The notes below the pieces were generated by a model. It saw only the letters and a program-made list of their open reading frames with translations, made no database searches and was not told the DNA's origin. A DNA stretch of 48,199 bases from a bacterium (lineage in GTDB: Bacteria > Verrucomicrobiota > Verrucomicrobiia > Limisphaerales > J093): contig JAKANS010000020.1 of assembly GCA_021823625.1 (NCBI GenBank), forward strand, positions 1-48,199, given 5' to 3'. Positions 1 through 48,199 of this stretch are shown piece after piece (the first letter of the stretch is position 1; every line of letters starts with the position of its first letter). The position numbers were made by a program, and so were the translations under genes.

Positions 1-127
1 GCGCTGGCGGACTCGGAACAGCGAAGTGATTTTCCACGGCATGGCCGCGGAAAAACACCCCGAGATACCCCCAAAGTGTCAGTCATGTCTTGTCCTCTCT
101 GTGTCAACCATGTCCTGTCCCCGTGCC
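1..127 (-). mobile_element. IS481-like insertion sequence, terminal fragment cut by window edge
   Basis: This is the outer end of an insertion sequence in reverse orientation. Read on the minus strand, bases 127 to 1 match 47078-47204 base for base with a single difference (a T/G change in the run before GGTATCTC). Identity stops sharply at 127/47078, which marks the element boundary. The fragment holds the non-coding terminus and the first 14 codons of the transposase (ATG at 42-40, starting MPWKITSLF), then runs off the edge. The rest of this copy lies outside the window. The target-site duplication cannot be checked. Confidence 0.85.
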
Positions 128-455
128 AGGGCGGGTGTGCTCCCCAACCCTAGCGTTCCTTCAGAAGAGCGCGTCACCTCGAGCGGGATAAACCCACGGC
201 GGCGTTCGTTGCGCTCACTGGCCCGGGGCTGGTTCACCCCAGCCCTCCAGGCCGATCAGACTTGGCGGTACCAACCACTGCATTTGGAGTTTGAGCAGGA
301 GTACTGCCCCCAGCCCTCGCGCGGGAGCGGGCGATCCGTTCTTGGCGCTTGGCAGGCGGCGGGGCGGCGGGTACGAAAGGCGCGTGCCGCAGCCAACCAA
401 CCCGAGTGTCGCGCGTGCCCGTGATCCGCGCCGGCACTGCTTTTCCCAATAAGCC
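128..455. other. Non-coding stretch between IS end and symporter gene
   Basis: About 330 bases with no gene I can support. Open frames cross it on both strands, but none shows a recognisable domain, a plausible start or family-like composition. It should carry the promoter of the symporter gene at 456, but no convincing -35/-10 pair or strong Shine-Dalgarno sequence is visible before that ATG. Confidence 0.5.
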
Positions 456-2234
456 ATGCATGTCGCCCTGCTAGATTGGATCGTCGTCATCGTCTCGGTG
501 GTGATCTGTTTCGTCCCGGCGCTGTTCTTCGCCCGGCGCGCGGGCCAGAGCGTGTCGGAGTTTTTCGCTTCGGGTCAGAACGCGCCGTGGTGGCTGGTGG
601 GCGTGTCGATGGTGGCCACCACGTTCAGCGCGGACACGCCTAACCTAGTGACGGACATCGTGCGCGACAAGGGCGGCGTGGCGGGCAACTGGGTATGGTG
701 GGCGTTCGTGCTCACCGGCATGGCCACGGTGTTTTTCTACGCGCGGATGTGGCGGCGCTCCGGCGTGCTGACCGACCTGGAGTTTTACGAGATTCGCTAT
801 TCCGGTCCGGCGGCGAGCGCGGTGCGCGGCTTTCGGGCCATCTACCTCGGCTTGTTCTTCAATTGCGTGATCATGGCCACGGTGAACCTCGCCGCGGCGA
901 AGATCGCCAGCGTGGTGCTGGGCTGGCCGCGGCTGCAAACGCTGCTGGTCTGCGGCGTGCTGAACATCCTCTTTGCCGCCACGTCCGGGCTGTGGGGCGT
1001 GTTGGTGATCGACCTGATCCAGTTCGGCATCGCCATGTCCGGATCGTTTGCGCTGGCGTACTTCGCGCTGAAACAGCCGGAGGTCGGCGGCTTGCACGGC
1101 TTGATGGAGAAACTCCAAGTCCAGGCGCCGGCGATGCTCAACCTGGTGCCGGACTTCAGTAACTGGCAGCTCGCGGTCACGATCTTCATCATCCCGATCG
1201 CCGTGCAATGGTGGTCGGTTTGGTATCCGGGCGCGGAGCCGGGCGGCGGGAGCTACATCGCGCAACGGATGCTGGCGTCGAAGTCCGAACGCGACGCACT
1301 GGCGGGGACGTTGTTTTTCAACTTCGCCCATTACGTGCTGCGGCCGTGGCCGTGGATTTTGGTGGCGCTCAGTTCGCTGATTGTGTTTCCGCGGCTGGAC
1401 ATGATCACCCAGGCCTTTCCGAACCTCGACCCCAGTCTGCTCGGCCATGACATCGCTTACCCGGCGATGATGAAGTTTCTGCCGGTCGGCTGGCTGGGAT
1501 TGATGATCGCCGGGCTGCTGGCGGCGTACGTGTCCACCATGATCACGCATCTCAACTGGGGCACGTCGTATCTCGTCCACGACTTTTACCAGCGCTTCCT
1601 GAAGCCCGGCGCGGAAGAGCGGCATTATGTGCTGGTGGGGCGCGTGACGACGGTGTTGCTGATGATTGTGGCGGGGCTGTTCACGCTGTTCATCGAAACC
1701 GCGAAGGAAGGCTTTGGGCTGTTGCTCCAAGTCGGCGCCGGCACGGGTTTGATCTACCTGCTCCGCTGGTTTTGGTGGCGGATCAACGCGTGGACCGAGA
1801 TCAACGCGATGATCGGTTCGTTCTTGGTGTCGGCGGTGTTGTTCGGGCTGCAAAAGACCGGGCATGGCCTGGCTGAGCCGTGGCCGCTGCTCGTCACGGT
1901 GGCGGCCACCTCGGTGGTCTGGGTGGTGACGGCGTTCGCCACGCAGCCGACCGACCGGGCCAAACTCATCGCCTTCGTGAAGCTGGTTCGTCCACCCGGC
2001 GCGGGTTGGCGCGACGTGAGGCGGGAAGCGGGCGTCACGGCGTCGGCCGACAGCCTGCCTTTGGCACTGCTGGGTTGGGTGGTGGGGTGCGTGGGCGTTT
2101 GGTCAGGGCTGTTCTGCGCCGGCAGTTTTCTGTACGGGCGCATCGGCACGGGATCGCTACTCTTGGCCGTGTTCGGGGTCTGCGCGGCCGTGCTGCTGCG
2201 CCTGGTGCCGCGGCTGTGGTCCGGCAAGCGTTGA
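456..2234 (+). CDS. Sodium:solute symporter (SSS family)
   Basis: A 592-residue polytopic membrane protein of the sodium:solute symporter family, which couples Na+ influx to uptake of a small solute. The sequence is almost continuous hydrophobic helices (about 13). The N-terminal half has family-typical features: the first helix followed by a FFASGQNAPWW-type segment (residues about 36-46) and a polar SADTPNLV stretch near 58-65. A GGGSYIAQRMLASKSE segment near 262-277 resembles the conserved substrate-path region of the family. The ATG at 456 is the first start consistent with the hydrophobic N-terminus, though no clear ribosome binding site precedes it. It converges on the oxidoreductase gene at 2303. 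The substrate cannot be read from sequence; a sugar or organic acid is plausible given the nearby catabolic genes. Confidence 0.85.
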   Translation: MHVALLDWIVVIVSVVICFVPALFFARRAGQSVSEFFASGQNAPWWLVGVSMVATTFSADTPNLVTDIVRDKGGVAGNWVWWAFVLTGMATVFFYARMWRRSGVLTDLEFYEIRYSGPAASAVRGFRAIYLGLFFNCVIMATVNLAAAKIASVVLGWPRLQTLLVCGVLNILFAATSGLWGVLVIDLIQFGIAMSGSFALAYFALKQPEVGGLHGLMEKLQVQAPAMLNLVPDFSNWQLAVTIFIIPIAVQWWSVWYPGAEPGGGSYIAQRMLASKSERDALAGTLFFNFAHYVLRPWPWILVALSSLIVFPRLDMITQAFPNLDPSLLGHDIAYPAMMKFLPVGWLGLMIAGLLAAYVSTMITHLNWGTSYLVHDFYQRFLKPGAEERHYVLVGRVTTVLLMIVAGLFTLFIETAKEGFGLLLQVGAGTGLIYLLRWFWWRINAWTEINAMIGSFLVSAVLFGLQKTGHGLAEPWPLLVTVAATSVVWVVTAFATQPTDRAKLIAFVKLVRPPGAGWRDVRREAGVTASADSLPLALLGWVVGCVGVWSGLFCAGSFLYGRIGTGSLLLAVFGVCAAVLLRLVPRLWSGKR

Positions 2235-2292
2235 ACCGAACGCCGAAGTTCGAAATCCGAGGGCCGAAAGAATTTCCAAGGCCGAAGCCCGA
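2233..2292. repeat. Degenerate heptamer repeat array between convergent genes
   Basis: Seven-base units ending in CCGA or TCGA: GAACCGA, ACGCCGA, AGTTCGA, AATCCGA, GGGCCGA (2233-2267), then after an 11-base interruption AGGCCGA and AGCCCGA (2279-2292). The array fills nearly all of the 68-bp gap between two convergent stop codons. The unit matches the arrays at 24431 and 46445. Confidence 0.65.
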
Positions 2293-2302
2293 ATGGTCGC
2301 GC

Positions 2303-3616
2303 TCAGCCGATTTCCGGGAGTTCCCACGGCTGGCGGTACTCGTAGCCGTATTGCTTGATGTGGACCGGCTCCCCCACGATTTCCTCCTTCACCGGGTCCC
2401 ACTGAATGGGACGCCCGGCCTGCACGGCGATGTTTCCCAAGTGGCAAACCGTGGCCGAGCGATGGCCGATGGCGACGTCGCAGATTGGTTTCTCGCGGCT
2501 CTTGATGCAATCGAGCCAGTTCTGGTGATGATCCCGGCTGACTTGCAGGTGAACCTCGTCGGACGCCAACGGTTCTTCGAGCACGCCTTTGACGGAGGAT
2601 TCGAGCCGGCCGCGGTCCACGTAAATGATGCCGTCCTGGCCCTCGAAGGTGGTGCCGACGCGGTGGCTATTGCCACAGAGCACGGTCACGCCGTTCGCGT
2701 ACTTGTAAGTGATTTCGAACCAGGAAGGCACCTCGAAGCGCTTCTGCGAATCGAACGCCGCCCGCGCGCTGATGTGGACAGGCCCGCTTTCGTCCATGCC
2801 GAGCGCCCATTGGGTGATGTCGAGATGGTGCGCGCCCCAGTTGGTCATCTGACCGCCGGAATAGTCCCAGAAGAAGCGGAAGAAGTAATGGACCCGGTGT
2901 TTGTTGTAAGGACGCTCCGGCGCGGGGCCGAGCCACATGTCGTAATTAAGTTCCGGCGGCGGTGCGCCGTCCGGCACGGCGGGTTCCTTGGTCCAATTGA
3001 CGCCGGGCAATCCCACTCGGACCATTTTTACCTCACCGATCCGCTCCGAGCGGACGTACTCGCAGGCGCGACGGAATTTCTGGTCTGGCCAGGAGCGTTG
3101 CTGGCTGCCGGTCTGGAACACGCGCTTGTAGTACCGCGCAGCCTTTACCAGCGCCTGACCCTCGCGAATGCTCAGGGTGAGCGGCTTCTCGCAATAAACG
3201 TCTTTGCCGGCCTGGCAGGCATGGATCGCCGGCAGCGTGTGCCAGTGGTCGGGCGTGGCGATGAGCACGGCGTCAATGCCTTTGTCTTCCAGGAGCCGGC
3301 GATAGTCGGCATAGCCTTTGGCTTCGACGCCGGTCTTGGCCTTCAACTGCTTTTGTGCCTCGGCCAGGTGGTTTGAATCCACATCGCACACCGCGACGAC
3401 GTACGGGGCCAGCGTGCGCGTGGACATGTTGCTGCGTCCCTGCCCACCGGTGCCGATGATGCCGACGCGGATCGCTTCGCTGGGATTCTCGCCGGTCTGG
3501 GCCTTGGTCTGGTTGAAGAAAAGGTTCGGGGCGGCGAGCGCGGCACCGGCGGTGAGCGTCCAGTTGCGGGTGCGGCGAAGAAATTCGCGACGGGGAAAGG
3601 TCGAGGTATTTTGCAT
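2303..3616 (-). CDS. Gfo/Idh/MocA-family oxidoreductase, Tat-exported
   Basis: A 437-residue NAD(P)-dependent dehydrogenase of the Gfo/Idh/MocA family, of the type abundant in Verrucomicrobia and Planctomycetes for sugar and polyol metabolism. The start at 3616 places a twin-arginine signal (PRREFLRR, residues 8-15) at the N-terminus and has GGAG about 10 bases upstream. Upstream in-frame codons lack these features, so the longer reading back to 4000 is rejected. The Rossmann motif VGIIGTGGQG lies at 51-60 and the family EKP lysine motif at 143-145 (VYCEKPLTL). The C-terminus ends YRQPWELP, like YRAPWKLP in the paralogue at 34423. The Tat signal suggests action outside the cytoplasm. It is divergent from the ComF-like gene across 252 bp. 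The substrate is unknown. Confidence 0.9.
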   Translation of the reverse strand: MQNTSTFPRREFLRRTRNWTLTAGAALAAPNLFFNQTKAQTGENPSEAIRVGIIGTGGQGRSNMSTRTLAPYVVAVCDVDSNHLAEAQKQLKAKTGVEAKGYADYRRLLEDKGIDAVLIATPDHWHTLPAIHACQAGKDVYCEKPLTLSIREGQALVKAARYYKRVFQTGSQQRSWPDQKFRRACEYVRSERIGEVKMVRVGLPGVNWTKEPAVPDGAPPPELNYDMWLGPAPERPYNKHRVHYFFRFFWDYSGGQMTNWGAHHLDITQWALGMDESGPVHISARAAFDSQKRFEVPSWFEITYKYANGVTVLCGNSHRVGTTFEGQDGIIYVDRGRLESSVKGVLEEPLASDEVHLQVSRDHHQNWLDCIKSREKPICDVAIGHRSATVCHLGNIAVQAGRPIQWDPVKEEIVGEPVHIKQYGYEYRQPWELPEIG

Positions 3617-3868
3617 GGCCTTGGTTCTCCGCATTTCGGCGATAGGTGTCAACGATGGCCTTGGCGAACCCGGCATTCGGCGACTTGGCCGTGAGTTCGG
3701 AGACTGATCGAGAGCCGGCGGAGACTCGGGCGGTGGGCGGAACAGAAAGCGGGGCGGGTCGTTCCGGGCTTGGCAGTTCAGCGGGCGTTTCTTAACCTCA
3801 CCGGTGAACTCCTCGGTTCCGCGCCGGCGTGGCGGGCAAGCAGCGGCGTAAGCATGGGAGCAAAGGCT

Positions 3869-4627
3869 ATGGCACGGCGAACAGGTGTGCCGGTCTGGGA
3901 AACGTGGCTTGAAGCCCTGTGGGGTTTTTTCTACCCTGCGGTCTGTCAGTTCTGCGGCACCGAGCGGGCGACCGCGGCCGAAGGCTACGTGTGTCCGCAT
4001 TGCTGGTCGCGGCCAGGGGCGATTCGGTTCATCCGGCCGCCATTTTGCGAACGCTGCGGACTACCTTATGAAGGCGAGATCAACGTGCCGTTCGAATGCA
4101 GTAATTGCCGGGAGATGGACTTGTACTTCTCCCAGGCTCGCGCCGCTGTCGTCGCGACCCCGTTTCTCCTCGAAGTGATTCACCGCTACAAGTATCGGCG
4201 GGCGTTGTGGCTGGAGCCGTTCCTGGCGGACCTGCTGGTCCGCCAGGCTGCGGGTGAGTTGCAGGCGGGTGGCTGGAACGTAATCGTGCCGGTGCCGCTG
4301 CACCCACTCAAGCGCCGCGAGCGCGAGTTCAACCAGGCCGAGCGCCTCGCAGCGAAGTTGAGCCTGGCCACTGGTATTCCGACGAACCATCGGGCGGTTG
4401 AACGATCCGAGATTACCCGCACTCAAACCCAGCTCAACCGCGCTCAGCGGGCCCGCAATGTCCACCGTGCCTTTCGACCCGTCCCGCGTGCCGACGTGCG
4501 GGGCAAACGCGTCGTGGTGGTGGACGACGTGTTGACCACCGGCGCGACGACGAGCGCGTGCGCGCGCGTGTTGCGCAGCCAGGGGGCCAGTGACGTTTGT
4601 GTGTGGACGGTCGCGCGCGGATTATGA
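3869..4627 (+). CDS. ComF-family phosphoribosyltransferase-like protein
   Basis: A 252-residue ComF-type protein. The N-terminal third has four CxxC pairs (C26/C29, C42/C45, C60/C63, C77/C80) that would form a double zinc ribbon. The C-terminal domain is a type I phosphoribosyltransferase fold with the PRPP-binding loop VVVVDDVLTTGAT at 215-227. ComF homologues are linked to DNA uptake in competent bacteria, but many family members have no proven role. The ATG at 3869 is chosen because GGGAG lies 8 bases upstream; an ATG at 3854 is also possible. The gene is 76 bp upstream of accD on the same strand and probably co-transcribed. No other competence gene is in the window. Confidence 0.85.
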   Translation: MARRTGVPVWETWLEALWGFFYPAVCQFCGTERATAAEGYVCPHCWSRPGAIRFIRPPFCERCGLPYEGEINVPFECSNCREMDLYFSQARAAVVATPFLLEVIHRYKYRRALWLEPFLADLLVRQAAGELQAGGWNVIVPVPLHPLKRREREFNQAERLAAKLSLATGIPTNHRAVERSEITRTQTQLNRAQRARNVHRAFRPVPRADVRGKRVVVVDDVLTTGATTSACARVLRSQGASDVCVWTVARGL

Positions 4628-4703
4628 CCGGCACGGGGACACCGCTCTCGACCCGGCCACGCGCGTTGGCGAAGGCGCGGTGCCGGCACGACTTTTCCGA
4701 CCT

Positions 4704-5633
4704 ATGAGCACACCGAGTTTCTCGAAGAAACACGAAGCCTTGTCCGCGGCCGGTAACGCGGCCGAAACCGCCTTCGTGCGCAAGCCGAAGTTGGGTGCCA
4801 CCAAGGCGCGCAAGAAGGAAATCCCCGAGGGCCTGTGGACCAAGTGTCCCAAGTGCGCGAACATGCTTTATGACAAGGAACTCGACGACCACCTGAAGGT
4901 CTGCCGGTACTGCGGGCATCACTTCGCGATCAGCGCGCGCGAGCGGATCAACGAACTGGTCGAGACCTGCACGTTCGAGGAAATGGACGCCGGCATGACC
5001 AGCGTGGATCCGTTGAACTTCACCGGCGTGGCGCCGTACACCGAGCGGTTGGCGGCGTACCAGAAATCCACCGGGTTGAAGGACGCCGTGATCACCGGCA
5101 TCGGCCGCGTGGGGTTGATGCGGGTCGCGCTGGGGGTGATGGATTTCGGTTTTCTGGGAGGATCGATGGGCACGGTGGTGGGCGAGAAGTTGACGCGCCT
5201 GATCGAGGCGGCGACTGATCGTGGCTTGCCGCTGGTGATCATCTCGACGAGTGGCGGGGCGCGCATGTACGAAGGCATGTTCAGCCTCATGCAAATGGCC
5301 AAAACCTCGGCGGCGCTCGCCTACCACGCCCGCAGCCGGCTGCCTTACATCAGCGTGCTGACCAACCCCACCACCGCCGGCGTGATGGCGAGCTACGCGA
5401 CGCTGGGCGATCTCATCGTCGCCGAGCCGGGCGCGATGATCGGTTTTGCCGGGCCGCGGGTCATCAAAGACACCACGCAGGCCGAACTGCCGCCCGGCTT
5501 CCAGACCGCGGAGTTTCTCCAGGATCGCGGCTTGATCGACGCGATCGTGCCGCGCAAGGAGATGAAAGACCGCCTCGTGTACTACCTGGAGTTCCTGCAC
5601 GAAGGTCAGCGCAAGGCCGGGAACGCGGCGTGA
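4704..5633 (+). CDS. accD: Acetyl-CoA carboxylase carboxyltransferase subunit beta
   Basis: AccD, 309 residues, the beta subunit of the carboxyltransferase that moves CO2 from biotin carboxyl carrier protein to acetyl-CoA to form malonyl-CoA, the first committed step of fatty acid synthesis. The N-terminal zinc ribbon is intact (CPKC at 48-51 and CRYC at 67-70). The crotonase-like core follows with GFLGGSMGTVVGEKLTR, the oxyanion segment STSGGARMYEG, and the closing GFAGPRVIKDTTQAELP. The ATG at 4704 gives an extension of about 45 residues before the zinc ribbon, usual for many AccD proteins. The longer in-frame reading from 4590 overlaps the preceding gene and is rejected. The partner accA is not in the window. 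Confidence 0.95.
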   Translation: MSTPSFSKKHEALSAAGNAAETAFVRKPKLGATKARKKEIPEGLWTKCPKCANMLYDKELDDHLKVCRYCGHHFAISARERINELVETCTFEEMDAGMTSVDPLNFTGVAPYTERLAAYQKSTGLKDAVITGIGRVGLMRVALGVMDFGFLGGSMGTVVGEKLTRLIEAATDRGLPLVIISTSGGARMYEGMFSLMQMAKTSAALAYHARSRLPYISVLTNPTTAGVMASYATLGDLIVAEPGAMIGFAGPRVIKDTTQAELPPGFQTAEFLQDRGLIDAIVPRKEMKDRLVYYLEFLHEGQRKAGNAA

Positions 5634-5795
5634 AGCGCCCCAGCCGGACCGGCCGATTGGGCGGTGCGGAGTGTGAACTTCGAACCCAGCGAGATTTTGT
5701 CAGTTTTTCCGCTTGTTTGTGGCGAAAGTCGGGGTAGAAAAGGAGCCGGGTTTTGAAAGTGGCTGACGCTCTTTGGAAGTCATGCCGACAACGGC

Positions 5796-5983
5796 TTTAC
5801 CCTGCCATTGCTCGTGCTTAGAAACAAAGTCCTTGAACCGTAAGCTCGAAAAACCGGAATCCGAATGTCGAGTGGCGGCCGACAGGCCTTAACTGGAAGT
5901 CGAAGGCCGCCGACAGGGTTCCATCTGTTTCAAACCACGTTCAGAGGAACTGTGATACACGGCATCGTGGCGGGGTTTTTTTT
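5796..5983 (+). ncRNA. ssrS: Candidate 6S RNA
   Basis: A roughly 180-nt transcript with the shape of 6S RNA, the RNA that binds RNA polymerase by mimicking an open promoter. Closing stem: ACCCTGCCAT (5799-5808) pairs with GTGGCGGGGT (5967-5976), extended by TGC/GCA and CGTG/CACG after small bulges. An inner stem pairs GAACC (5835-5839) with GGTTC, and a strong apical stem pairs GGCGGCC with GGCCGCC. The 3' side of the central region carries a short hairpin (GTTC-AGAG-GAAC), as in many 6S RNAs. The 3' end runs into eight T residues (5976-5983). It lies directly upstream of rarA and the 5-formyl-THF cyclo-ligase gene, the classic neighbours of 6S RNA in several phyla. The promoter is not evident. 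No covariance model could be run. Confidence 0.62.
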
Positions 5984-5987
5984 CGAT

Positions 5988-6030
5988 AGCGACCGTTGCG
6001 CCTCCGGGGCAACGGTCGCTTTTTCGTTTT
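5988..6030 (+). terminator. Strong intrinsic terminator after the 6S candidate
   Basis: A perfect 12-bp stem, AGCGACCGTTGC (5988-5999) with GCAACGGTCGCT (6009-6020), has a 9-base loop and is followed by TTTTCGTTTT. It lies just after the T8 tract that ends the 6S candidate and before rarA. It therefore isolates the upstream transcript from the rarA operon. Confidence 0.85.
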
Positions 6031-6062
6031 GGGGACTTCCGGCCAATCGCTAAATTCCACCT

Positions 6063-7484
6063 GTGGCTGCCGACGATTTGTTTGCACCGGTCGCAGGGCG
6101 ATCCGCCGCGACCGTCGAAGCGGGGGGTGCCGCCGCCCTCAACCGGAGTGCGCCGCTGGCCGCGCGGCTGCGCCCGCGCGACCTCTCCGAATACGTCGGC
6201 CAAACCCACATCCTCGGTCCCGGCCAATTGCTGCGGCGCGCGATTGAGGCCGACCGCCTCCAGTCGCTGCTGTTTTATGGGCCGCCCGGCACCGGCAAGA
6301 CATCGCTCGCGCAGATTGTCGCGCGGCACACTAAATCCCGCTTCGTCCGGCTCAGCGGCGTCGAATCGAACGTTGGCGACCTACGGCGCGAACTCTCCGC
6401 GGCGGCCAACCGGCTGACGAACAGCGGCCTGTTCACGATCCTGTTCATCGACGAAATCCACCGGTTCAATAAAGCCCAGCAAGACGTGCTCTTGCCCGAC
6501 GTGGAGAGCGGGGTGGTGCGGTTGATCGGGGCGACGACCCACAACCCGTTCTTCTTCGTCAACTCGCCGCTGGTGTCGCGCTCGCAAATCTTCGAGTTGC
6601 GACCGCTCAGCGAGGAAGAGGTGCTCACGTTGCTGCACCGCGCCCTGGCCGACGCCGAGCGGGGGCTGGGTTACCTGCCGGTCCAAGCCGACGAGGCTGC
6701 GTTGCAGCACCTCGCCCGCATCGCGGACGGGGACGCGCGCAAGGCGCTGAACGCCCTCGAAATCGCCGTGCTCACGACCGCGCGCGAGCCGGACGGACGC
6801 GTGCGGCTCACGCTCGCCGTGGCCGGGCAAAGCATCCAGAAAAAGGCGGTCGTCTATGACGGCGACGGCGATGCGCACTACGACACCATCTCGGCGTTTA
6901 TCAAGTCGATGCGCGGGAGCGATCCTGACGCGGCGCTTTACTGGCTGGCGAAAATGATCCACGCCGGCGAAGACCCGCGCTTCATCGCCCGGCGCATGGT
7001 GATTTGCGCGGCGGAAGACGTGGGGCTTGCGGACCCGATGGCGTTGGTGCTCGCGCAAACGGCGACGGCGGCGGCGGAGTTCATTGGCTGGCCGGAGGCG
7101 CGGATCCCGCTGGCCGAAGCGGCGATCTACATCGCCACCGCAAACAAGAGCAACAGCAGCCTCGTGGCGATCGACGCCGCGTTGGCCGACGTTCGCAGCG
7201 GTCGCACCCTGGCCGTGCCGGAACATTTGCGGGACGCCCACTATCAGGGCGCGAAGCGGCTGGGGCACGGCGAAGGCTACGAATACGCGCACGATCACCC
7301 CGACCACTTTGTGGCCCAGGATTACCTCGGCGCGGCGCGGCGCTATTACGAGCCGACCGACCAAGGCGTGGAAAAAAAGATCAAGGAACGCGTCGAGAAA
7401 TGGCGGCAATTGATGGACCAGGCGCGCGCGGCGGGTCCGTCCGCTGGTGTCGAGAAACCGTCCAAACCCAGACCTGACCAATGA
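6063..7484 (+). CDS. rarA: Replication-associated recombination protein A (AAA+ ATPase)
   Basis: RarA/MgsA, 473 residues, a clamp-loader-like AAA+ ATPase that acts at stalled replication forks and gaps. Walker A GPPGTGKT is at 73-80 and Walker B LFIDEIHRF near 127-135. Sensor 1 GATTHNPFF follows, then the C-terminal tetramerisation domain with MRGSDPDAALYWLA, RMVICAAEDVGLADP and YEYAHDHPDHF, all characteristic of RarA. The start is a GTG 33 bases beyond the terminator hairpin, and the family core begins at about residue 32. The stop overlaps the next start by 4 bases (ATGA), so rarA and the cyclo-ligase gene are translationally coupled. Confidence 0.94.
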   Translation: MAADDLFAPVAGRSAATVEAGGAAALNRSAPLAARLRPRDLSEYVGQTHILGPGQLLRRAIEADRLQSLLFYGPPGTGKTSLAQIVARHTKSRFVRLSGVESNVGDLRRELSAAANRLTNSGLFTILFIDEIHRFNKAQQDVLLPDVESGVVRLIGATTHNPFFFVNSPLVSRSQIFELRPLSEEEVLTLLHRALADAERGLGYLPVQADEAALQHLARIADGDARKALNALEIAVLTTAREPDGRVRLTLAVAGQSIQKKAVVYDGDGDAHYDTISAFIKSMRGSDPDAALYWLAKMIHAGEDPRFIARRMVICAAEDVGLADPMALVLAQTATAAAEFIGWPEARIPLAEAAIYIATANKSNSSLVAIDAALADVRSGRTLAVPEHLRDAHYQGAKRLGHGEGYEYAHDHPDHFVAQDYLGAARRYYEPTDQGVEKKIKERVEKWRQLMDQARAAGPSAGVEKPSKPRPDQ

Positions 7485-8080
7485 GCGATCCCATCCGCGA
7501 GGCGAAGGCGCGGCTGCGGCGCCAGTTGAAGGCGCAATGGAAGGGTTGCGGGGCTGGGGCTCGTGAGTCGGCCTCGCGCGCGGTGCTGGACCGGTTGTTG
7601 AGCCGGCCCGAATGGCAGGCGGCGCGGACCGTGATGTGTTATGCGCCGTTGCCGGACGAACTGGACCTTTGGCCGCTGGCCGCGCAGGCGCTCGTCGAAG
7701 GCCGGCGGCTGGCGTTGCCGCGTTTTGACCCCGCGGCAGGGGCCTACGAGGCGGCACAGGTCGAGGATTTGGAGCGCGACGTGGCGGCGGGCGCGTTTGG
7801 CATCCGCGAACCCTTGGCGGCGCGGCCGCGAATCCCACTAAACCAACTGGACTTTGTGCTGGTGCCGGGACTAGGCTTTGCCTACAATGGTCGGCGGCTG
7901 GGGCGGGGCAAGGGCTATTATGATCGGCTGCTGACCTCGATCCGCGGGGCGGCTTGTGGGGTGGCGATGGATTGGCAGGTGCTGGAGTTCATCCCCGCCG
8001 CGCCGCATGACAAACACGTAGATTGCATCCTGACGCCGACGCGCTGGCTCGCTGTAGCGCGGCGGTTTGCTGACCAATGA
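7481..8080 (+). CDS. ygfA: 5-formyltetrahydrofolate cyclo-ligase
   Basis: A 199-residue enzyme converting 5-formyl-THF to 5,10-methenyl-THF with ATP, which recycles a storage or inhibitory folate. An N-terminal basic helix (residues 6-20) is followed by the VMCYAPLPDELDLWPL segment. The signature VPGLGFAYNGRRLGRGKGYYD is at about 128-148; its GRGKGYYD part is the nucleotide and substrate loop. It overlaps rarA by 4 bp upstream and the rny start by 4 bp downstream, so the three genes form one coupled operon. The combination of 6S RNA, rarA and this gene is a conserved neighbourhood in other bacteria and supports the 6S call. Confidence 0.92.
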   Translation: MSDPIREAKARLRRQLKAQWKGCGAGARESASRAVLDRLLSRPEWQAARTVMCYAPLPDELDLWPLAAQALVEGRRLALPRFDPAAGAYEAAQVEDLERDVAAGAFGIREPLAARPRIPLNQLDFVLVPGLGFAYNGRRLGRGKGYYDRLLTSIRGAACGVAMDWQVLEFIPAAPHDKHVDCILTPTRWLAVARRFADQ

Positions 8081-9645
8081 TTTCGAGGGCGAGTGTGGAC
8101 TGGATTGTCGCCGGAGGCAGTCTGGGGGGCGGCATCCTGATCGGTTTCTGGCTGTGGCGCTTGCTGGACCTGCGTTCGCGCCGGGCTTTTGCTGCCCAGA
8201 AACGGGAATTGCTGGACCAAGCGCGGCGGGAGGCTGATGCGCTGGCGCGGGAAGCCCGCCTCACTGCCGAGGAGGAAAACCTTCGGCGTCGGCGGCAGTT
8301 CGAGGACGAGTTGAGCCGACGCCGTCAAGAATCGGAAACCGAAGAACATCGGCTGGCCCAGCGGGAAGCCATCCTCCAACTCCAGACCGAGAACCAGAGC
8401 GAGCGCGAGCGCAAGCTGGCCGAGGCCAGGGCGGTCGTCGAGAAGGCGCAGTCCGAGATCGAATCCCTCCGCTCCGAGGCCACGACGCTGTTGCAGCAAC
8501 ACCGCCACCAACTCGCCGGGGTCGCCCATCTCGATGAAGCCGAGGCCCGCGCCGCTTTGTTGCGCGAAATCGACCAGGAGATTCAGAAGGACGCCGCCGA
8601 TCTGACGCGTCACGTGCTGGAGAGCGCCCGCGTCCGTGCCGAAGAGCAAGCCCGTCGCATCATCGCCATCGCCATCCAGCGTTACGCGGGCGAACACGCC
8701 TTCGAGAGCACGAGCGCCACCGTTTCGCTAAACGGCCACGACATCAAAGGCCGCATCATCGGACGCGAAGGGCGGAACATTCGCGCGTTCGAGGCGGTCA
8801 CCGGGGTCACCGTCCTGATCGACGACACGCCGGGCACGGTCGTGCTTTCCGGGTTCGATCCGGTCCGCCGCGAAGTGGCGCGGCAGTCCATGGAACGCCT
8901 CATCGCCGACGGTCGCATCCACCCCGGTCGGATCGAAGAGGTGGTGAAAAAGGTCAACGAGGAGATCGAGGAAACGATCCTGCGCGCCGGCGAGGAAGCG
9001 GTGTTCAAAGTCGGCTTGCCGCCGATGCACCCGGAGATCGTGAAGCTGCTGGGCCGGCTTCGTTTCCGCCACAGTTTTTCGCAAAACATTCTCGACCACT
9101 CGATCGAGGTGGCCCACCTGGCCGGCTTGATGGCCGCCGAACTGGGCACGGATGTCAGCGTGGCACGCCGCGCCGGTCTGCTGCACGACATCGGCAAGGC
9201 GGTCAACCACGAGGTGGAAGGCTCACACGCGGCCATCGGCGCCGACCTGGTCCAACGCTACGGCGAGAGTCCCGAGGTGGTGCAGGCCGTGGCCTCCCAC
9301 CACGACGAGCAGCCGCATGTGGGGCTTGCCGGCTTGCTGGTCAGCGCTGCCGACGCGATCAGCGCGTCGCGGCCGGGCGCGCGGTCGGAATCCATGACCA
9401 CCTATCTCCAGCGGCTCGAAGACCTGGAACGCATCGGCACCGCCTTCGAGGGCGTGGAGAAATGTTACGCCGTGCAGGCCGGCCGCGAAGTCCGCGTGAT
9501 CGTGAAACCCGAGGCGGTGGACGACCAGCGCGCGATGACCCTGGCCCGGGGCATTGCGCACAAGATCGAGGAAGACCTGCTTTACCCCGGCCAAATCCGC
9601 GTGACCGTGGTGCGCGAGACCCGCTGCGTGGAATTCGCCAAGTAG
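8077..9645 (+). CDS. rny: Ribonuclease Y
   Basis: RNase Y, 522 residues, a membrane-anchored endoribonuclease that starts mRNA decay. Order of parts: one transmembrane helix (about 9-27), a long charged coiled coil (about 40-185), a KH RNA-binding domain with GRIIGREGRNIRAFE near 224-238, and an HD domain with HSIEVAHL and the metal-binding HDIGK near 370-374. The length matches the family. It overlaps the cyclo-ligase gene by four bases and is the last gene of the operon; the methyltransferase gene at 9679 converges on it. RNase Y is best known from Firmicutes but also occurs in Verrucomicrobia. Confidence 0.95.
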   Translation: MISRASVDWIVAGGSLGGGILIGFWLWRLLDLRSRRAFAAQKRELLDQARREADALAREARLTAEEENLRRRRQFEDELSRRRQESETEEHRLAQREAILQLQTENQSERERKLAEARAVVEKAQSEIESLRSEATTLLQQHRHQLAGVAHLDEAEARAALLREIDQEIQKDAADLTRHVLESARVRAEEQARRIIAIAIQRYAGEHAFESTSATVSLNGHDIKGRIIGREGRNIRAFEAVTGVTVLIDDTPGTVVLSGFDPVRREVARQSMERLIADGRIHPGRIEEVVKKVNEEIEETILRAGEEAVFKVGLPPMHPEIVKLLGRLRFRHSFSQNILDHSIEVAHLAGLMAAELGTDVSVARRAGLLHDIGKAVNHEVEGSHAAIGADLVQRYGESPEVVQAVASHHDEQPHVGLAGLLVSAADAISASRPGARSESMTTYLQRLEDLERIGTAFEGVEKCYAVQAGREVRVIVKPEAVDDQRAMTLARGIAHKIEEDLLYPGQIRVTVVRETRCVEFAK

Positions 9646-9678
9646 TGCGAACAGTGCCGCAGCTCGCCGCCAATCCGG

Positions 9679-10470
9679 TCAGGGCCGCGTTGCCGGGTCT
9701 GTCTTCAGAGCTTTCTCCGCGCTTTTCCGAAAGATGATCAAGTGCTGGCGCGGCAGCGTGCGCGCCGTTTCCACCCAAACCAGGGCTTGCTGCGCGGCCT
9801 CTTTGCGGACCTGGGCTTCGCTCATTTTGTGGAGCGGCTTGATCGGCACCCGTGGATCTTCGGCGCGGTATTCGACAAACGCGACTCGCCCGCCAGGTTT
9901 CAGCGCCGCCGTGAGCGCCCGCAGCATTTCGTACGGGTGATCGAACTCGTGGTAAACGTCCACCATCAGGATCAAGTCCGCCGCTGCCGCCGGCAACTTG
10001 GGGTCCGCGGTCCCGCCCAAGACGGGAACGACATTGTGCAAGCCCCGCGCGGTCATGTCGCGTTTGAGCAGGTCGAGCATTTCCGGCTGGATGTCCACGG
10101 CATAGACACGGCCGGTTTCGCCTACAACCCGGGCCAGGCGGCGGGTGAAATAGCCGGTGCCGGCGCCAATGTCCGCCGCCACGTCGCCCGGTTTGAGCTT
10201 GAGCGCGGCGACGACCCGATCCGGCGCTTCCTCGGCCGCGCGCTCCGGCCGTTCCAGCCAGTCCGCGCCTCGATGCCCCATGACGTGCGCAATCTCGCGG
10301 CCGAGATAGAACTTGCCGATGCCGTCCGAATCGTGCTCGGCGCGGGTTTCGTAGCGCGGTGGGGAGACCGGCGGCGGCGGCGGAGACTCGGAGCTGCCCG
10401 CGGTGGCCTGGCCAGCCAGCAGCAGCGCAACCGTGCCCAACCGGAGGCCGAAGAGTTTGAGTGTGCGCAT
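9679..10470 (-). CDS. Class I SAM-dependent methyltransferase-like protein with signal peptide
   Basis: A 263-residue protein with a Rossmann-type methyltransferase core: ADIGAGTGYFTR (99-110, SAM-binding motif I), YAVDIQPEML (motif II), and LILMVDVYHEFDHP and LKPGGRVAFVEYR further on. The N-terminus chosen here (ATG at 10470) begins MRTLKLFG, followed by a hydrophobic stretch and QATAG, a typical signal peptide, then a Pro-rich linker. Export is odd because SAM is cytoplasmic, so the substrate and even the activity are unclear. Similar secreted methyltransferase-like proteins occur in this phylum as far as I recall. The following TPR gene is upstream on the same strand, 26 bp away. Confidence 0.8.
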   Translation of the reverse strand: MRTLKLFGLRLGTVALLLAGQATAGSSESPPPPPVSPPRYETRAEHDSDGIGKFYLGREIAHVMGHRGADWLERPERAAEEAPDRVVAALKLKPGDVAADIGAGTGYFTRRLARVVGETGRVYAVDIQPEMLDLLKRDMTARGLHNVVPVLGGTADPKLPAAAADLILMVDVYHEFDHPYEMLRALTAALKPGGRVAFVEYRAEDPRVPIKPLHKMSEAQVRKEAAQQALVWVETARTLPRQHLIIFRKSAEKALKTDPATRP

Positions 10471-10496
10471 GATGTTTGGGCGGGGCGGTCGCGGCT

Positions 10497-11012
10497 TCAA
10501 CGTTTCGCGGTGGCCCGGATTCGCGGCCAAAGCGGTTTCAAGTCTTCGTCACTGAGGGCCATGCGGAGCAGGTGGCCGAGTTTCGGCGTTACCGCGAGGG
10601 CGCGTTGAAAGAGCGCCCAGGCTTGATCGAGACGATCCATTTGCGCGGCGTAGCAGGCCAGGTTGTAGGCGATGATCTGGCTCTTCGGGAACCGCTCGAG
10701 CGCAGGCTGCAAGACTTCCCAGGCCCGGGACACACCGCCGCCCGGCATTCGCCGCAAGGCATAGGCGCGGTGGATCCAGCCGAATGCGCAGTCGGGCGCC
10801 GCTTCGGTCAGGTGTTGCGCGGTTGCGGTCGCGGCGGCCCAATCCAGGCGTTCGGCGTGGATGCCCCATTCGAGTTGCAGAACTTCCAGATTCGCCCGGG
10901 ACGCCGCGCTGAGCTGGTTGAGCTCGGCAAGCGCCGATGGCGCGTCGCCGAGCATCAGCCAGCCAGTGGCGGCTTCGTAATGCCGACGATCCGGGAACGG
11001 CAGTTGATTCAC
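10497..11012 (-). CDS. Small TPR-repeat protein
   Basis: A 171-residue protein of helical repeats. TPR-like units can be followed through HYEAATGWLMLGDAPSALAE, GWIHRAYALRRM, and YNLACYAAQMDRLDQAWALF. The last conserved part, LRMALSDEDLKPLWPRI, is typical of small TPR proteins from Verrucomicrobia. The start is uncertain. I favour the GTG at 11012, giving VNQLPFPDRRHYEAA, because the family begins near that sequence. An ATG at 11132 would add 40 residues with no repeat character. No clear ribosome site supports either. It probably mediates protein contacts; the partner is unknown. Confidence 0.65.
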   Translation of the reverse strand: MNQLPFPDRRHYEAATGWLMLGDAPSALAELNQLSAASRANLEVLQLEWGIHAERLDWAAATATAQHLTEAAPDCAFGWIHRAYALRRMPGGGVSRAWEVLQPALERFPKSQIIAYNLACYAAQMDRLDQAWALFQRALAVTPKLGHLLRMALSDEDLKPLWPRIRATAKR

Positions 11013-11228
11013 GGCGAGAGGGTAAGGCGGGGGAGCCAGCTCGGCAAACGGGGCCGCATGGCCGGCGCCGCAACCTCGCTGACATCGGAACCGTGGAAGG
11101 CGCGGGAGTCCTCGTGCCACACCGGCCGCCATTTCTGAGTCCGCCGGGCGCGGTCGCGCGGTCGCACCGCAGGATAAGCTTGACGGCGGGGCGGAGAATT
11201 TTGTGAACCTTGTTAATTAAATCACGCC

Positions 11229-13703
11229 ATGCGCATGAACCGAACAAGATCTTTCTGCTCCGAGGTGACCGCAAAATCCAGTTCCAGGCGCCTCGGGAGG
11301 CGGCTCGGTTCCCGGCTCGCTCTGGGGCTGGGGCTGGCTGTCCTCGCGGCGACCGCTCTCGCCGAACCGGCTCAATTGACCGTCGATGTTGGCCACCCGG
11401 GACACGCGGTGCCGCCTTCGTTGTGGGGTCTCTTCTTCGAGGAGATCAACTGCGCCGGCGACGGCGGCCTCTACGCGGAACTGGTGCGTAACCGCTCCTT
11501 CGAGGACGCCGACAAACCCGAGCATTGGTCGCTGGTGACCACGACCGGTGGCCAAGGCGAGATCGGGCTGGACCAATCCCAGCCGCTGAGCCCCAAGAAC
11601 CTCAAGTCGTTGAAGGTCACCGCGACCGCCACCGCCAATGGTCCGGTCGCCGTGGCCAACGACGGTTACTGGGGCCTCGCGGTGCGGAAAGGCGAGCGCT
11701 ACCGGCTCTCGTTTTACACGCGCGCGGCGGGTTCGGTGGGGCCGGTGACTGCCAGTCTGGAAAGTGCGAATGGCAAAGTTTACGCCCAAAAACGTCTGAA
11801 GACCCCGGCCGCGAAATGGCAGAAGTTCGGGGCCACGCTGAAGGTTTCCGAGACCGACCCGCACGCGCGACTGGTGTTGAGCATTGCCCAGCCGGGCACC
11901 GTGTGGTTCGACGTCGTTTCACTCTTTCCCGCCAAGACCTGGAAAGGCCGTGCGAACGGGCTACGCGCCGACCTCGCGCAAAAGCTGGCCGACTTGAACC
12001 CTGCCTTTGTTCGCTTTCCCGGCGGGTGCTGGGTCGAAGGCGACACGATGGAATTTGCCTATCGCTGGAAGCAGACCGTGGGCGACCTGGGGGATCGCCG
12101 CACGCAATGGAACATCTGGCGTTACCATTCCACCCAGGGCCTGGGTTTCCACGAGTACCTCCAGATGTGCGAGGATCTCCACGCCGAACCGCTTTTCGTG
12201 ATCAACTGCGGCATGTCGCATCGCGGGGTGGTGCCGCTGGACAAGATGGGCGAGTTCGTGCAGGACGCTTTGGACGCGGTCGAGTACGCCAACGGTCCGG
12301 TGACCTCCCAATGGGGGGCGCTGCGGGCGAAGAACGGGCACCCGGCGCGGTTCAATCTCAAGTTCATGGAGATCGGCAACGAGAACGGCGGCCCGGCCTA
12401 TCTTGAACGCTGGGCGATGTTCCACGATGCCATCAAGGCGCGCGACCCGGAGATGAAGCTTATCTCAAATGTCTGGGCTGACTTTCCAGCGAACCGCCGG
12501 CCGGACATCGTGGACGAGCATTATTACAGCTCGCCGGAGTTCTTCAGCAGCAATGCCACCAAGTACGACACGTACGACCGGAATGGGCCGAAGGTCTATG
12601 TGGGCGAGTACGCCGTGACGGCCGGCTGTGGCCTCGGCAACTTGCGCGCCGCGGTTGGCGAGGCGGCCTTCATGACCGGCCTGGAGCGGAACAGCGACGT
12701 GGTGGTCATGGCTTCTTACGCGCCGCTGTTTGTGAACGTCAACCACCGCGGCTGGAACCCCGATTTGATCAACTTCGACGGCTCGCGCGCGTATGGCACG
12801 CCCGCGTATTACAACCAACAACTCTTCGCCCTGAACCGTCCCGACGTGGTGTTGCCGGTCGTGGTCCAGCAACCGCCGGCGGAGGCCATCACGATCAAGC
12901 ACGGCGGCGTGGGTTTGGGCACGTGGTCCACGCAGGCGGAGTACAAGGATTTGCGGGTCACGAAGGGAGACCAGGTGTTGTACGCGGCGGACTTCGCGCG
13001 TGGCCTGGAGGGCTGGAAACCTTTTGCCGGCAAGTGGCAGGTAAAGGACGGAGCCTTGCAGCAAACCGACCGTGGCACCGACCGTCGCATCACCGTGGGC
13101 GATCCGGCCTGGCGCGACTACACCTTGTCAGTGAAGGCCCGGAAGCTCGGCGGCGCCGAAGGCTTTTTGATCATGTTCGGCGTGCAGGACGACGCGAACT
13201 GGTTTTGGTGGAACCTCGGTGGCTGGGGCAACGGCCGCCACGCCCTCGAGCGCATGACCGACGGCGGCAAGGCCACGGTTGGCAACGACGTGGCTGGCTC
13301 GATCGAAACCGGCCGCTGGTACGACATTCGCGTGGAACTCAAGGATTCGAACATCAAGTGCTACCTCGACGGCAAGCTCATCCACGATGTCACGATCGAG
13401 TCGCCGCAACCGCTGTATGCGGTCGCGGGCCGGATGCAAAAAACGGGCGAGATCGTCATGAAAGTCGTCAACACCTCGGAGCACGCCTGCGAGGCCGACC
13501 TCGACCTGGCGGACGCCGGCAAGCTGGCGCCCGCCGGGAAGTTGACCGTGTTGACCTCGGCCAGTCCGCTCGACGAAAACTCGCTGGACGCGCCGCAAAA
13601 GGTGGCGCCGGTCGAGCGCCCGCTGCGCGTGCCGGGACCGAAGTTCCCGCACACGTTTCCCGCCTGTTCCGTTTCCGTGCTGCGGTTGCCCGTCGAAAAA
13701 TAG
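11229..13703 (+). CDS. GH51 alpha-L-arabinofuranosidase, secreted
   Basis: An 824-residue exported glycoside hydrolase of family 51, which removes alpha-L-arabinofuranosyl side chains from arabinoxylan, arabinan and similar polymers. The signal peptide ends near residue 45 (ATALA/EPAQ). A carbohydrate-binding-like segment (about 100-240) is inserted before the TIM barrel. The acid/base glutamate is E385 in MEIGNENGG and the nucleophile is E460 in VGEYAV, both at the expected spacing. After the barrel, residues about 575-720 form a concanavalin-like (LamG/DUF1080-type) module, LEGWKPFAGKWQVKDGAL onward. The closing beta domain follows, with MKVVNTSEHACEADL. It lies 66 bp upstream of an SSS symporter on the same strand, which suggests linked arabinose release and uptake. 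Confidence 0.9.
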   Translation: MRMNRTRSFCSEVTAKSSSRRLGRRLGSRLALGLGLAVLAATALAEPAQLTVDVGHPGHAVPPSLWGLFFEEINCAGDGGLYAELVRNRSFEDADKPEHWSLVTTTGGQGEIGLDQSQPLSPKNLKSLKVTATATANGPVAVANDGYWGLAVRKGERYRLSFYTRAAGSVGPVTASLESANGKVYAQKRLKTPAAKWQKFGATLKVSETDPHARLVLSIAQPGTVWFDVVSLFPAKTWKGRANGLRADLAQKLADLNPAFVRFPGGCWVEGDTMEFAYRWKQTVGDLGDRRTQWNIWRYHSTQGLGFHEYLQMCEDLHAEPLFVINCGMSHRGVVPLDKMGEFVQDALDAVEYANGPVTSQWGALRAKNGHPARFNLKFMEIGNENGGPAYLERWAMFHDAIKARDPEMKLISNVWADFPANRRPDIVDEHYYSSPEFFSSNATKYDTYDRNGPKVYVGEYAVTAGCGLGNLRAAVGEAAFMTGLERNSDVVVMASYAPLFVNVNHRGWNPDLINFDGSRAYGTPAYYNQQLFALNRPDVVLPVVVQQPPAEAITIKHGGVGLGTWSTQAEYKDLRVTKGDQVLYAADFARGLEGWKPFAGKWQVKDGALQQTDRGTDRRITVGDPAWRDYTLSVKARKLGGAEGFLIMFGVQDDANWFWWNLGGWGNGRHALERMTDGGKATVGNDVAGSIETGRWYDIRVELKDSNIKCYLDGKLIHDVTIESPQPLYAVAGRMQKTGEIVMKVVNTSEHACEADLDLADAGKLAPAGKLTVLTSASPLDENSLDAPQKVAPVERPLRVPGPKFPHTFPACSVSVLRLPVEK

Positions 13704-13769
13704 ACTGGAACCGGGCGCGAAAGCCGCCACCATCCGCCGCTTGTTGCCCCGTTATTGCGTCAACCGACT

Positions 13770-15566
13770 ATGTACAACCTGCCCCCGCTCTTCGCCGCCG
13801 TCCCGGCCCGCCATGCGACCCTCACCGCGGTGGACTGGCTCGCCATCGCCGCTTACTTCGGCATCCTGCTCTGTGTCGCCTGGTGGGTGGTGAAGCGAGG
13901 CAAGGACACCGCCGCCGACTACTTCCTCGCCGGGCGCAACCTCGGCTGGTGGGTGATCGGCGCCTCGATCTTCGCCTCGAACATCGGGTCCGAGCACATC
14001 GTCGGCCTCGCCGGCTCGGGGGCCAAGGACGGGGTGGCGATGGCGCACTATGAATTGCACGCCTGGTGCCTGCTCGTGCTGGCGTGGGTGTTCGTGCCGT
14101 TCTACGCGCGCTCGCTGGTGTTCACGATGCCGGAGTTCCTCGAACGTCGGTTTTGCACCAAGTCTCGCTATGTGCTGTCCATTGTGTCGCTGCTCACTTT
14201 CGTGGTGTCCAAGATCGCGGTGGGCATTTTCGCGGGCGGCGTGGTGTTCGGCACCTTGCTGCCGGAACTCCAACTCAAGATTGGCAGCCTGGTCATCGAC
14301 AGCTTCTGGATTGGCTCGGTTCTGGTGATCGTGCTCACCGGCCTTTACACGATGCTGGGCGGTATGAGAGCCGTGGTTTACAACGACGCCGTGCAGGTTG
14401 TCGTCCTCATCACCGGGTCGGCGCTGCTCACCATCTACGGTCTGATCAAGCTCGGCGGCTGGACTGAACTCCGCACCCTCTGCGGCTCGGACATGTTCAA
14501 CCTGTGGAAGCCGCTGATTCCCGCGGGCATGACCGGTACCTGGGCGCCGGTCAAGGAACCGACCCGTATCGCCTGGTATTTCAACACCCACTTCCCGTGG
14601 CTGGGCATGGCGATTTGTGCCCCGGTCATCGGCCTCTGGTACTGGTGTACGGACCAGTACATCGTCCAGCGCGCGCTCGGTGCTCCGAACGAGACGATCG
14701 CCCGGCGCGGCAGCATCTTTGCGGCCTTCCTCAAGCTCTTCCCGGTCTATCTGTTCATCATTCCCGGCCTGATTTGCTACGCCCTGGTCAAGAGCAACAA
14801 GGTGCCCGGTCTCACCGAAGCGTTCGCCGCCGACCCCAATGCCTCACAAGGCGCCTTCCCGCTCATGGTGGAACACCTTCTGCCGCCGGGTCTGCGCGGC
14901 ATCGTCGTCGCGGGGCTGCTGTCCGCGCTGATGGGGTCGCTCGCCGGCGTGTTCAACGCGTGCTCGACCCTGTTCACCGTGGACATTTATGAGAAGCTGC
15001 GACCCAAGGCGACGCAGGCCGAGATCGTCCACATGGGCCGGGTCGCCACCGCCGTCATGGTGGTCATCGCCATGCTGTGGATCCCGGTCGTCAAAGGCGC
15101 GACCGGCCTCTACGATTACCTGCAAGCGGTGCAAGGCTACCTCGCCCCGCCGATCTTCGTGGTGTTCTTCTTTGGCGTGTTCTGGAAGCGGCTCAATGCC
15201 CAGGGCTGTCTTTGGGCGATGATCGTGGGTTTCATCGTGGGCGTGTTCCGGATGCTGGTGGACACGCCGGTGACCATTTCCAAGGGCACCTTCCACTACG
15301 CCGAAGGCTCGTTCCTGTGGATCGTCAACAACATCAACTTCCAGTACTTCAGCATCCTCATCACCCTCATCTCGGCCGTGGTCATGGTGGTGGTGAGCTA
15401 TATGACGGCAGAGCCGGAGGCGGCCCAGATCAAGGGCCTCACCTTCGCCACCGCGACCGCCGAGGACAAGGCCAAGACCCGGGCGAGCTGGAGCTGGCGC
15501 GAAGTGGCTGCCTCCTGCGTGGTGATGGCCTTCATCATCGGCGCGTACCTGTACTTCCGGGGTTAG
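13770..15566 (+). CDS. Sodium/sugar symporter (SSS family)
   Basis: A 598-residue polytopic transporter of the SSS family, close to the SGLT/VcSGLT type. The family motif ADYFLAGRNLGWWVIGASIFASNIG lies near residues 50-74. GLYTMLGGMRAVVYNDAVQ near 190-208 is the conserved sodium-site helix region, and WYWCTDQYIVQRALGA near 290-305 is strongly diagnostic of sugar symporters. A C-terminal helix ends in YLYFRG. The ATG at 13770 is used; a TTG at 13755 is less likely. Its position just after the arabinofuranosidase gene suggests uptake of arabinose or a related sugar (inference). The stop overlaps the convergent WD40 remnant by a few bases. Confidence 0.9.
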   Translation: MYNLPPLFAAVPARHATLTAVDWLAIAAYFGILLCVAWWVVKRGKDTAADYFLAGRNLGWWVIGASIFASNIGSEHIVGLAGSGAKDGVAMAHYELHAWCLLVLAWVFVPFYARSLVFTMPEFLERRFCTKSRYVLSIVSLLTFVVSKIAVGIFAGGVVFGTLLPELQLKIGSLVIDSFWIGSVLVIVLTGLYTMLGGMRAVVYNDAVQVVVLITGSALLTIYGLIKLGGWTELRTLCGSDMFNLWKPLIPAGMTGTWAPVKEPTRIAWYFNTHFPWLGMAICAPVIGLWYWCTDQYIVQRALGAPNETIARRGSIFAAFLKLFPVYLFIIPGLICYALVKSNKVPGLTEAFAADPNASQGAFPLMVEHLLPPGLRGIVVAGLLSALMGSLAGVFNACSTLFTVDIYEKLRPKATQAEIVHMGRVATAVMVVIAMLWIPVVKGATGLYDYLQAVQGYLAPPIFVVFFFGVFWKRLNAQGCLWAMIVGFIVGVFRMLVDTPVTISKGTFHYAEGSFLWIVNNINFQYFSILITLISAVVMVVVSYMTAEPEAAQIKGLTFATATAEDKAKTRASWSWREVAASCVVMAFIIGAYLYFRG

Positions 15567-16270
15567 CGGATGGTGTTGGTTAGCCGCTTGAGTTGGTAAT
15601 TCGCCGCCGCTTGCCAATAGTCAAACTGCGCTTCGTCCGACTGCCGGGCCACCCCGGACAGGTTGGCCAGGGCGATGCGAGTGGCGGGGTCGATTCGCAG
15701 CAACTCCCGCATGCTGCCGAAATCGGCCGCCGCAAACAGCGTTAAGAAATGCGCTGTAGCGTCGAGGCGATTCCTGGTAAATGGCGTGGCCGGGCGCGCG
15801 AGCCGGTCGGCAAAGAACCATTGACCCCAGCGGGTGAAAGGATCGTGAGCGGTACTCGCCGCCAACCGGTCCCGTAACGCCAGCAACAGTTCCGCCGGCG
15901 GGGGCGCGCCCGCAGTCGCATATTCGCCAATGAGTGCCTGTGCCAGTTGGGCCAGCCAAGGCGGCGCCGGACTGGGCCATTGGGGCAAGGCGTACATCTG
16001 GCACTGACTGAAGTCCGTCGCCGTGATCAGCCACTGGCCGTCCGGGCTGAAGCGCGCCAGGGCGACGGCGTCTGGGTGGAGCAGCGGGTCACTCACAGGC
16101 TGCCCTGTCATTACGTCCCAAAGCCGCACCGTTCTGCCCGTTGAGGCCGTGGCCACCCGTCGTCCGTTCGGACTGAACTCCGCGCTGCTGATCGCGTTCT
16201 CGTGGCGGAGAGGATCGGTCAACGTTCTACCCGTGTCCAGAGCTTCTTCGACGTTTATAGTGGGTTTCAA
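15563..16270 (-). pseudogene. WD40-repeat protein, C-terminal remnant cut by an IS
   Basis: The C-terminal part of a large WD40 protein of the kind often fused to Ser/Thr kinases in this phylum. About two WD repeats remain (HENAISSAEFSPNGRRVATAS ... RLWDVMTG and HPDAVALARFSPDGQWLITA), then a helical tail with RWGQWFFADRLARP. The reading frame has no native start. It opens at a TTG inside the end of the ISL3-type remnant, and WD40-like sequence begins only near 16250. The upstream repeats, and any kinase domain, are missing. Production of the fragment is possible but it is probably non-functional. Confidence 0.8.
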
Positions 16271-16651
16271 TAGTACGGTATCTGTAACTTGCCGGCGACG
16301 AAGTACAGCATCGCGATCTGCTATACCGAGGAACGGAAGCCACGCGCCTTGCGCTGGGTCGCCGAAAACAGGCTGTTGAATCCCTCCCCCAAGGCCGTCG
16401 TCAACCCCGCTTTCCAGTGCCCCGGGATTTCCTCCAGAGGCCCCTCGATCATCGCGGACGCCTCCCCCCTCGGTTCCAGCAGGTTGTCGCGCACCTCGCC
16501 AGCCATCCGCCGCACCCAGGCACCCCAGTCCTTGAAGCGCTCCCGGGCCTTCGTCACGCTCCCGGGCCGATAGATCTTTTGCCGGGTCAGCCGCAGCGCA
16601 TAAGCCGCACCCGGTCCCCCGCCTCCACCACGTGACTCACCACGTGAAACT
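16267..16651 (-). pseudogene. ISL3-family transposase, degenerate C-terminal remnant
   Basis: Read on the minus strand, a KFHVVSHVVEAGDRVRLMRCG segment (16644 down to about 16580) resembles the ISL3 DDE core (FDKFH...). It then changes frame. A C-terminal part follows: KAGLTTALGEGFNSLFSATQ, KARGFRSS, then an in-frame TAG where a Tyr codon is expected, then QIAMLYFVAGKLQIPYY and a stop at 16269-16267. The GFNSL...KRxARGFRS...Y pattern is the usual C-terminus of ISL3 transposases. Frame change plus nonsense codon make it non-functional. The IS630 element at 16654 is inserted in it. Confidence 0.7.
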
Positions 16652-16653
16652 TA

Positions 16654-17646
16654 GAGTATTTCCATAAATCACGTAGCGTAGCCGGCGTGTAAAAAGAAGC
16701 CGTGGCAGTCTTCAGGGGTGACGGTGTCGAAGGCAGCTCCGGCGGCCTTGAACAGTTGGCGGGCGGTGCGCGGCGCGCGGCTTTTCAGTCCCTGTTTCAC
16801 CTTGCTCCACAGGTTTTCGATGGGGGTGAAGTCCGGTGAATAAGGCGGCAGATACTCCAGCCGTGCCCCGGCGGTCGCAATGGCTTCCTGGACGCCCGCC
16901 ACCTTGTGCGTGGCCAGGTTGTCCACGATGACCACGTCGTCCCGTTGTAACACCGGCACCAACCCCTGTGTCACCCAGGCCAAAAACAGTTCGCCATTCA
17001 GCGGCCCGTCAAACAGCCAAGGAGCCTGCGGCCCTTGAAGTCTCACGGCGGTAATCAGGGGGGTCGTTTGATAATGCCCGTGCGGCACGGGACAGACCAG
17101 CCGCTGCCCGATCGGACGGCGCCCGCAGCGCCGGGTCATCTGGGTGTTGGCCCCGCTTTCATCCACGAAGACCAGCCGGGCGGCGGCCACGCCCGCCCGC
17201 CGTTGCGGCCACTGTTTTCTTTGTTCCGCCACGTCGGGCCGCGACTGCTCCGCGGCGGGCAGCGTTTTTTTTACAACTCCAGCCCAGCCGGCTCAGCCAC
17301 CGGTCCATGGTGGAAGTGGGGCGATCAAACTGTGCGCCCAGTTCCGCCAGTGTGGCGTCGGGCTGCCGCGCCAGCAGTTGTTGCAGGCGGGTTTGGCGGG
17401 CTTTGGTCAGGAGGGATTTGCGGCCGCAGCGGTGGGTTTGCGGCTCCAGCGTGCCACGGGCCCTGAAGTGTTGGCGCACCCGCCGCACGGCGGCGACGCA
17501 GTAGCCGAAACTGGCGGCGATCTCGCCGGTGCTTTTGCCTTGGTCGTAAAGCTTGAGGATGCGTTCCCGCACGGCGACAGGGATGGCTTTCATGTCCGCA
17601 GTTTACCCCCCCCCGCAAATACGCTACATGATTGATGTAAACGCTC
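16654..17646 (-). mobile_element. IS630-family insertion sequence with TA duplication
   Basis: A 993-bp complete element. Terminal inverted repeats of about 27 bp (16654-16680 and 17620-17646) both start GAG and share ATCA-GTAGCGTA at the inner end, matching at 22 of 27 positions. The flanking TA at 16652-16653 and 17647-17648 is the target duplication expected for the IS630/Tc1/mariner group. It carries one transposase read from the minus strand in two frames. It sits inside an ISL3-type remnant, so it arrived later. Confidence 0.9.
16669..17593 (-). CDS. IS630-family transposase, frame split at an A8 tract
   Basis: The first frame (17593-17159) encodes the N-terminal helix-turn-helix part (MKAIPVAVRERILKLYDQGK ... 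GEIAASFGY). The second frame (to 16669) encodes the DDE domain: VFVDESGANTQM (first D), VIVDNLATHK (second D), and YLPPYSPDFTPIENLWSKVK, whose E is the third catalytic residue. All three are intact. The frames meet at eight A residues on the minus strand (plus-strand 17265-17272). Reading one base less there joins SCKK directly to TLPAAEQSRPD in the second frame. This is either a programmed or transcriptional slippage site, a real one-base mutation, or a homopolymer sequencing error. With slippage it could be an active transposase. Confidence 0.8.
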
Positions 17647-17875
17647 TAGTTGGAACAGTCCGCGATGGAAATGCCGGAAATCGGCCACGGCAGGGCAATT
17701 CTTGACGCCGCGCAACGGAGTCCTGACTGCTGACGCGGACCCGTGCTACCCTTTCCGCCATGACGAACGAGTTGCGGTGCAATGGCCGCCGTTTTCCCGC
17801 CAGCCGGCGCAATCCGGGTGGGCGCGTTCCACTTTCGGTCGAATCAGCACCAGCGGCCGGCGACGGACCGCAACC

Positions 17876-19195
17876 GTGAAAGCGCCCGCGAATAACGAGG
17901 CGCCACCTCGAGTCGCCCAAGTCCCCCAGGAAGTCACCGGCCAGCCGCGTCGGGTGGTGGTGGGGCACGTTTCGTGGCGCGACACGTTTGCGGCGCTGCG
18001 GCATCGCAATTTCCGCCTGTTCTTCTTCGGCCAACTGGTTTCGCTCACCGGAACCTGGATGCAAAGCACCGCCCAAAGCTGGCTGGTGTACCAACTCACC
18101 GATTCCAAGGTGCTGCTCGGGGTGGTGGCGGCCGTGGGATCCGCGCCCATGATGCTGTTCTCGCTTTGGGGCGGCTCCGTGGCGGATCGGCACCCCAAGC
18201 GGACAGTCGTTTTGTGGACGCAGGCGGCCATGATGATTCTGGCCTTCGTGTTCGCCGGCCTGGTGTGGAGCGGACGCATCGTACCGTGGCACATCCTGGT
18301 GCTGGCGGCGCTGGGCGGCGTGGCGATGGCATTCGACATGCCGGCGCGCCAGGCCTTCATGGTCGAGATGACGAGCAGGGAAGACCTGATGAACGCCGTT
18401 TCGCTGAACAGCTCGATCGTGAACGGCGCTCGCGTGGTCGGCCCTTCGGTGGCGGGTTTTCTGATGGCGCAGATGGGCATTGCGGTTTGCATGTTCCTGA
18501 ACGGACTGAGCTTCGTTGCGGTCCTCATCGGACTGTTGATGATGCGCCTGCCCCGGTTCGTGCCGCCCGTCCATACCGGTTCCGCGCGCCAGCATGTCCT
18601 GGAAGGGTTCGCCTACGTGGCCCGGCACCGGCGGGTGCGGCTTCTCTTGTCCTTGTTCGCGGTGGTGGGGATTTTTGGTTGGTCCTACTCGGTGTTGATG
18701 CCAGCGTTCGTGCGCGACGTGCTTCACGGCAGCGAAGGCCAGTACGGCACGGTGCTCAGCGCCAACGGCCTGGGCGCGCTCGCGGGCGCGCTGACCGTGG
18801 CCACCTGGGGGACGCGACTGCCGAACCGGCTGTTGGTGTTCGGTGGCATCGGGGTGTTTTCCGCCATGCTGGTGCTGCTGGCGTTGACGCACAGTTACGC
18901 GCTGGCACTGGTCTGCATGGTGGTGGGCGGCTGGGGCATGTTGCTGTACTTCTCGACCACCAACACGCTCATCCAGACCAGTGTAAGCGACGCCATGCGC
19001 GGGCGGGTCATGGGCATTTGGGCCCTTGTTTTCGGCGGCATGATGCCGGTCGGCGGACTCGAAGCCGGCTTGCTGTCGCATTGGCTGGACGTGCGCTGGG
19101 CGATCGCGATTGGCGGCCTGGTTTGCGCAGCGGCGGCGTTGATCACCTGGCTGGTCGTGCGGCGTCACCCCGCGCCGGCCAAGACTCCGAGTTGA
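17876..19195 (+). CDS. MFS transporter (EntS-like exporter family)
   Basis: A major facilitator of about 439 residues, closest in appearance to the MFS_3/EntS-type exporters of siderophores and drugs. The core begins HRNFRLFFFGQLVSLTGTWM, the usual first helix. It contains the A-loop GGSVADRHPKRTVV between helices 2 and 3, and RQAFMVEMTSREDLMNAVSLNS, a strong signature of this subfamily. Twelve hydrophobic segments can be traced. The start is not certain. The GTG at 17876 gives a 35-residue lead before helix 1; earlier in-frame codons lie in low-quality sequence next to the IS graveyard. The substrate is unknown. A sulfatase gene follows on the same strand. Confidence 0.85.
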   Translation: MKAPANNEAPPRVAQVPQEVTGQPRRVVVGHVSWRDTFAALRHRNFRLFFFGQLVSLTGTWMQSTAQSWLVYQLTDSKVLLGVVAAVGSAPMMLFSLWGGSVADRHPKRTVVLWTQAAMMILAFVFAGLVWSGRIVPWHILVLAALGGVAMAFDMPARQAFMVEMTSREDLMNAVSLNSSIVNGARVVGPSVAGFLMAQMGIAVCMFLNGLSFVAVLIGLLMMRLPRFVPPVHTGSARQHVLEGFAYVARHRRVRLLLSLFAVVGIFGWSYSVLMPAFVRDVLHGSEGQYGTVLSANGLGALAGALTVATWGTRLPNRLLVFGGIGVFSAMLVLLALTHSYALALVCMVVGGWGMLLYFSTTNTLIQTSVSDAMRGRVMGIWALVFGGMMPVGGLEAGLLSHWLDVRWAIAIGGLVCAAAALITWLVVRRHPAPAKTPS

Positions 19196-19298
19196 ACGGA
19201 AAAGCGGTCGCGAAGGGTTCCTTTCCGCGGCAAAACGGCTCCTGGGTCTTGCACCGAGCCGCCGCACGATGCCATTTTTGCGCCAGCCAAAATCCATT

Positions 19299-20789
19299 AT
19301 GAACTCGCATGTCGATCCCCTGCCCTGCCGGCGGCCCAAACGCCGCCGCCGCTCACGGCTCCTGAACGCCAGCCGGCTGACGTTGACTTTTGCCTTCATG
19401 CTGCTGGGTACAAGCCGTGCCGGCATCCCGCCGGCCCGGCTGAACATCTTGTTCCTGTTCAGCGACGACCAGCGCTTCGACACCATCGCGGCGCTCGGCA
19501 ATCGCCACATCCAGACGCCGCACCTCGACCGGCTGACGCGCGAAGGCCTCACCTTCACCCGCGCATACATCATGGGCGGCACGCAGGGCGCCGTCTGCAT
19601 GCCGTCGCGTGCCATGCTGATGTCCGGCCGCACGTTGTTCCGGGTGAAGGACAACCTGGCTGGCCAAACGACCTGGCCGGAGCGATTCAGCGAGGCAGGC
19701 TACGCGACCTTCATGACGGGCAAGTGGCACAACGGCGCCGAGTCGCTGCTGCGTTCTTTCGCGGCGGGCAGAGCCATTTTTCTCGGCGGCATGGGCGACC
19801 CGTACAAGTTGCCGTTGAAAGACATTTCGCCGGATCGCCAGTTGGTCCACCCGCGCCTCAGCGGTGAGCACTCCGTCAAGCTATTCGGGGACGCCGCGGT
19901 AGAATTCCTCCGCCGGCAAAAAGGCGACCGGCCTTTCCTTTGCTACGTCGCGTTCAACTGTCCGCACGACCCGCGCGTGGCGCCTACGAACTACCAGGCG
20001 CGCTACACTTCGAGTCCCCCGCCGCTCCCGACCAACTTCCTGCCGGAACACCCGTTCAACAACGGCGAGATGACCGTTCGCGACGAACAACTCGCGCCCT
20101 GGCCGCGCACGCCAGCCATCGTCCGCCAGAACCTGGCCGACTACTACGCTAACATCGCCTTCCTCGACGACCAGATCGGTCGCATTCTGGACGCGCTCCA
20201 GACCAGCGGCCAGTACGAGCGGACGATCATCGTGTTCTCCAGCGACAATGGCCTGGCGATCGGCAGCCACGGGCTGTTCGGCAAACAAAACGTGTACGAG
20301 CACGCCACGCACGAACCGCTCATCTTCGCTGGTCCAGGCATCCCGCGCGGCCAGCGCAGCGATGCCTTTTGTTACCTCCTCGACATCTTTCCGACGCTCG
20401 GAGAACTGGCGGGTGTGGCCGCACCGGAAGGCAGCGAAGGCCGGAGCCTGGCGCCGGTTATTGCCGGCCGCAGCGACCATTTGCGCGACACCATTTTCAC
20501 AGCCTACCGGGGCCTCCAACGCGCGATCCGCGACGACCGTTGGAAACTCATCGTCTATACCCAGATCAACAAAACCCAGCTCTTCGATCTCGCGGCCAAT
20601 CCCGACGAGCGGACCGACCTCGCCGCCGACCCGCAGTACGCCAGCCAGGTGCAGTGGCTCACCGCTGCGTTGCAGACGCAGCAAAAGGAACTCGGAGACC
20701 GTCAACCGCTGACGACCGACCATCCGCAACCTCTGGCGTTCGATTTCTCGAAGGTGAAGCGAGTCAACACGCCGACGCCGATCGAATGA
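19299..20789 (+). CDS. Type I sulfatase (arylsulfatase family), exported
   Basis: A 496-residue sulfatase that hydrolyses sulfate esters, probably on polysaccharides. An Arg-rich start and hydrophobic segment (27-40) look like a signal peptide. D56/D57 in FLFSDDQRF bind Ca2+. C100 in VCMPSRAMLMSGR is the cysteine of the CxPSR motif, oxidised to formylglycine by an FGE enzyme. The second metal pair is in FSSDNGLAIGSHGL, and the C-terminal subdomain has the usual DRWKLIVY and ELFD-like (QLFDLAANPDE) strands. The start at 19299 is favoured over 19269 only because it is closer to the signal; neither has a clear ribosome site. Sulfatases are abundant in Verrucomicrobia that degrade marine or host glycans. 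Confidence 0.9.
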   Translation: MNSHVDPLPCRRPKRRRRSRLLNASRLTLTFAFMLLGTSRAGIPPARLNILFLFSDDQRFDTIAALGNRHIQTPHLDRLTREGLTFTRAYIMGGTQGAVCMPSRAMLMSGRTLFRVKDNLAGQTTWPERFSEAGYATFMTGKWHNGAESLLRSFAAGRAIFLGGMGDPYKLPLKDISPDRQLVHPRLSGEHSVKLFGDAAVEFLRRQKGDRPFLCYVAFNCPHDPRVAPTNYQARYTSSPPPLPTNFLPEHPFNNGEMTVRDEQLAPWPRTPAIVRQNLADYYANIAFLDDQIGRILDALQTSGQYERTIIVFSSDNGLAIGSHGLFGKQNVYEHATHEPLIFAGPGIPRGQRSDAFCYLLDIFPTLGELAGVAAPEGSEGRSLAPVIAGRSDHLRDTIFTAYRGLQRAIRDDRWKLIVYTQINKTQLFDLAANPDERTDLAADPQYASQVQWLTAALQTQQKELGDRQPLTTDHPQPLAFDFSKVKRVNTPTPIE

Positions 20790-21078
20790 GGTAGCCACGG
20801 TTGGCACCGCACTTCCCCCTACGCGAGTTCGCGATGGTTTTACGCCCGCCCTCGCTTTTGCATTGCTCGCAACGGCTTGCGGGCCATAGGCTGCCACACC
20901 GCTCACGAACCGGGGAATGCTCAGGGATCGAATCACCACCAGGCCCGACTGGGGTCGCCATGCCACCCTGCTTGACGTCCTCTCGCGCCCCAGACCAGCC
21001 GACCACCTTCCCCGAACCGTAGGGGCCGGCCACCGCTGCCCGATGGAATGCGTTCGTTTCGCCATTTCGTAAGGACTC

Positions 21079-21312
21079 ATGTACCAAACCACCCACAACA
21101 AGATCGTCTCCTTCAACTGGGGCGTCCATCGCCTTGAGCGGGAGATCGAATTGCTGCGGGAATACCGGACGCGGCTGGTGGCGGACGTGGTGACCGGCAA
21201 GCTGGACCTGCGCCCCGCCGCCCGCCAGTTGCCAGCGGAGGCCGAACTGGAGCCTGCCGATGTCTCGGAAGAAATGCCGGACGAGGCCGGCCTGAGCGAG
21301 GTGGAAAAATAG
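21079..21312 (+). pseudogene. hsdS: Type I restriction-modification specificity subunit, 3' remnant
   Basis: A 77-codon frame whose part from about residue 17 matches the extreme C-terminus of HsdS: HRLEREIELLREYRTRLVAD followed by VVTGKLDLRPAARQLP, the classic end of many specificity subunits, then an acidic tail. A stop codon lies just upstream in frame, and the sequence back to 20790 contains no target-recognition domain. All of the DNA-recognition part is lost. It lies immediately before the higB/higA genes, and an hsdR remnant follows them. Confidence 0.8.
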
Positions 21313-21363
21313 TTCCCAAATTGGGAACCATCTGTTGACAACTGTTAACAAAGTGGGAACAAT
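21312..21363 (+). promoter_or_regulatory. higBA promoter with paired 17-bp palindromic operators
   Basis: A perfect palindrome GTTCCCAAATTGGGAAC (21312-21328) is followed 32 bp on by an imperfect copy GTTAACAAAGTGGGAAC (21344-21360, 14 of 17 identical). Between them lies a consensus -35 hexamer TTGACA (21335-21340). A -10 at the usual spacing would fall at about 21358-21363, directly against the higB ATG, so the transcript may be leaderless or nearly so. The paired sites are about three helical turns apart, as expected for binding by the HigA helix-turn-helix and autorepression. No DNA-binding data are available. Confidence 0.7.
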
Positions 21364-21660
21364 ATGCGTGTCATCGGTCGCGAGAAATTGACGGAATACT
21401 GGACAAAAGAGCCGAGGACCGCGCAAGCATTAAGAGCCTGGTTCGCTGAAGTTGAGCACGCAAAATGGAAGACGCCGATCGACGTCAAAGCGAAATATGG
21501 CAATGCGAGCATCCTGAAGGGCAACCGCGTGGTTTTCAACATCTGCGGCAACAATTACCGGCTCATAGTCCAGGTCAACTACGGCATTGGCCTGATTTTC
21601 GTGCGTTTCATCGGGACGCACGCCGAGTATGACGGTATCGACGCAGAAACGATCTTATGA
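21364..21660 (+). CDS. higB: HigB-type toxin (mRNA interferase)
   Basis: A 98-residue toxin of the HigB family in the RelE superfamily, YgjN-like, which cleaves mRNA during translation. The family start MRVIGREKLTEY fits, followed by ALRAWFAEVEHAKWKTP, the core VFNICGNNYRLIVQVNY with basic and aromatic residues of the active face, and the ending FIGTHAEYDGID. Length matches the family. The gene overlaps the higA start by 4 bp (ATGA), typical of toxin-antitoxin pairs in the toxin-first order of hig operons. It appears intact. Confidence 0.9.
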   Translation: MRVIGREKLTEYWTKEPRTAQALRAWFAEVEHAKWKTPIDVKAKYGNASILKGNRVVFNICGNNYRLIVQVNYGIGLIFVRFIGTHAEYDGIDAETIL

Positions 21661-22862
21661 AACCGAAAATCATCAAAACCAAAGCCGAATACGAAGCGGC
21701 ACTAGCCCAAATCGGCGAGATTTTCGAGGCCCAACCCGGCACGCCCGAAGGCGATGACCTTGAATTGCTGACGATGTTGGTCGAGCAATACGAGAAAACG
21801 TCGTTTCCGATCGCCTTTCCTGATCCCCTGGAGGCGGTCAAATTTCGCATGGAGCAGCAAGGGCTGAAGAGCAAGGATTTGGTGCCCTTCATCGGCAGCC
21901 CCAGCAGGGTTTCGGAAGTGCTTTCCGGCCAACGCGGGCTGACCGTGACGATGATCCGCCACCTGGTCCAAGGGCTGGGCATTCCGGCGGAGGTCCTCAT
22001 CGGCAAACCCGGCGCGGAGTTGAAATCGGACAAGGAACTGGCGGAGCTGCGCAAGTATCCCATTGCGGAAATGCGGAAGCGCGGCTGGTTTGCCGGTTTT
22101 TCTGGCACGCTGGCCGAGGCGAAGAGTCAATTGGAAGAACTGTTCGACCCCTTCCAGAAGGGCTTGGCCGGGCTGCGACCACGCCTGGCCTTCAACCGGC
22201 AGCATGTCCGCACTGGTGGCAAGACGGACGATTACGCGCTGGCAGCTTGGCGTTCTCGCGCCGTCAGCCTCGCCGCGAAAGACTCCTTGCCCCAGTACGA
22301 GAAGGGCCGACTCACTCCTGGTTTTCTCGCTGAACTGGCCCGCTTGAGCTACCTGGATACCGGGCCGAAGCTCGCCAAGGAATTTCTGAGCAAGAACGGG
22401 ATTCACTTGGTCGCCGTCAAGCATTTGGCCAAGACCCATCTGGACGGTGCCGCCCTGAAGCTCCCCGACGGCTCGCCCGTGGTCGCGCTCACGCTGCGCT
22501 ACGACCGGCTCGACAACTTCTGGTTCACGCTGTTCCATGAGCTGGCCCATGTCGCCTTGCATTTGGACCGCAACGACATCGAAGCTTTCTACGACGACCT
22601 GACGGACAAGAGCCAGGACCAGTGCGAAAAGGAAGCGGATTCCTTTGCCCAGGGAGCATTGATTCCCCCACAGGCTTGGAAGGCGTCTGGCTTGCACAAG
22701 CACGTTTCGGAAGAGGCTGTCCGCAAACTGGCGGCCGAACTGCGCATCAGTCCAGCGATCCCCGCCGGCCGTGTTCGCTTCGAGCGCGACAATTACATGC
22801 TCCTTCAGGGGTTGGTCGGCAACGGTCAGGTTCGGCGGCTGTTCCCCGACTGGCCGAACTGA
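21657..22862 (+). CDS. higA: HigA antitoxin fused to ImmA/IrrE metallopeptidase
   Basis: A 401-residue two-part protein. Residues 1-120 match YgjM-type HigA: an N-terminal helical arm, then an Xre-type helix-turn-helix around 64-112 (LKSKDLVPFIGSPSRVSEVL, SGQRGLTVTMIRHL). The C-terminal part (about 200-401) is an ImmA/IrrE metallopeptidase with the zinc motif HELAH at 294-298, catalytic E295, and the third ligand probably E326 in EKEADSFAQGALIPP. Simple HigA antitoxins are about 100-140 residues, so this is a clear fusion. ImmA/IrrE domains cleave Xre-type repressors in phage and ICE elements and in Deinococcus, so this antitoxin may control its own turnover (inference). It overlaps higB by 4 bp. 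Confidence 0.9.
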   Translation: MKPKIIKTKAEYEAALAQIGEIFEAQPGTPEGDDLELLTMLVEQYEKTSFPIAFPDPLEAVKFRMEQQGLKSKDLVPFIGSPSRVSEVLSGQRGLTVTMIRHLVQGLGIPAEVLIGKPGAELKSDKELAELRKYPIAEMRKRGWFAGFSGTLAEAKSQLEELFDPFQKGLAGLRPRLAFNRQHVRTGGKTDDYALAAWRSRAVSLAAKDSLPQYEKGRLTPGFLAELARLSYLDTGPKLAKEFLSKNGIHLVAVKHLAKTHLDGAALKLPDGSPVVALTLRYDRLDNFWFTLFHELAHVALHLDRNDIEAFYDDLTDKSQDQCEKEADSFAQGALIPPQAWKASGLHKHVSEEAVRKLAAELRISPAIPAGRVRFERDNYMLLQGLVGNGQVRRLFPDWPN

Positions 22863-22875
22863 TCGGCGGCCTGCC

Positions 22876-23491
22876 ATCCCCACCGCCGACACATCCGAAA
22901 AGGGCCTCGAAACGCTGATCATGCGGCACATGACCGGCACGGACGGCCTTGCGCCTGTGGCCGAAGGTCTGGTCGCGGAAACGCCCGATTCCCTGGCCGC
23001 CACCAAGGCCGCCGGCTCGGGCTGGCTCGCCGGCAACCCGAAGGATTACGACCGCACCCACGCGCTCGACGTGCCGCAATTGTTCCAGTTCCTTTACGTC
23101 ACCCATGAAAATCGCGCTGGAGGATGACAACGTGGAAATCGGCCCTGTGCCCGTGGAAGCGGAGGCCACAAGCGCGAGCCGGAGTTGGATCGCCTGAGCA
23201 ACATTCCTCAAGGCATTCAACGAGCATTTCGGCACACTGTTCAGCGATTCCGATCGAGTAGCTCGCCGCATTCGGGAAGACATCGCGCCCAAGGTGACCG
23301 CCGACCCCCCCGCCTATCAAAACGCCAAAAAGAACACACCAAACGCGGCTCGCTTGGAGCACGACAATGCCCTCAAAAATGTCATGCTCACCTTGCTCAA
23401 GGATGACACCCAGGTTTACAAACAATTCGTCGAGAACGAGTCGTTCCGGCGTTTTGTCGCCGACACGGTATTCGTTTTGACGAGCGACTGA
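22876..23491 (+). pseudogene. hsdR: Type I restriction enzyme R subunit, internally deleted remnant
   Basis: The two ends of HsdR joined together. The N-terminal part reads PTADTSEKGLETLIMRHMTG and NPKDYDRTHALDVPQLFQFL (22879 to about 23103), the usual HsdR start. Its expected ATG is ATC (22876-22878). At about 23104 it jumps to the C-terminal part: KIALEDDNVEIGPVPV, then in a second frame EPELDRLSNI, then in a third LKAFNEHFGTLFSDSDR and AKKNTPNAARLEHDNALKNV, ending ESFRRFVADTVF and a stop near 23491. The nuclease core and helicase motor, several hundred residues, are missing, and there are two further frameshifts. It is clearly dead. Confidence 0.85.
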
Positions 23492-23702
23492 CTCAAAGCG
23501 CGGCGCCGGTCAGTTTCGGCCCTGCTACTCCTGCCGGCCTGATCGGGTCGGCTTCGTCAACCCCGACGGCTGTCGGGGCGGGTGGTTGAAGAGTCGAAGA
23601 ACCCGGCGTGTTGGAGCGCGGCGTTGCGCCTTGCGCCCACCTTGCTCTGCGGCGTCCCGAGCCTTAAGCTGTCCGGCTTGCGGTAAGCGGGATTTTGCTG
23701 GC

Positions 23703-26700
23703 ATGGCCAAAGACTTCATCCGGATCGGCGGGGCGCGGGTTCATAACCTCAAGAACCTCTCGCTCAGCATTCCCCGCGACAAGCTGGTGGTCGTCACCGG
23801 CGTCAGCGGCTCCGGCAAATCGTCGCTGGCGTTCGACACGCTCTTCGCGGAAGGCCAGCGCAAATACATGGAGTCGCTCTCCGCCTACGCCCGGCAGTTC
23901 CTCGACCAGATGGAAAAGCCGGACGTGGATTTCATCGAAGGCCTTTCGCCGGCGATCGCGATCGAGCAGCGCACGGCCGGCGCGAACCCGCGTTCGCTCA
24001 TCGCCACCACGACGGAGATCTACGATCACCTGCGGTTGCTGTTCGCCCACGTCGGCCAGCCACATTGCCCGATCACTGGCCAGCCCATCACCTCGCAGAC
24101 CACGAGCGAGATCGTGGACAAGATCCTCGCCCTGCCGCCCAAGACCCGGGTGATGTTGCTGGCGCCGGTGGTGCGCGAGCAACGCGGCGAGTTCCGCGAC
24201 GTGATCGAGCGGCTGGCCCGCGAAGGTTTCGTTCGCGCCCGGCTGGACGGGCATATCGTCGAACTGGCGGCGAACGTCCGGTTCAAGCTCGAACCCAAAC
24301 AAAAGCACACCATCGAAGCGGTGGTGGACCGGCTGGTCATTGATCCGGCCATCCGCACGCGCCTGGGTGATTCGGTGGAAACCGCGCTGAAATGGGGCGA
24401 CGGGCGGTTGCTGGTGTTGAGCCAAAGGCCGGATGCCGGACGCCCGATACCGGATGCTGGAGGCCGGAGGTCGGATGGCGGAGCCGCGGCACCGGCATCT
24501 GGAATCCGGAATCCGGAATCCGACTCGTGGACCGAGACGCTGCATTCCAACCGCATGTACAGCCCGGCCACGGGCCTGAGTTACGACACGCCGACGCCGA
24601 AGCACTTTTCGTTCAATTCGCCTCAAGGCGCCTGCCCGGTCTGCCACGGCTTGGGGCAGAAATTCGTGTTCGACGAAACGCTGGTGGTGCCCGATCCGGA
24701 CAAGTCGCTCGAACAAGGCGCCGTGCTCGCCTGGCGGCGCGGTGGCAAACGAATGGTGGTTTATTACAAGGCGATGTTGAAGGCGGTCACGGCGCACTAC
24801 GACGTAAGCTTGGAAACGCCGTTCAAGAACCTGCCCGCGGATTTCAAGCAGCGGCTCCTTTACGGTTCGGGCGAGACCGAGATCGAGTTCAACTTCTGGC
24901 GCGCCAGCAAGGTGAGCAAGATCACGCGGCCATTCGAGGGCGTGATCCCCAACCTCCAACGCCTTTACGCGGAAAGCGAAAGCGAATTCACGCGCAACCG
25001 GCTGAAGGCCTTCATGGCGTTGCAGCCGTGCGATGCCTGCGGCGGCCGGCGGCTCAAACCGGAAATCCTGGCCGTGACTCTGGGTGGCGATGGCGCTTCG
25101 CCGGTGGCGGCGCAAGGCGACAGCAGCCAACCACGGATTCCGGGGCTTTCGATCATGGATGTCTGCGCGCTCTCGGTGGACGCCGCGGACGCATTTTTCG
25201 CCGGGCTGAAGCTGACCGACTTCCAGCGGCAAATCGCGGGCGAAATCATCCGGGAGGTGCGCGCGCGGCTGGGTTTCTTGAGAAACGTCGGTCTCGGTTA
25301 CCTCACGCTGGACCGCGAAAGCGGCACGCTCAGCGGCGGCGAAGCCCAACGCATCCGCCTCGCCACCCAGATCGGGGCCGGCCTGGTGGGCGTGCTGTAC
25401 ATCCTCGACGAACCCAGCATCGGTCTCCACCAGCGCGACAACGACCGGTTGCTCCAAACGCTCGCGGGCCTGCGCGACCTCGGCAATTCGGTGATCGTGG
25501 TCGAGCATGACGAGGAAACGATCCGCCGGGCGGATTACATCCTGGACCTTGGCCCCGGCGCGGGCGTCCACGGCGGCGAACTGGTCGCGGCGGGCACGGT
25601 GGCGGAAGTCGAAGCGCACCCGCGCTCGCTGACCGGTCAGTACCTGCGTGGTGACCTGGCAGTGGCACCGCCAGGCCATCCGTTGAAAATGATCGGCGAG
25701 AAAGGCTGGCTGGAAATCGTCGGCGCCCGCGAAAACAACCTGCAGAACCTCACCGTGCGCCTGCCGATCGGCGCCTTCACCTGCGTGACCGGCGTCAGCG
25801 GCTCCGGCAAGAGCACGCTGGTGGACGACATCCTGCGCCGCGCGCTCGCCCGGCGGCTTTACGGCGCCACGGCGCGGCCGGGCGTGCACGACGCGATCAA
25901 CGGCATCGAGCACCTGGGCAAGATGATCGTGATCGACCAGTCACCCATCGGCCGGACGCCGCGGAGCAACCCCGCCACCTACACAGGCATCTTCAACGAC
26001 ATTCGCGAGCTGTTCGCGAAACTGCCGGCGGCGCGGGTGCGCGGCTACGACGCCGGCCGGTTCAGTTTCAATGTGCGCAGCGGCCGGTGCGAAAAGTGCG
26101 AAGGCGACGGCCTGATCAAAATCGAAATGAACTTCCTGCCGCCCGTCTATGTGACGTGCGAGGCGTGCGCGGGTCGCCGGTACAATCGCGAGACGCTCGA
26201 GATCACTTACAAGGGCCTGAACATCGCCGACGTGCTGGACCTGACCGTGGACGAGGCGGTGAGCTTTTTCCGGGCCGTGCCGGCCATTCACGAGGCGTGC
26301 ATGACGCTGGCTGAAGTCGGATTGGGTTACCTGCGGCTGGGGCAGTCGGCCACGACGCTGAGCGGCGGCGAGGCCCAGCGGCTCAAGCTGGCCGCCGAGT
26401 TGAGCAAGCGCCAGCTTGGCCACACCTTGTACCTCCTGGATGAACCCACCACCGGCCTGCATTTCCATGACGTGGCCAAATTGCTCGAAGTGCTGTTCAA
26501 GCTGCGCGCGGCCGGCAACACTCTGGTCGTGATCGAGCACAACCTGGACGTCATCAAGTGCGCCGACTGGATCGTGGACCTGGGGCCCGAAGGCGGCGCG
26601 GGCGGCGGCCAGATCGTCGCGGCCGGCCGGCCGGAACAGATCGCCCAATGCGCGGCCAGCCACACCGGCCGTTACCTGCGCCGCTTCGGGAAACGCTCGC

Positions 26701-26705
26701 AATAG
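23703..26705 (+). CDS. uvrA: Excinuclease ABC subunit A
   Basis: UvrA, 1000 residues, the DNA-damage recognition ATPase of nucleotide excision repair; it loads UvrB. Two ABC ATPase modules are intact: Walker A at 33-40 (GVSGSGKS) and 697-705 (GVSGSGKST), two LSGGEAQR signatures, and Walker B with [12 protein letters not shown] and [12 protein letters not shown]. Zinc ribbons are at CPVCHGLG and CDACGG in the first half and CEKCEGDG...CEACAG in the second. The ATG at 23703 begins [20 protein letters not shown], the normal start; an earlier in-frame start at 23586 adds unrelated sequence. Residues about 243-273 are a low-complexity insertion made by a heptamer DNA repeat, between LLVLSQ and the conserved WTETLHS. 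It ends 8 bp before the next gene. Confidence 0.96.
24431..24521. repeat. Heptamer repeat array inside uvrA
   Basis: Thirteen consecutive 7-base units in unbroken phase (91 bp): GGATGCC, GGACGCC, CGATACC, GGATGCT, GGAGGCC, GGAGGTC, GGATGGC, three more degenerate units, then three exact GGAATCC. Because three heptamers make seven codons, the protein shows a 7-residue rhythm: [21 protein letters not shown]. Rephased, the unit is AATCCGG/AnnCCGG, the same consensus and orientation as the arrays at 2233 and 46445. Confidence 0.8.
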
Positions 26706-26713
26706 GCCCGGCC

Positions 26714-29461
26714 ATGACGACGTCCAATCCGTTCATGCGAACTCGATTGCTCAAGGTTTGCTCCTGGTTTTGGCTCGCCGCGGCGCTGCTGCTCCCGCGC
26801 CTGGCGGCGGCCGAGGCCGAAGAAGAACGCGCCGCCGACGCGCTGGTGCGGATGTTCCGGGACCACCTGCACGAATTCGTCGAACGGGACGCCACGCGGT
26901 TCGAAATCCAGTACACCAACTCGACCCGCCTGCCCGAGGTGATCTTGTTGCAGGCACAATCGCGCCTGGCGTTGGGACGATACGATGACGCCATCAGCCT
27001 GCTGACCGCGCAGCGGGCCCACGCCGGCGCGCTCGCGGACGAGTTTGCCTTCTGGCAGGCGCAGGCCCGGTTCGAGAAAGGCGACTGGAGCGCCGCCGCC
27101 GAGAGCTTTGCCCGCATGGCGGCGGATTTCCCGAATTCCTCGCGACGATTGGAAGCCGCTGTCCAGGAGGCGCTCGCCCGGTATCGGGCCGGCGACCCGG
27201 TCCAGGCCAGCGCGCGGCTGCGCGATCCCAACGGCCCGTTTCAAATCGCGTCGAAAGCCGCGCCGGCCAGCGAATGGACGCAGCGAGGACAGTTGTTGCT
27301 GGCGCAATTGCAGATCGGGCTCAACGACATTCCCGGCGGCGAACAGGTGCTGGCGCAAATGGCCAGCCAGGCGCTGCCGCCGCCGATCGAATGGCAACGC
27401 CAACTGCTGCTGGCGCGCGCCGCCTTCCTCGGGGGGCGCCTGCCGGAAGCGCTGGCACATACCACGAATCTCTGGACCAGCGCCACCAACACGCTGCCCA
27501 ACCCGTTGCTGGCCGAAGCCGCCGATCTGCAGGGCCGCATCTTCGAAGGCTTGAAGCAGCCCGACGCCGCGCTGGACGCCTTCGAGCGGAACCTGGCCAC
27601 CAACGCCCCGCCCACGCAACGCCGGCTGGCCTTGGAGAAAGTCGTGGAGATGAGCCGCAACCCTGGACCGCCGGGCCGCGCGACCCAGCGGTTGCGGGCT
27701 TTCGTGGACCAAAACCCGCAGGATGAACTGATCGACTTTGCGCGGTTCGCGCTCGGCGAAGCGCAGCTCCGCGAGTATTACCGGCTCGCCGATCCCGCCA
27801 CCGCGGTCACCCCGGAGAGCACCCAGGCCAGGACGAATGCGCTGGCGCAGGCGCGCGCGCAGTTTGAGAAGTTGCTGGCCACCCAACCCCAAAGCCCTTT
27901 CGCGCCCCGCGCGGAACTCGATCGCGGCTGGACCTTGTGGGAGGAAGGCGCGGCGCGGCTCGCCGACGCGCTCGCCGCCTTCCGCGGCGCCACCGGCCAC
28001 CTGCCGCCCTCGGCCGACCAGTCCACCGCCCGGCTGAAATGGGCGGATTGCCAGGTTCGCAGCGGCGATCTGCACGGCGCCTTGACCAATTACTGGGGGC
28101 TCGCGACGAACACGGTGGAGGCGGTGGTGCCGAAGGCGCTTCGCAGCCAGGCGTTGTTCCAGGTGGTGCGCACCGGCATCGAAGCCGGCGACCTGAGCGT
28201 CGCGAGCAATGCCTCCCAATTGCTCGCCCAGATGGACGCCGGGGGTGAAGTGGCCCAGCGGGCGGATTTACTGGTGGCGCGGGCATTGAGCCGCGCCGGC
28301 CAACCCGAGCCGGCCCGCGCCCAGTACGAGGCCTTCCTTCAACGCTACACGAACTCGCCATTCATCCCGGAGGTGCGGCTCGCCATCGGCCGGACCTTCG
28401 AAGATCGCGGCGACAACGGCGCCGCGCTGGCGGCCTACACCAGTTGGCTGGCGACCTACACCAACCGCCCAGGCATCCAAACCGGCCTGGTCGCGCAAGC
28501 CACGTTCGACCTTGCGCGCGTGAGCTACCGGAGCAATCCCGACGCGGCTTCAGTGGGCCTGCTCTCCAACTTCATCGCCCGTTTTCCGGGCAGCACCAAC
28601 GCGCCGCTCGCGCAATACCTCGTGGGCGAATACCTGCTCGGCCAGGGCGATTACGCCAAAGCGGAACTCGCGTTTCAGGACAAGCTGCTCGACCCCGCGC
28701 TGGCGCGGCCCGGCGACGAATTGCCTTATCGCGCGCGGCTCATGGCCGGCAAAGCCGCCGTGTTCCTCCAGAGCTGGCAAAACGCCCGCGAGCACTTCGA
28801 CTGGATCATCACGAACGGGCCGCTGCGCGTGGTTTCCTCGCCCATCCCGGTGTCGGTGGTGGCGGAGGCTTACATTTTCCGCGGCGACCTGTTTACGTTG
28901 GAGCCCAAACCCCAAGGCACCAATCCGCTGTCGGGATACGCGGAGGCGATCACGGCGTTCGCGAAGGTGGCAGAGCAATTCCCCACCAATGAACTGGCGC
29001 CGCGCGCCTGGGGCAAGATTGGCGACTGCAACCTCCAGCTCGCTTCGCAAGATCCCAAGCGTTACGACGCGGCCGCCGAGGCCTACAAAAAGGTGATCGA
29101 GTCCAACGCCGGTCCCCAGGTCCGCAGCATGGCCGAAGTTGGCCTCGCGACGGTGCTGGAAAAGCAGGCGATGCTCAAACCGCCCGCCGAGCAGGCGGCG
29201 CTCCTGGACGCAGCGATGGATCACTACCGGAGCGTCTTTTACGGAACCAACCTGCGCAAAGGCGAACAACCCGATCCAATCTGGGTGCGGCAGGCCGGTT
29301 TGAGCGCGGCCCAATTGGCCCAGTCGCGCCGCCAATGGGAGGCCGCCATCGGGTTGTATCAACGCCTGGGCAAAGAACTGCCTTCGATCCGCGATCGGTT
29401 CGAGAAGAAGATCGAGGAACTGCGCAGCTTGCAGGCAGGAGTCACCCCCAGTGGCGGGTGA
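26714..29461 (+). CDS. Large exported TPR-repeat protein
   Basis: A 915-residue protein with a signal peptide (hydrophobic LLKVCSWFWLAAALLLP, cleaved near AAA/EAEEE) and then tandem TPR or TPR-like helical hairpins along its whole length. Recognisable units include LGRYDDAISLLTAQRAHAG, FEKGDWSAAAESFARMAADF, and LGQGDYAKAELAF, with repeated PDAALDAFER-like and PTNELAPRAWGKIGDC motifs. This is the style of periplasmic or outer-membrane scaffold proteins related to the BamD/CpoB TPR class. It lies 8 bp after uvrA and is probably co-transcribed, though it has no known link to DNA repair. The Thr-Asn pairs (TN) recur at repeat boundaries. Function is unknown. An alternative start is the ATG at 26735. 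Confidence 0.8.
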   Translation: MTTSNPFMRTRLLKVCSWFWLAAALLLPRLAAAEAEEERAADALVRMFRDHLHEFVERDATRFEIQYTNSTRLPEVILLQAQSRLALGRYDDAISLLTAQRAHAGALADEFAFWQAQARFEKGDWSAAAESFARMAADFPNSSRRLEAAVQEALARYRAGDPVQASARLRDPNGPFQIASKAAPASEWTQRGQLLLAQLQIGLNDIPGGEQVLAQMASQALPPPIEWQRQLLLARAAFLGGRLPEALAHTTNLWTSATNTLPNPLLAEAADLQGRIFEGLKQPDAALDAFERNLATNAPPTQRRLALEKVVEMSRNPGPPGRATQRLRAFVDQNPQDELIDFARFALGEAQLREYYRLADPATAVTPESTQARTNALAQARAQFEKLLATQPQSPFAPRAELDRGWTLWEEGAARLADALAAFRGATGHLPPSADQSTARLKWADCQVRSGDLHGALTNYWGLATNTVEAVVPKALRSQALFQVVRTGIEAGDLSVASNASQLLAQMDAGGEVAQRADLLVARALSRAGQPEPARAQYEAFLQRYTNSPFIPEVRLAIGRTFEDRGDNGAALAAYTSWLATYTNRPGIQTGLVAQATFDLARVSYRSNPDAASVGLLSNFIARFPGSTNAPLAQYLVGEYLLGQGDYAKAELAFQDKLLDPALARPGDELPYRARLMAGKAAVFLQSWQNAREHFDWIITNGPLRVVSSPIPVSVVAEAYIFRGDLFTLEPKPQGTNPLSGYAEAITAFAKVAEQFPTNELAPRAWGKIGDCNLQLASQDPKRYDAAAEAYKKVIESNAGPQVRSMAEVGLATVLEKQAMLKPPAEQAALLDAAMDHYRSVFYGTNLRKGEQPDPIWVRQAGLSAAQLAQSRRQWEAAIGLYQRLGKELPSIRDRFEKKIEELRSLQAGVTPSGG

Positions 29462-29533
29462 ACGCCCCCGCCGCGCCGGCATCGCCGTTTGACAGCTCAC
29501 GGATGCGTCATTAGGTTGAATGCGTTCTAAGCG

Positions 29534-29872
29534 ATGACTACCGCGACGCAAACCATCGTTGGCCTGACTGAAAGCGCTGCCAGCCAAGTGAAGGAAACAC
29601 TGGCCAAGGAAGCGCCCGGCAAGCACCTGCGCGTGTATGTCGAGCAGGGTGGTTGCTCGGGTCTCCAGTACGGCCTGGTCTTCGACGAGCAGCGCGACAA
29701 CGACAGCGTTTCCGAGCAGATGGGACTGTCGGTGCTCGTCGATCCGTTCAGCGCGAATTACGTGCGCGGCACAGTGGTCGATTTCGACGACAGCCTGACC
29801 GGCGGGGGGTTCAAGATCCACAATCCGAACGCCCGCCAATCTTGTGGCTGCGGCAAATCCTTTGAGGCCTGA
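29534..29872 (+). CDS. erpA: A-type iron-sulfur carrier (ErpA/IscA family)
   Basis: A 112-residue HesB/IscA-type protein that carries and inserts Fe-S clusters into target apoproteins. The three conserved cysteines are present: C41 in QGGCSGLQY and C104/C106 in QSCGCGKSF. The domain begins after a short lead with LTESAASQVKETL. The N-terminus has no extra domain. A strong terminator follows (29907), so it ends its transcription unit. The family name is secure; the choice between erpA, iscA and the insertion protein HesB is not. Confidence 0.9.
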   Translation: MTTATQTIVGLTESAASQVKETLAKEAPGKHLRVYVEQGGCSGLQYGLVFDEQRDNDSVSEQMGLSVLVDPFSANYVRGTVVDFDDSLTGGGFKIHNPNARQSCGCGKSFEA

Positions 29873-29906
29873 CGGCGAAACCGCGGTCCGCCGCCGACCG
29901 AAACAG

Positions 29907-29937
29907 AACCGCCCGGTGCGATGCCGGGCGGTTTTTC
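29907..29937 (+). terminator. Intrinsic terminator after the Fe-S carrier gene
   Basis: A 9-bp GC-rich stem, ACCGCCCGG (29908-29916) with CCGGGCGGT (29924-29932), loop TGCGATG, followed by TTTT. It closes the uvrA/TPR/Fe-S carrier strand block before the ABC operon. Confidence 0.88.
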
Positions 29938-30100
29938 TGTCCCCTCCGGCTGAGCACCGCAACGCGCAGTTGTCTCCCGCCCGCCACTTCGCTAGCTTGG
30001 GGCACCCGTTGCCGGCGACCGGCGACTGCCCGGACCAGTTTGTCAGAAATCCGAACCCGGCAGGAGCCCGCGTCGGTTAGGGAATTGGATTGACCGCCTT

Positions 30101-31300
30101 ATGCCAGTGATCGAGGCCGAACAAACACCAGCGTCTCCGCCCGCGCGGAACGGCGACATCGTCGTGTCCGTGCGCGGCCTGACGAAAGTCTTCAAAGACT
30201 TCTGGGGCCGCCCGAAGGCTCGCGCGGTGGACAATATCGAGTTCGACGTGCGCCGCGGCGAAGTCTTCGGCCTGCTCGGGCCGAACGGCTCCGGCAAGTC
30301 CACCACGGTGAAGCTGATGCTCGGCCTGCTTTACCCCACCAAGGGTTACCTCGAGGTGTTTGGCCGCTCGCCGCGGCACGTCGCGACCAAGGAGCGGATC
30401 GGTTACCTGCCGGAAGAGTCGTACCTGTACCGCTATCTCGACTCGGCCGAGACGCTCGATTTCTTCGGCAACTTGTTTCATCTCAAGGCCGCCGACCGCA
30501 AGACGCGCTCCGAGCAGTTGCTCGAAATGGTCGGCCTGGGCCAGGTCCGGCGGCGAACGGTCGGCGAGTTCTCGAAAGGCATGCAGCGCCGCATCGGCCT
30601 GGCGCAGGCGCTCATCAACGATCCCGACCTGGTCATCCTCGACGAGCCCACCTCGGGGTTGGACCCGATCGGCTGCCGCGAGGTGAAGGACCTCATCGTC
30701 GCCCTGGCGCGCCGCGGCAAGACGGTGATTCTCAGCAGCCACTTGCTGGCGGACGTGGAGGACGTGTGCGATCGCGTGGTGATCTATTACGGTGGCCGGA
30801 TTCAAGCGATGGGTTCGTTGAAGGAATTGCTGGCCACGCCAGACCGGGTGCGCATCACGACGCCGGTGCTGCCGCGACCCACGTTGGAGCGCGTGCTGGA
30901 AATCTTGCGGCAGGAAGGCGCCGGCGACCAAGTCCGCGTGGACAATCCCACGCAAAACCTGGAGAGCTATTTCCTGAGCGTGGTCGAGCGCGCCAAGCAA
31001 ACCGAAGAGACCTCCGGGGCCACTTCCGGCGCGCGCGTGGCAGCGTACCTGCGCGGCGAGGCGGACCAGCCCGGCGCCCAGACGGACAGACTGCTCGAAC
31101 GGCTCACCTTGCCCTCAGCGGAGGAATTGCCCGCGCCCGTGGTCACAGCCCCCGCGCCGGCGGTCGATGAGGCGAAGCTGGCCACGCTCTTGGAGAACCG
31201 GCCGGAACCCGCCGCGCCTCCGCCACCCCCCAAAACCCCGCCAGCCGACCTGTCCAAGGCCGACGAAAAGCTGGCGGACTTGCTCGGAGGCAAATCATGA
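30101..31300 (+). CDS. ABC transporter ATP-binding protein with extended C-terminus
   Basis: A 399-residue ATPase of the ABC-2 exporter type. Walker A GPNGSGKST is at 60-68, the signature region reads EFSKGMQRRIGLAQAL, and Walker B with D-loop reads LVILDEPTSGLDP, followed by the H-loop ILSSHLLADVEDV. The domain ends near residue 250. A further 150 residues follow, Pro- and Ala-rich, including two related segments AKLATLLENR and EKLADLLGGK near the end. Such a tail is not part of the catalytic domain and may contact the permease or the partner protein at 32841. The stop codon overlaps a possible small reading frame (ATGA). Confidence 0.92.
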   Translation: MPVIEAEQTPASPPARNGDIVVSVRGLTKVFKDFWGRPKARAVDNIEFDVRRGEVFGLLGPNGSGKSTTVKLMLGLLYPTKGYLEVFGRSPRHVATKERIGYLPEESYLYRYLDSAETLDFFGNLFHLKAADRKTRSEQLLEMVGLGQVRRRTVGEFSKGMQRRIGLAQALINDPDLVILDEPTSGLDPIGCREVKDLIVALARRGKTVILSSHLLADVEDVCDRVVIYYGGRIQAMGSLKELLATPDRVRITTPVLPRPTLERVLEILRQEGAGDQVRVDNPTQNLESYFLSVVERAKQTEETSGATSGARVAAYLRGEADQPGAQTDRLLERLTLPSAEELPAPVVTAPAPAVDEAKLATLLENRPEPAAPPPPPKTPPADLSKADEKLADLLGGKS

Positions 31301-31452
31301 AGCTTCGCCCGGCACCATCGCGCCGCTCCATTAACGGAGACCTCGTGAAAACGTCGCAGCGCGGCCCCGCAGACGATTGCTCTGGTGATCGGCGGCCGTA
31401 TGCCGGGCCGCGGCTGGGCCCGAATTCCGCGGCGCGATCGACGCGCACTTGA
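31297..31452 (+). CDS. Possible 51-residue basic small protein (uncertain)
   Basis: A short open frame fills the gap between the ATPase and permease genes. Its ATG overlaps the ATPase stop (ATGA) and its TGA ends 4 bases before the permease ATG, an arrangement that suits translational coupling. The product is Arg- and Pro-rich (MKLRPAPSRRSINGDLVKTS...), with no domain, membrane segment or signal. It may only be a device that carries ribosomes across the gap, or a chance frame in GC-rich DNA. Confidence 0.3.
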   Translation: MKLRPAPSRRSINGDLVKTSQRGPADDCSGDRRPYAGPRLGPNSAARSTRT

Positions 31453-31456
31453 GCCC

Positions 31457-32836
31457 ATGCGATCGCTCCTGGCCATTGCCCGGCTCACGTTCAAATCGGC
31501 CTTCCGTTTCCGCCTGGTGCCACTGCTCGGGCTGCTTCTGATCGGCGCGGTGTTCCTTCTGCCCGCCGGCATCAAGGACGACGGCACGGCGCGCGGGCTG
31601 ACGCAAATCGTCCTGACCTACACGCTGGGCATCACCATTGCCGTGCTGGGCCTCACCACGCTCTGGCTGGCCTGCGGCACCCTCGCGCGCGACATCGACG
31701 ACTGCACGATCCAGACCGTGGTGACGAAACCGGTCGCGCGCTGGCAAGTCTGGTTGGGCAAGTGGAGCGGAATCATGCTGGTGAACCTGCTTCTGCTCAC
31801 CCTCGCGACCGGCGTGATTTACGCGCAATTGCTGTGGCGCGCCCGACGTCTGCCGCCCGCACAACAAGAGATCCTGCGCAACGAAATCTTCACCGCGCGC
31901 GCATCGTTGAAAGAGCCGCCGAAGAATTTCGAGCCGGAAGTGCAAAAGCGCTACCAAGAACGGCTCGCCAGCGGCCAGATCGCCAACATTGACCGCGCGG
32001 AGGCGCTCAAGATCATCCGCGCCAAGGTCAAGGGCGAACTCCAGGAAGTGCCGCCGGGCTACTATCGCTCCTGGGACATCGACATGAGTTCGGTCGCAAG
32101 CTCCGTGCGCGACCAGCCGCTGTTCATCCGGGCAAAGTTTTTCGCCAGCGAAAAATCGCCGTCCGGCACTTACACCGCGATCTGGGAAGCCGGCCCGCCG
32201 GACTCGCCGAATCGCGTGCGCGCCGTGCGCAGCCAGGCCGCGGAGACGTTCTATGAAATGACGCTCCCGCCGAATCTCCTTGATGCCAAGGGCATCCTGC
32301 ACGTCGAATTCATCAACACCAACGACGCCTCCCTGCTCTTCCCGCTCGAGGACGGTTTCGAGGTGCTTTATCGCGAAGGCAGCTTCACGCTGAACTACGT
32401 GCGCGGCATCGCGGTGATTTTTTGCTGGCTGGCCTTGATCGCCGCGGTCGGGTTGGCCGCCGCCAGCTACATGTCCTTTCCCGTGGCAGCGTTCGTGTCG
32501 CTGGCAATGCTGGTGGTGGTGTTTTCCAGCGGCACGATGAACACCATCATCGAGCAAGGCGGCATTCGCGAGGTCAACCACGATACCGGTGTCATTGACG
32601 TGCCGAGCGTCTTCGACCGGGGCAGCGTGGTCTTCTTCCAAGGCTTGCTGGGCCTGGTGAACCTGGTGAAGGACTTCTCGCCGGTGGACGCGCTCAGTTC
32701 CGGGCGCAGCATCACTTGGGGTACACTCGCCCGGGCCATCGGCCAAATCGTGCTGCTGATCGGCGGGCTGGTCGCTGCGATCGGCATCGCCATCTTCAAC
32801 CGCCGCGAGCTGGCGACGGCGCAAGGCAAGAGTTGA
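31457..32836 (+). CDS. ABC-2 type transporter permease
   Basis: A 459-residue membrane protein that pairs with the ATPase upstream. It has a hydrophobic helix near residues 17-35, two more around 50-75 and 100-120, a large extracytoplasmic domain of about 190 residues (125-320), and at least three helices in the C-terminal third. The segment ARDIDDCTIQTVVTKPVARWQVWLGKW between helices resembles the coupling region of ABC-2 permeases (TKPVSRWEFLLGK type). The start at 31457 gives the expected cytoplasmic lead. It is followed within 4 bp by the next gene, so the three form an operon. Confidence 0.85.
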   Translation: MRSLLAIARLTFKSAFRFRLVPLLGLLLIGAVFLLPAGIKDDGTARGLTQIVLTYTLGITIAVLGLTTLWLACGTLARDIDDCTIQTVVTKPVARWQVWLGKWSGIMLVNLLLLTLATGVIYAQLLWRARRLPPAQQEILRNEIFTARASLKEPPKNFEPEVQKRYQERLASGQIANIDRAEALKIIRAKVKGELQEVPPGYYRSWDIDMSSVASSVRDQPLFIRAKFFASEKSPSGTYTAIWEAGPPDSPNRVRAVRSQAAETFYEMTLPPNLLDAKGILHVEFINTNDASLLFPLEDGFEVLYREGSFTLNYVRGIAVIFCWLALIAAVGLAAASYMSFPVAAFVSLAMLVVVFSSGTMNTIIEQGGIREVNHDTGVIDVPSVFDRGSVVFFQGLLGLVNLVKDFSPVDALSSGRSITWGTLARAIGQIVLLIGGLVAAIGIAIFNRRELATAQGKS

Positions 32837-32840
32837 CGCG

Positions 32841-34355
32841 ATGACGCCCGTCTGGAAAAACCGCTTTCGGAAGCTCGCCCTGCTGGCGCTGGCCGTCGCG
32901 TTGTTGGTGGGATCTTCCTTCAGCCAGCGGGGGCTGAACCGCATGCGCGCCGATCTCGGCCTGACCCGTGTCGAACCGCTCGAAAACGCGCCGCCCATGC
33001 TGGTGTTCACCACGGTCGTGCTGGGTGGGTTTCGCGGCCTCATCGCCAACGCCCTGTGGGTGCGGGCGATGGAGTTGCAGGACGAGGACAAGTTCTTCGA
33101 AATGGTCCAGCTCGCCGACTGGATCACCAAGCTGGAGCCGCACATCCCCACCGTCTGGGTCGTGATGGCGTGGAACATGGCGTACAACATCTCCATCAAG
33201 TTCAGCGACCCGACGGTCCGCTGGGCCTGGGTCAAGCGCGGCATCGAGCTGCTCCGCGACCAGGCGCTCAAGTACAACCCAAAGGAGGTGGAGATTTACC
33301 GCGAGTTGGCCTGGGAGTTTCAGCACAAGATCGGGCACAACCTCGACGACGCGCACCTGTACTACAAGAGCCAGTGGGCCTCGGAAATGCAGAAGGTGCT
33401 CGGCAGCGGCCACCCCAATTGGGACGAACTCATCGACCCCAAGACGCCCGAAGACAAGGCGCGCGTGAAGATACTCCGCGAGAAGTACAAGATGGACCCG
33501 GTCAAGATGAAGGAGACCGACGAGAAGTATGGACCGCTCGAATGGCGCCTGCCCGAGGCCAGCGCGATCTACTGGGCCAACGTCGGCCGCGGCGTGGTTC
33601 GCAATCGGGACCAGCTCATCAAACTCCGCCGTATCATCTATCAATCCCTGCTGCTCGCCTTCCATCGCGGCCGCTTGCTCATGAACACCCCGGACGGCTC
33701 GGTCGTCTTCGAGCCGAACCTCGACATCTTCCCCAAGCTGCACGCCGCCTACGAGGAGATGATCGACAAGGATCCCGAGATGCGGGACAACATCCAGCGC
33801 GCCCACCGGAACGCCCTCCTCGACGCGATCTATTTCTTCTTCGTCCACCAGCGCATCCAAGAAGCCAACCACTGGCTCGCGGTGCTCAAGCAGCTTTACC
33901 CGAAAGACTACCCGGCCAACCTCTCGCTCGAAGATTACGTCCTCAAGCGCGTCGGCGAAGACGTGGGCGAGACCGACATGGACAAAACGATCTCCAACAT
34001 ACGCGGCGCGCTCACGCAATCCTTCATCAACCTCGCGCTCGGCGAAGATGACCAGGCGCAAGGCTACTTCCTGCTCGCACGCAACATCTGGAACCGCTAC
34101 ATGGGCAAGATCGTGGGCGGGCCGTCCGAGAAACGCGTTGGCCTGCCAGCGCTGGACCTGATGCGCAAGGAAGTGTTGGACTCGCTCCTGCAATCGCTGC
34201 GGCCAGAAATGGCCGCGGCGCTGCGAACGCGCCTGAACCTGCCGGCACCCAGTGCCACGAACGCGCCGCCGGCCGCCATCACGCCCCCGCCGGCCACGAC
34301 CAACGCGCCGCCGGCCACTTCGGCCCCCTCAACGACCAACGCGCCAGCGCGGTAG
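32841..34355 (+). CDS. Conserved membrane-anchored protein of unknown function, ABC operon partner
   Basis: A 504-residue protein with one N-terminal transmembrane helix (residues 12-28) and a large helical domain. Residues about 55-200 resemble TPR-like helices (LVFTTVVLGGFRGLIANALW, KFFEMVQLADWITKLEPHIP), followed by HKIGHNLDDAHLYYK. The C-terminus is a low-complexity Ala-Pro-Thr-Asn tail (NAPPAAITPPPATTNAPPAT). I know of no characterised homologue. It starts 4 bp after the permease gene and is therefore very probably part of the transporter. The tail and the Pro-rich ATPase tail are a shared oddity. It could be an accessory or scaffold subunit. Confidence 0.8.
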   Translation: MTPVWKNRFRKLALLALAVALLVGSSFSQRGLNRMRADLGLTRVEPLENAPPMLVFTTVVLGGFRGLIANALWVRAMELQDEDKFFEMVQLADWITKLEPHIPTVWVVMAWNMAYNISIKFSDPTVRWAWVKRGIELLRDQALKYNPKEVEIYRELAWEFQHKIGHNLDDAHLYYKSQWASEMQKVLGSGHPNWDELIDPKTPEDKARVKILREKYKMDPVKMKETDEKYGPLEWRLPEASAIYWANVGRGVVRNRDQLIKLRRIIYQSLLLAFHRGRLLMNTPDGSVVFEPNLDIFPKLHAAYEEMIDKDPEMRDNIQRAHRNALLDAIYFFFVHQRIQEANHWLAVLKQLYPKDYPANLSLEDYVLKRVGEDVGETDMDKTISNIRGALTQSFINLALGEDDQAQGYFLLARNIWNRYMGKIVGGPSEKRVGLPALDLMRKEVLDSLLQSLRPEMAAALRTRLNLPAPSATNAPPAAITPPPATTNAPPATSAPSTTNAPAR

Positions 34356-34422
34356 CCCGCGGTGAAGTGCGCGACCGTCACTGGACGCGCAAACGGCGCC
34401 GCATCCCCGCGCGCCCCGCGCC

Positions 34423-35742
34423 TCACGCCTCTTTCAGGTACGGCAACTTCCACGGTGCCCGGTAATGTGGCACCACCAGGCGGTTTGCCTCCTCGTCGCC
34501 GACGACTCGCTCGTTGGCGTGGTCCCAGACGATCCGGCGGCCGGTGCGGAGCGCGAGGTTGCCCAGGTGCGCCACCGTCGAGACCTGTTGCCCGACTTCG
34601 AGGTGCTCGACCGGTTGCTTCCGCGATTTCACGCAGTCGAGGAAGTTGCGGACGTGCGCCGGCCGCGGGTCCGCGCCGCCGGGAAACTTCTTGGGCTCCA
34701 GCGCATCCTTGGTCGGTTCGCGCTGAATTTCCCAGCCGCTGTCGTTGATGACCAGCGTGCCTTCGGTGCCCACGAACGCCATGCCCCACGGCCGGTTGTA
34801 CAGTCCCAGGCCGATGCCGACCTTGTGTTCCCACACCAGCGTATAGCTCGGGAATTCATAGACAGTGATCTGCGTGTCCGGCGTTTCCGAGTTGTCCTGG
34901 AGCACGTATTTGCCGCCGCTGGACATCACGGCCTTGGGCGGTTCCGCGCCCATGCCCCAAAGCAGAACTTGCAGCAAGTGTACGCCCCAGTCGGTCATCA
35001 ACCCGCCGGCATAGTCCCAGAACCAGCGGAAGTTGAAATGGAACCGATTGGGGTTGAACGCCCGTTTCGGCGCCGGGCCCAGCCACATATCGTAATCCAC
35101 GCCGTCGGGTGGGTCACCGTCCGGTGGATTACCGATGGGCTTGATCCAATCGAGATACGCCCACGCGCGCACGAGGCCCACCTTGCCCAGCTTGCCGGAC
35201 CGGACGAACGCCGTCGCCTCCGCGTAGGTCGGGCTGCTCAGGCGATGGGCGCCCATCTGACACACGCGGTTGTGGCGCTTGGCCGCCTCGATCATCGCGC
35301 GGCCTTCGGCGATCGTGAGTGCCAGCGGCTTTTCGACATACACGTCTTTGCCGGCCTGGCACGCCATCACGGTGGGCAAGGCGTGCCAGTGGTCCGGCGT
35401 GGCGATCAACACGGCGTCCAGGTTCTCGTGATCGAGCAACTGGCGGAAGTCCTTCACCGTTTCCGGTTTGGTGCCGCGCTTTTCCTGAACCAAAGCAACT
35501 GCCTCGGCCAGCTTGGCGTCGTCCACGTCGCAGACGACGGGGCACTCGACCTCCGGGTTGAGAAAGAAGGTGTCGAGATCGCCTTTGCCCATGCCGCCGC
35601 AGCCGATGACGCCGAGCCGGACCTTCGCGCTGGGGGAGACGACGGCCGCAGACCGGGCAACCGCCAGGCCCCCCAAGACGGGCGTTGCCGCTGCCAGGAG
35701 GGAGGATTGCTGAAGAAACTTACGCCGGGTGATGGTTTTCAT
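34423..35742 (-). CDS. Gfo/Idh/MocA-family oxidoreductase, Tat-exported (second copy)
   Basis: A 439-residue dehydrogenase paralogous to the one at 2303. The Tat signal TRRKFLQQ is at 5-12, then a hydrophobic stretch, then the Rossmann motif GVIGCGGMGKG at 44-54 and EKP at 137-139 (VYVEKPLAL). It shares ATPDHWHALPT and the closing YRAPWKLP with the first copy. The start at 35742 fits the signal peptide; the long upstream frame to 36081 runs into the IS4-like element and is not coding. The minus orientation and lack of neighbours on its strand suggest a single-gene unit. The substrate is unknown. Confidence 0.9.
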   Translation of the reverse strand: MKTITRRKFLQQSSLLAAATPVLGGLAVARSAAVVSPSAKVRLGVIGCGGMGKGDLDTFFLNPEVECPVVCDVDDAKLAEAVALVQEKRGTKPETVKDFRQLLDHENLDAVLIATPDHWHALPTVMACQAGKDVYVEKPLALTIAEGRAMIEAAKRHNRVCQMGAHRLSSPTYAEATAFVRSGKLGKVGLVRAWAYLDWIKPIGNPPDGDPPDGVDYDMWLGPAPKRAFNPNRFHFNFRWFWDYAGGLMTDWGVHLLQVLLWGMGAEPPKAVMSSGGKYVLQDNSETPDTQITVYEFPSYTLVWEHKVGIGLGLYNRPWGMAFVGTEGTLVINDSGWEIQREPTKDALEPKKFPGGADPRPAHVRNFLDCVKSRKQPVEHLEVGQQVSTVAHLGNLALRTGRRIVWDHANERVVGDEEANRLVVPHYRAPWKLPYLKEA

Positions 35743-35878
35743 GTGTCGGTGCTGGCTCAGTCTCGCTAGTCCCGCGCGGATTGGCGATGGCAAATTCGCG
35801 GGCCGTCTCGGGCCAGCGCCCGATTTGGCGTTGCCCTCCGGGCGGGGTGGCCGCATGTTTTTTCGAACCGCATCTACT

Positions 35879-37065
35879 AGAGGGTGTTGGGAAATTCGGA
35901 GCAAGTGGCTATACGACAGGAGCTTGTGAATAAAAAATGAGGGCGCAGAGACTGCAGCGGACGCACGCGAGTTTTGGGGGTAGCTCTGGCGGCGATGAAT
36001 TCGTTGCTGCCAACCACCGGAACCCAAGCGTTGCTCCAAACGCTCTCGTCTCACATTCCCGATGCGTGGATCAACCAGCACTTGCTCGCCCCGCTGTTGC
36101 CGAGCGCAGGCGTGGGCAAATTATCCGTGGCCTTAATTGACGCCACGGATCTGCCCGCCGCAACCTGCGGTTTTAAAAAAAGCGCCCGGGCCGATTCAGT
36201 GCGCAAGGAGCGGCGGTGGGAGCGCGCACGCTCAAGACCGGCCAGAGCCGGTTCTTTGTGGGCTACAAGAAGCACACCTTCCGGCTGTGGGTCCAACGTT
36301 ACGAACGCGGGGTGTTATTGGTCCCATTGGTCAGTTGGGCGGCCCCGGCCAATTTGAGCGAAGGCTGCCTGCGCCGACCCAGTGTCGCGCACTGTTGGCG
36401 CCGCTGGCAGTGGCGACCCGATTTCATCGTGGGGGACATGGGCCATATTGATGGGGCGACCAAACGGGCGGTCCGGGAGCACTGGCGGGCGGCGGTCATC
36501 ACCCGGCTCAAGAAGAACATGAATTTAGCCGCTCCGTTTGAGACTCCCACGCAGGCGTGTTGCCGCCAAGGTCAAACCCTGCACTGGTTGGGCTATGAGT
36601 CGGGCGATGATCTCCATTGGTTTGGCGTGACCGAAACGCCCGCCTTGTGCGCGCTGTGCTGGGAAGCCAACCGCTGTCCGCGCCAATTCGGATTTGCCCC
36701 GTCGGCGCACGAGACGTTGTTGGGCTTGCTGCCCATGAACACGGCGGTGTCGGCGCCGTTGCTGCAGCAAGTGCGTCCGTGGATTGAACCGGCGCAGTCG
36801 TACGAGAAAAATAAATTAGGCTTGAGCCAGGTCTTTTTCAACAGCCTGCGTTTGACTTGGATCATGTGCTTGCTGGCCGACGCGGCCGTGCTCTTGCGCG
36901 CGCCCGTGCTCTTGCGCCAGGCGCCGGTGGCTGATCCGCTCCGAGAACTGCGGCCCCAACAACTGGCCTTGGAGTTCGAAAACGGCGTTTGAATTCGTCG
37001 GATCAGAATTCATCGAAATCGGCCCATTTTCGCAGGTTCGTTCAACGAATTCCCCAACACCCTCT
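35879..37065 (+). mobile_element. IS4-like insertion sequence with 20-bp inverted repeats
   Basis: A 1187-bp element bounded by inverted repeats 35879-35898 and 37046-37065 (both AGAGGGTGTTGGG then AATTCG, 19 of 20 identical). It carries one broken transposase. No clear target duplication is visible: the flanks read CATCTACT on the left and CCAGCAAA on the right. It lies between the second oxidoreductase and the FG-GAP gene. Confidence 0.85.
35937..36992 (+). pseudogene. IS4-family transposase, frames split at an A7 tract
   Basis: Fragments of an IS4-type DDE transposase in three frames. The first frame (ATG 35937, MRAQRLQRTHASF) shifts near 35973 to the frame reading LPTTGTQALLQTLSSHIP and LIDATDLPAATCGFKK (first D). 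At seven A residues (about 36174-36182) a -1 shift continues as RPGRFSAQGAAVGARTLKTG and QSRFFVGYKKHTFRLW. The last frame then carries FIVGDMGH (second D) and SYEKNKLGLSQVFFNSLRLT with the C-terminal E/K motif, ending at 36992. The A7 slip could be programmed, but the other shift near 35973 looks like a real lesion, so activity is doubtful. Confidence 0.7.
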
Positions 37066-37178
37066 CCAGCAAAAAAAGGAACTTTTTCTGTTGCGCACCT
37101 CCCGGAAGGCAAGCTACGCTTCAGCCAACGGCGACCACCATGGTGGGGCTACCTGAGCAGTAACGGAATGGAGCGTCT

Positions 37179-39191
37179 GTGAAGGCTATAAGAATTCATT
37201 CCCTACACGCACAATTCGCCAGTCGGCTGGACACAGTCCTATCGACCTGCATTGTCGTTTCATCCCTGGCTTCGGTTGCCGTACGAGGTGGCGACTTGGG
37301 GCTTGCCACGGACTTCCAATAAGCCATCCTGGAGCATGTGGAAAGGGCCAAGTACGAAATCCGGTGGCCGGAGCGGGTCGGCGCCTGGCAAGTCCCAAAC
37401 CGGGCACAGAATCTTCGATTCACGTTCTCGGATGCCGGCTTTCGGGCCGAGCCGCGTCTTGCCGCAGACGAAGAACCGTGGTCGGTTTCGGTTCGCCTCG
37501 CCTCCGTCGGTCGCCATGACTCATCAAGGCCAGTGCCTGATCGAGCCACGTGGGAAGTAGCCGGCCTCACTGCTCGCGCGTCGATCGACGATCTGGCGAT
37601 CAGCTACTCCAACGGCAAGAACGGTCTCCGACAGAACTTCGTGCTGGGCCATCGCCCACCGGGAACCGGGCCAGTTCGGCTTACCATAGATGTGAGAGCG
37701 GATGGCGGGCTCATGCGGCTCGATGGCGCGGAGCAGATGGTGATCTGGGAGCGTGACACGGGAGAGGAATTGATGCGCTACCTGGACCTGGATGTCTGGG
37801 ATGCCGCTCAACGCCCGCTCGAGGCCTGGTTCGAATCTGGCGGTCCGGATGAATTTGCCGTCGTCGTAGATGACACCGATGCCGTTTATCCGCTCGTCAT
37901 CGATCCCCTGACCATCCGATGGACGAAAGTCGAGACGCAATCAGGCGCGAACTTCGGTTACTCTGTCTCGAGTGTCGGCAATGTGGCGAGCGACGCCCCC
38001 GGTAGTGGCGGCGTCCTTGTTGGAGCCCCGTATTTCGACACCGGACTGGTCAATGCGGGCAAGGTGTTTGTGTTTTTCAGCGACACCAGCAGCCCGCCAC
38101 CAACGAGCCCGACCTGGACCAAGGAGGGCGATCAAGCCAACGCCTACCTGGGTGAGGCTGTCGCGAATGCCAAAGACGTTAACGGCGATGGTTACGCTGA
38201 CATCATTGTGGGGGCTCCTTACTTCGACAGCTCCGGCTATTCGGACGACGGCCGAGTTTATGTGTTCGCCGGCGGGCCTTCGAACCTTGGCTCGACACCC
38301 TTGTGGCAACGGGACGGGGGACTCAGTGGCGCCCATCTCGGCATGGCCCTGGTGGCAGCCGACGTCAACGACGACAGCTACTCGGACGTGATCATCGGCG
38401 CACCCGACTATAGCTGGAGCTATTCGGGTTGCGGCGCTGTGTTCGTCCATCACGGCAGCTCGACCGGTCCCGGTGCTTCCGCCAACTGGTGGAAAGCCGG
38501 TTTGTCCTACGCGGCGCGCTTTGGGGCGAGCGTAGCAGGAGGAAACGTTAACGGAAACACCTTCGATGACGTTCTCATTGGGGCTCCGACACACGACAAT
38601 TACGGCGTAAGGGGCGCAGCTTATCTCTATTTGGGCGGTAGTTCCGGTCTGGCATCGAGTCCCGCCACAAGCTGGACCGGTGGGGCCGTCGGTGACTACT
38701 TCGGTCAAAGTGTGGCGTTGCCAGGGCGCGTCCTCAACAGCGATTCGAGTCTCGGGGATGTGCTGATCGGTGCACCTTACGTGGATTCAGGACAAACGGA
38801 CGAAGGCAAGGCCTATCTATACCTCGGCACGGCTAGTGGCGCACAAACGAGTGCATCCTGGACCGACGAGGGCAATGAGGCCAACGCGCATTGCGGCTAC
38901 AGCGTCGCCGGAGGCGACATGGAAAAGGTGTCAGGCGGTTATGCCGAGGTGCTGATCGGTGTACCCCACAAGGACAGCCTTGGAAATACGGATGGCGGGG
39001 AAGGGCGTTATTTCCGAAACACAAGTGGATCGCTGACGCTGGACACCCTCTGCACGGCCGCCGCCCCCTATAGCTACGCCGGGTTCAGCGTAACGTACAC
39101 GCTCAACCTTTATTACGGCCAAGCGGGCATTATCGTGGGAGCCCCTGGCCATCAAGGTTACGGCGGAGCACAGGCGTACACTAAACAGTAG
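37179..39191 (+). pseudogene. FG-GAP repeat surface protein, interrupted by a TAA codon
   Basis: A secreted beta-propeller protein with integrin-alpha-like FG-GAP repeats. The GTG at 37179 has GGAG five bases upstream and gives a signal-like start MKAIRIHSLHAQFASRL and a hydrophobic TCIVVSSLASVAV. The frame is open for 47 codons, meets one TAA (37320-37322), then continues in the same frame AILEHVERAKYEIRWPE to 39191. Seven GxxVGAP-type repeats can be counted, such as DVNGDGYADIIVGAPYF and DDVLIGAPTHD, several with Ca2+-binding DxNxDG loops. Without the TAA it would be 670 residues. The shorter reading from GTG 37338 lacks a signal peptide and has no Shine-Dalgarno. Confidence 0.7.
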
Positions 39192-39202
39192 ATCACAACA
39201 GG

Positions 39203-39231
39203 GGAGGCCGGCCCAGCACGGGCCGGCCTCC
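39203..39231 (+). terminator. Terminator-like hairpin after the FG-GAP gene
   Basis: A perfect 12-bp GC-rich stem, GGAGGCCGGCCC with GGGCCGGCCTCC, loop AGCAC. Only a weak T stretch (GCTTTGG) follows, so it may act as a pause or mRNA-stabilising end rather than a strong terminator. Confidence 0.6.
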
Positions 39232-39242
39232 GCTTTGGCGCG

Positions 39243-40265
39243 ATGGATCGCATGACCATGAGATCAGAATCAACGGAGAGGTTGTGCTGCATTCAGCCTC
39301 GCTTGGACGGGGCTCCAGCACCCGGTGCCTTCGGTTACGCACCCGCAATTGCGCATCGCGTGCTTCCCGATGAGGGCTGCGGCGGTCGGGTTTCCGGGTT
39401 CGCGGGAGACACCAAGCCTCTGGCTTTCACTTTGATCGAGTTGCTCGTGGTCATCGCGATCATAGCGATCCTGGCCAGTCTGCTGCTGCCGGCGCTCTCC
39501 CGTGCCAAAGAACAAGCCCGGAGCGCCGAGTGCCTGGGGCGGAAGCGCCAAATTACGCTCGGCTGGTCGATGTACGCCGACGACAATCAGGACCGGTTAG
39601 CACCATGCAGTTGGTTGCCCTCATCCGGCGAGTGGTTCCGAGGCAGCCGGTTCGCTTGGACTGGGGGGTGGATGGGGTGGGACTTGGACTCTCAGATCAC
39701 AAATACCGCACTCCTGCTTTACCAGCCCAAGACTGGCGAACCGTCACCCTACTTCATATCGAGCTATGTCAGCTTTGAACCGAAGGTCTATAAGTGTCCG
39801 AGCGATCGGTATCTGTCGCCCGCCCAACGGGCCGCGGGCTGGCGCCAGCGGACTCGAAGCATTGTCATGAACGCCTACTTGGGCGATGGCATGACGTATT
39901 ACAAGATTCCAAAGTCGGCGGTTTTCGAGTTCCCAGCCAAAATCTATTACCGCGCTGCTGATCTCGGGAGGCCGGTGTCCACCTGGGTATTCCTGGATAT
40001 GCATCCCGATGCGATCAGGTCTGCCAGCTTCACGCTCTTGCCACCGGTCCCCTGGCCGTGGGGAGGCAGCGGAATGTTACCGGCGAGCTACCATAACGGC
40101 GGCTGCACGCTGTCCTTTGCAGACGGGCACGTGGAAGTCAGGAAATGGGTAGTCCCGGAGACTCGGCAGCCGGTCCGCTATGGGGATTTGCCGGTTCTCG
40201 GGCCGGATCTGCGCGATCACGAGTGGTTGGCGTGGCGGTCCAGCGAGCAGGTTCTCAAAGAATAA
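39243..40265 (+). CDS. Type IV pilin-like / pseudopilin protein with prepilin cleavage motif
   Basis: A 340-residue protein with the prepilin N-terminal methylation motif: A61/[20 protein letters not shown], then [18 protein letters not shown]. The C-terminal domain ends with [20 protein letters not shown], the H-x-DG motif of the DUF1559/SBP_bac_10-type pseudopilins numerous in Planctomycetes and Verrucomicrobia. Residue -1 is Ala instead of the usual Gly. The 61-residue leader is long, so a downstream start is possible, though no better one is evident. These proteins are predicted type II secretion or pilus-like subunits; the specific role is unknown. Confidence 0.85.
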
Positions 40266-40618
40266 GACCTCCGCGTAGGGAAGGGTCACCACACGCGAAT
40301 TGGCGAGTGTAGCTCGCGTTAACGCTGGTCTCACCCGATATGAACCAAGGCGTGCATCCATGCCGGACAGGGTTGCAGGTAGTGGTCTGCGGCGTATTGA
40401 TCTACGCCGGAGTGTCAGGGATCAATTGTCTCCTTGCCTCGGTCGAGGTGGACGGCGCGACGTCTCAAACTGAATCTCGTTTCACCTGCGCTTGCCGGCG
40501 CCTGGCGCTACCCACCTCGCTTCGCGGTCCTGCGCTCGCAGCCTCTCCGGCGCCGTCACCCAGCCTGGGCGAGAAGCGGCGGCGGCTCTATCGCGTCGAT
40601 TTCTCGGATTCTCCGGGC
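40266..40618. other. Mostly non-coding stretch before the fucosidase remnant
   Basis: About 350 bases. A frame opening at 40340 begins MNQGVHPCRTGLQVVVCGVLIY, which looks like a membrane start, but it shows no domain and runs into GC-rich palindromic-looking sequence (40490-40620). It may be the broken 5' end of some gene. I do not call it. Confidence 0.4.
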
Positions 40619-41684
40619 GCCGCGATTTCATTCCCCTGCTCAAACTCAAACCCGGCATCATCCACAACAACCGCCTCGGAGGCGGCTTCCGCGGCGACAC
40701 CGAGACGCCGGAACAGGAAATCCCCGCCACGGGCTTCAAAGGCCGCGATTGGGAAACTTGCATGACGATGAACGACACCTGGGGGTACAAAAGCTACGAC
40801 CACGACTGGAAGCCCACCGAGACGCTGGTGCGCAACTTGGTCGATATCGCCAGCAAAGGCGGCAATTACCTGTTGAACGTCGGCCCAACCAGCGAAGGCT
40901 TGATCCCCGCGCCCTCCATTGAGCGGCTCCAGCAAGTCGGCGCGTGGATGAAGGTGAACGGCGAGGCGACCTGCGCCACCAGCGCCAGTCCGTTCAAAAA
41001 GCTGGCCTGGGAGCGTTGCACGCAAAAGCCGGGCAAGCTCTACCTGCACGTTTTCGACTGGCCCGCGGACGGCCGGCTGCAGGTGCCGCTCGCAAGCGCG
41101 GTCACCAAGGCCTACCTGCTGGCCGACAAATCGAAACAGCTCCAAGTGGAGAGTGCCGCGGATGGCGAAATCGTCAGCCTGCCCAGCGCCTCGCCCACAC
41201 CCTACGCGGGGGTCGTCGTCCTCGATATCGCGGGGGCACCGGAAGTCACCGCGGCAGCGACGACGCGCATCCACCCGGCGGCGGACGGCAGTTTGACGCT
41301 CAAGGCCGAGGACGCCGAACCGATGGGGGGTGCCATCCGGGTGGAGTTGCACGATGGCGTGGGCAACCTCGGCTCCTGGACGGACCCAAAGGATTACGCG
41401 CAATGGTCGGTCACCATCGCCAGGCCGGTGCCTATGAGGTCGTGACCACGTTTGCCTGCGCGCCCGGCGCCGAAGGCAGCCGGCTCGAACTCAGCATTGG
41501 TAACCAATCTTGGACCGGGCCGGAGGTTCCCGCCACGCAAAGCTGGCAGGACTTTGTCACCGAAACCGCGGGAACCATTGAAATCCAGAAGGCCGGTCCG
41601 GCCAACGTGGCTTTGAAAGTCGCGGACATGCCGCGCGGCGCAGTGGTGAACCTCCGCTCCCTCGTTTTACGGCCGCTGAACTGA
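40619..41684 (+). pseudogene. GH29 alpha-L-fucosidase, N-terminally deleted and frameshifted
   Basis: The C-terminal half of a GH29-type exo-fucosidase. Homology starts near LLKLKPGIIHNNRLGGGF and GFKGRDWETCMTMNDTWGY, and the family core segment LVDIASKGGNYLLNVGPTSE is intact. The catalytic nucleophile Asp and the N-terminal barrel strands lie upstream of this point in GH29 and are absent here. The beta-sandwich domain follows, and after WSVTIAR (about 41424) the frame shifts by one base to AGAYEVVTTFACAPGAEG, continuing to LRSLVLRPLN and a stop at 41684. A terminator follows. No complete copy is in the window. Confidence 0.75.
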
Positions 41685-41710
41685 TCGTGCCGCGCGAACG
41701 CGGAACTTCC

Positions 41711-41746
41711 ACCGCCAGCCGGGTCTCTCCCGGCTGGCGGTTTTCG
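41711..41746 (+). terminator. Intrinsic terminator after the fucosidase remnant
   Basis: A perfect 12-bp stem, CCGCCAGCCGGG (41712-41723) with CCCGGCTGGCGG (41729-41740), loop TCTCT, followed by TTTTCG. It separates the fucosidase remnant from the C39/ATP-grasp operon. Confidence 0.9.
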
Positions 41747-41853
41747 TTGGCGCAGGCGCTGCGTTCGCGCAATCACCAGTTGCGCGTTTCCCAGGATTTG
41801 CTATCAGACCGCCGCACCGGCGCCGTGGTCTGTGATCGCTGCCGGCGCCGCGA

Positions 41854-42555
41854 ATGAAGGTCCAGTTGAACTTGCAGATGCGGCCGCAGCCGAACGACGA
41901 AACCTGCGGCCCCACCTGCTTGCACGCGCTGTACCGCTATTACGAGGATTCGATCTCCCTCGGTGCGGTGATCCGCCAGGTGCCGCGCCTGGCCAGCGGC
42001 GGCACGTTGGGTGTGATGCTCGCCAACCACGCCCTGCGGCGCGGTTACTGCGCTCGCATCTATTCCTACAACCTCCAGTTGTTCGATCCCACCTGGTTCG
42101 CTCCCGGTGCGCCCGACATTCGGGAGCGGCTCGCCGCCCAGTGCGCGGTCAAGCGCGATGCCAAGCTCACCACCGCCACCGAGGCTTACCTCGAGTTCCT
42201 GACGTTGGGCGGAGAGTTGCGGTTCGAAGACCTGACCAAGGCGTTGATTCGAAAGTACCTCAACCGGCAGCAGCCCATCCTGACCGGCCTCAATGCCACC
42301 TACCTTTACCGGTGTGCGCGCGAGTTCGGGCCGGGTTCCGATTACGACGACGTCCGCGGCGAGCCGCTCGGACACTTCGTCGTGTTGTCCGGCTATGATC
42401 GCAACCAGCGCAGCGTCAGCATCGCAGACCCGCTCCCGTCGAATCCAGCCACGGCCACGCACTACTACGAGGTCACCATGGATCGGCTGATCGGTGCCAT
42501 CCTCCTGGGCATCCTGAGCTACGATGCCAATTTGCTGATCGTCCGGCCAAACTGA
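41854..42555 (+). CDS. C39-like (papain-fold) cysteine peptidase
   Basis: A 233-residue protein with a C39-peptidase-like fold. The candidate catalytic triad is C18 (in DETCGPTCLHALYRYY), H174 (EPLGHFVVLSGYD) and D192 (SIADPLP), with the usual order and spacing. It has no ABC transporter domain or membrane segment and no signal peptide, so it is a free cytoplasmic form, unlike the bacteriocin-exporter C39 domains. It starts an operon: the ATP-grasp gene begins 26 bp after its stop, and the GCS2 gene overlaps that by 4 bp. No precursor peptide is seen in the 107 bp between the terminator and this gene. A role in trimming or transfer within the metabolite pathway is inference. Confidence 0.8.
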   Translation: MKVQLNLQMRPQPNDETCGPTCLHALYRYYEDSISLGAVIRQVPRLASGGTLGVMLANHALRRGYCARIYSYNLQLFDPTWFAPGAPDIRERLAAQCAVKRDAKLTTATEAYLEFLTLGGELRFEDLTKALIRKYLNRQQPILTGLNATYLYRCAREFGPGSDYDDVRGEPLGHFVVLSGYDRNQRSVSIADPLPSNPATATHYYEVTMDRLIGAILLGILSYDANLLIVRPN

Positions 42556-42581
42556 GCCGGGTGTCCCCGCCGCTTTTTCGT

Positions 42582-44048
42582 ATGCGTATTCTGATTGTGG
42601 TTAACAATCCCCAGGAGTGGCCGCTCGAAGTACCCGGCGTCGAGGTGGTGGCCGCCCGTTCGTACCTGGTCGATCCGATCTTTGCGGACCTCGACCGGGC
42701 GAAGGTGTTCAACTTTTGCCGGTCCTACCGCTACCAGAGCATCGGCTATTACGTTTCCCTGCTGGCGGCGGCGCGCGGCCACAAGCCGATCCCTGACATC
42801 GCCACCATTCAGGACATGAAGTCGCAGACGGTCGTGCGCCTGATGTCCGACGAACTGGAAGAACTGATCCAGGAAAGCCTGGCCGGCATCCGCTCGAACC
42901 GTTTTACGCTCAGCATCTACTTCGGACGCAATCTGGCCGACCGGTACGACCGCCTCAGCGCCGCGCTTTTCAAATTGTTCCAGGCGCCCTTCGTCCGCGC
43001 GGAATTCGTGCGCACCGACAAATGGGACCTGCAAGGCATCGGCCCGATCTCCGCCCGCGACATTCCGGATTCGCACCACGGTTTCGCGGTCGAGGCGGCC
43101 TCCCAATACCTTGCCGGGCGCGGGCCGTCCACGCGACCGCGCGTGATCGAGCGCTACGACATGGCCATCCTGTCCGATCCGCAGGCCAAGGACCTGACTT
43201 CCGATCAGGCGGCGATCGACAAGTTCATCAAGGCTGCCGCCGGTCTGGGCATCCACGCCGAGGTGATCGACAAGGAGGGTTTCGCCCGCGTGGCCGAGTT
43301 CGACGCCTTGTTCATCCGCGAGACGACGAGCGTGAACCACCACACTTATCGGTTCTCGCGCCGCGCCGTGGCCGAGGGGCTGGTCGTCGTGGACGATCCC
43401 GACTCGATCTTGAAATGCAGCAACAAGGTCTATCTGGCGGAGTTGCTCGACCGGCGGCAGATTTTGACCCCAAAGACTTTGATCGTACACCGCGACAACG
43501 TCGATGAGATCGTGCCGCAACTCGGCCTGCCGTGCATTCTGAAGCAACCGGACAGCGCCTTCTCCCAAGGCGTGGTCAAGGCCGACACGGTCGAGGAAGT
43601 GAGACAAGGCGCCGAGGAGATGTTGGAACGCTCCGATCTGGTCATCGCTCAGGAGTTTCTCCCCACGCCTTTCGATTGGCGCATCGGCATCTTCGACCGC
43701 AAGCCCCTTTACGCCTGCCAGTATTTCATGGCCGGCAAACACTGGCAGATCATCAACCACGAAGGCGACGAAAACTCGCGCTTCGGTCGGGTGAAAACGC
43801 TGCCCGTGGAACTTGCGCCCAGCCGCGTCGTGCGCGCCGCTCTCAAGGCCGCCAACCTCATCGGCGACGGTCTCTATGGCGTGGACCTCAAGCAAGTCGG
43901 CCAGAAATGCTATGTCATCGAAGTGAACGACAATCCCACGATCCAATCCACCTTCGAGGACGCGGTGATGAAGGACTCCCTGTACGAGCGCATCATGGAG
44001 GTCTTTTTGCAGCGGCTGGAACGGCGTCGGCAAGGCCTGCCCGAATGA
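42582..44048 (+). CDS. RimK-like ATP-grasp ligase with N-terminal RLAN domain
   Basis: A 488-residue ATP-grasp enzyme that joins a carboxylate to an amine using ATP. The start MRILIVVNNPQEWPLEVPGVEV and SYLVDPIFADLDRAKVFNFC resemble the RLAN domain, found before RimK-type ATP-grasp domains. The ATP-grasp part includes CILKQPDSAFSQGVVKA, QEFLPTPFDWRIGIFD, and GVDLKQVGQKCYVIEVNDNP; its E/N residues bind Mg-ATP. The ATG at 42582 is preferred over a GTG at 42561 because the family starts there. It overlaps the GCS2 gene by 4 bases (ATGA), a sign of coupled translation. Confidence 0.85.
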   Translation: MRILIVVNNPQEWPLEVPGVEVVAARSYLVDPIFADLDRAKVFNFCRSYRYQSIGYYVSLLAAARGHKPIPDIATIQDMKSQTVVRLMSDELEELIQESLAGIRSNRFTLSIYFGRNLADRYDRLSAALFKLFQAPFVRAEFVRTDKWDLQGIGPISARDIPDSHHGFAVEAASQYLAGRGPSTRPRVIERYDMAILSDPQAKDLTSDQAAIDKFIKAAAGLGIHAEVIDKEGFARVAEFDALFIRETTSVNHHTYRFSRRAVAEGLVVVDDPDSILKCSNKVYLAELLDRRQILTPKTLIVHRDNVDEIVPQLGLPCILKQPDSAFSQGVVKADTVEEVRQGAEEMLERSDLVIAQEFLPTPFDWRIGIFDRKPLYACQYFMAGKHWQIINHEGDENSRFGRVKTLPVELAPSRVVRAALKAANLIGDGLYGVDLKQVGQKCYVIEVNDNPTIQSTFEDAVMKDSLYERIMEVFLQRLERRRQGLPE

Positions 44049-45292
44049 GCGCCGCGCCCGCCCGCCTGTCGCTGTTTACCGGCACCGGCGTCGAACTCGA
44101 GTACATGATCGTCGATGCCGCGACGCTCGCCGTTCGGCCGATCAGCGACGAATTGATCCGCGCGGTGACGGGCGCCTACCAGTCCGATGTCGAGCGCGGC
44201 GAGTTTTGCTGGTCGAACGAGCTCGTGCTGCACGTCATCGAGTTGAAAACCAACGGACCGGCGAAATCGCTCGGCCACCTGGCACGCGGTTTTCAAGCCG
44301 AAGTCAACGAGGTCAACCGCCGGCTGGCGTCCTTGGGCGCGCGACTCATGCCCACGGCGATGCACCCGTGGATGGATCCGCACGCGGAAACGCGTCTCTG
44401 GCCGCACGAATACAGCGCGGTCTATGAAGCCTACAACCGCATCTTCGGCTGCCAGGGCCACGGGTGGTCGAACCTCCAGAGCCTGCACCTGAATCTGCCT
44501 TTCGCGAACGACGCCGAGTTCGCCGCCCTGCACGCCGCCATCCGCGCGCTCCTGCCGATCCTGCCCGCGCTCGCCGCCAGTTCCCCGGTGATGGACGCGC
44601 GGACCACCGGCTGGCTGGACAACCGCCTCGCCGTTTATCGCACCAACTCGGCCAAGATCCCGTCGCTGACCGGACGCGTGATTCCGGAGCCGGTTTTTTC
44701 CGAGGCCGATTACCACCGCGAAATCTTCCAGCGCATCTACCGCGACATTGCCCCGCACGACCCCGACGGCGTGTTGCAGGACGAGTTTCTGAACTCGCGT
44801 GGCGCCATCGCCCGGTTCGGCCGCGGCAGCATCGAGATTCGCGTGCTCGACGTTCAAGAGTGCCCGCAGGCGGACCTCGCGATCACGGAGTTGATCGTCG
44901 AAACCTTGCGCGCGCTGGCGGCCGAACGCTGGCAAAGCCTGGAGTGTTTGCGGTCACGGGACACGGAGCGTCTCGAAACGATCTTCCTCGCGACCGCCAA
45001 GGATGGCGAAGCCGCGACCATCGGCGATCCTGACTATTTGAAAATCTTCGGCTGGCAGCGCGGCGCCTCCTGCACGGCCACGGACCTGTGGCGGTGGATT
45101 GCGGCGGAACTGGAGATGCGGTCGCGGCTGGCCCCGGACGCGGTTTGCGCTTTGGACCTCATTTTCGAGCGCGGTACGCTGGCGCGCCGGATTTTGCGTC
45201 GTCTGGGAGGCGATTGTTCCCGCGCACGCTTACAGGAAACCTACGGCCGGCTCTGCGATTGCCTCGCTTCGGGCCAGCAGTTCAAAGGCTGA
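44045..45292 (+). CDS. GCS2-type glutamate-cysteine ligase family carboxylate-amine ligase
   Basis: A 415-residue enzyme of the GCS2 family, glutamine-synthetase-like ligases that form amide bonds between glutamate (or similar) and an amine such as cysteine. The N-terminus has the Mg-binding GTGVELEYMIVD (residues 13-24), then ELVLHVIELKTNGP, and the middle has NLQSLHLNLPF, the His-containing strand of the family. The ending GAIARFGRGSIEIRVLDVQE is conserved, with a Glu/Arg active-site segment. It is shorter than the classical gamma-glutamylcysteine synthetases and closer to the YbdK-like and metabolite amidoligases. It is the last gene of the operon, 21 bp from convergent mqnC. Its real substrate is unknown. 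Confidence 0.85.
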   Translation: MSAAPARLSLFTGTGVELEYMIVDAATLAVRPISDELIRAVTGAYQSDVERGEFCWSNELVLHVIELKTNGPAKSLGHLARGFQAEVNEVNRRLASLGARLMPTAMHPWMDPHAETRLWPHEYSAVYEAYNRIFGCQGHGWSNLQSLHLNLPFANDAEFAALHAAIRALLPILPALAASSPVMDARTTGWLDNRLAVYRTNSAKIPSLTGRVIPEPVFSEADYHREIFQRIYRDIAPHDPDGVLQDEFLNSRGAIARFGRGSIEIRVLDVQECPQADLAITELIVETLRALAAERWQSLECLRSRDTERLETIFLATAKDGEAATIGDPDYLKIFGWQRGASCTATDLWRWIAAELEMRSRLAPDAVCALDLIFERGTLARRILRRLGGDCSRARLQETYGRLCDCLASGQQFKG

Positions 45293-45313
45293 ACGAGCCG
45301 GTCGCTCGCCCAT

Positions 45314-46405
45314 TCAGTTCAACAGGCGATACCAGTTGTCGCGCTGGTGCGGTTCGTAACCGAGGTCGTGGATCAGCCGGTGCATGTCGGCCACGGTCAT
45401 GCGGAAAGTCGCGCCTGCCTGGCTGACCACGTTTTCCTCGATCATGATGCTCCCGAGGTCGTTCGCCCCGAACTTCAACGCCACCTGGCCGATGGCCGGG
45501 CCTTGGGTCACCCACGAACTTTGGACGTTGGCAAAGTTGTCCAGGTAAATGCGAGCCAGCGCCTGCGTGCGCAGATACTCGTGCGCGCCAACGGTCGGAG
45601 CCTTGAGCTTGGTGTTCTCAGCCTGAAACGTCCACGCGATGAACGCGGTGAAACCGCCGGATTTCTCCTGTTGTTGGCGCAGCCGCTCCAGGTGCTCGAT
45701 GCGGTCCTCCACGGTCTCGACATGGCCAAACATCATCGTGGCGCTGGACTTCAAGCCCAGCCGGTGCGCCACGTCCATGACCTCCAGCCATTCGTCGCTG
45801 GTCGCCTTTAACGGCGACACCCGCTGCCGGACGCGGTCCACCAGAATCTCGCCGCCACCGCCGGGGATCGACCCCAGGCCTGCTGCCATGAAATCGCGGA
45901 TGATTCGCTCCAGCGGCTCGCCGAACACGTCGCGGAAATGGATGAATTCGCTGGGGCTGAAGCCGTGGATGTTCACCGTCGGGAACTTCGCCTTCATGTG
46001 GCTGAGCAGATCCAGATACCACTGCTTGGTCAATTTCGGATGGTGCCCGCCTTGCAGCAAAATCTGCGTGCCGCCCAACGCCACGGTCTCCTCGATCTTC
46101 CGATCCATCTCGTCGTGGGAGATCACGTAGGCGTCGTCGTCGCCCTCCACGCGGTAGAACGCGCAGAACTTGCAATAGACGTTGCAGACGTTTGTGTAGT
46201 TGACGTTCCGGTCCACGATATAGGTCACCACCTCTTTGCCGCGGCCGTCGTAAGCCTGGGCCTTGGCCAGTTGACGGCGGCGGTCGGCGAGCGCGCCGAG
46301 ATCCTCCAGCGGCAGCCGGTAAAGCCGCAGCGCCTCCGCGCGGTCGATCCGCTGGCCGTCCCACACTTTCTGCAACAAATCGTCAAGCGACGCGTCGTAA
46401 ACCAT
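45314..46405 (-). CDS. mqnC: Cyclic dehypoxanthinyl futalosine synthase (radical SAM)
   Basis: MqnC, 363 residues, the radical SAM enzyme that cyclises dehypoxanthine futalosine in the futalosine route to menaquinone. The 4Fe-4S motif is C74-x3-C78-x2-C81 in NVCNVYCKFCAFYR. The family segments GGTQILLQGGHHPKL, FSPSEFIHF, GLGSIPGGGGEILVDRVR and SSATMMFGHVET are all present. The length and the C-terminal HDLGYEPHQRD with W are those of MqnC, not MqnE. The other pathway genes are not in the window. It is a minus-strand gene next to the TSUP remnant. Confidence 0.93.
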   Translation of the reverse strand: MVYDASLDDLLQKVWDGQRIDRAEALRLYRLPLEDLGALADRRRQLAKAQAYDGRGKEVVTYIVDRNVNYTNVCNVYCKFCAFYRVEGDDDAYVISHDEMDRKIEETVALGGTQILLQGGHHPKLTKQWYLDLLSHMKAKFPTVNIHGFSPSEFIHFRDVFGEPLERIIRDFMAAGLGSIPGGGGEILVDRVRQRVSPLKATSDEWLEVMDVAHRLGLKSSATMMFGHVETVEDRIEHLERLRQQQEKSGGFTAFIAWTFQAENTKLKAPTVGAHEYLRTQALARIYLDNFANVQSSWVTQGPAIGQVALKFGANDLGSIMIEENVVSQAGATFRMTVADMHRLIHDLGYEPHQRDNWYRLLN

Positions 46406-46444
46406 GCGCCGAAGTTACCGGCTCCACCCCGGAATACAAAGTCT

Positions 46445-46493
46445 GACCCGCGACCCAATATCCGAGACCCGAAATCCGAAACCCTAGAGCCGT
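46445..46493. repeat. Heptamer repeat array before mqnC
   Basis: Seven units in perfect 7-base phase (49 bp): GACCCGC, GACCCAA, TATCCGA, GACCCGA, AATCCGA, AACCCTA, GAGCCGT. It lies between the mqnC start and the TSUP stop codon. The consensus (NAYCCGA) is the same as in the arrays at 2233 and 24431. Confidence 0.75.
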
Positions 46494-47077
46494 TCACCTT
46501 CCCACCACCTCCCACCCAAACCGGACGATCATGACCGCGACGATCACGAGAAAGAAACCGCGCACGAACCGGTTGCCTTTGAGCAGCGCCAGCCGCGTCC
46601 CGATCAGAGAACCTGCCACGTTGCACGCCGCCATCGGCAGGCCGTAGCGGTAAAGCACGTTGTCCGTCGCCGCGAAGTACGCGATCGCGGCGAGGTTGGT
46701 GGCGAAGTTGATCACCTTCGCGCTGGCGGAAGCCGTCAAAAAGTCGAAGCTGAACAACCCGATGAACGCGAAGATCAGGAAACTGCCCGTGCCGGGGCCG
46801 AAGAAGCCGTCGTAAAAGCCGATCGCCATTCCCACCACCACGCCAAAGACCCGCTCCCGGTGGGCGGTGAAGCGCGGCGCGTGCAGGTGCCCGAAATCCT
46901 TTCGGATGAACGCGTAGATCGCCACACTGACCAGCAAAACCAGGCTCACCGGCTTGAGCACCTCGGGCCTCAGCAACGACACCACCCGCGCCCCAAGGAA
47001 CGAAAACGCGAACGCCGCCGCCTCTCCCCAGCCCTTTCTTTCACTGCCTGTGTTTACCGCGGGTGGTGCGGGCGACC
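46494..47077 (-). pseudogene. TSUP (TauE/SafE) transporter, 5' end lost to IS481-like insertion
   Basis: The C-terminal two thirds of a sulfite exporter TauE/SafE (TSUP) permease. It reads FSFLGARVVSLLRPEVLKPV, AIGFYDGFFGPGTGSFLIFA (the family hallmark) and LTASASAKVINFATNLAAIA, and ends GNRFVRGFFLVIVAVMIVRFGWEV. Complete relatives are about 250 residues and begin with two helices before this point. Here roughly the first 80 residues are absent, and family-like sequence stops just inside the edge of the IS at 47078. The frame runs on into the antisense of the IS with no start of its own. Confidence 0.85.
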
Positions 47078-47084
47078 GGCACGG

Positions 47085-47129
47085 GGACAGGACATGGTTG
47101 ACACAGAGAGGACAAGACATGACTGACAC
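47085..47129 (+). repeat. Tandem 20-bp motifs at the IS481-like terminus
   Basis: GGACAGGACATGGTTGACAC (47085-47104) and GGACAAGACATGACTGACAC (47110-47129), 17 of 20 identical, period 25 bp. Such iterated sites at an IS end are candidate transposase-binding sites. Confidence 0.7.
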
Positions 47130-47162
47130 TTTTGGGGTATCTCGGGGTGTTTTTCCGCGGCC

Positions 47163-48199
47163 ATGCCGTGGAAAATCACTTCGCTGTTCCGAGTCCGCCA
47201 GCGCTTGGTCGAAGCCGCGCTGGCTCGCCGAAAACCCTTGGAAGAGGGGGGTCAGAGTTTTGGCATCAGCCGCCAGACCGCCTACCAGTGGCTGACTCGC
47301 TATCGCGCCCAAGGTCGAGCGGGGCTGGCGGATCGTTCGCGGCGGCCCCACCCCTCGCCCCAGCGCTTGGCCCCTCACGGGATCCGCGCGATCGCGCACT
47401 GGCGCCGCTGGCGACCGCATTGGGGCGCCAAGAAGATCCACTGCCAGCTTCGCCGTCAGCAGCCTCGGGCGCGAGTCCCTTGCGTGCGGACCATCCACCG
47501 CCGGTTGCACCGCCGCGGCTATGTGCGGCCCCGGCCGCGTCGGGCTCGCCGGGGACCGGCGCTGCCGTATCCGGGGCCGACCCAGCCCACCCGTCCCAAC
47601 CAAGTCTGGACGGTGGATTTCAAGGGTTGGTTCCGGACCGCCGACGGGCAGCGGCAGGAACCGCCGACGGTGCGCGATCTCTACAGTCGTTACGGCTTGC
47701 GCGGGCAGCTGCTGCCCAATCAGGACGATCGGCCCGTGCGCCGCTCGATGCGGCGGCTCTTTCGGGCGCGTGGATTGCCCGAAATCATTCGGGGGGACAA
47801 CGGTTCGCCCTTTGCCGGCACCGGCGCGCTGGGGCTTTCCCGACTCGCGGGGGGGTGGTTGCGCCTGGGCATTCGCGTCGAGTTCCCCCGCCCAGCGCGG
47901 CCGGGCGACAACGCGGCGCCCGAGCAGTTTCACGGCTGCTATCAGCGCGAAGTGGTGGCCGCCGGCGCGGCGGATCGGCCGGCCATGCAGCGCCGGTCCA
48001 ATCGCTGGGGGCGCCACGACAACCAGGAGCGTCCGCCCGAAAGTCTGGGGCAAGCGCCGCCGGCGGGCGGCTATCGCGCCAGCCGCCGAGTCTATCGATC
48101 GGGCTTGTCGCCTTGGTGCTCTCCCAAGCCCTGGGTGGCGCGACGGGGGCGCAATCGCGGGCACATCAAATGGCCGGGACGCTTGCGCTTCGTCGGCCG
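47163..48199 (+). CDS. IS481-family transposase, partial at window edge
   Basis: An open frame of 345 codons from ATG at 47163 with no stop before the edge. It has an N-terminal helix-turn-helix (GISRQTAYQWLTRYRAQG, about residues 33-50, and DRSRRPHPSP). The integrase core follows with D152 in VWTVDFKGWF, D212 in IIRGDNGSPFAG and E254 in NAAPEQFHGCY, the DDE triad. The VDFKGWF segment and the order are typical of the IS481 family. The first 14 codons are repeated in the copy at 1-42. It appears intact as far as it goes; the stop is outside the window. Confidence 0.88.
   Translation, partial: MPWKITSLFRVRQRLVEAALARRKPLEEGGQSFGISRQTAYQWLTRYRAQGRAGLADRSRRPHPSPQRLAPHGIRAIAHWRRWRPHWGAKKIHCQLRRQQPRARVPCVRTIHRRLHRRGYVRPRPRRARRGPALPYPGPTQPTRPNQVWTVDFKGWFRTADGQRQEPPTVRDLYSRYGLRGQLLPNQDDRPVRRSMRRLFRARGLPEIIRGDNGSPFAGTGALGLSRLAGGWLRLGIRVEFPRPARPGDNAAPEQFHGCYQREVVAAGAADRPAMQRRSNRWGRHDNQERPPESLGQAPPAGGYRASRRVYRSGLSPWCSPKPWVARRGRNRGHIKWPGRLRFVG

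Follow-up and report, generated by a model that had tools for sequence, protein, structure and literature searches.

The window, by which we mean the whole 48,199-nucleotide stretch, carries three genes on its plus strand at 41854–45292: one for a C39-like papain-fold enzyme, one for a ligase with an RLAN domain, and one for a GCS2-family ligase (Table 1). The stop codon of the C39-like gene is separated from the ATG of the RLAN ligase by 26 bp, and the ATGA shared by the two ligase genes is as expected for genes that are translationally coupled. Homology sets in just past the ATG at 42582, which makes this codon a likelier start than a GTG that lies upstream in the RLAN frame, at 42561. Apart from this additional GTG, the coordinates, strand, gap, and overlap agree with those in an earlier note on this DNA.

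Table 1. Features of the three-gene locus in the window.
Feature	Position	Strand	Basis
C39-like papain-fold cysteine enzyme, 233 aa	41854..42555	+	PF13529, PF03412, triad, fold
RLAN + RimK-type ATP-grasp carboxylate-amine ligase, 488 aa	42582..44048	+	PF14401, PF08443, fold
RLAN domain, aa 25-171, ahead of RimK-like core	42654..43094	+	PF14401 match
RimK-like ATP-grasp domain	43419..43949	+	PF08443 match; R367, N449 invariant
GCS2-family carboxylate-amine ligase, 415 aa	44045..45292	+	PF04107; GhExE motif
ATGA overlap, RLAN-ligase stop / GCS2 start, 4 bp	44045..44048	+	sequence

All three proteins score above curated Pfam cut-offs, in line with the domain calls of that note. The C39-like protein matches PF13529 (Peptidase_C39_2) at 37.6 bits (cut-off 24) and PF03412 at 22.2 (cut-off 22), and its AF2 model (pLDDT 94.5) retrieves C39 peptidases in Foldseek (3erv, E 3.7e-6), which upholds its assignment to a cysteine-peptidase fold. 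The triad described as intact, C18, H174, and D192, is invariant together with Q12 in an alignment of 68 homologues. By fold, triad, and profile, the protein is thus a member of the C39 peptidase-like papain-fold enzymes. It differs from the C39 domains of bacteriocin exporters in being a free-standing protein of 233 aa, with no conserved transporter or precursor in 80 loci. No signal peptide is visible, and we predict a cytosolic enzyme. Acyl-enzyme structures of a phytochelatin synthase (Alr0975) are among the Foldseek matches at rank 23, below C39 proper; this likeness is structural only, PF05023 (phytochelatin synthase, C83) being absent from the protein's Pfam matches up to E 10.

The middle protein had been placed in the RLAN/ATP-grasp class, and its scores bear this out (PF14401, 155.3 bits, cut-off 25; PF08443 RimK, 35.1 bits, cut-off 21). 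Three rows from plasmid records were left out of the alignment used for structure prediction. In Foldseek, the resulting AF2 model (pLDDT 90.9) matches RimK, LysX, ArgX, and Ddl, with TMt 0.74–0.82 to RimK, ArgX, and LysX; the RLAN domain lies outside the matches to RimK, and the graspetide ligase PsnB is also among the matches. Its fold and its invariant ATP, Mg, and carboxylate residues make the protein an ATP-grasp ligase of the RimK/LysX/ArgX type. The glutamate contacts of RimK (R64, R189, and N262) align with R246, R367, and N449, all of which are invariant, but R189 and N262 may be general ATP-grasp positions, and the correspondence is therefore no proof of glutamate as the substrate. 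Nor is this the S6-glutamate ligase itself, given scores of 20.3 of 331 bits for NF007764 and 55.7 of 143.4 for TIGR00768 and the extra RLAN domain.

The third protein matches PF04107 at 119 bits (cut-off 21). Its GVELE stretch, also noted earlier as intact, is the GhExE signature (PMC2588565), and G15, E17, and E19 are invariant in 66 GCS2 proteins. Scores fall below the curated cut-offs for TIGR02050 (YbdK; 61 of 176.4), EgtA (23.5 of 370.8), and gshA_cyano (25.6 of 249), and the protein, judged by sequence, belongs to a subfamily outside the YbdK, EgtA, and gshA models. Because these scores are so far below the cut-offs, a donor other than glutamate is possible.

The earlier note had made its reading depend on the three genes being linked in other genomes, and they are. 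Of the 80 top-ranking named relatives, 62 carry the full set in the same order; they represent at least 13 phyla. In a set of 388 genomes from the window's phylum, every one of the 13 full-length GCS2 proteins of the window's subfamily adjoins both an RLAN and a C39-like gene, 14 of 15 strong C39 matches adjoin an RLAN gene, and GCS2 and RLAN co-occur by genome with a Fisher p of 1.7e-13, relatedness being ignored. The linkage is far above chance and near-obligate. Since 22 of 135 RLAN ligases stand with none of these partners adjacent, RLAN chemistry does not always depend on a nearby GCS2 or C39 gene. Profile searches of the window genome found no other GCS2, no other RimK, and no glutathione synthetase (PF02955), whose profile did find matches in 9 of 14 control genomes. 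The operon is not simply a replacement for glutathione, because its bearers include the glutathione producers Nitrosomonas and Thiobacillus. Isolates that carry it include Pontibacter, Marivirga, Thiobacillus thioparus, and Blastopirellula marina.

A fourth gene often accompanies the set. An N-formylglutamate-amidohydrolase-like gene (FGase, PF05013) lies directly 3' of GCS2 in 33 fetched loci, and seven of the eight strong FGase matches in the phylum fall in operon genomes (Fisher p = 5e-11). FGase is thus mostly restricted to operon genomes even where it is encoded away from the operon, as in G001, G003, G043, and G095; in G001 and G003 it directly follows a second C39 copy, forming a pair without ligases. 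A profile search found no FGase in the window genome, and FGase is therefore not essential. Other recurrent neighbor clusters, apart from acetyltransferases (GNAT), are scattered or lineage-bound, and no conserved exporter, regulator, or LysW-like carrier protein was found among the neighbor clusters of the 80 operons. Of 393 small ORFs flanking these operons, none recurs beyond close relatives and low-complexity matches. A RiPP or graspetide cluster, which calls for a recurring precursor ORF, and pupylation, which calls for a recurrent small Pup-like ORF, were rejected on this basis.

RLAN ligases also occur in a second context, where a GNAT takes the place of GCS2 and is sometimes fused to a C39-like domain. 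This fusion domain is PF11814 and is homologous to the C39-like protein of the window (hhalign 95.7%, E 9e-9). In the tree, the GNAT clade (100/99) is nested within a clade with GCS2 members (95/89), and a minimum of two switches between the contexts is needed. The GNATs concerned are nearest to RimI, and some RLAN ligases are themselves fused to a GNAT (L087 and L090); in another locus, L042, only the GNAT part matches TIGR03103, and weakly (36 of 569 bits). The earlier note recorded only that no acetyltransferase is present at the window locus; it contained neither the GNAT and GNAT–C39 context nor the FGase-like gene, nor the evidence from many loci against a precursor peptide.

That note had suggested from the sequence that the enzymes make a small amide or peptide-like metabolite and trim or transfer it, and this is still the best reading. 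We propose, with a probability of about one half, that the operon's enzymes form a cytosolic pathway leading to a small, capped, glutathione-like peptide, with turnover enzymes of its own, and we infer the substrates, the order of the steps, and the product largely from family precedent. GCS2 would activate a carboxylate, by precedent the gamma-carboxyl of glutamate, and join it to the amine of an amino acid to give a gamma-glutamyl-capped amino acid. The RLAN ligase would then phosphorylate a carboxylate of this dipeptide and attach another amino acid, which by analogy with RimK, LysX, and ArgX could be glutamate or a glutamate-like amine, and the RLAN domain may aid in acceptor binding. Forming a Cys-acyl intermediate like that of phytochelatin synthase, the C39-like enzyme might hydrolyze or transfer the product's acyl moiety, in a role of trimming, recycling, or transfer. 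In the many species with an FGase-like hydrolase, this enzyme would cut a second amide. The gene set would thus comprise two enzymes that make bonds and one or two that break them, and at other RLAN loci the GNAT would supply an acetyl cap instead of a gamma-glutamyl one.

Some alternatives place the same enzymes on other substrates. A protein or peptide could be the acceptor, tagged by the RLAN ligase and GCS2 with amino acids or gamma-glutamyl groups that C39 and FGase then remove, on the model of RimK with ribosomal protein S6 or PafA with Pup. We consider such tagging unlikely: GCS2 enzymes of known activity link small molecules, FGase homologues act on N-acyl-glutamate, the 80 loci contain no conserved small tag ORF, and the ligase, at 20.3 of 331 bits, falls far short of what the RimK equivalog model requires. 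GCS-like families lacking a Pup-like ORF have, moreover, been argued to join small molecules (PMC2588565). Tagging would nevertheless suit a protease fold such as C39, GNATs close to the protein acetyltransferase RimI, and a RimK-like core identified by fold, as RimK acts on a protein (PMC10092738) and has a partner protease, RimB, that regulates it (PMC11957791, PMC12239564). The product could also be a strict glutathione analogue: gamma-glutamyl-cysteine, or a comparable thiol dipeptide, would come from GCS2, the RLAN ligase would lengthen it by one residue, and C39 would serve as a hydrolase or transpeptidase of the resulting thiol in the manner of phytochelatin synthase. This would follow the same enzyme logic of GCS-type ligase, ATP-grasp, and papain-fold enzyme. 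The Alr0975 structures among the fold matches and a window genome without glutathione synthetase or another GCS2 are consistent with it. However, nothing points to cysteine as a substrate, GCS2 does not reach the EgtA and gshA cut-offs, a gamma-glutamyl step is missing from the GNAT version, and the operon is also present in genera that make glutathione, which renders this quite improbable.

A mainly degradative operon, where GCS2 runs in reverse or as a deamidase (compare Dop in the PafA family) and breaks an amide compound with C39 and FGase, would account for hydrolases making up half of the four linked enzymes and for the ligase-free C39–FGase pair in G001 and G003. A pair of ATP-dependent ligases would be out of place in it, the GhExE metal-site residues are invariant, and the exchange of GCS2 for GNAT suits acylation and not hydrolysis; we regard it as very unlikely. 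A graspetide-like RiPP pathway, with C39 cutting off the leader of a ribosomal precursor that the ligases cross-link or lengthen, is largely excluded. Exporter C39 peptidases do cleave leaders, and PsnB resembles the ATP-grasp fold, but neither ligase is of the graspetide type, the C39 enzyme is free-standing with no transporter fusion, and the 80 operons lack both a conserved precursor ORF and a conserved exporter.

Parts of the proposed pathway have counterparts elsewhere. The NAGGN (N-acetylglutaminylglutamine amide) trio of GNAT–ATP-grasp synthetase, amidotransferase, and M42 peptidase combines N-capping, an ATP-grasp enzyme, and a dedicated peptidase in one operon. The capping enzyme, ATP-grasp, and peptidase are the likeness, as are the GNAT fusions in L087 and L090. 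Membership was rejected, however, as the RLAN ligase has no TIGR03103 (NAGGN synthetase) match up to E 1, and the operon has no asparagine-synthetase-like gene, a different peptidase, and GCS2 instead of GNAT. The glutathione and phytochelatin systems (GshA-type, GshB, C83) likewise pair a glutamine-synthetase-fold GCS-type ligase with an ATP-grasp enzyme and include a papain-fold Cys enzyme whose substrate is the product, as we propose here. In contrast to them, the window's ATP-grasp is of the RLAN–RimK type and not GSH-S_ATP, its GCS2 lies outside the gshA and EgtA models, its C39 enzyme resembles C39 peptidases more than C83, and an FGase-like gene is often added in relatives. Ribosome polyglutamylation by RimK/RimB (PMC10092738, PMC11957791) also sets a RimK-type ATP-grasp, with the same conserved glutamate-contact residues, next to a protease, whereas the window adds the RLAN domain and GCS2, has a papain-fold in place of a retropepsin protease, and has a ligase far under the RimK equivalog cut-off. 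PafA/Dop/Pup shares a glutamine-synthetase-fold ligase with the GhExE signature (PMC2588565), but the window's enzyme is of a GCS2 subfamily and no Pup-like small ORF is nearby. Further counterparts are fusions of GNAT to the C39-like DUF3335 with RLAN ligases, which have the same RLAN family and a homologous C39-like domain; the window has GCS2 instead of the acetyltransferase and a free C39. For GNAT–DUF3335 fusions, PMC10318531 cites Iyer et al. 2009, and amidoligase–peptidase clusters as a general idea are not new. Our literature search, which did not reach the contents of Iyer et al. 2009, found no description of the C39–RLAN–GCS2 operon, and the libraries searched hold no functional assignment for RLAN (PF14401) or for these C39-like and FGase-like subfamilies.

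More tentatively, the two contexts may represent a family of small peptides in at least 13 phyla, gamma-glutamyl-capped by GCS2 or acetyl-capped by GNAT, with their assembly falling to one family of RLAN ligases and their turnover to dedicated C39 and FGase hydrolases; they could have a thiol, osmolyte, or metal-binding role in bacteria without glutathione synthetase. If so, a widespread bacterial small molecule is still absent from metabolic maps, and its genes are now defined as a kit of two ligases, one or two hydrolases, and a swappable capping enzyme, giving a function to RLAN and to these C39-like and FGase-like subfamilies. The set is compact and tractable in vitro with four purified proteins.

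A viral origin was also considered and rejected. Searching viral contigs with a single protein gave no match. With an alignment as the query, eight loci came up; they mostly encode RLAN-less relatives, several adjoin a GNAT, and none has C39 and GCS2.

Because the RLAN family is already named in Pfam, PMC10318531 cites Iyer et al. 2009 when discussing GNAT-DUF3335 fusions, and a literature search, with Iyer et al. 2009 outside its scope, found no description of the C39-RLAN-GCS2 operon itself, the window copy counts as an ordinary representative of a pathway that is both widespread and uncharacterised. What is added here is a fourth partner, an N-formylglutamate-amidohydrolase-like gene (FGase), and the exchange of GCS2 with an acetyltransferase (GNAT), both of which make the pathway testable. 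The layout given in the earlier note, with all genes on one strand, agrees with the window sequence: 26 bp separate the C39-like gene from that of the RLAN ligase (RLAN plus RimK-type ATP-grasp), which overlaps the GCS2 gene by four bases (ATGA). The downstream end is closed by a convergent CofH/MqnC-like radical-SAM gene, probably with a role in futalosine-pathway menaquinone synthesis. An alpha-L-fucosidase-like frame upstream is unrelated to the operon and looks like a gene remnant, since only the C-terminal part of the model is matched and the frame breaks off upstream. At the contig end, an open reading frame resembles, by eye and in part, a helix-turn-helix/integrase-type transposase and may be frameshifted.

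Features of the operon, its flanks and the separate C39-FGase pairs
Feature	Location	Strand	Length or match
Alpha-L-fucosidase-like frame, upstream	window 40492-41445	+	PF01120 positions 237-345 only
C39-like gene, first of three	window 41854-42555	+	233 aa
RLAN ligase gene, second of three	window 42582-44048	+	488 aa
GCS2 gene, third of three	window 44045-45292	+	415 aa
CofH/MqnC-like radical-SAM gene	window 45314-46405	-	PF19288, PF04055
Open frame at contig end	window 47163-48197	+	
Second C39 copy and FGase, without ligases	L193:7044-8680		
Second C39 copy and FGase, without ligases (G003, pair intact)	L194:8215-9803		

The family placement proposed earlier was confirmed for all three proteins, which exceed the curated Pfam cut-offs (Peptidase_C39_2, 37.6 bits; RLAN, 155.3 bits, and RimK, 35.1 bits; GCS2, 119 bits). 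No NCBIfam equivalog was found for any of them, every match being far under its cut-off. C18, H174 and D192 of the C39-like protein, described as intact, are kept in 68 homologues together with Q12, which we take to be the usual oxyanion-hole position. Its AlphaFold2 model (pLDDT 94.5) is structurally closest to C39 peptidases (3erv, PCAT1, ComA), and the phytochelatin synthase Alr0975 appears at rank 23. The GTGVELEYM motif of GCS2 was also rightly judged intact, with GVELE in 66/66 homologues; this is the GCS2 form here of GhExE, the signature of glutamine-synthetase-fold ligases (PMC2588565). The RLAN ligase model (pLDDT 90.9) matches RimK, LysX, ArgX and Ddl over ~300 columns (TMt about 0.7-0.8), matches that cannot cover the RLAN part because those proteins have only about 280-315 residues. 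In P. aeruginosa RimK, the glutamate chain is contacted by R64, R189 and N262 among others (PMC10092738). These three align with R246, R367 and N449 of the window ligase, none of which varies among 68 homologues. As R367 and N449 may be general ATP-grasp positions, the residue match weakly suggests that the RLAN ligase uses glutamate. Both the ligase and GCS2 are the sole proteins of their kind (RimK-type and GCS2, respectively) detected in the window genome.

Conserved linkage of the three genes, as had been claimed, was borne out. The operon is complete and in order in 62 of 80 named genomes, those most similar to the window ligase and thus a set biased towards it; a contig edge ends three more. 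RLAN is present in 46 of 388 genomes sampled from the window's phylum. In these 388, the GCS2-subfamily profile (>500 bits) gave 13 full-length or nearly full-length matches, every one adjoining an RLAN gene, with weaker matches being fragments or distant GCS2s. Thirteen of 15 strong C39 matches (>300 bits) fall in the same genomes; the remaining two adjoin RLAN (G214) or lie on a contig apart from it (G072). Named from record titles and the taxonomy lines of the tree, the bearers belong to Verrucomicrobiota, Planctomycetota, Bacteroidota, Balneolota, Ignavibacteriota, Pseudomonadota, Thermodesulfobacteriota, Myxococcota, Nitrospirota, Spirochaetota, Omnitrophota, Tectimicrobiota and Sumerlaeota, with a Vicinamibacteraceae bacterium. 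The closest relative (85% identity) is a Verrucomicrobia subdivision 3 genome (L100). In G003, of the window's genus, the operon is broken (L051), with RLAN and GCS2 split over several frames, an internal stop and an intact C39.

In 33 loci, GCS2 is followed on the same strand by an FGase-like gene (PF05013, 72.9 bits; cut-off 28.9). Its profile (>240 bits) has eight strong matches in the 388 genomes, seven of them in operon genomes (Fisher p = 5e-11, with relatedness of genomes ignored). FGase stands away from the operon in G001, G003, G043 and G095; in G001 and G003, both of the window's genus, it directly follows a second C39 copy, without ligases. Going by this separate pair, the hydrolases C39 and FGase behave as one unit and the ligases RLAN and GCS2 as another. 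In L194, a polyphosphate-kinase-2-like gene (by eye) lies 3' of the C39-FGase pair. The profile found no FGase in the window genome, which is 91% complete, so that absence is not certain.

In other genomes, the neighbour of the RLAN ligase is a GNAT of about 160 aa or a GNAT that carries a fused C39-like domain (DUF3335, PF11814, 280.9 bits), or the ligase itself includes a GNAT-like region by fusion. An hhalign comparison (probability 95.7, E 9e-9) shows the window C39 to be homologous to DUF3335 domains and pairs their Cys and His-Asp regions. A maximum-likelihood tree was built from 69 ligases, and its bootstrap had not fully settled; in this tree a GNAT-context clade (100/99) is nested in a clade with GCS2-context members (95/89), apart from other GNAT ligases, and the number of switches between GNAT and GCS2 is two at the least. 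Each of these two enzymes acylates an amine, GNAT with acetyl and GCS2, by family precedent, with gamma-glutamyl.

Mainly because GNAT and GCS2 exchange around one ligase, we propose that the product is a capped small peptide. GCS2 would cap an amino acid with a gamma-glutamyl-type group, and the RLAN ligase would activate a carboxylate of the capped product and join a second amine to it, for which glutamate or a similar compound is probable. C39 would cleave or transfer via a Cys-acyl intermediate, and FGase, where present, would cleave an acyl-glutamate-type amide. The analysis shows gene content, residues, folds, linkage and co-occurrence, and from these we infer the substrates, the step order, the product and the direction in which C39 and FGase act. 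That same exchange of GCS2 with an acyltransferase, like the intact GCS2 metal site, argues against a role in degradation alone. Synthesis of a RiPP is unlikely, as 393 small ORFs around 80 operons included no recurrent precursor and no exporter is conserved among the neighbours. It is possible that the ligases tag proteins, given the RimK-like ATP-grasp core and the RimI-like GNAT partner.

The proposed capped-peptide pathway is similar in logic to glutathione synthesis with phytochelatin synthase, but the operon is not a member of those systems: a profile search found no GSH synthetase in the window genome, and Pfam gave no PF05023 match to the window proteins. In organisation it resembles the N-acetylglutaminylglutamine amide trio, which is marked by TIGR03103; however, the ligase has no TIGR03103 match, and the operon does not belong there either.

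Putative viral contigs from IMG/VR (L180-L184, L186) encode a RimK-type ATP-grasp with 34-39% identity to the window ligase and no RLAN domain. It comes after a small GNAT in L182, L183, L184 and L186, which may mean that phages carry the GNAT-ligase pair as well. In one related group (L068, L070, L176, L066), the GNAT-RLAN pair lies near argG and/or directly 5' of lysA and dapA (genes named by eye), hinting at a substrate source in arginine or lysine/diaminopimelate metabolism. On Pseudomonas aeruginosa plasmid pZYPA1927 (L041), a stand-alone RLAN ligase sits beside pagP and an SDR gene, with glutamate/aspartate transporter, gamma-glutamyltransferase and asparaginase genes nearby.
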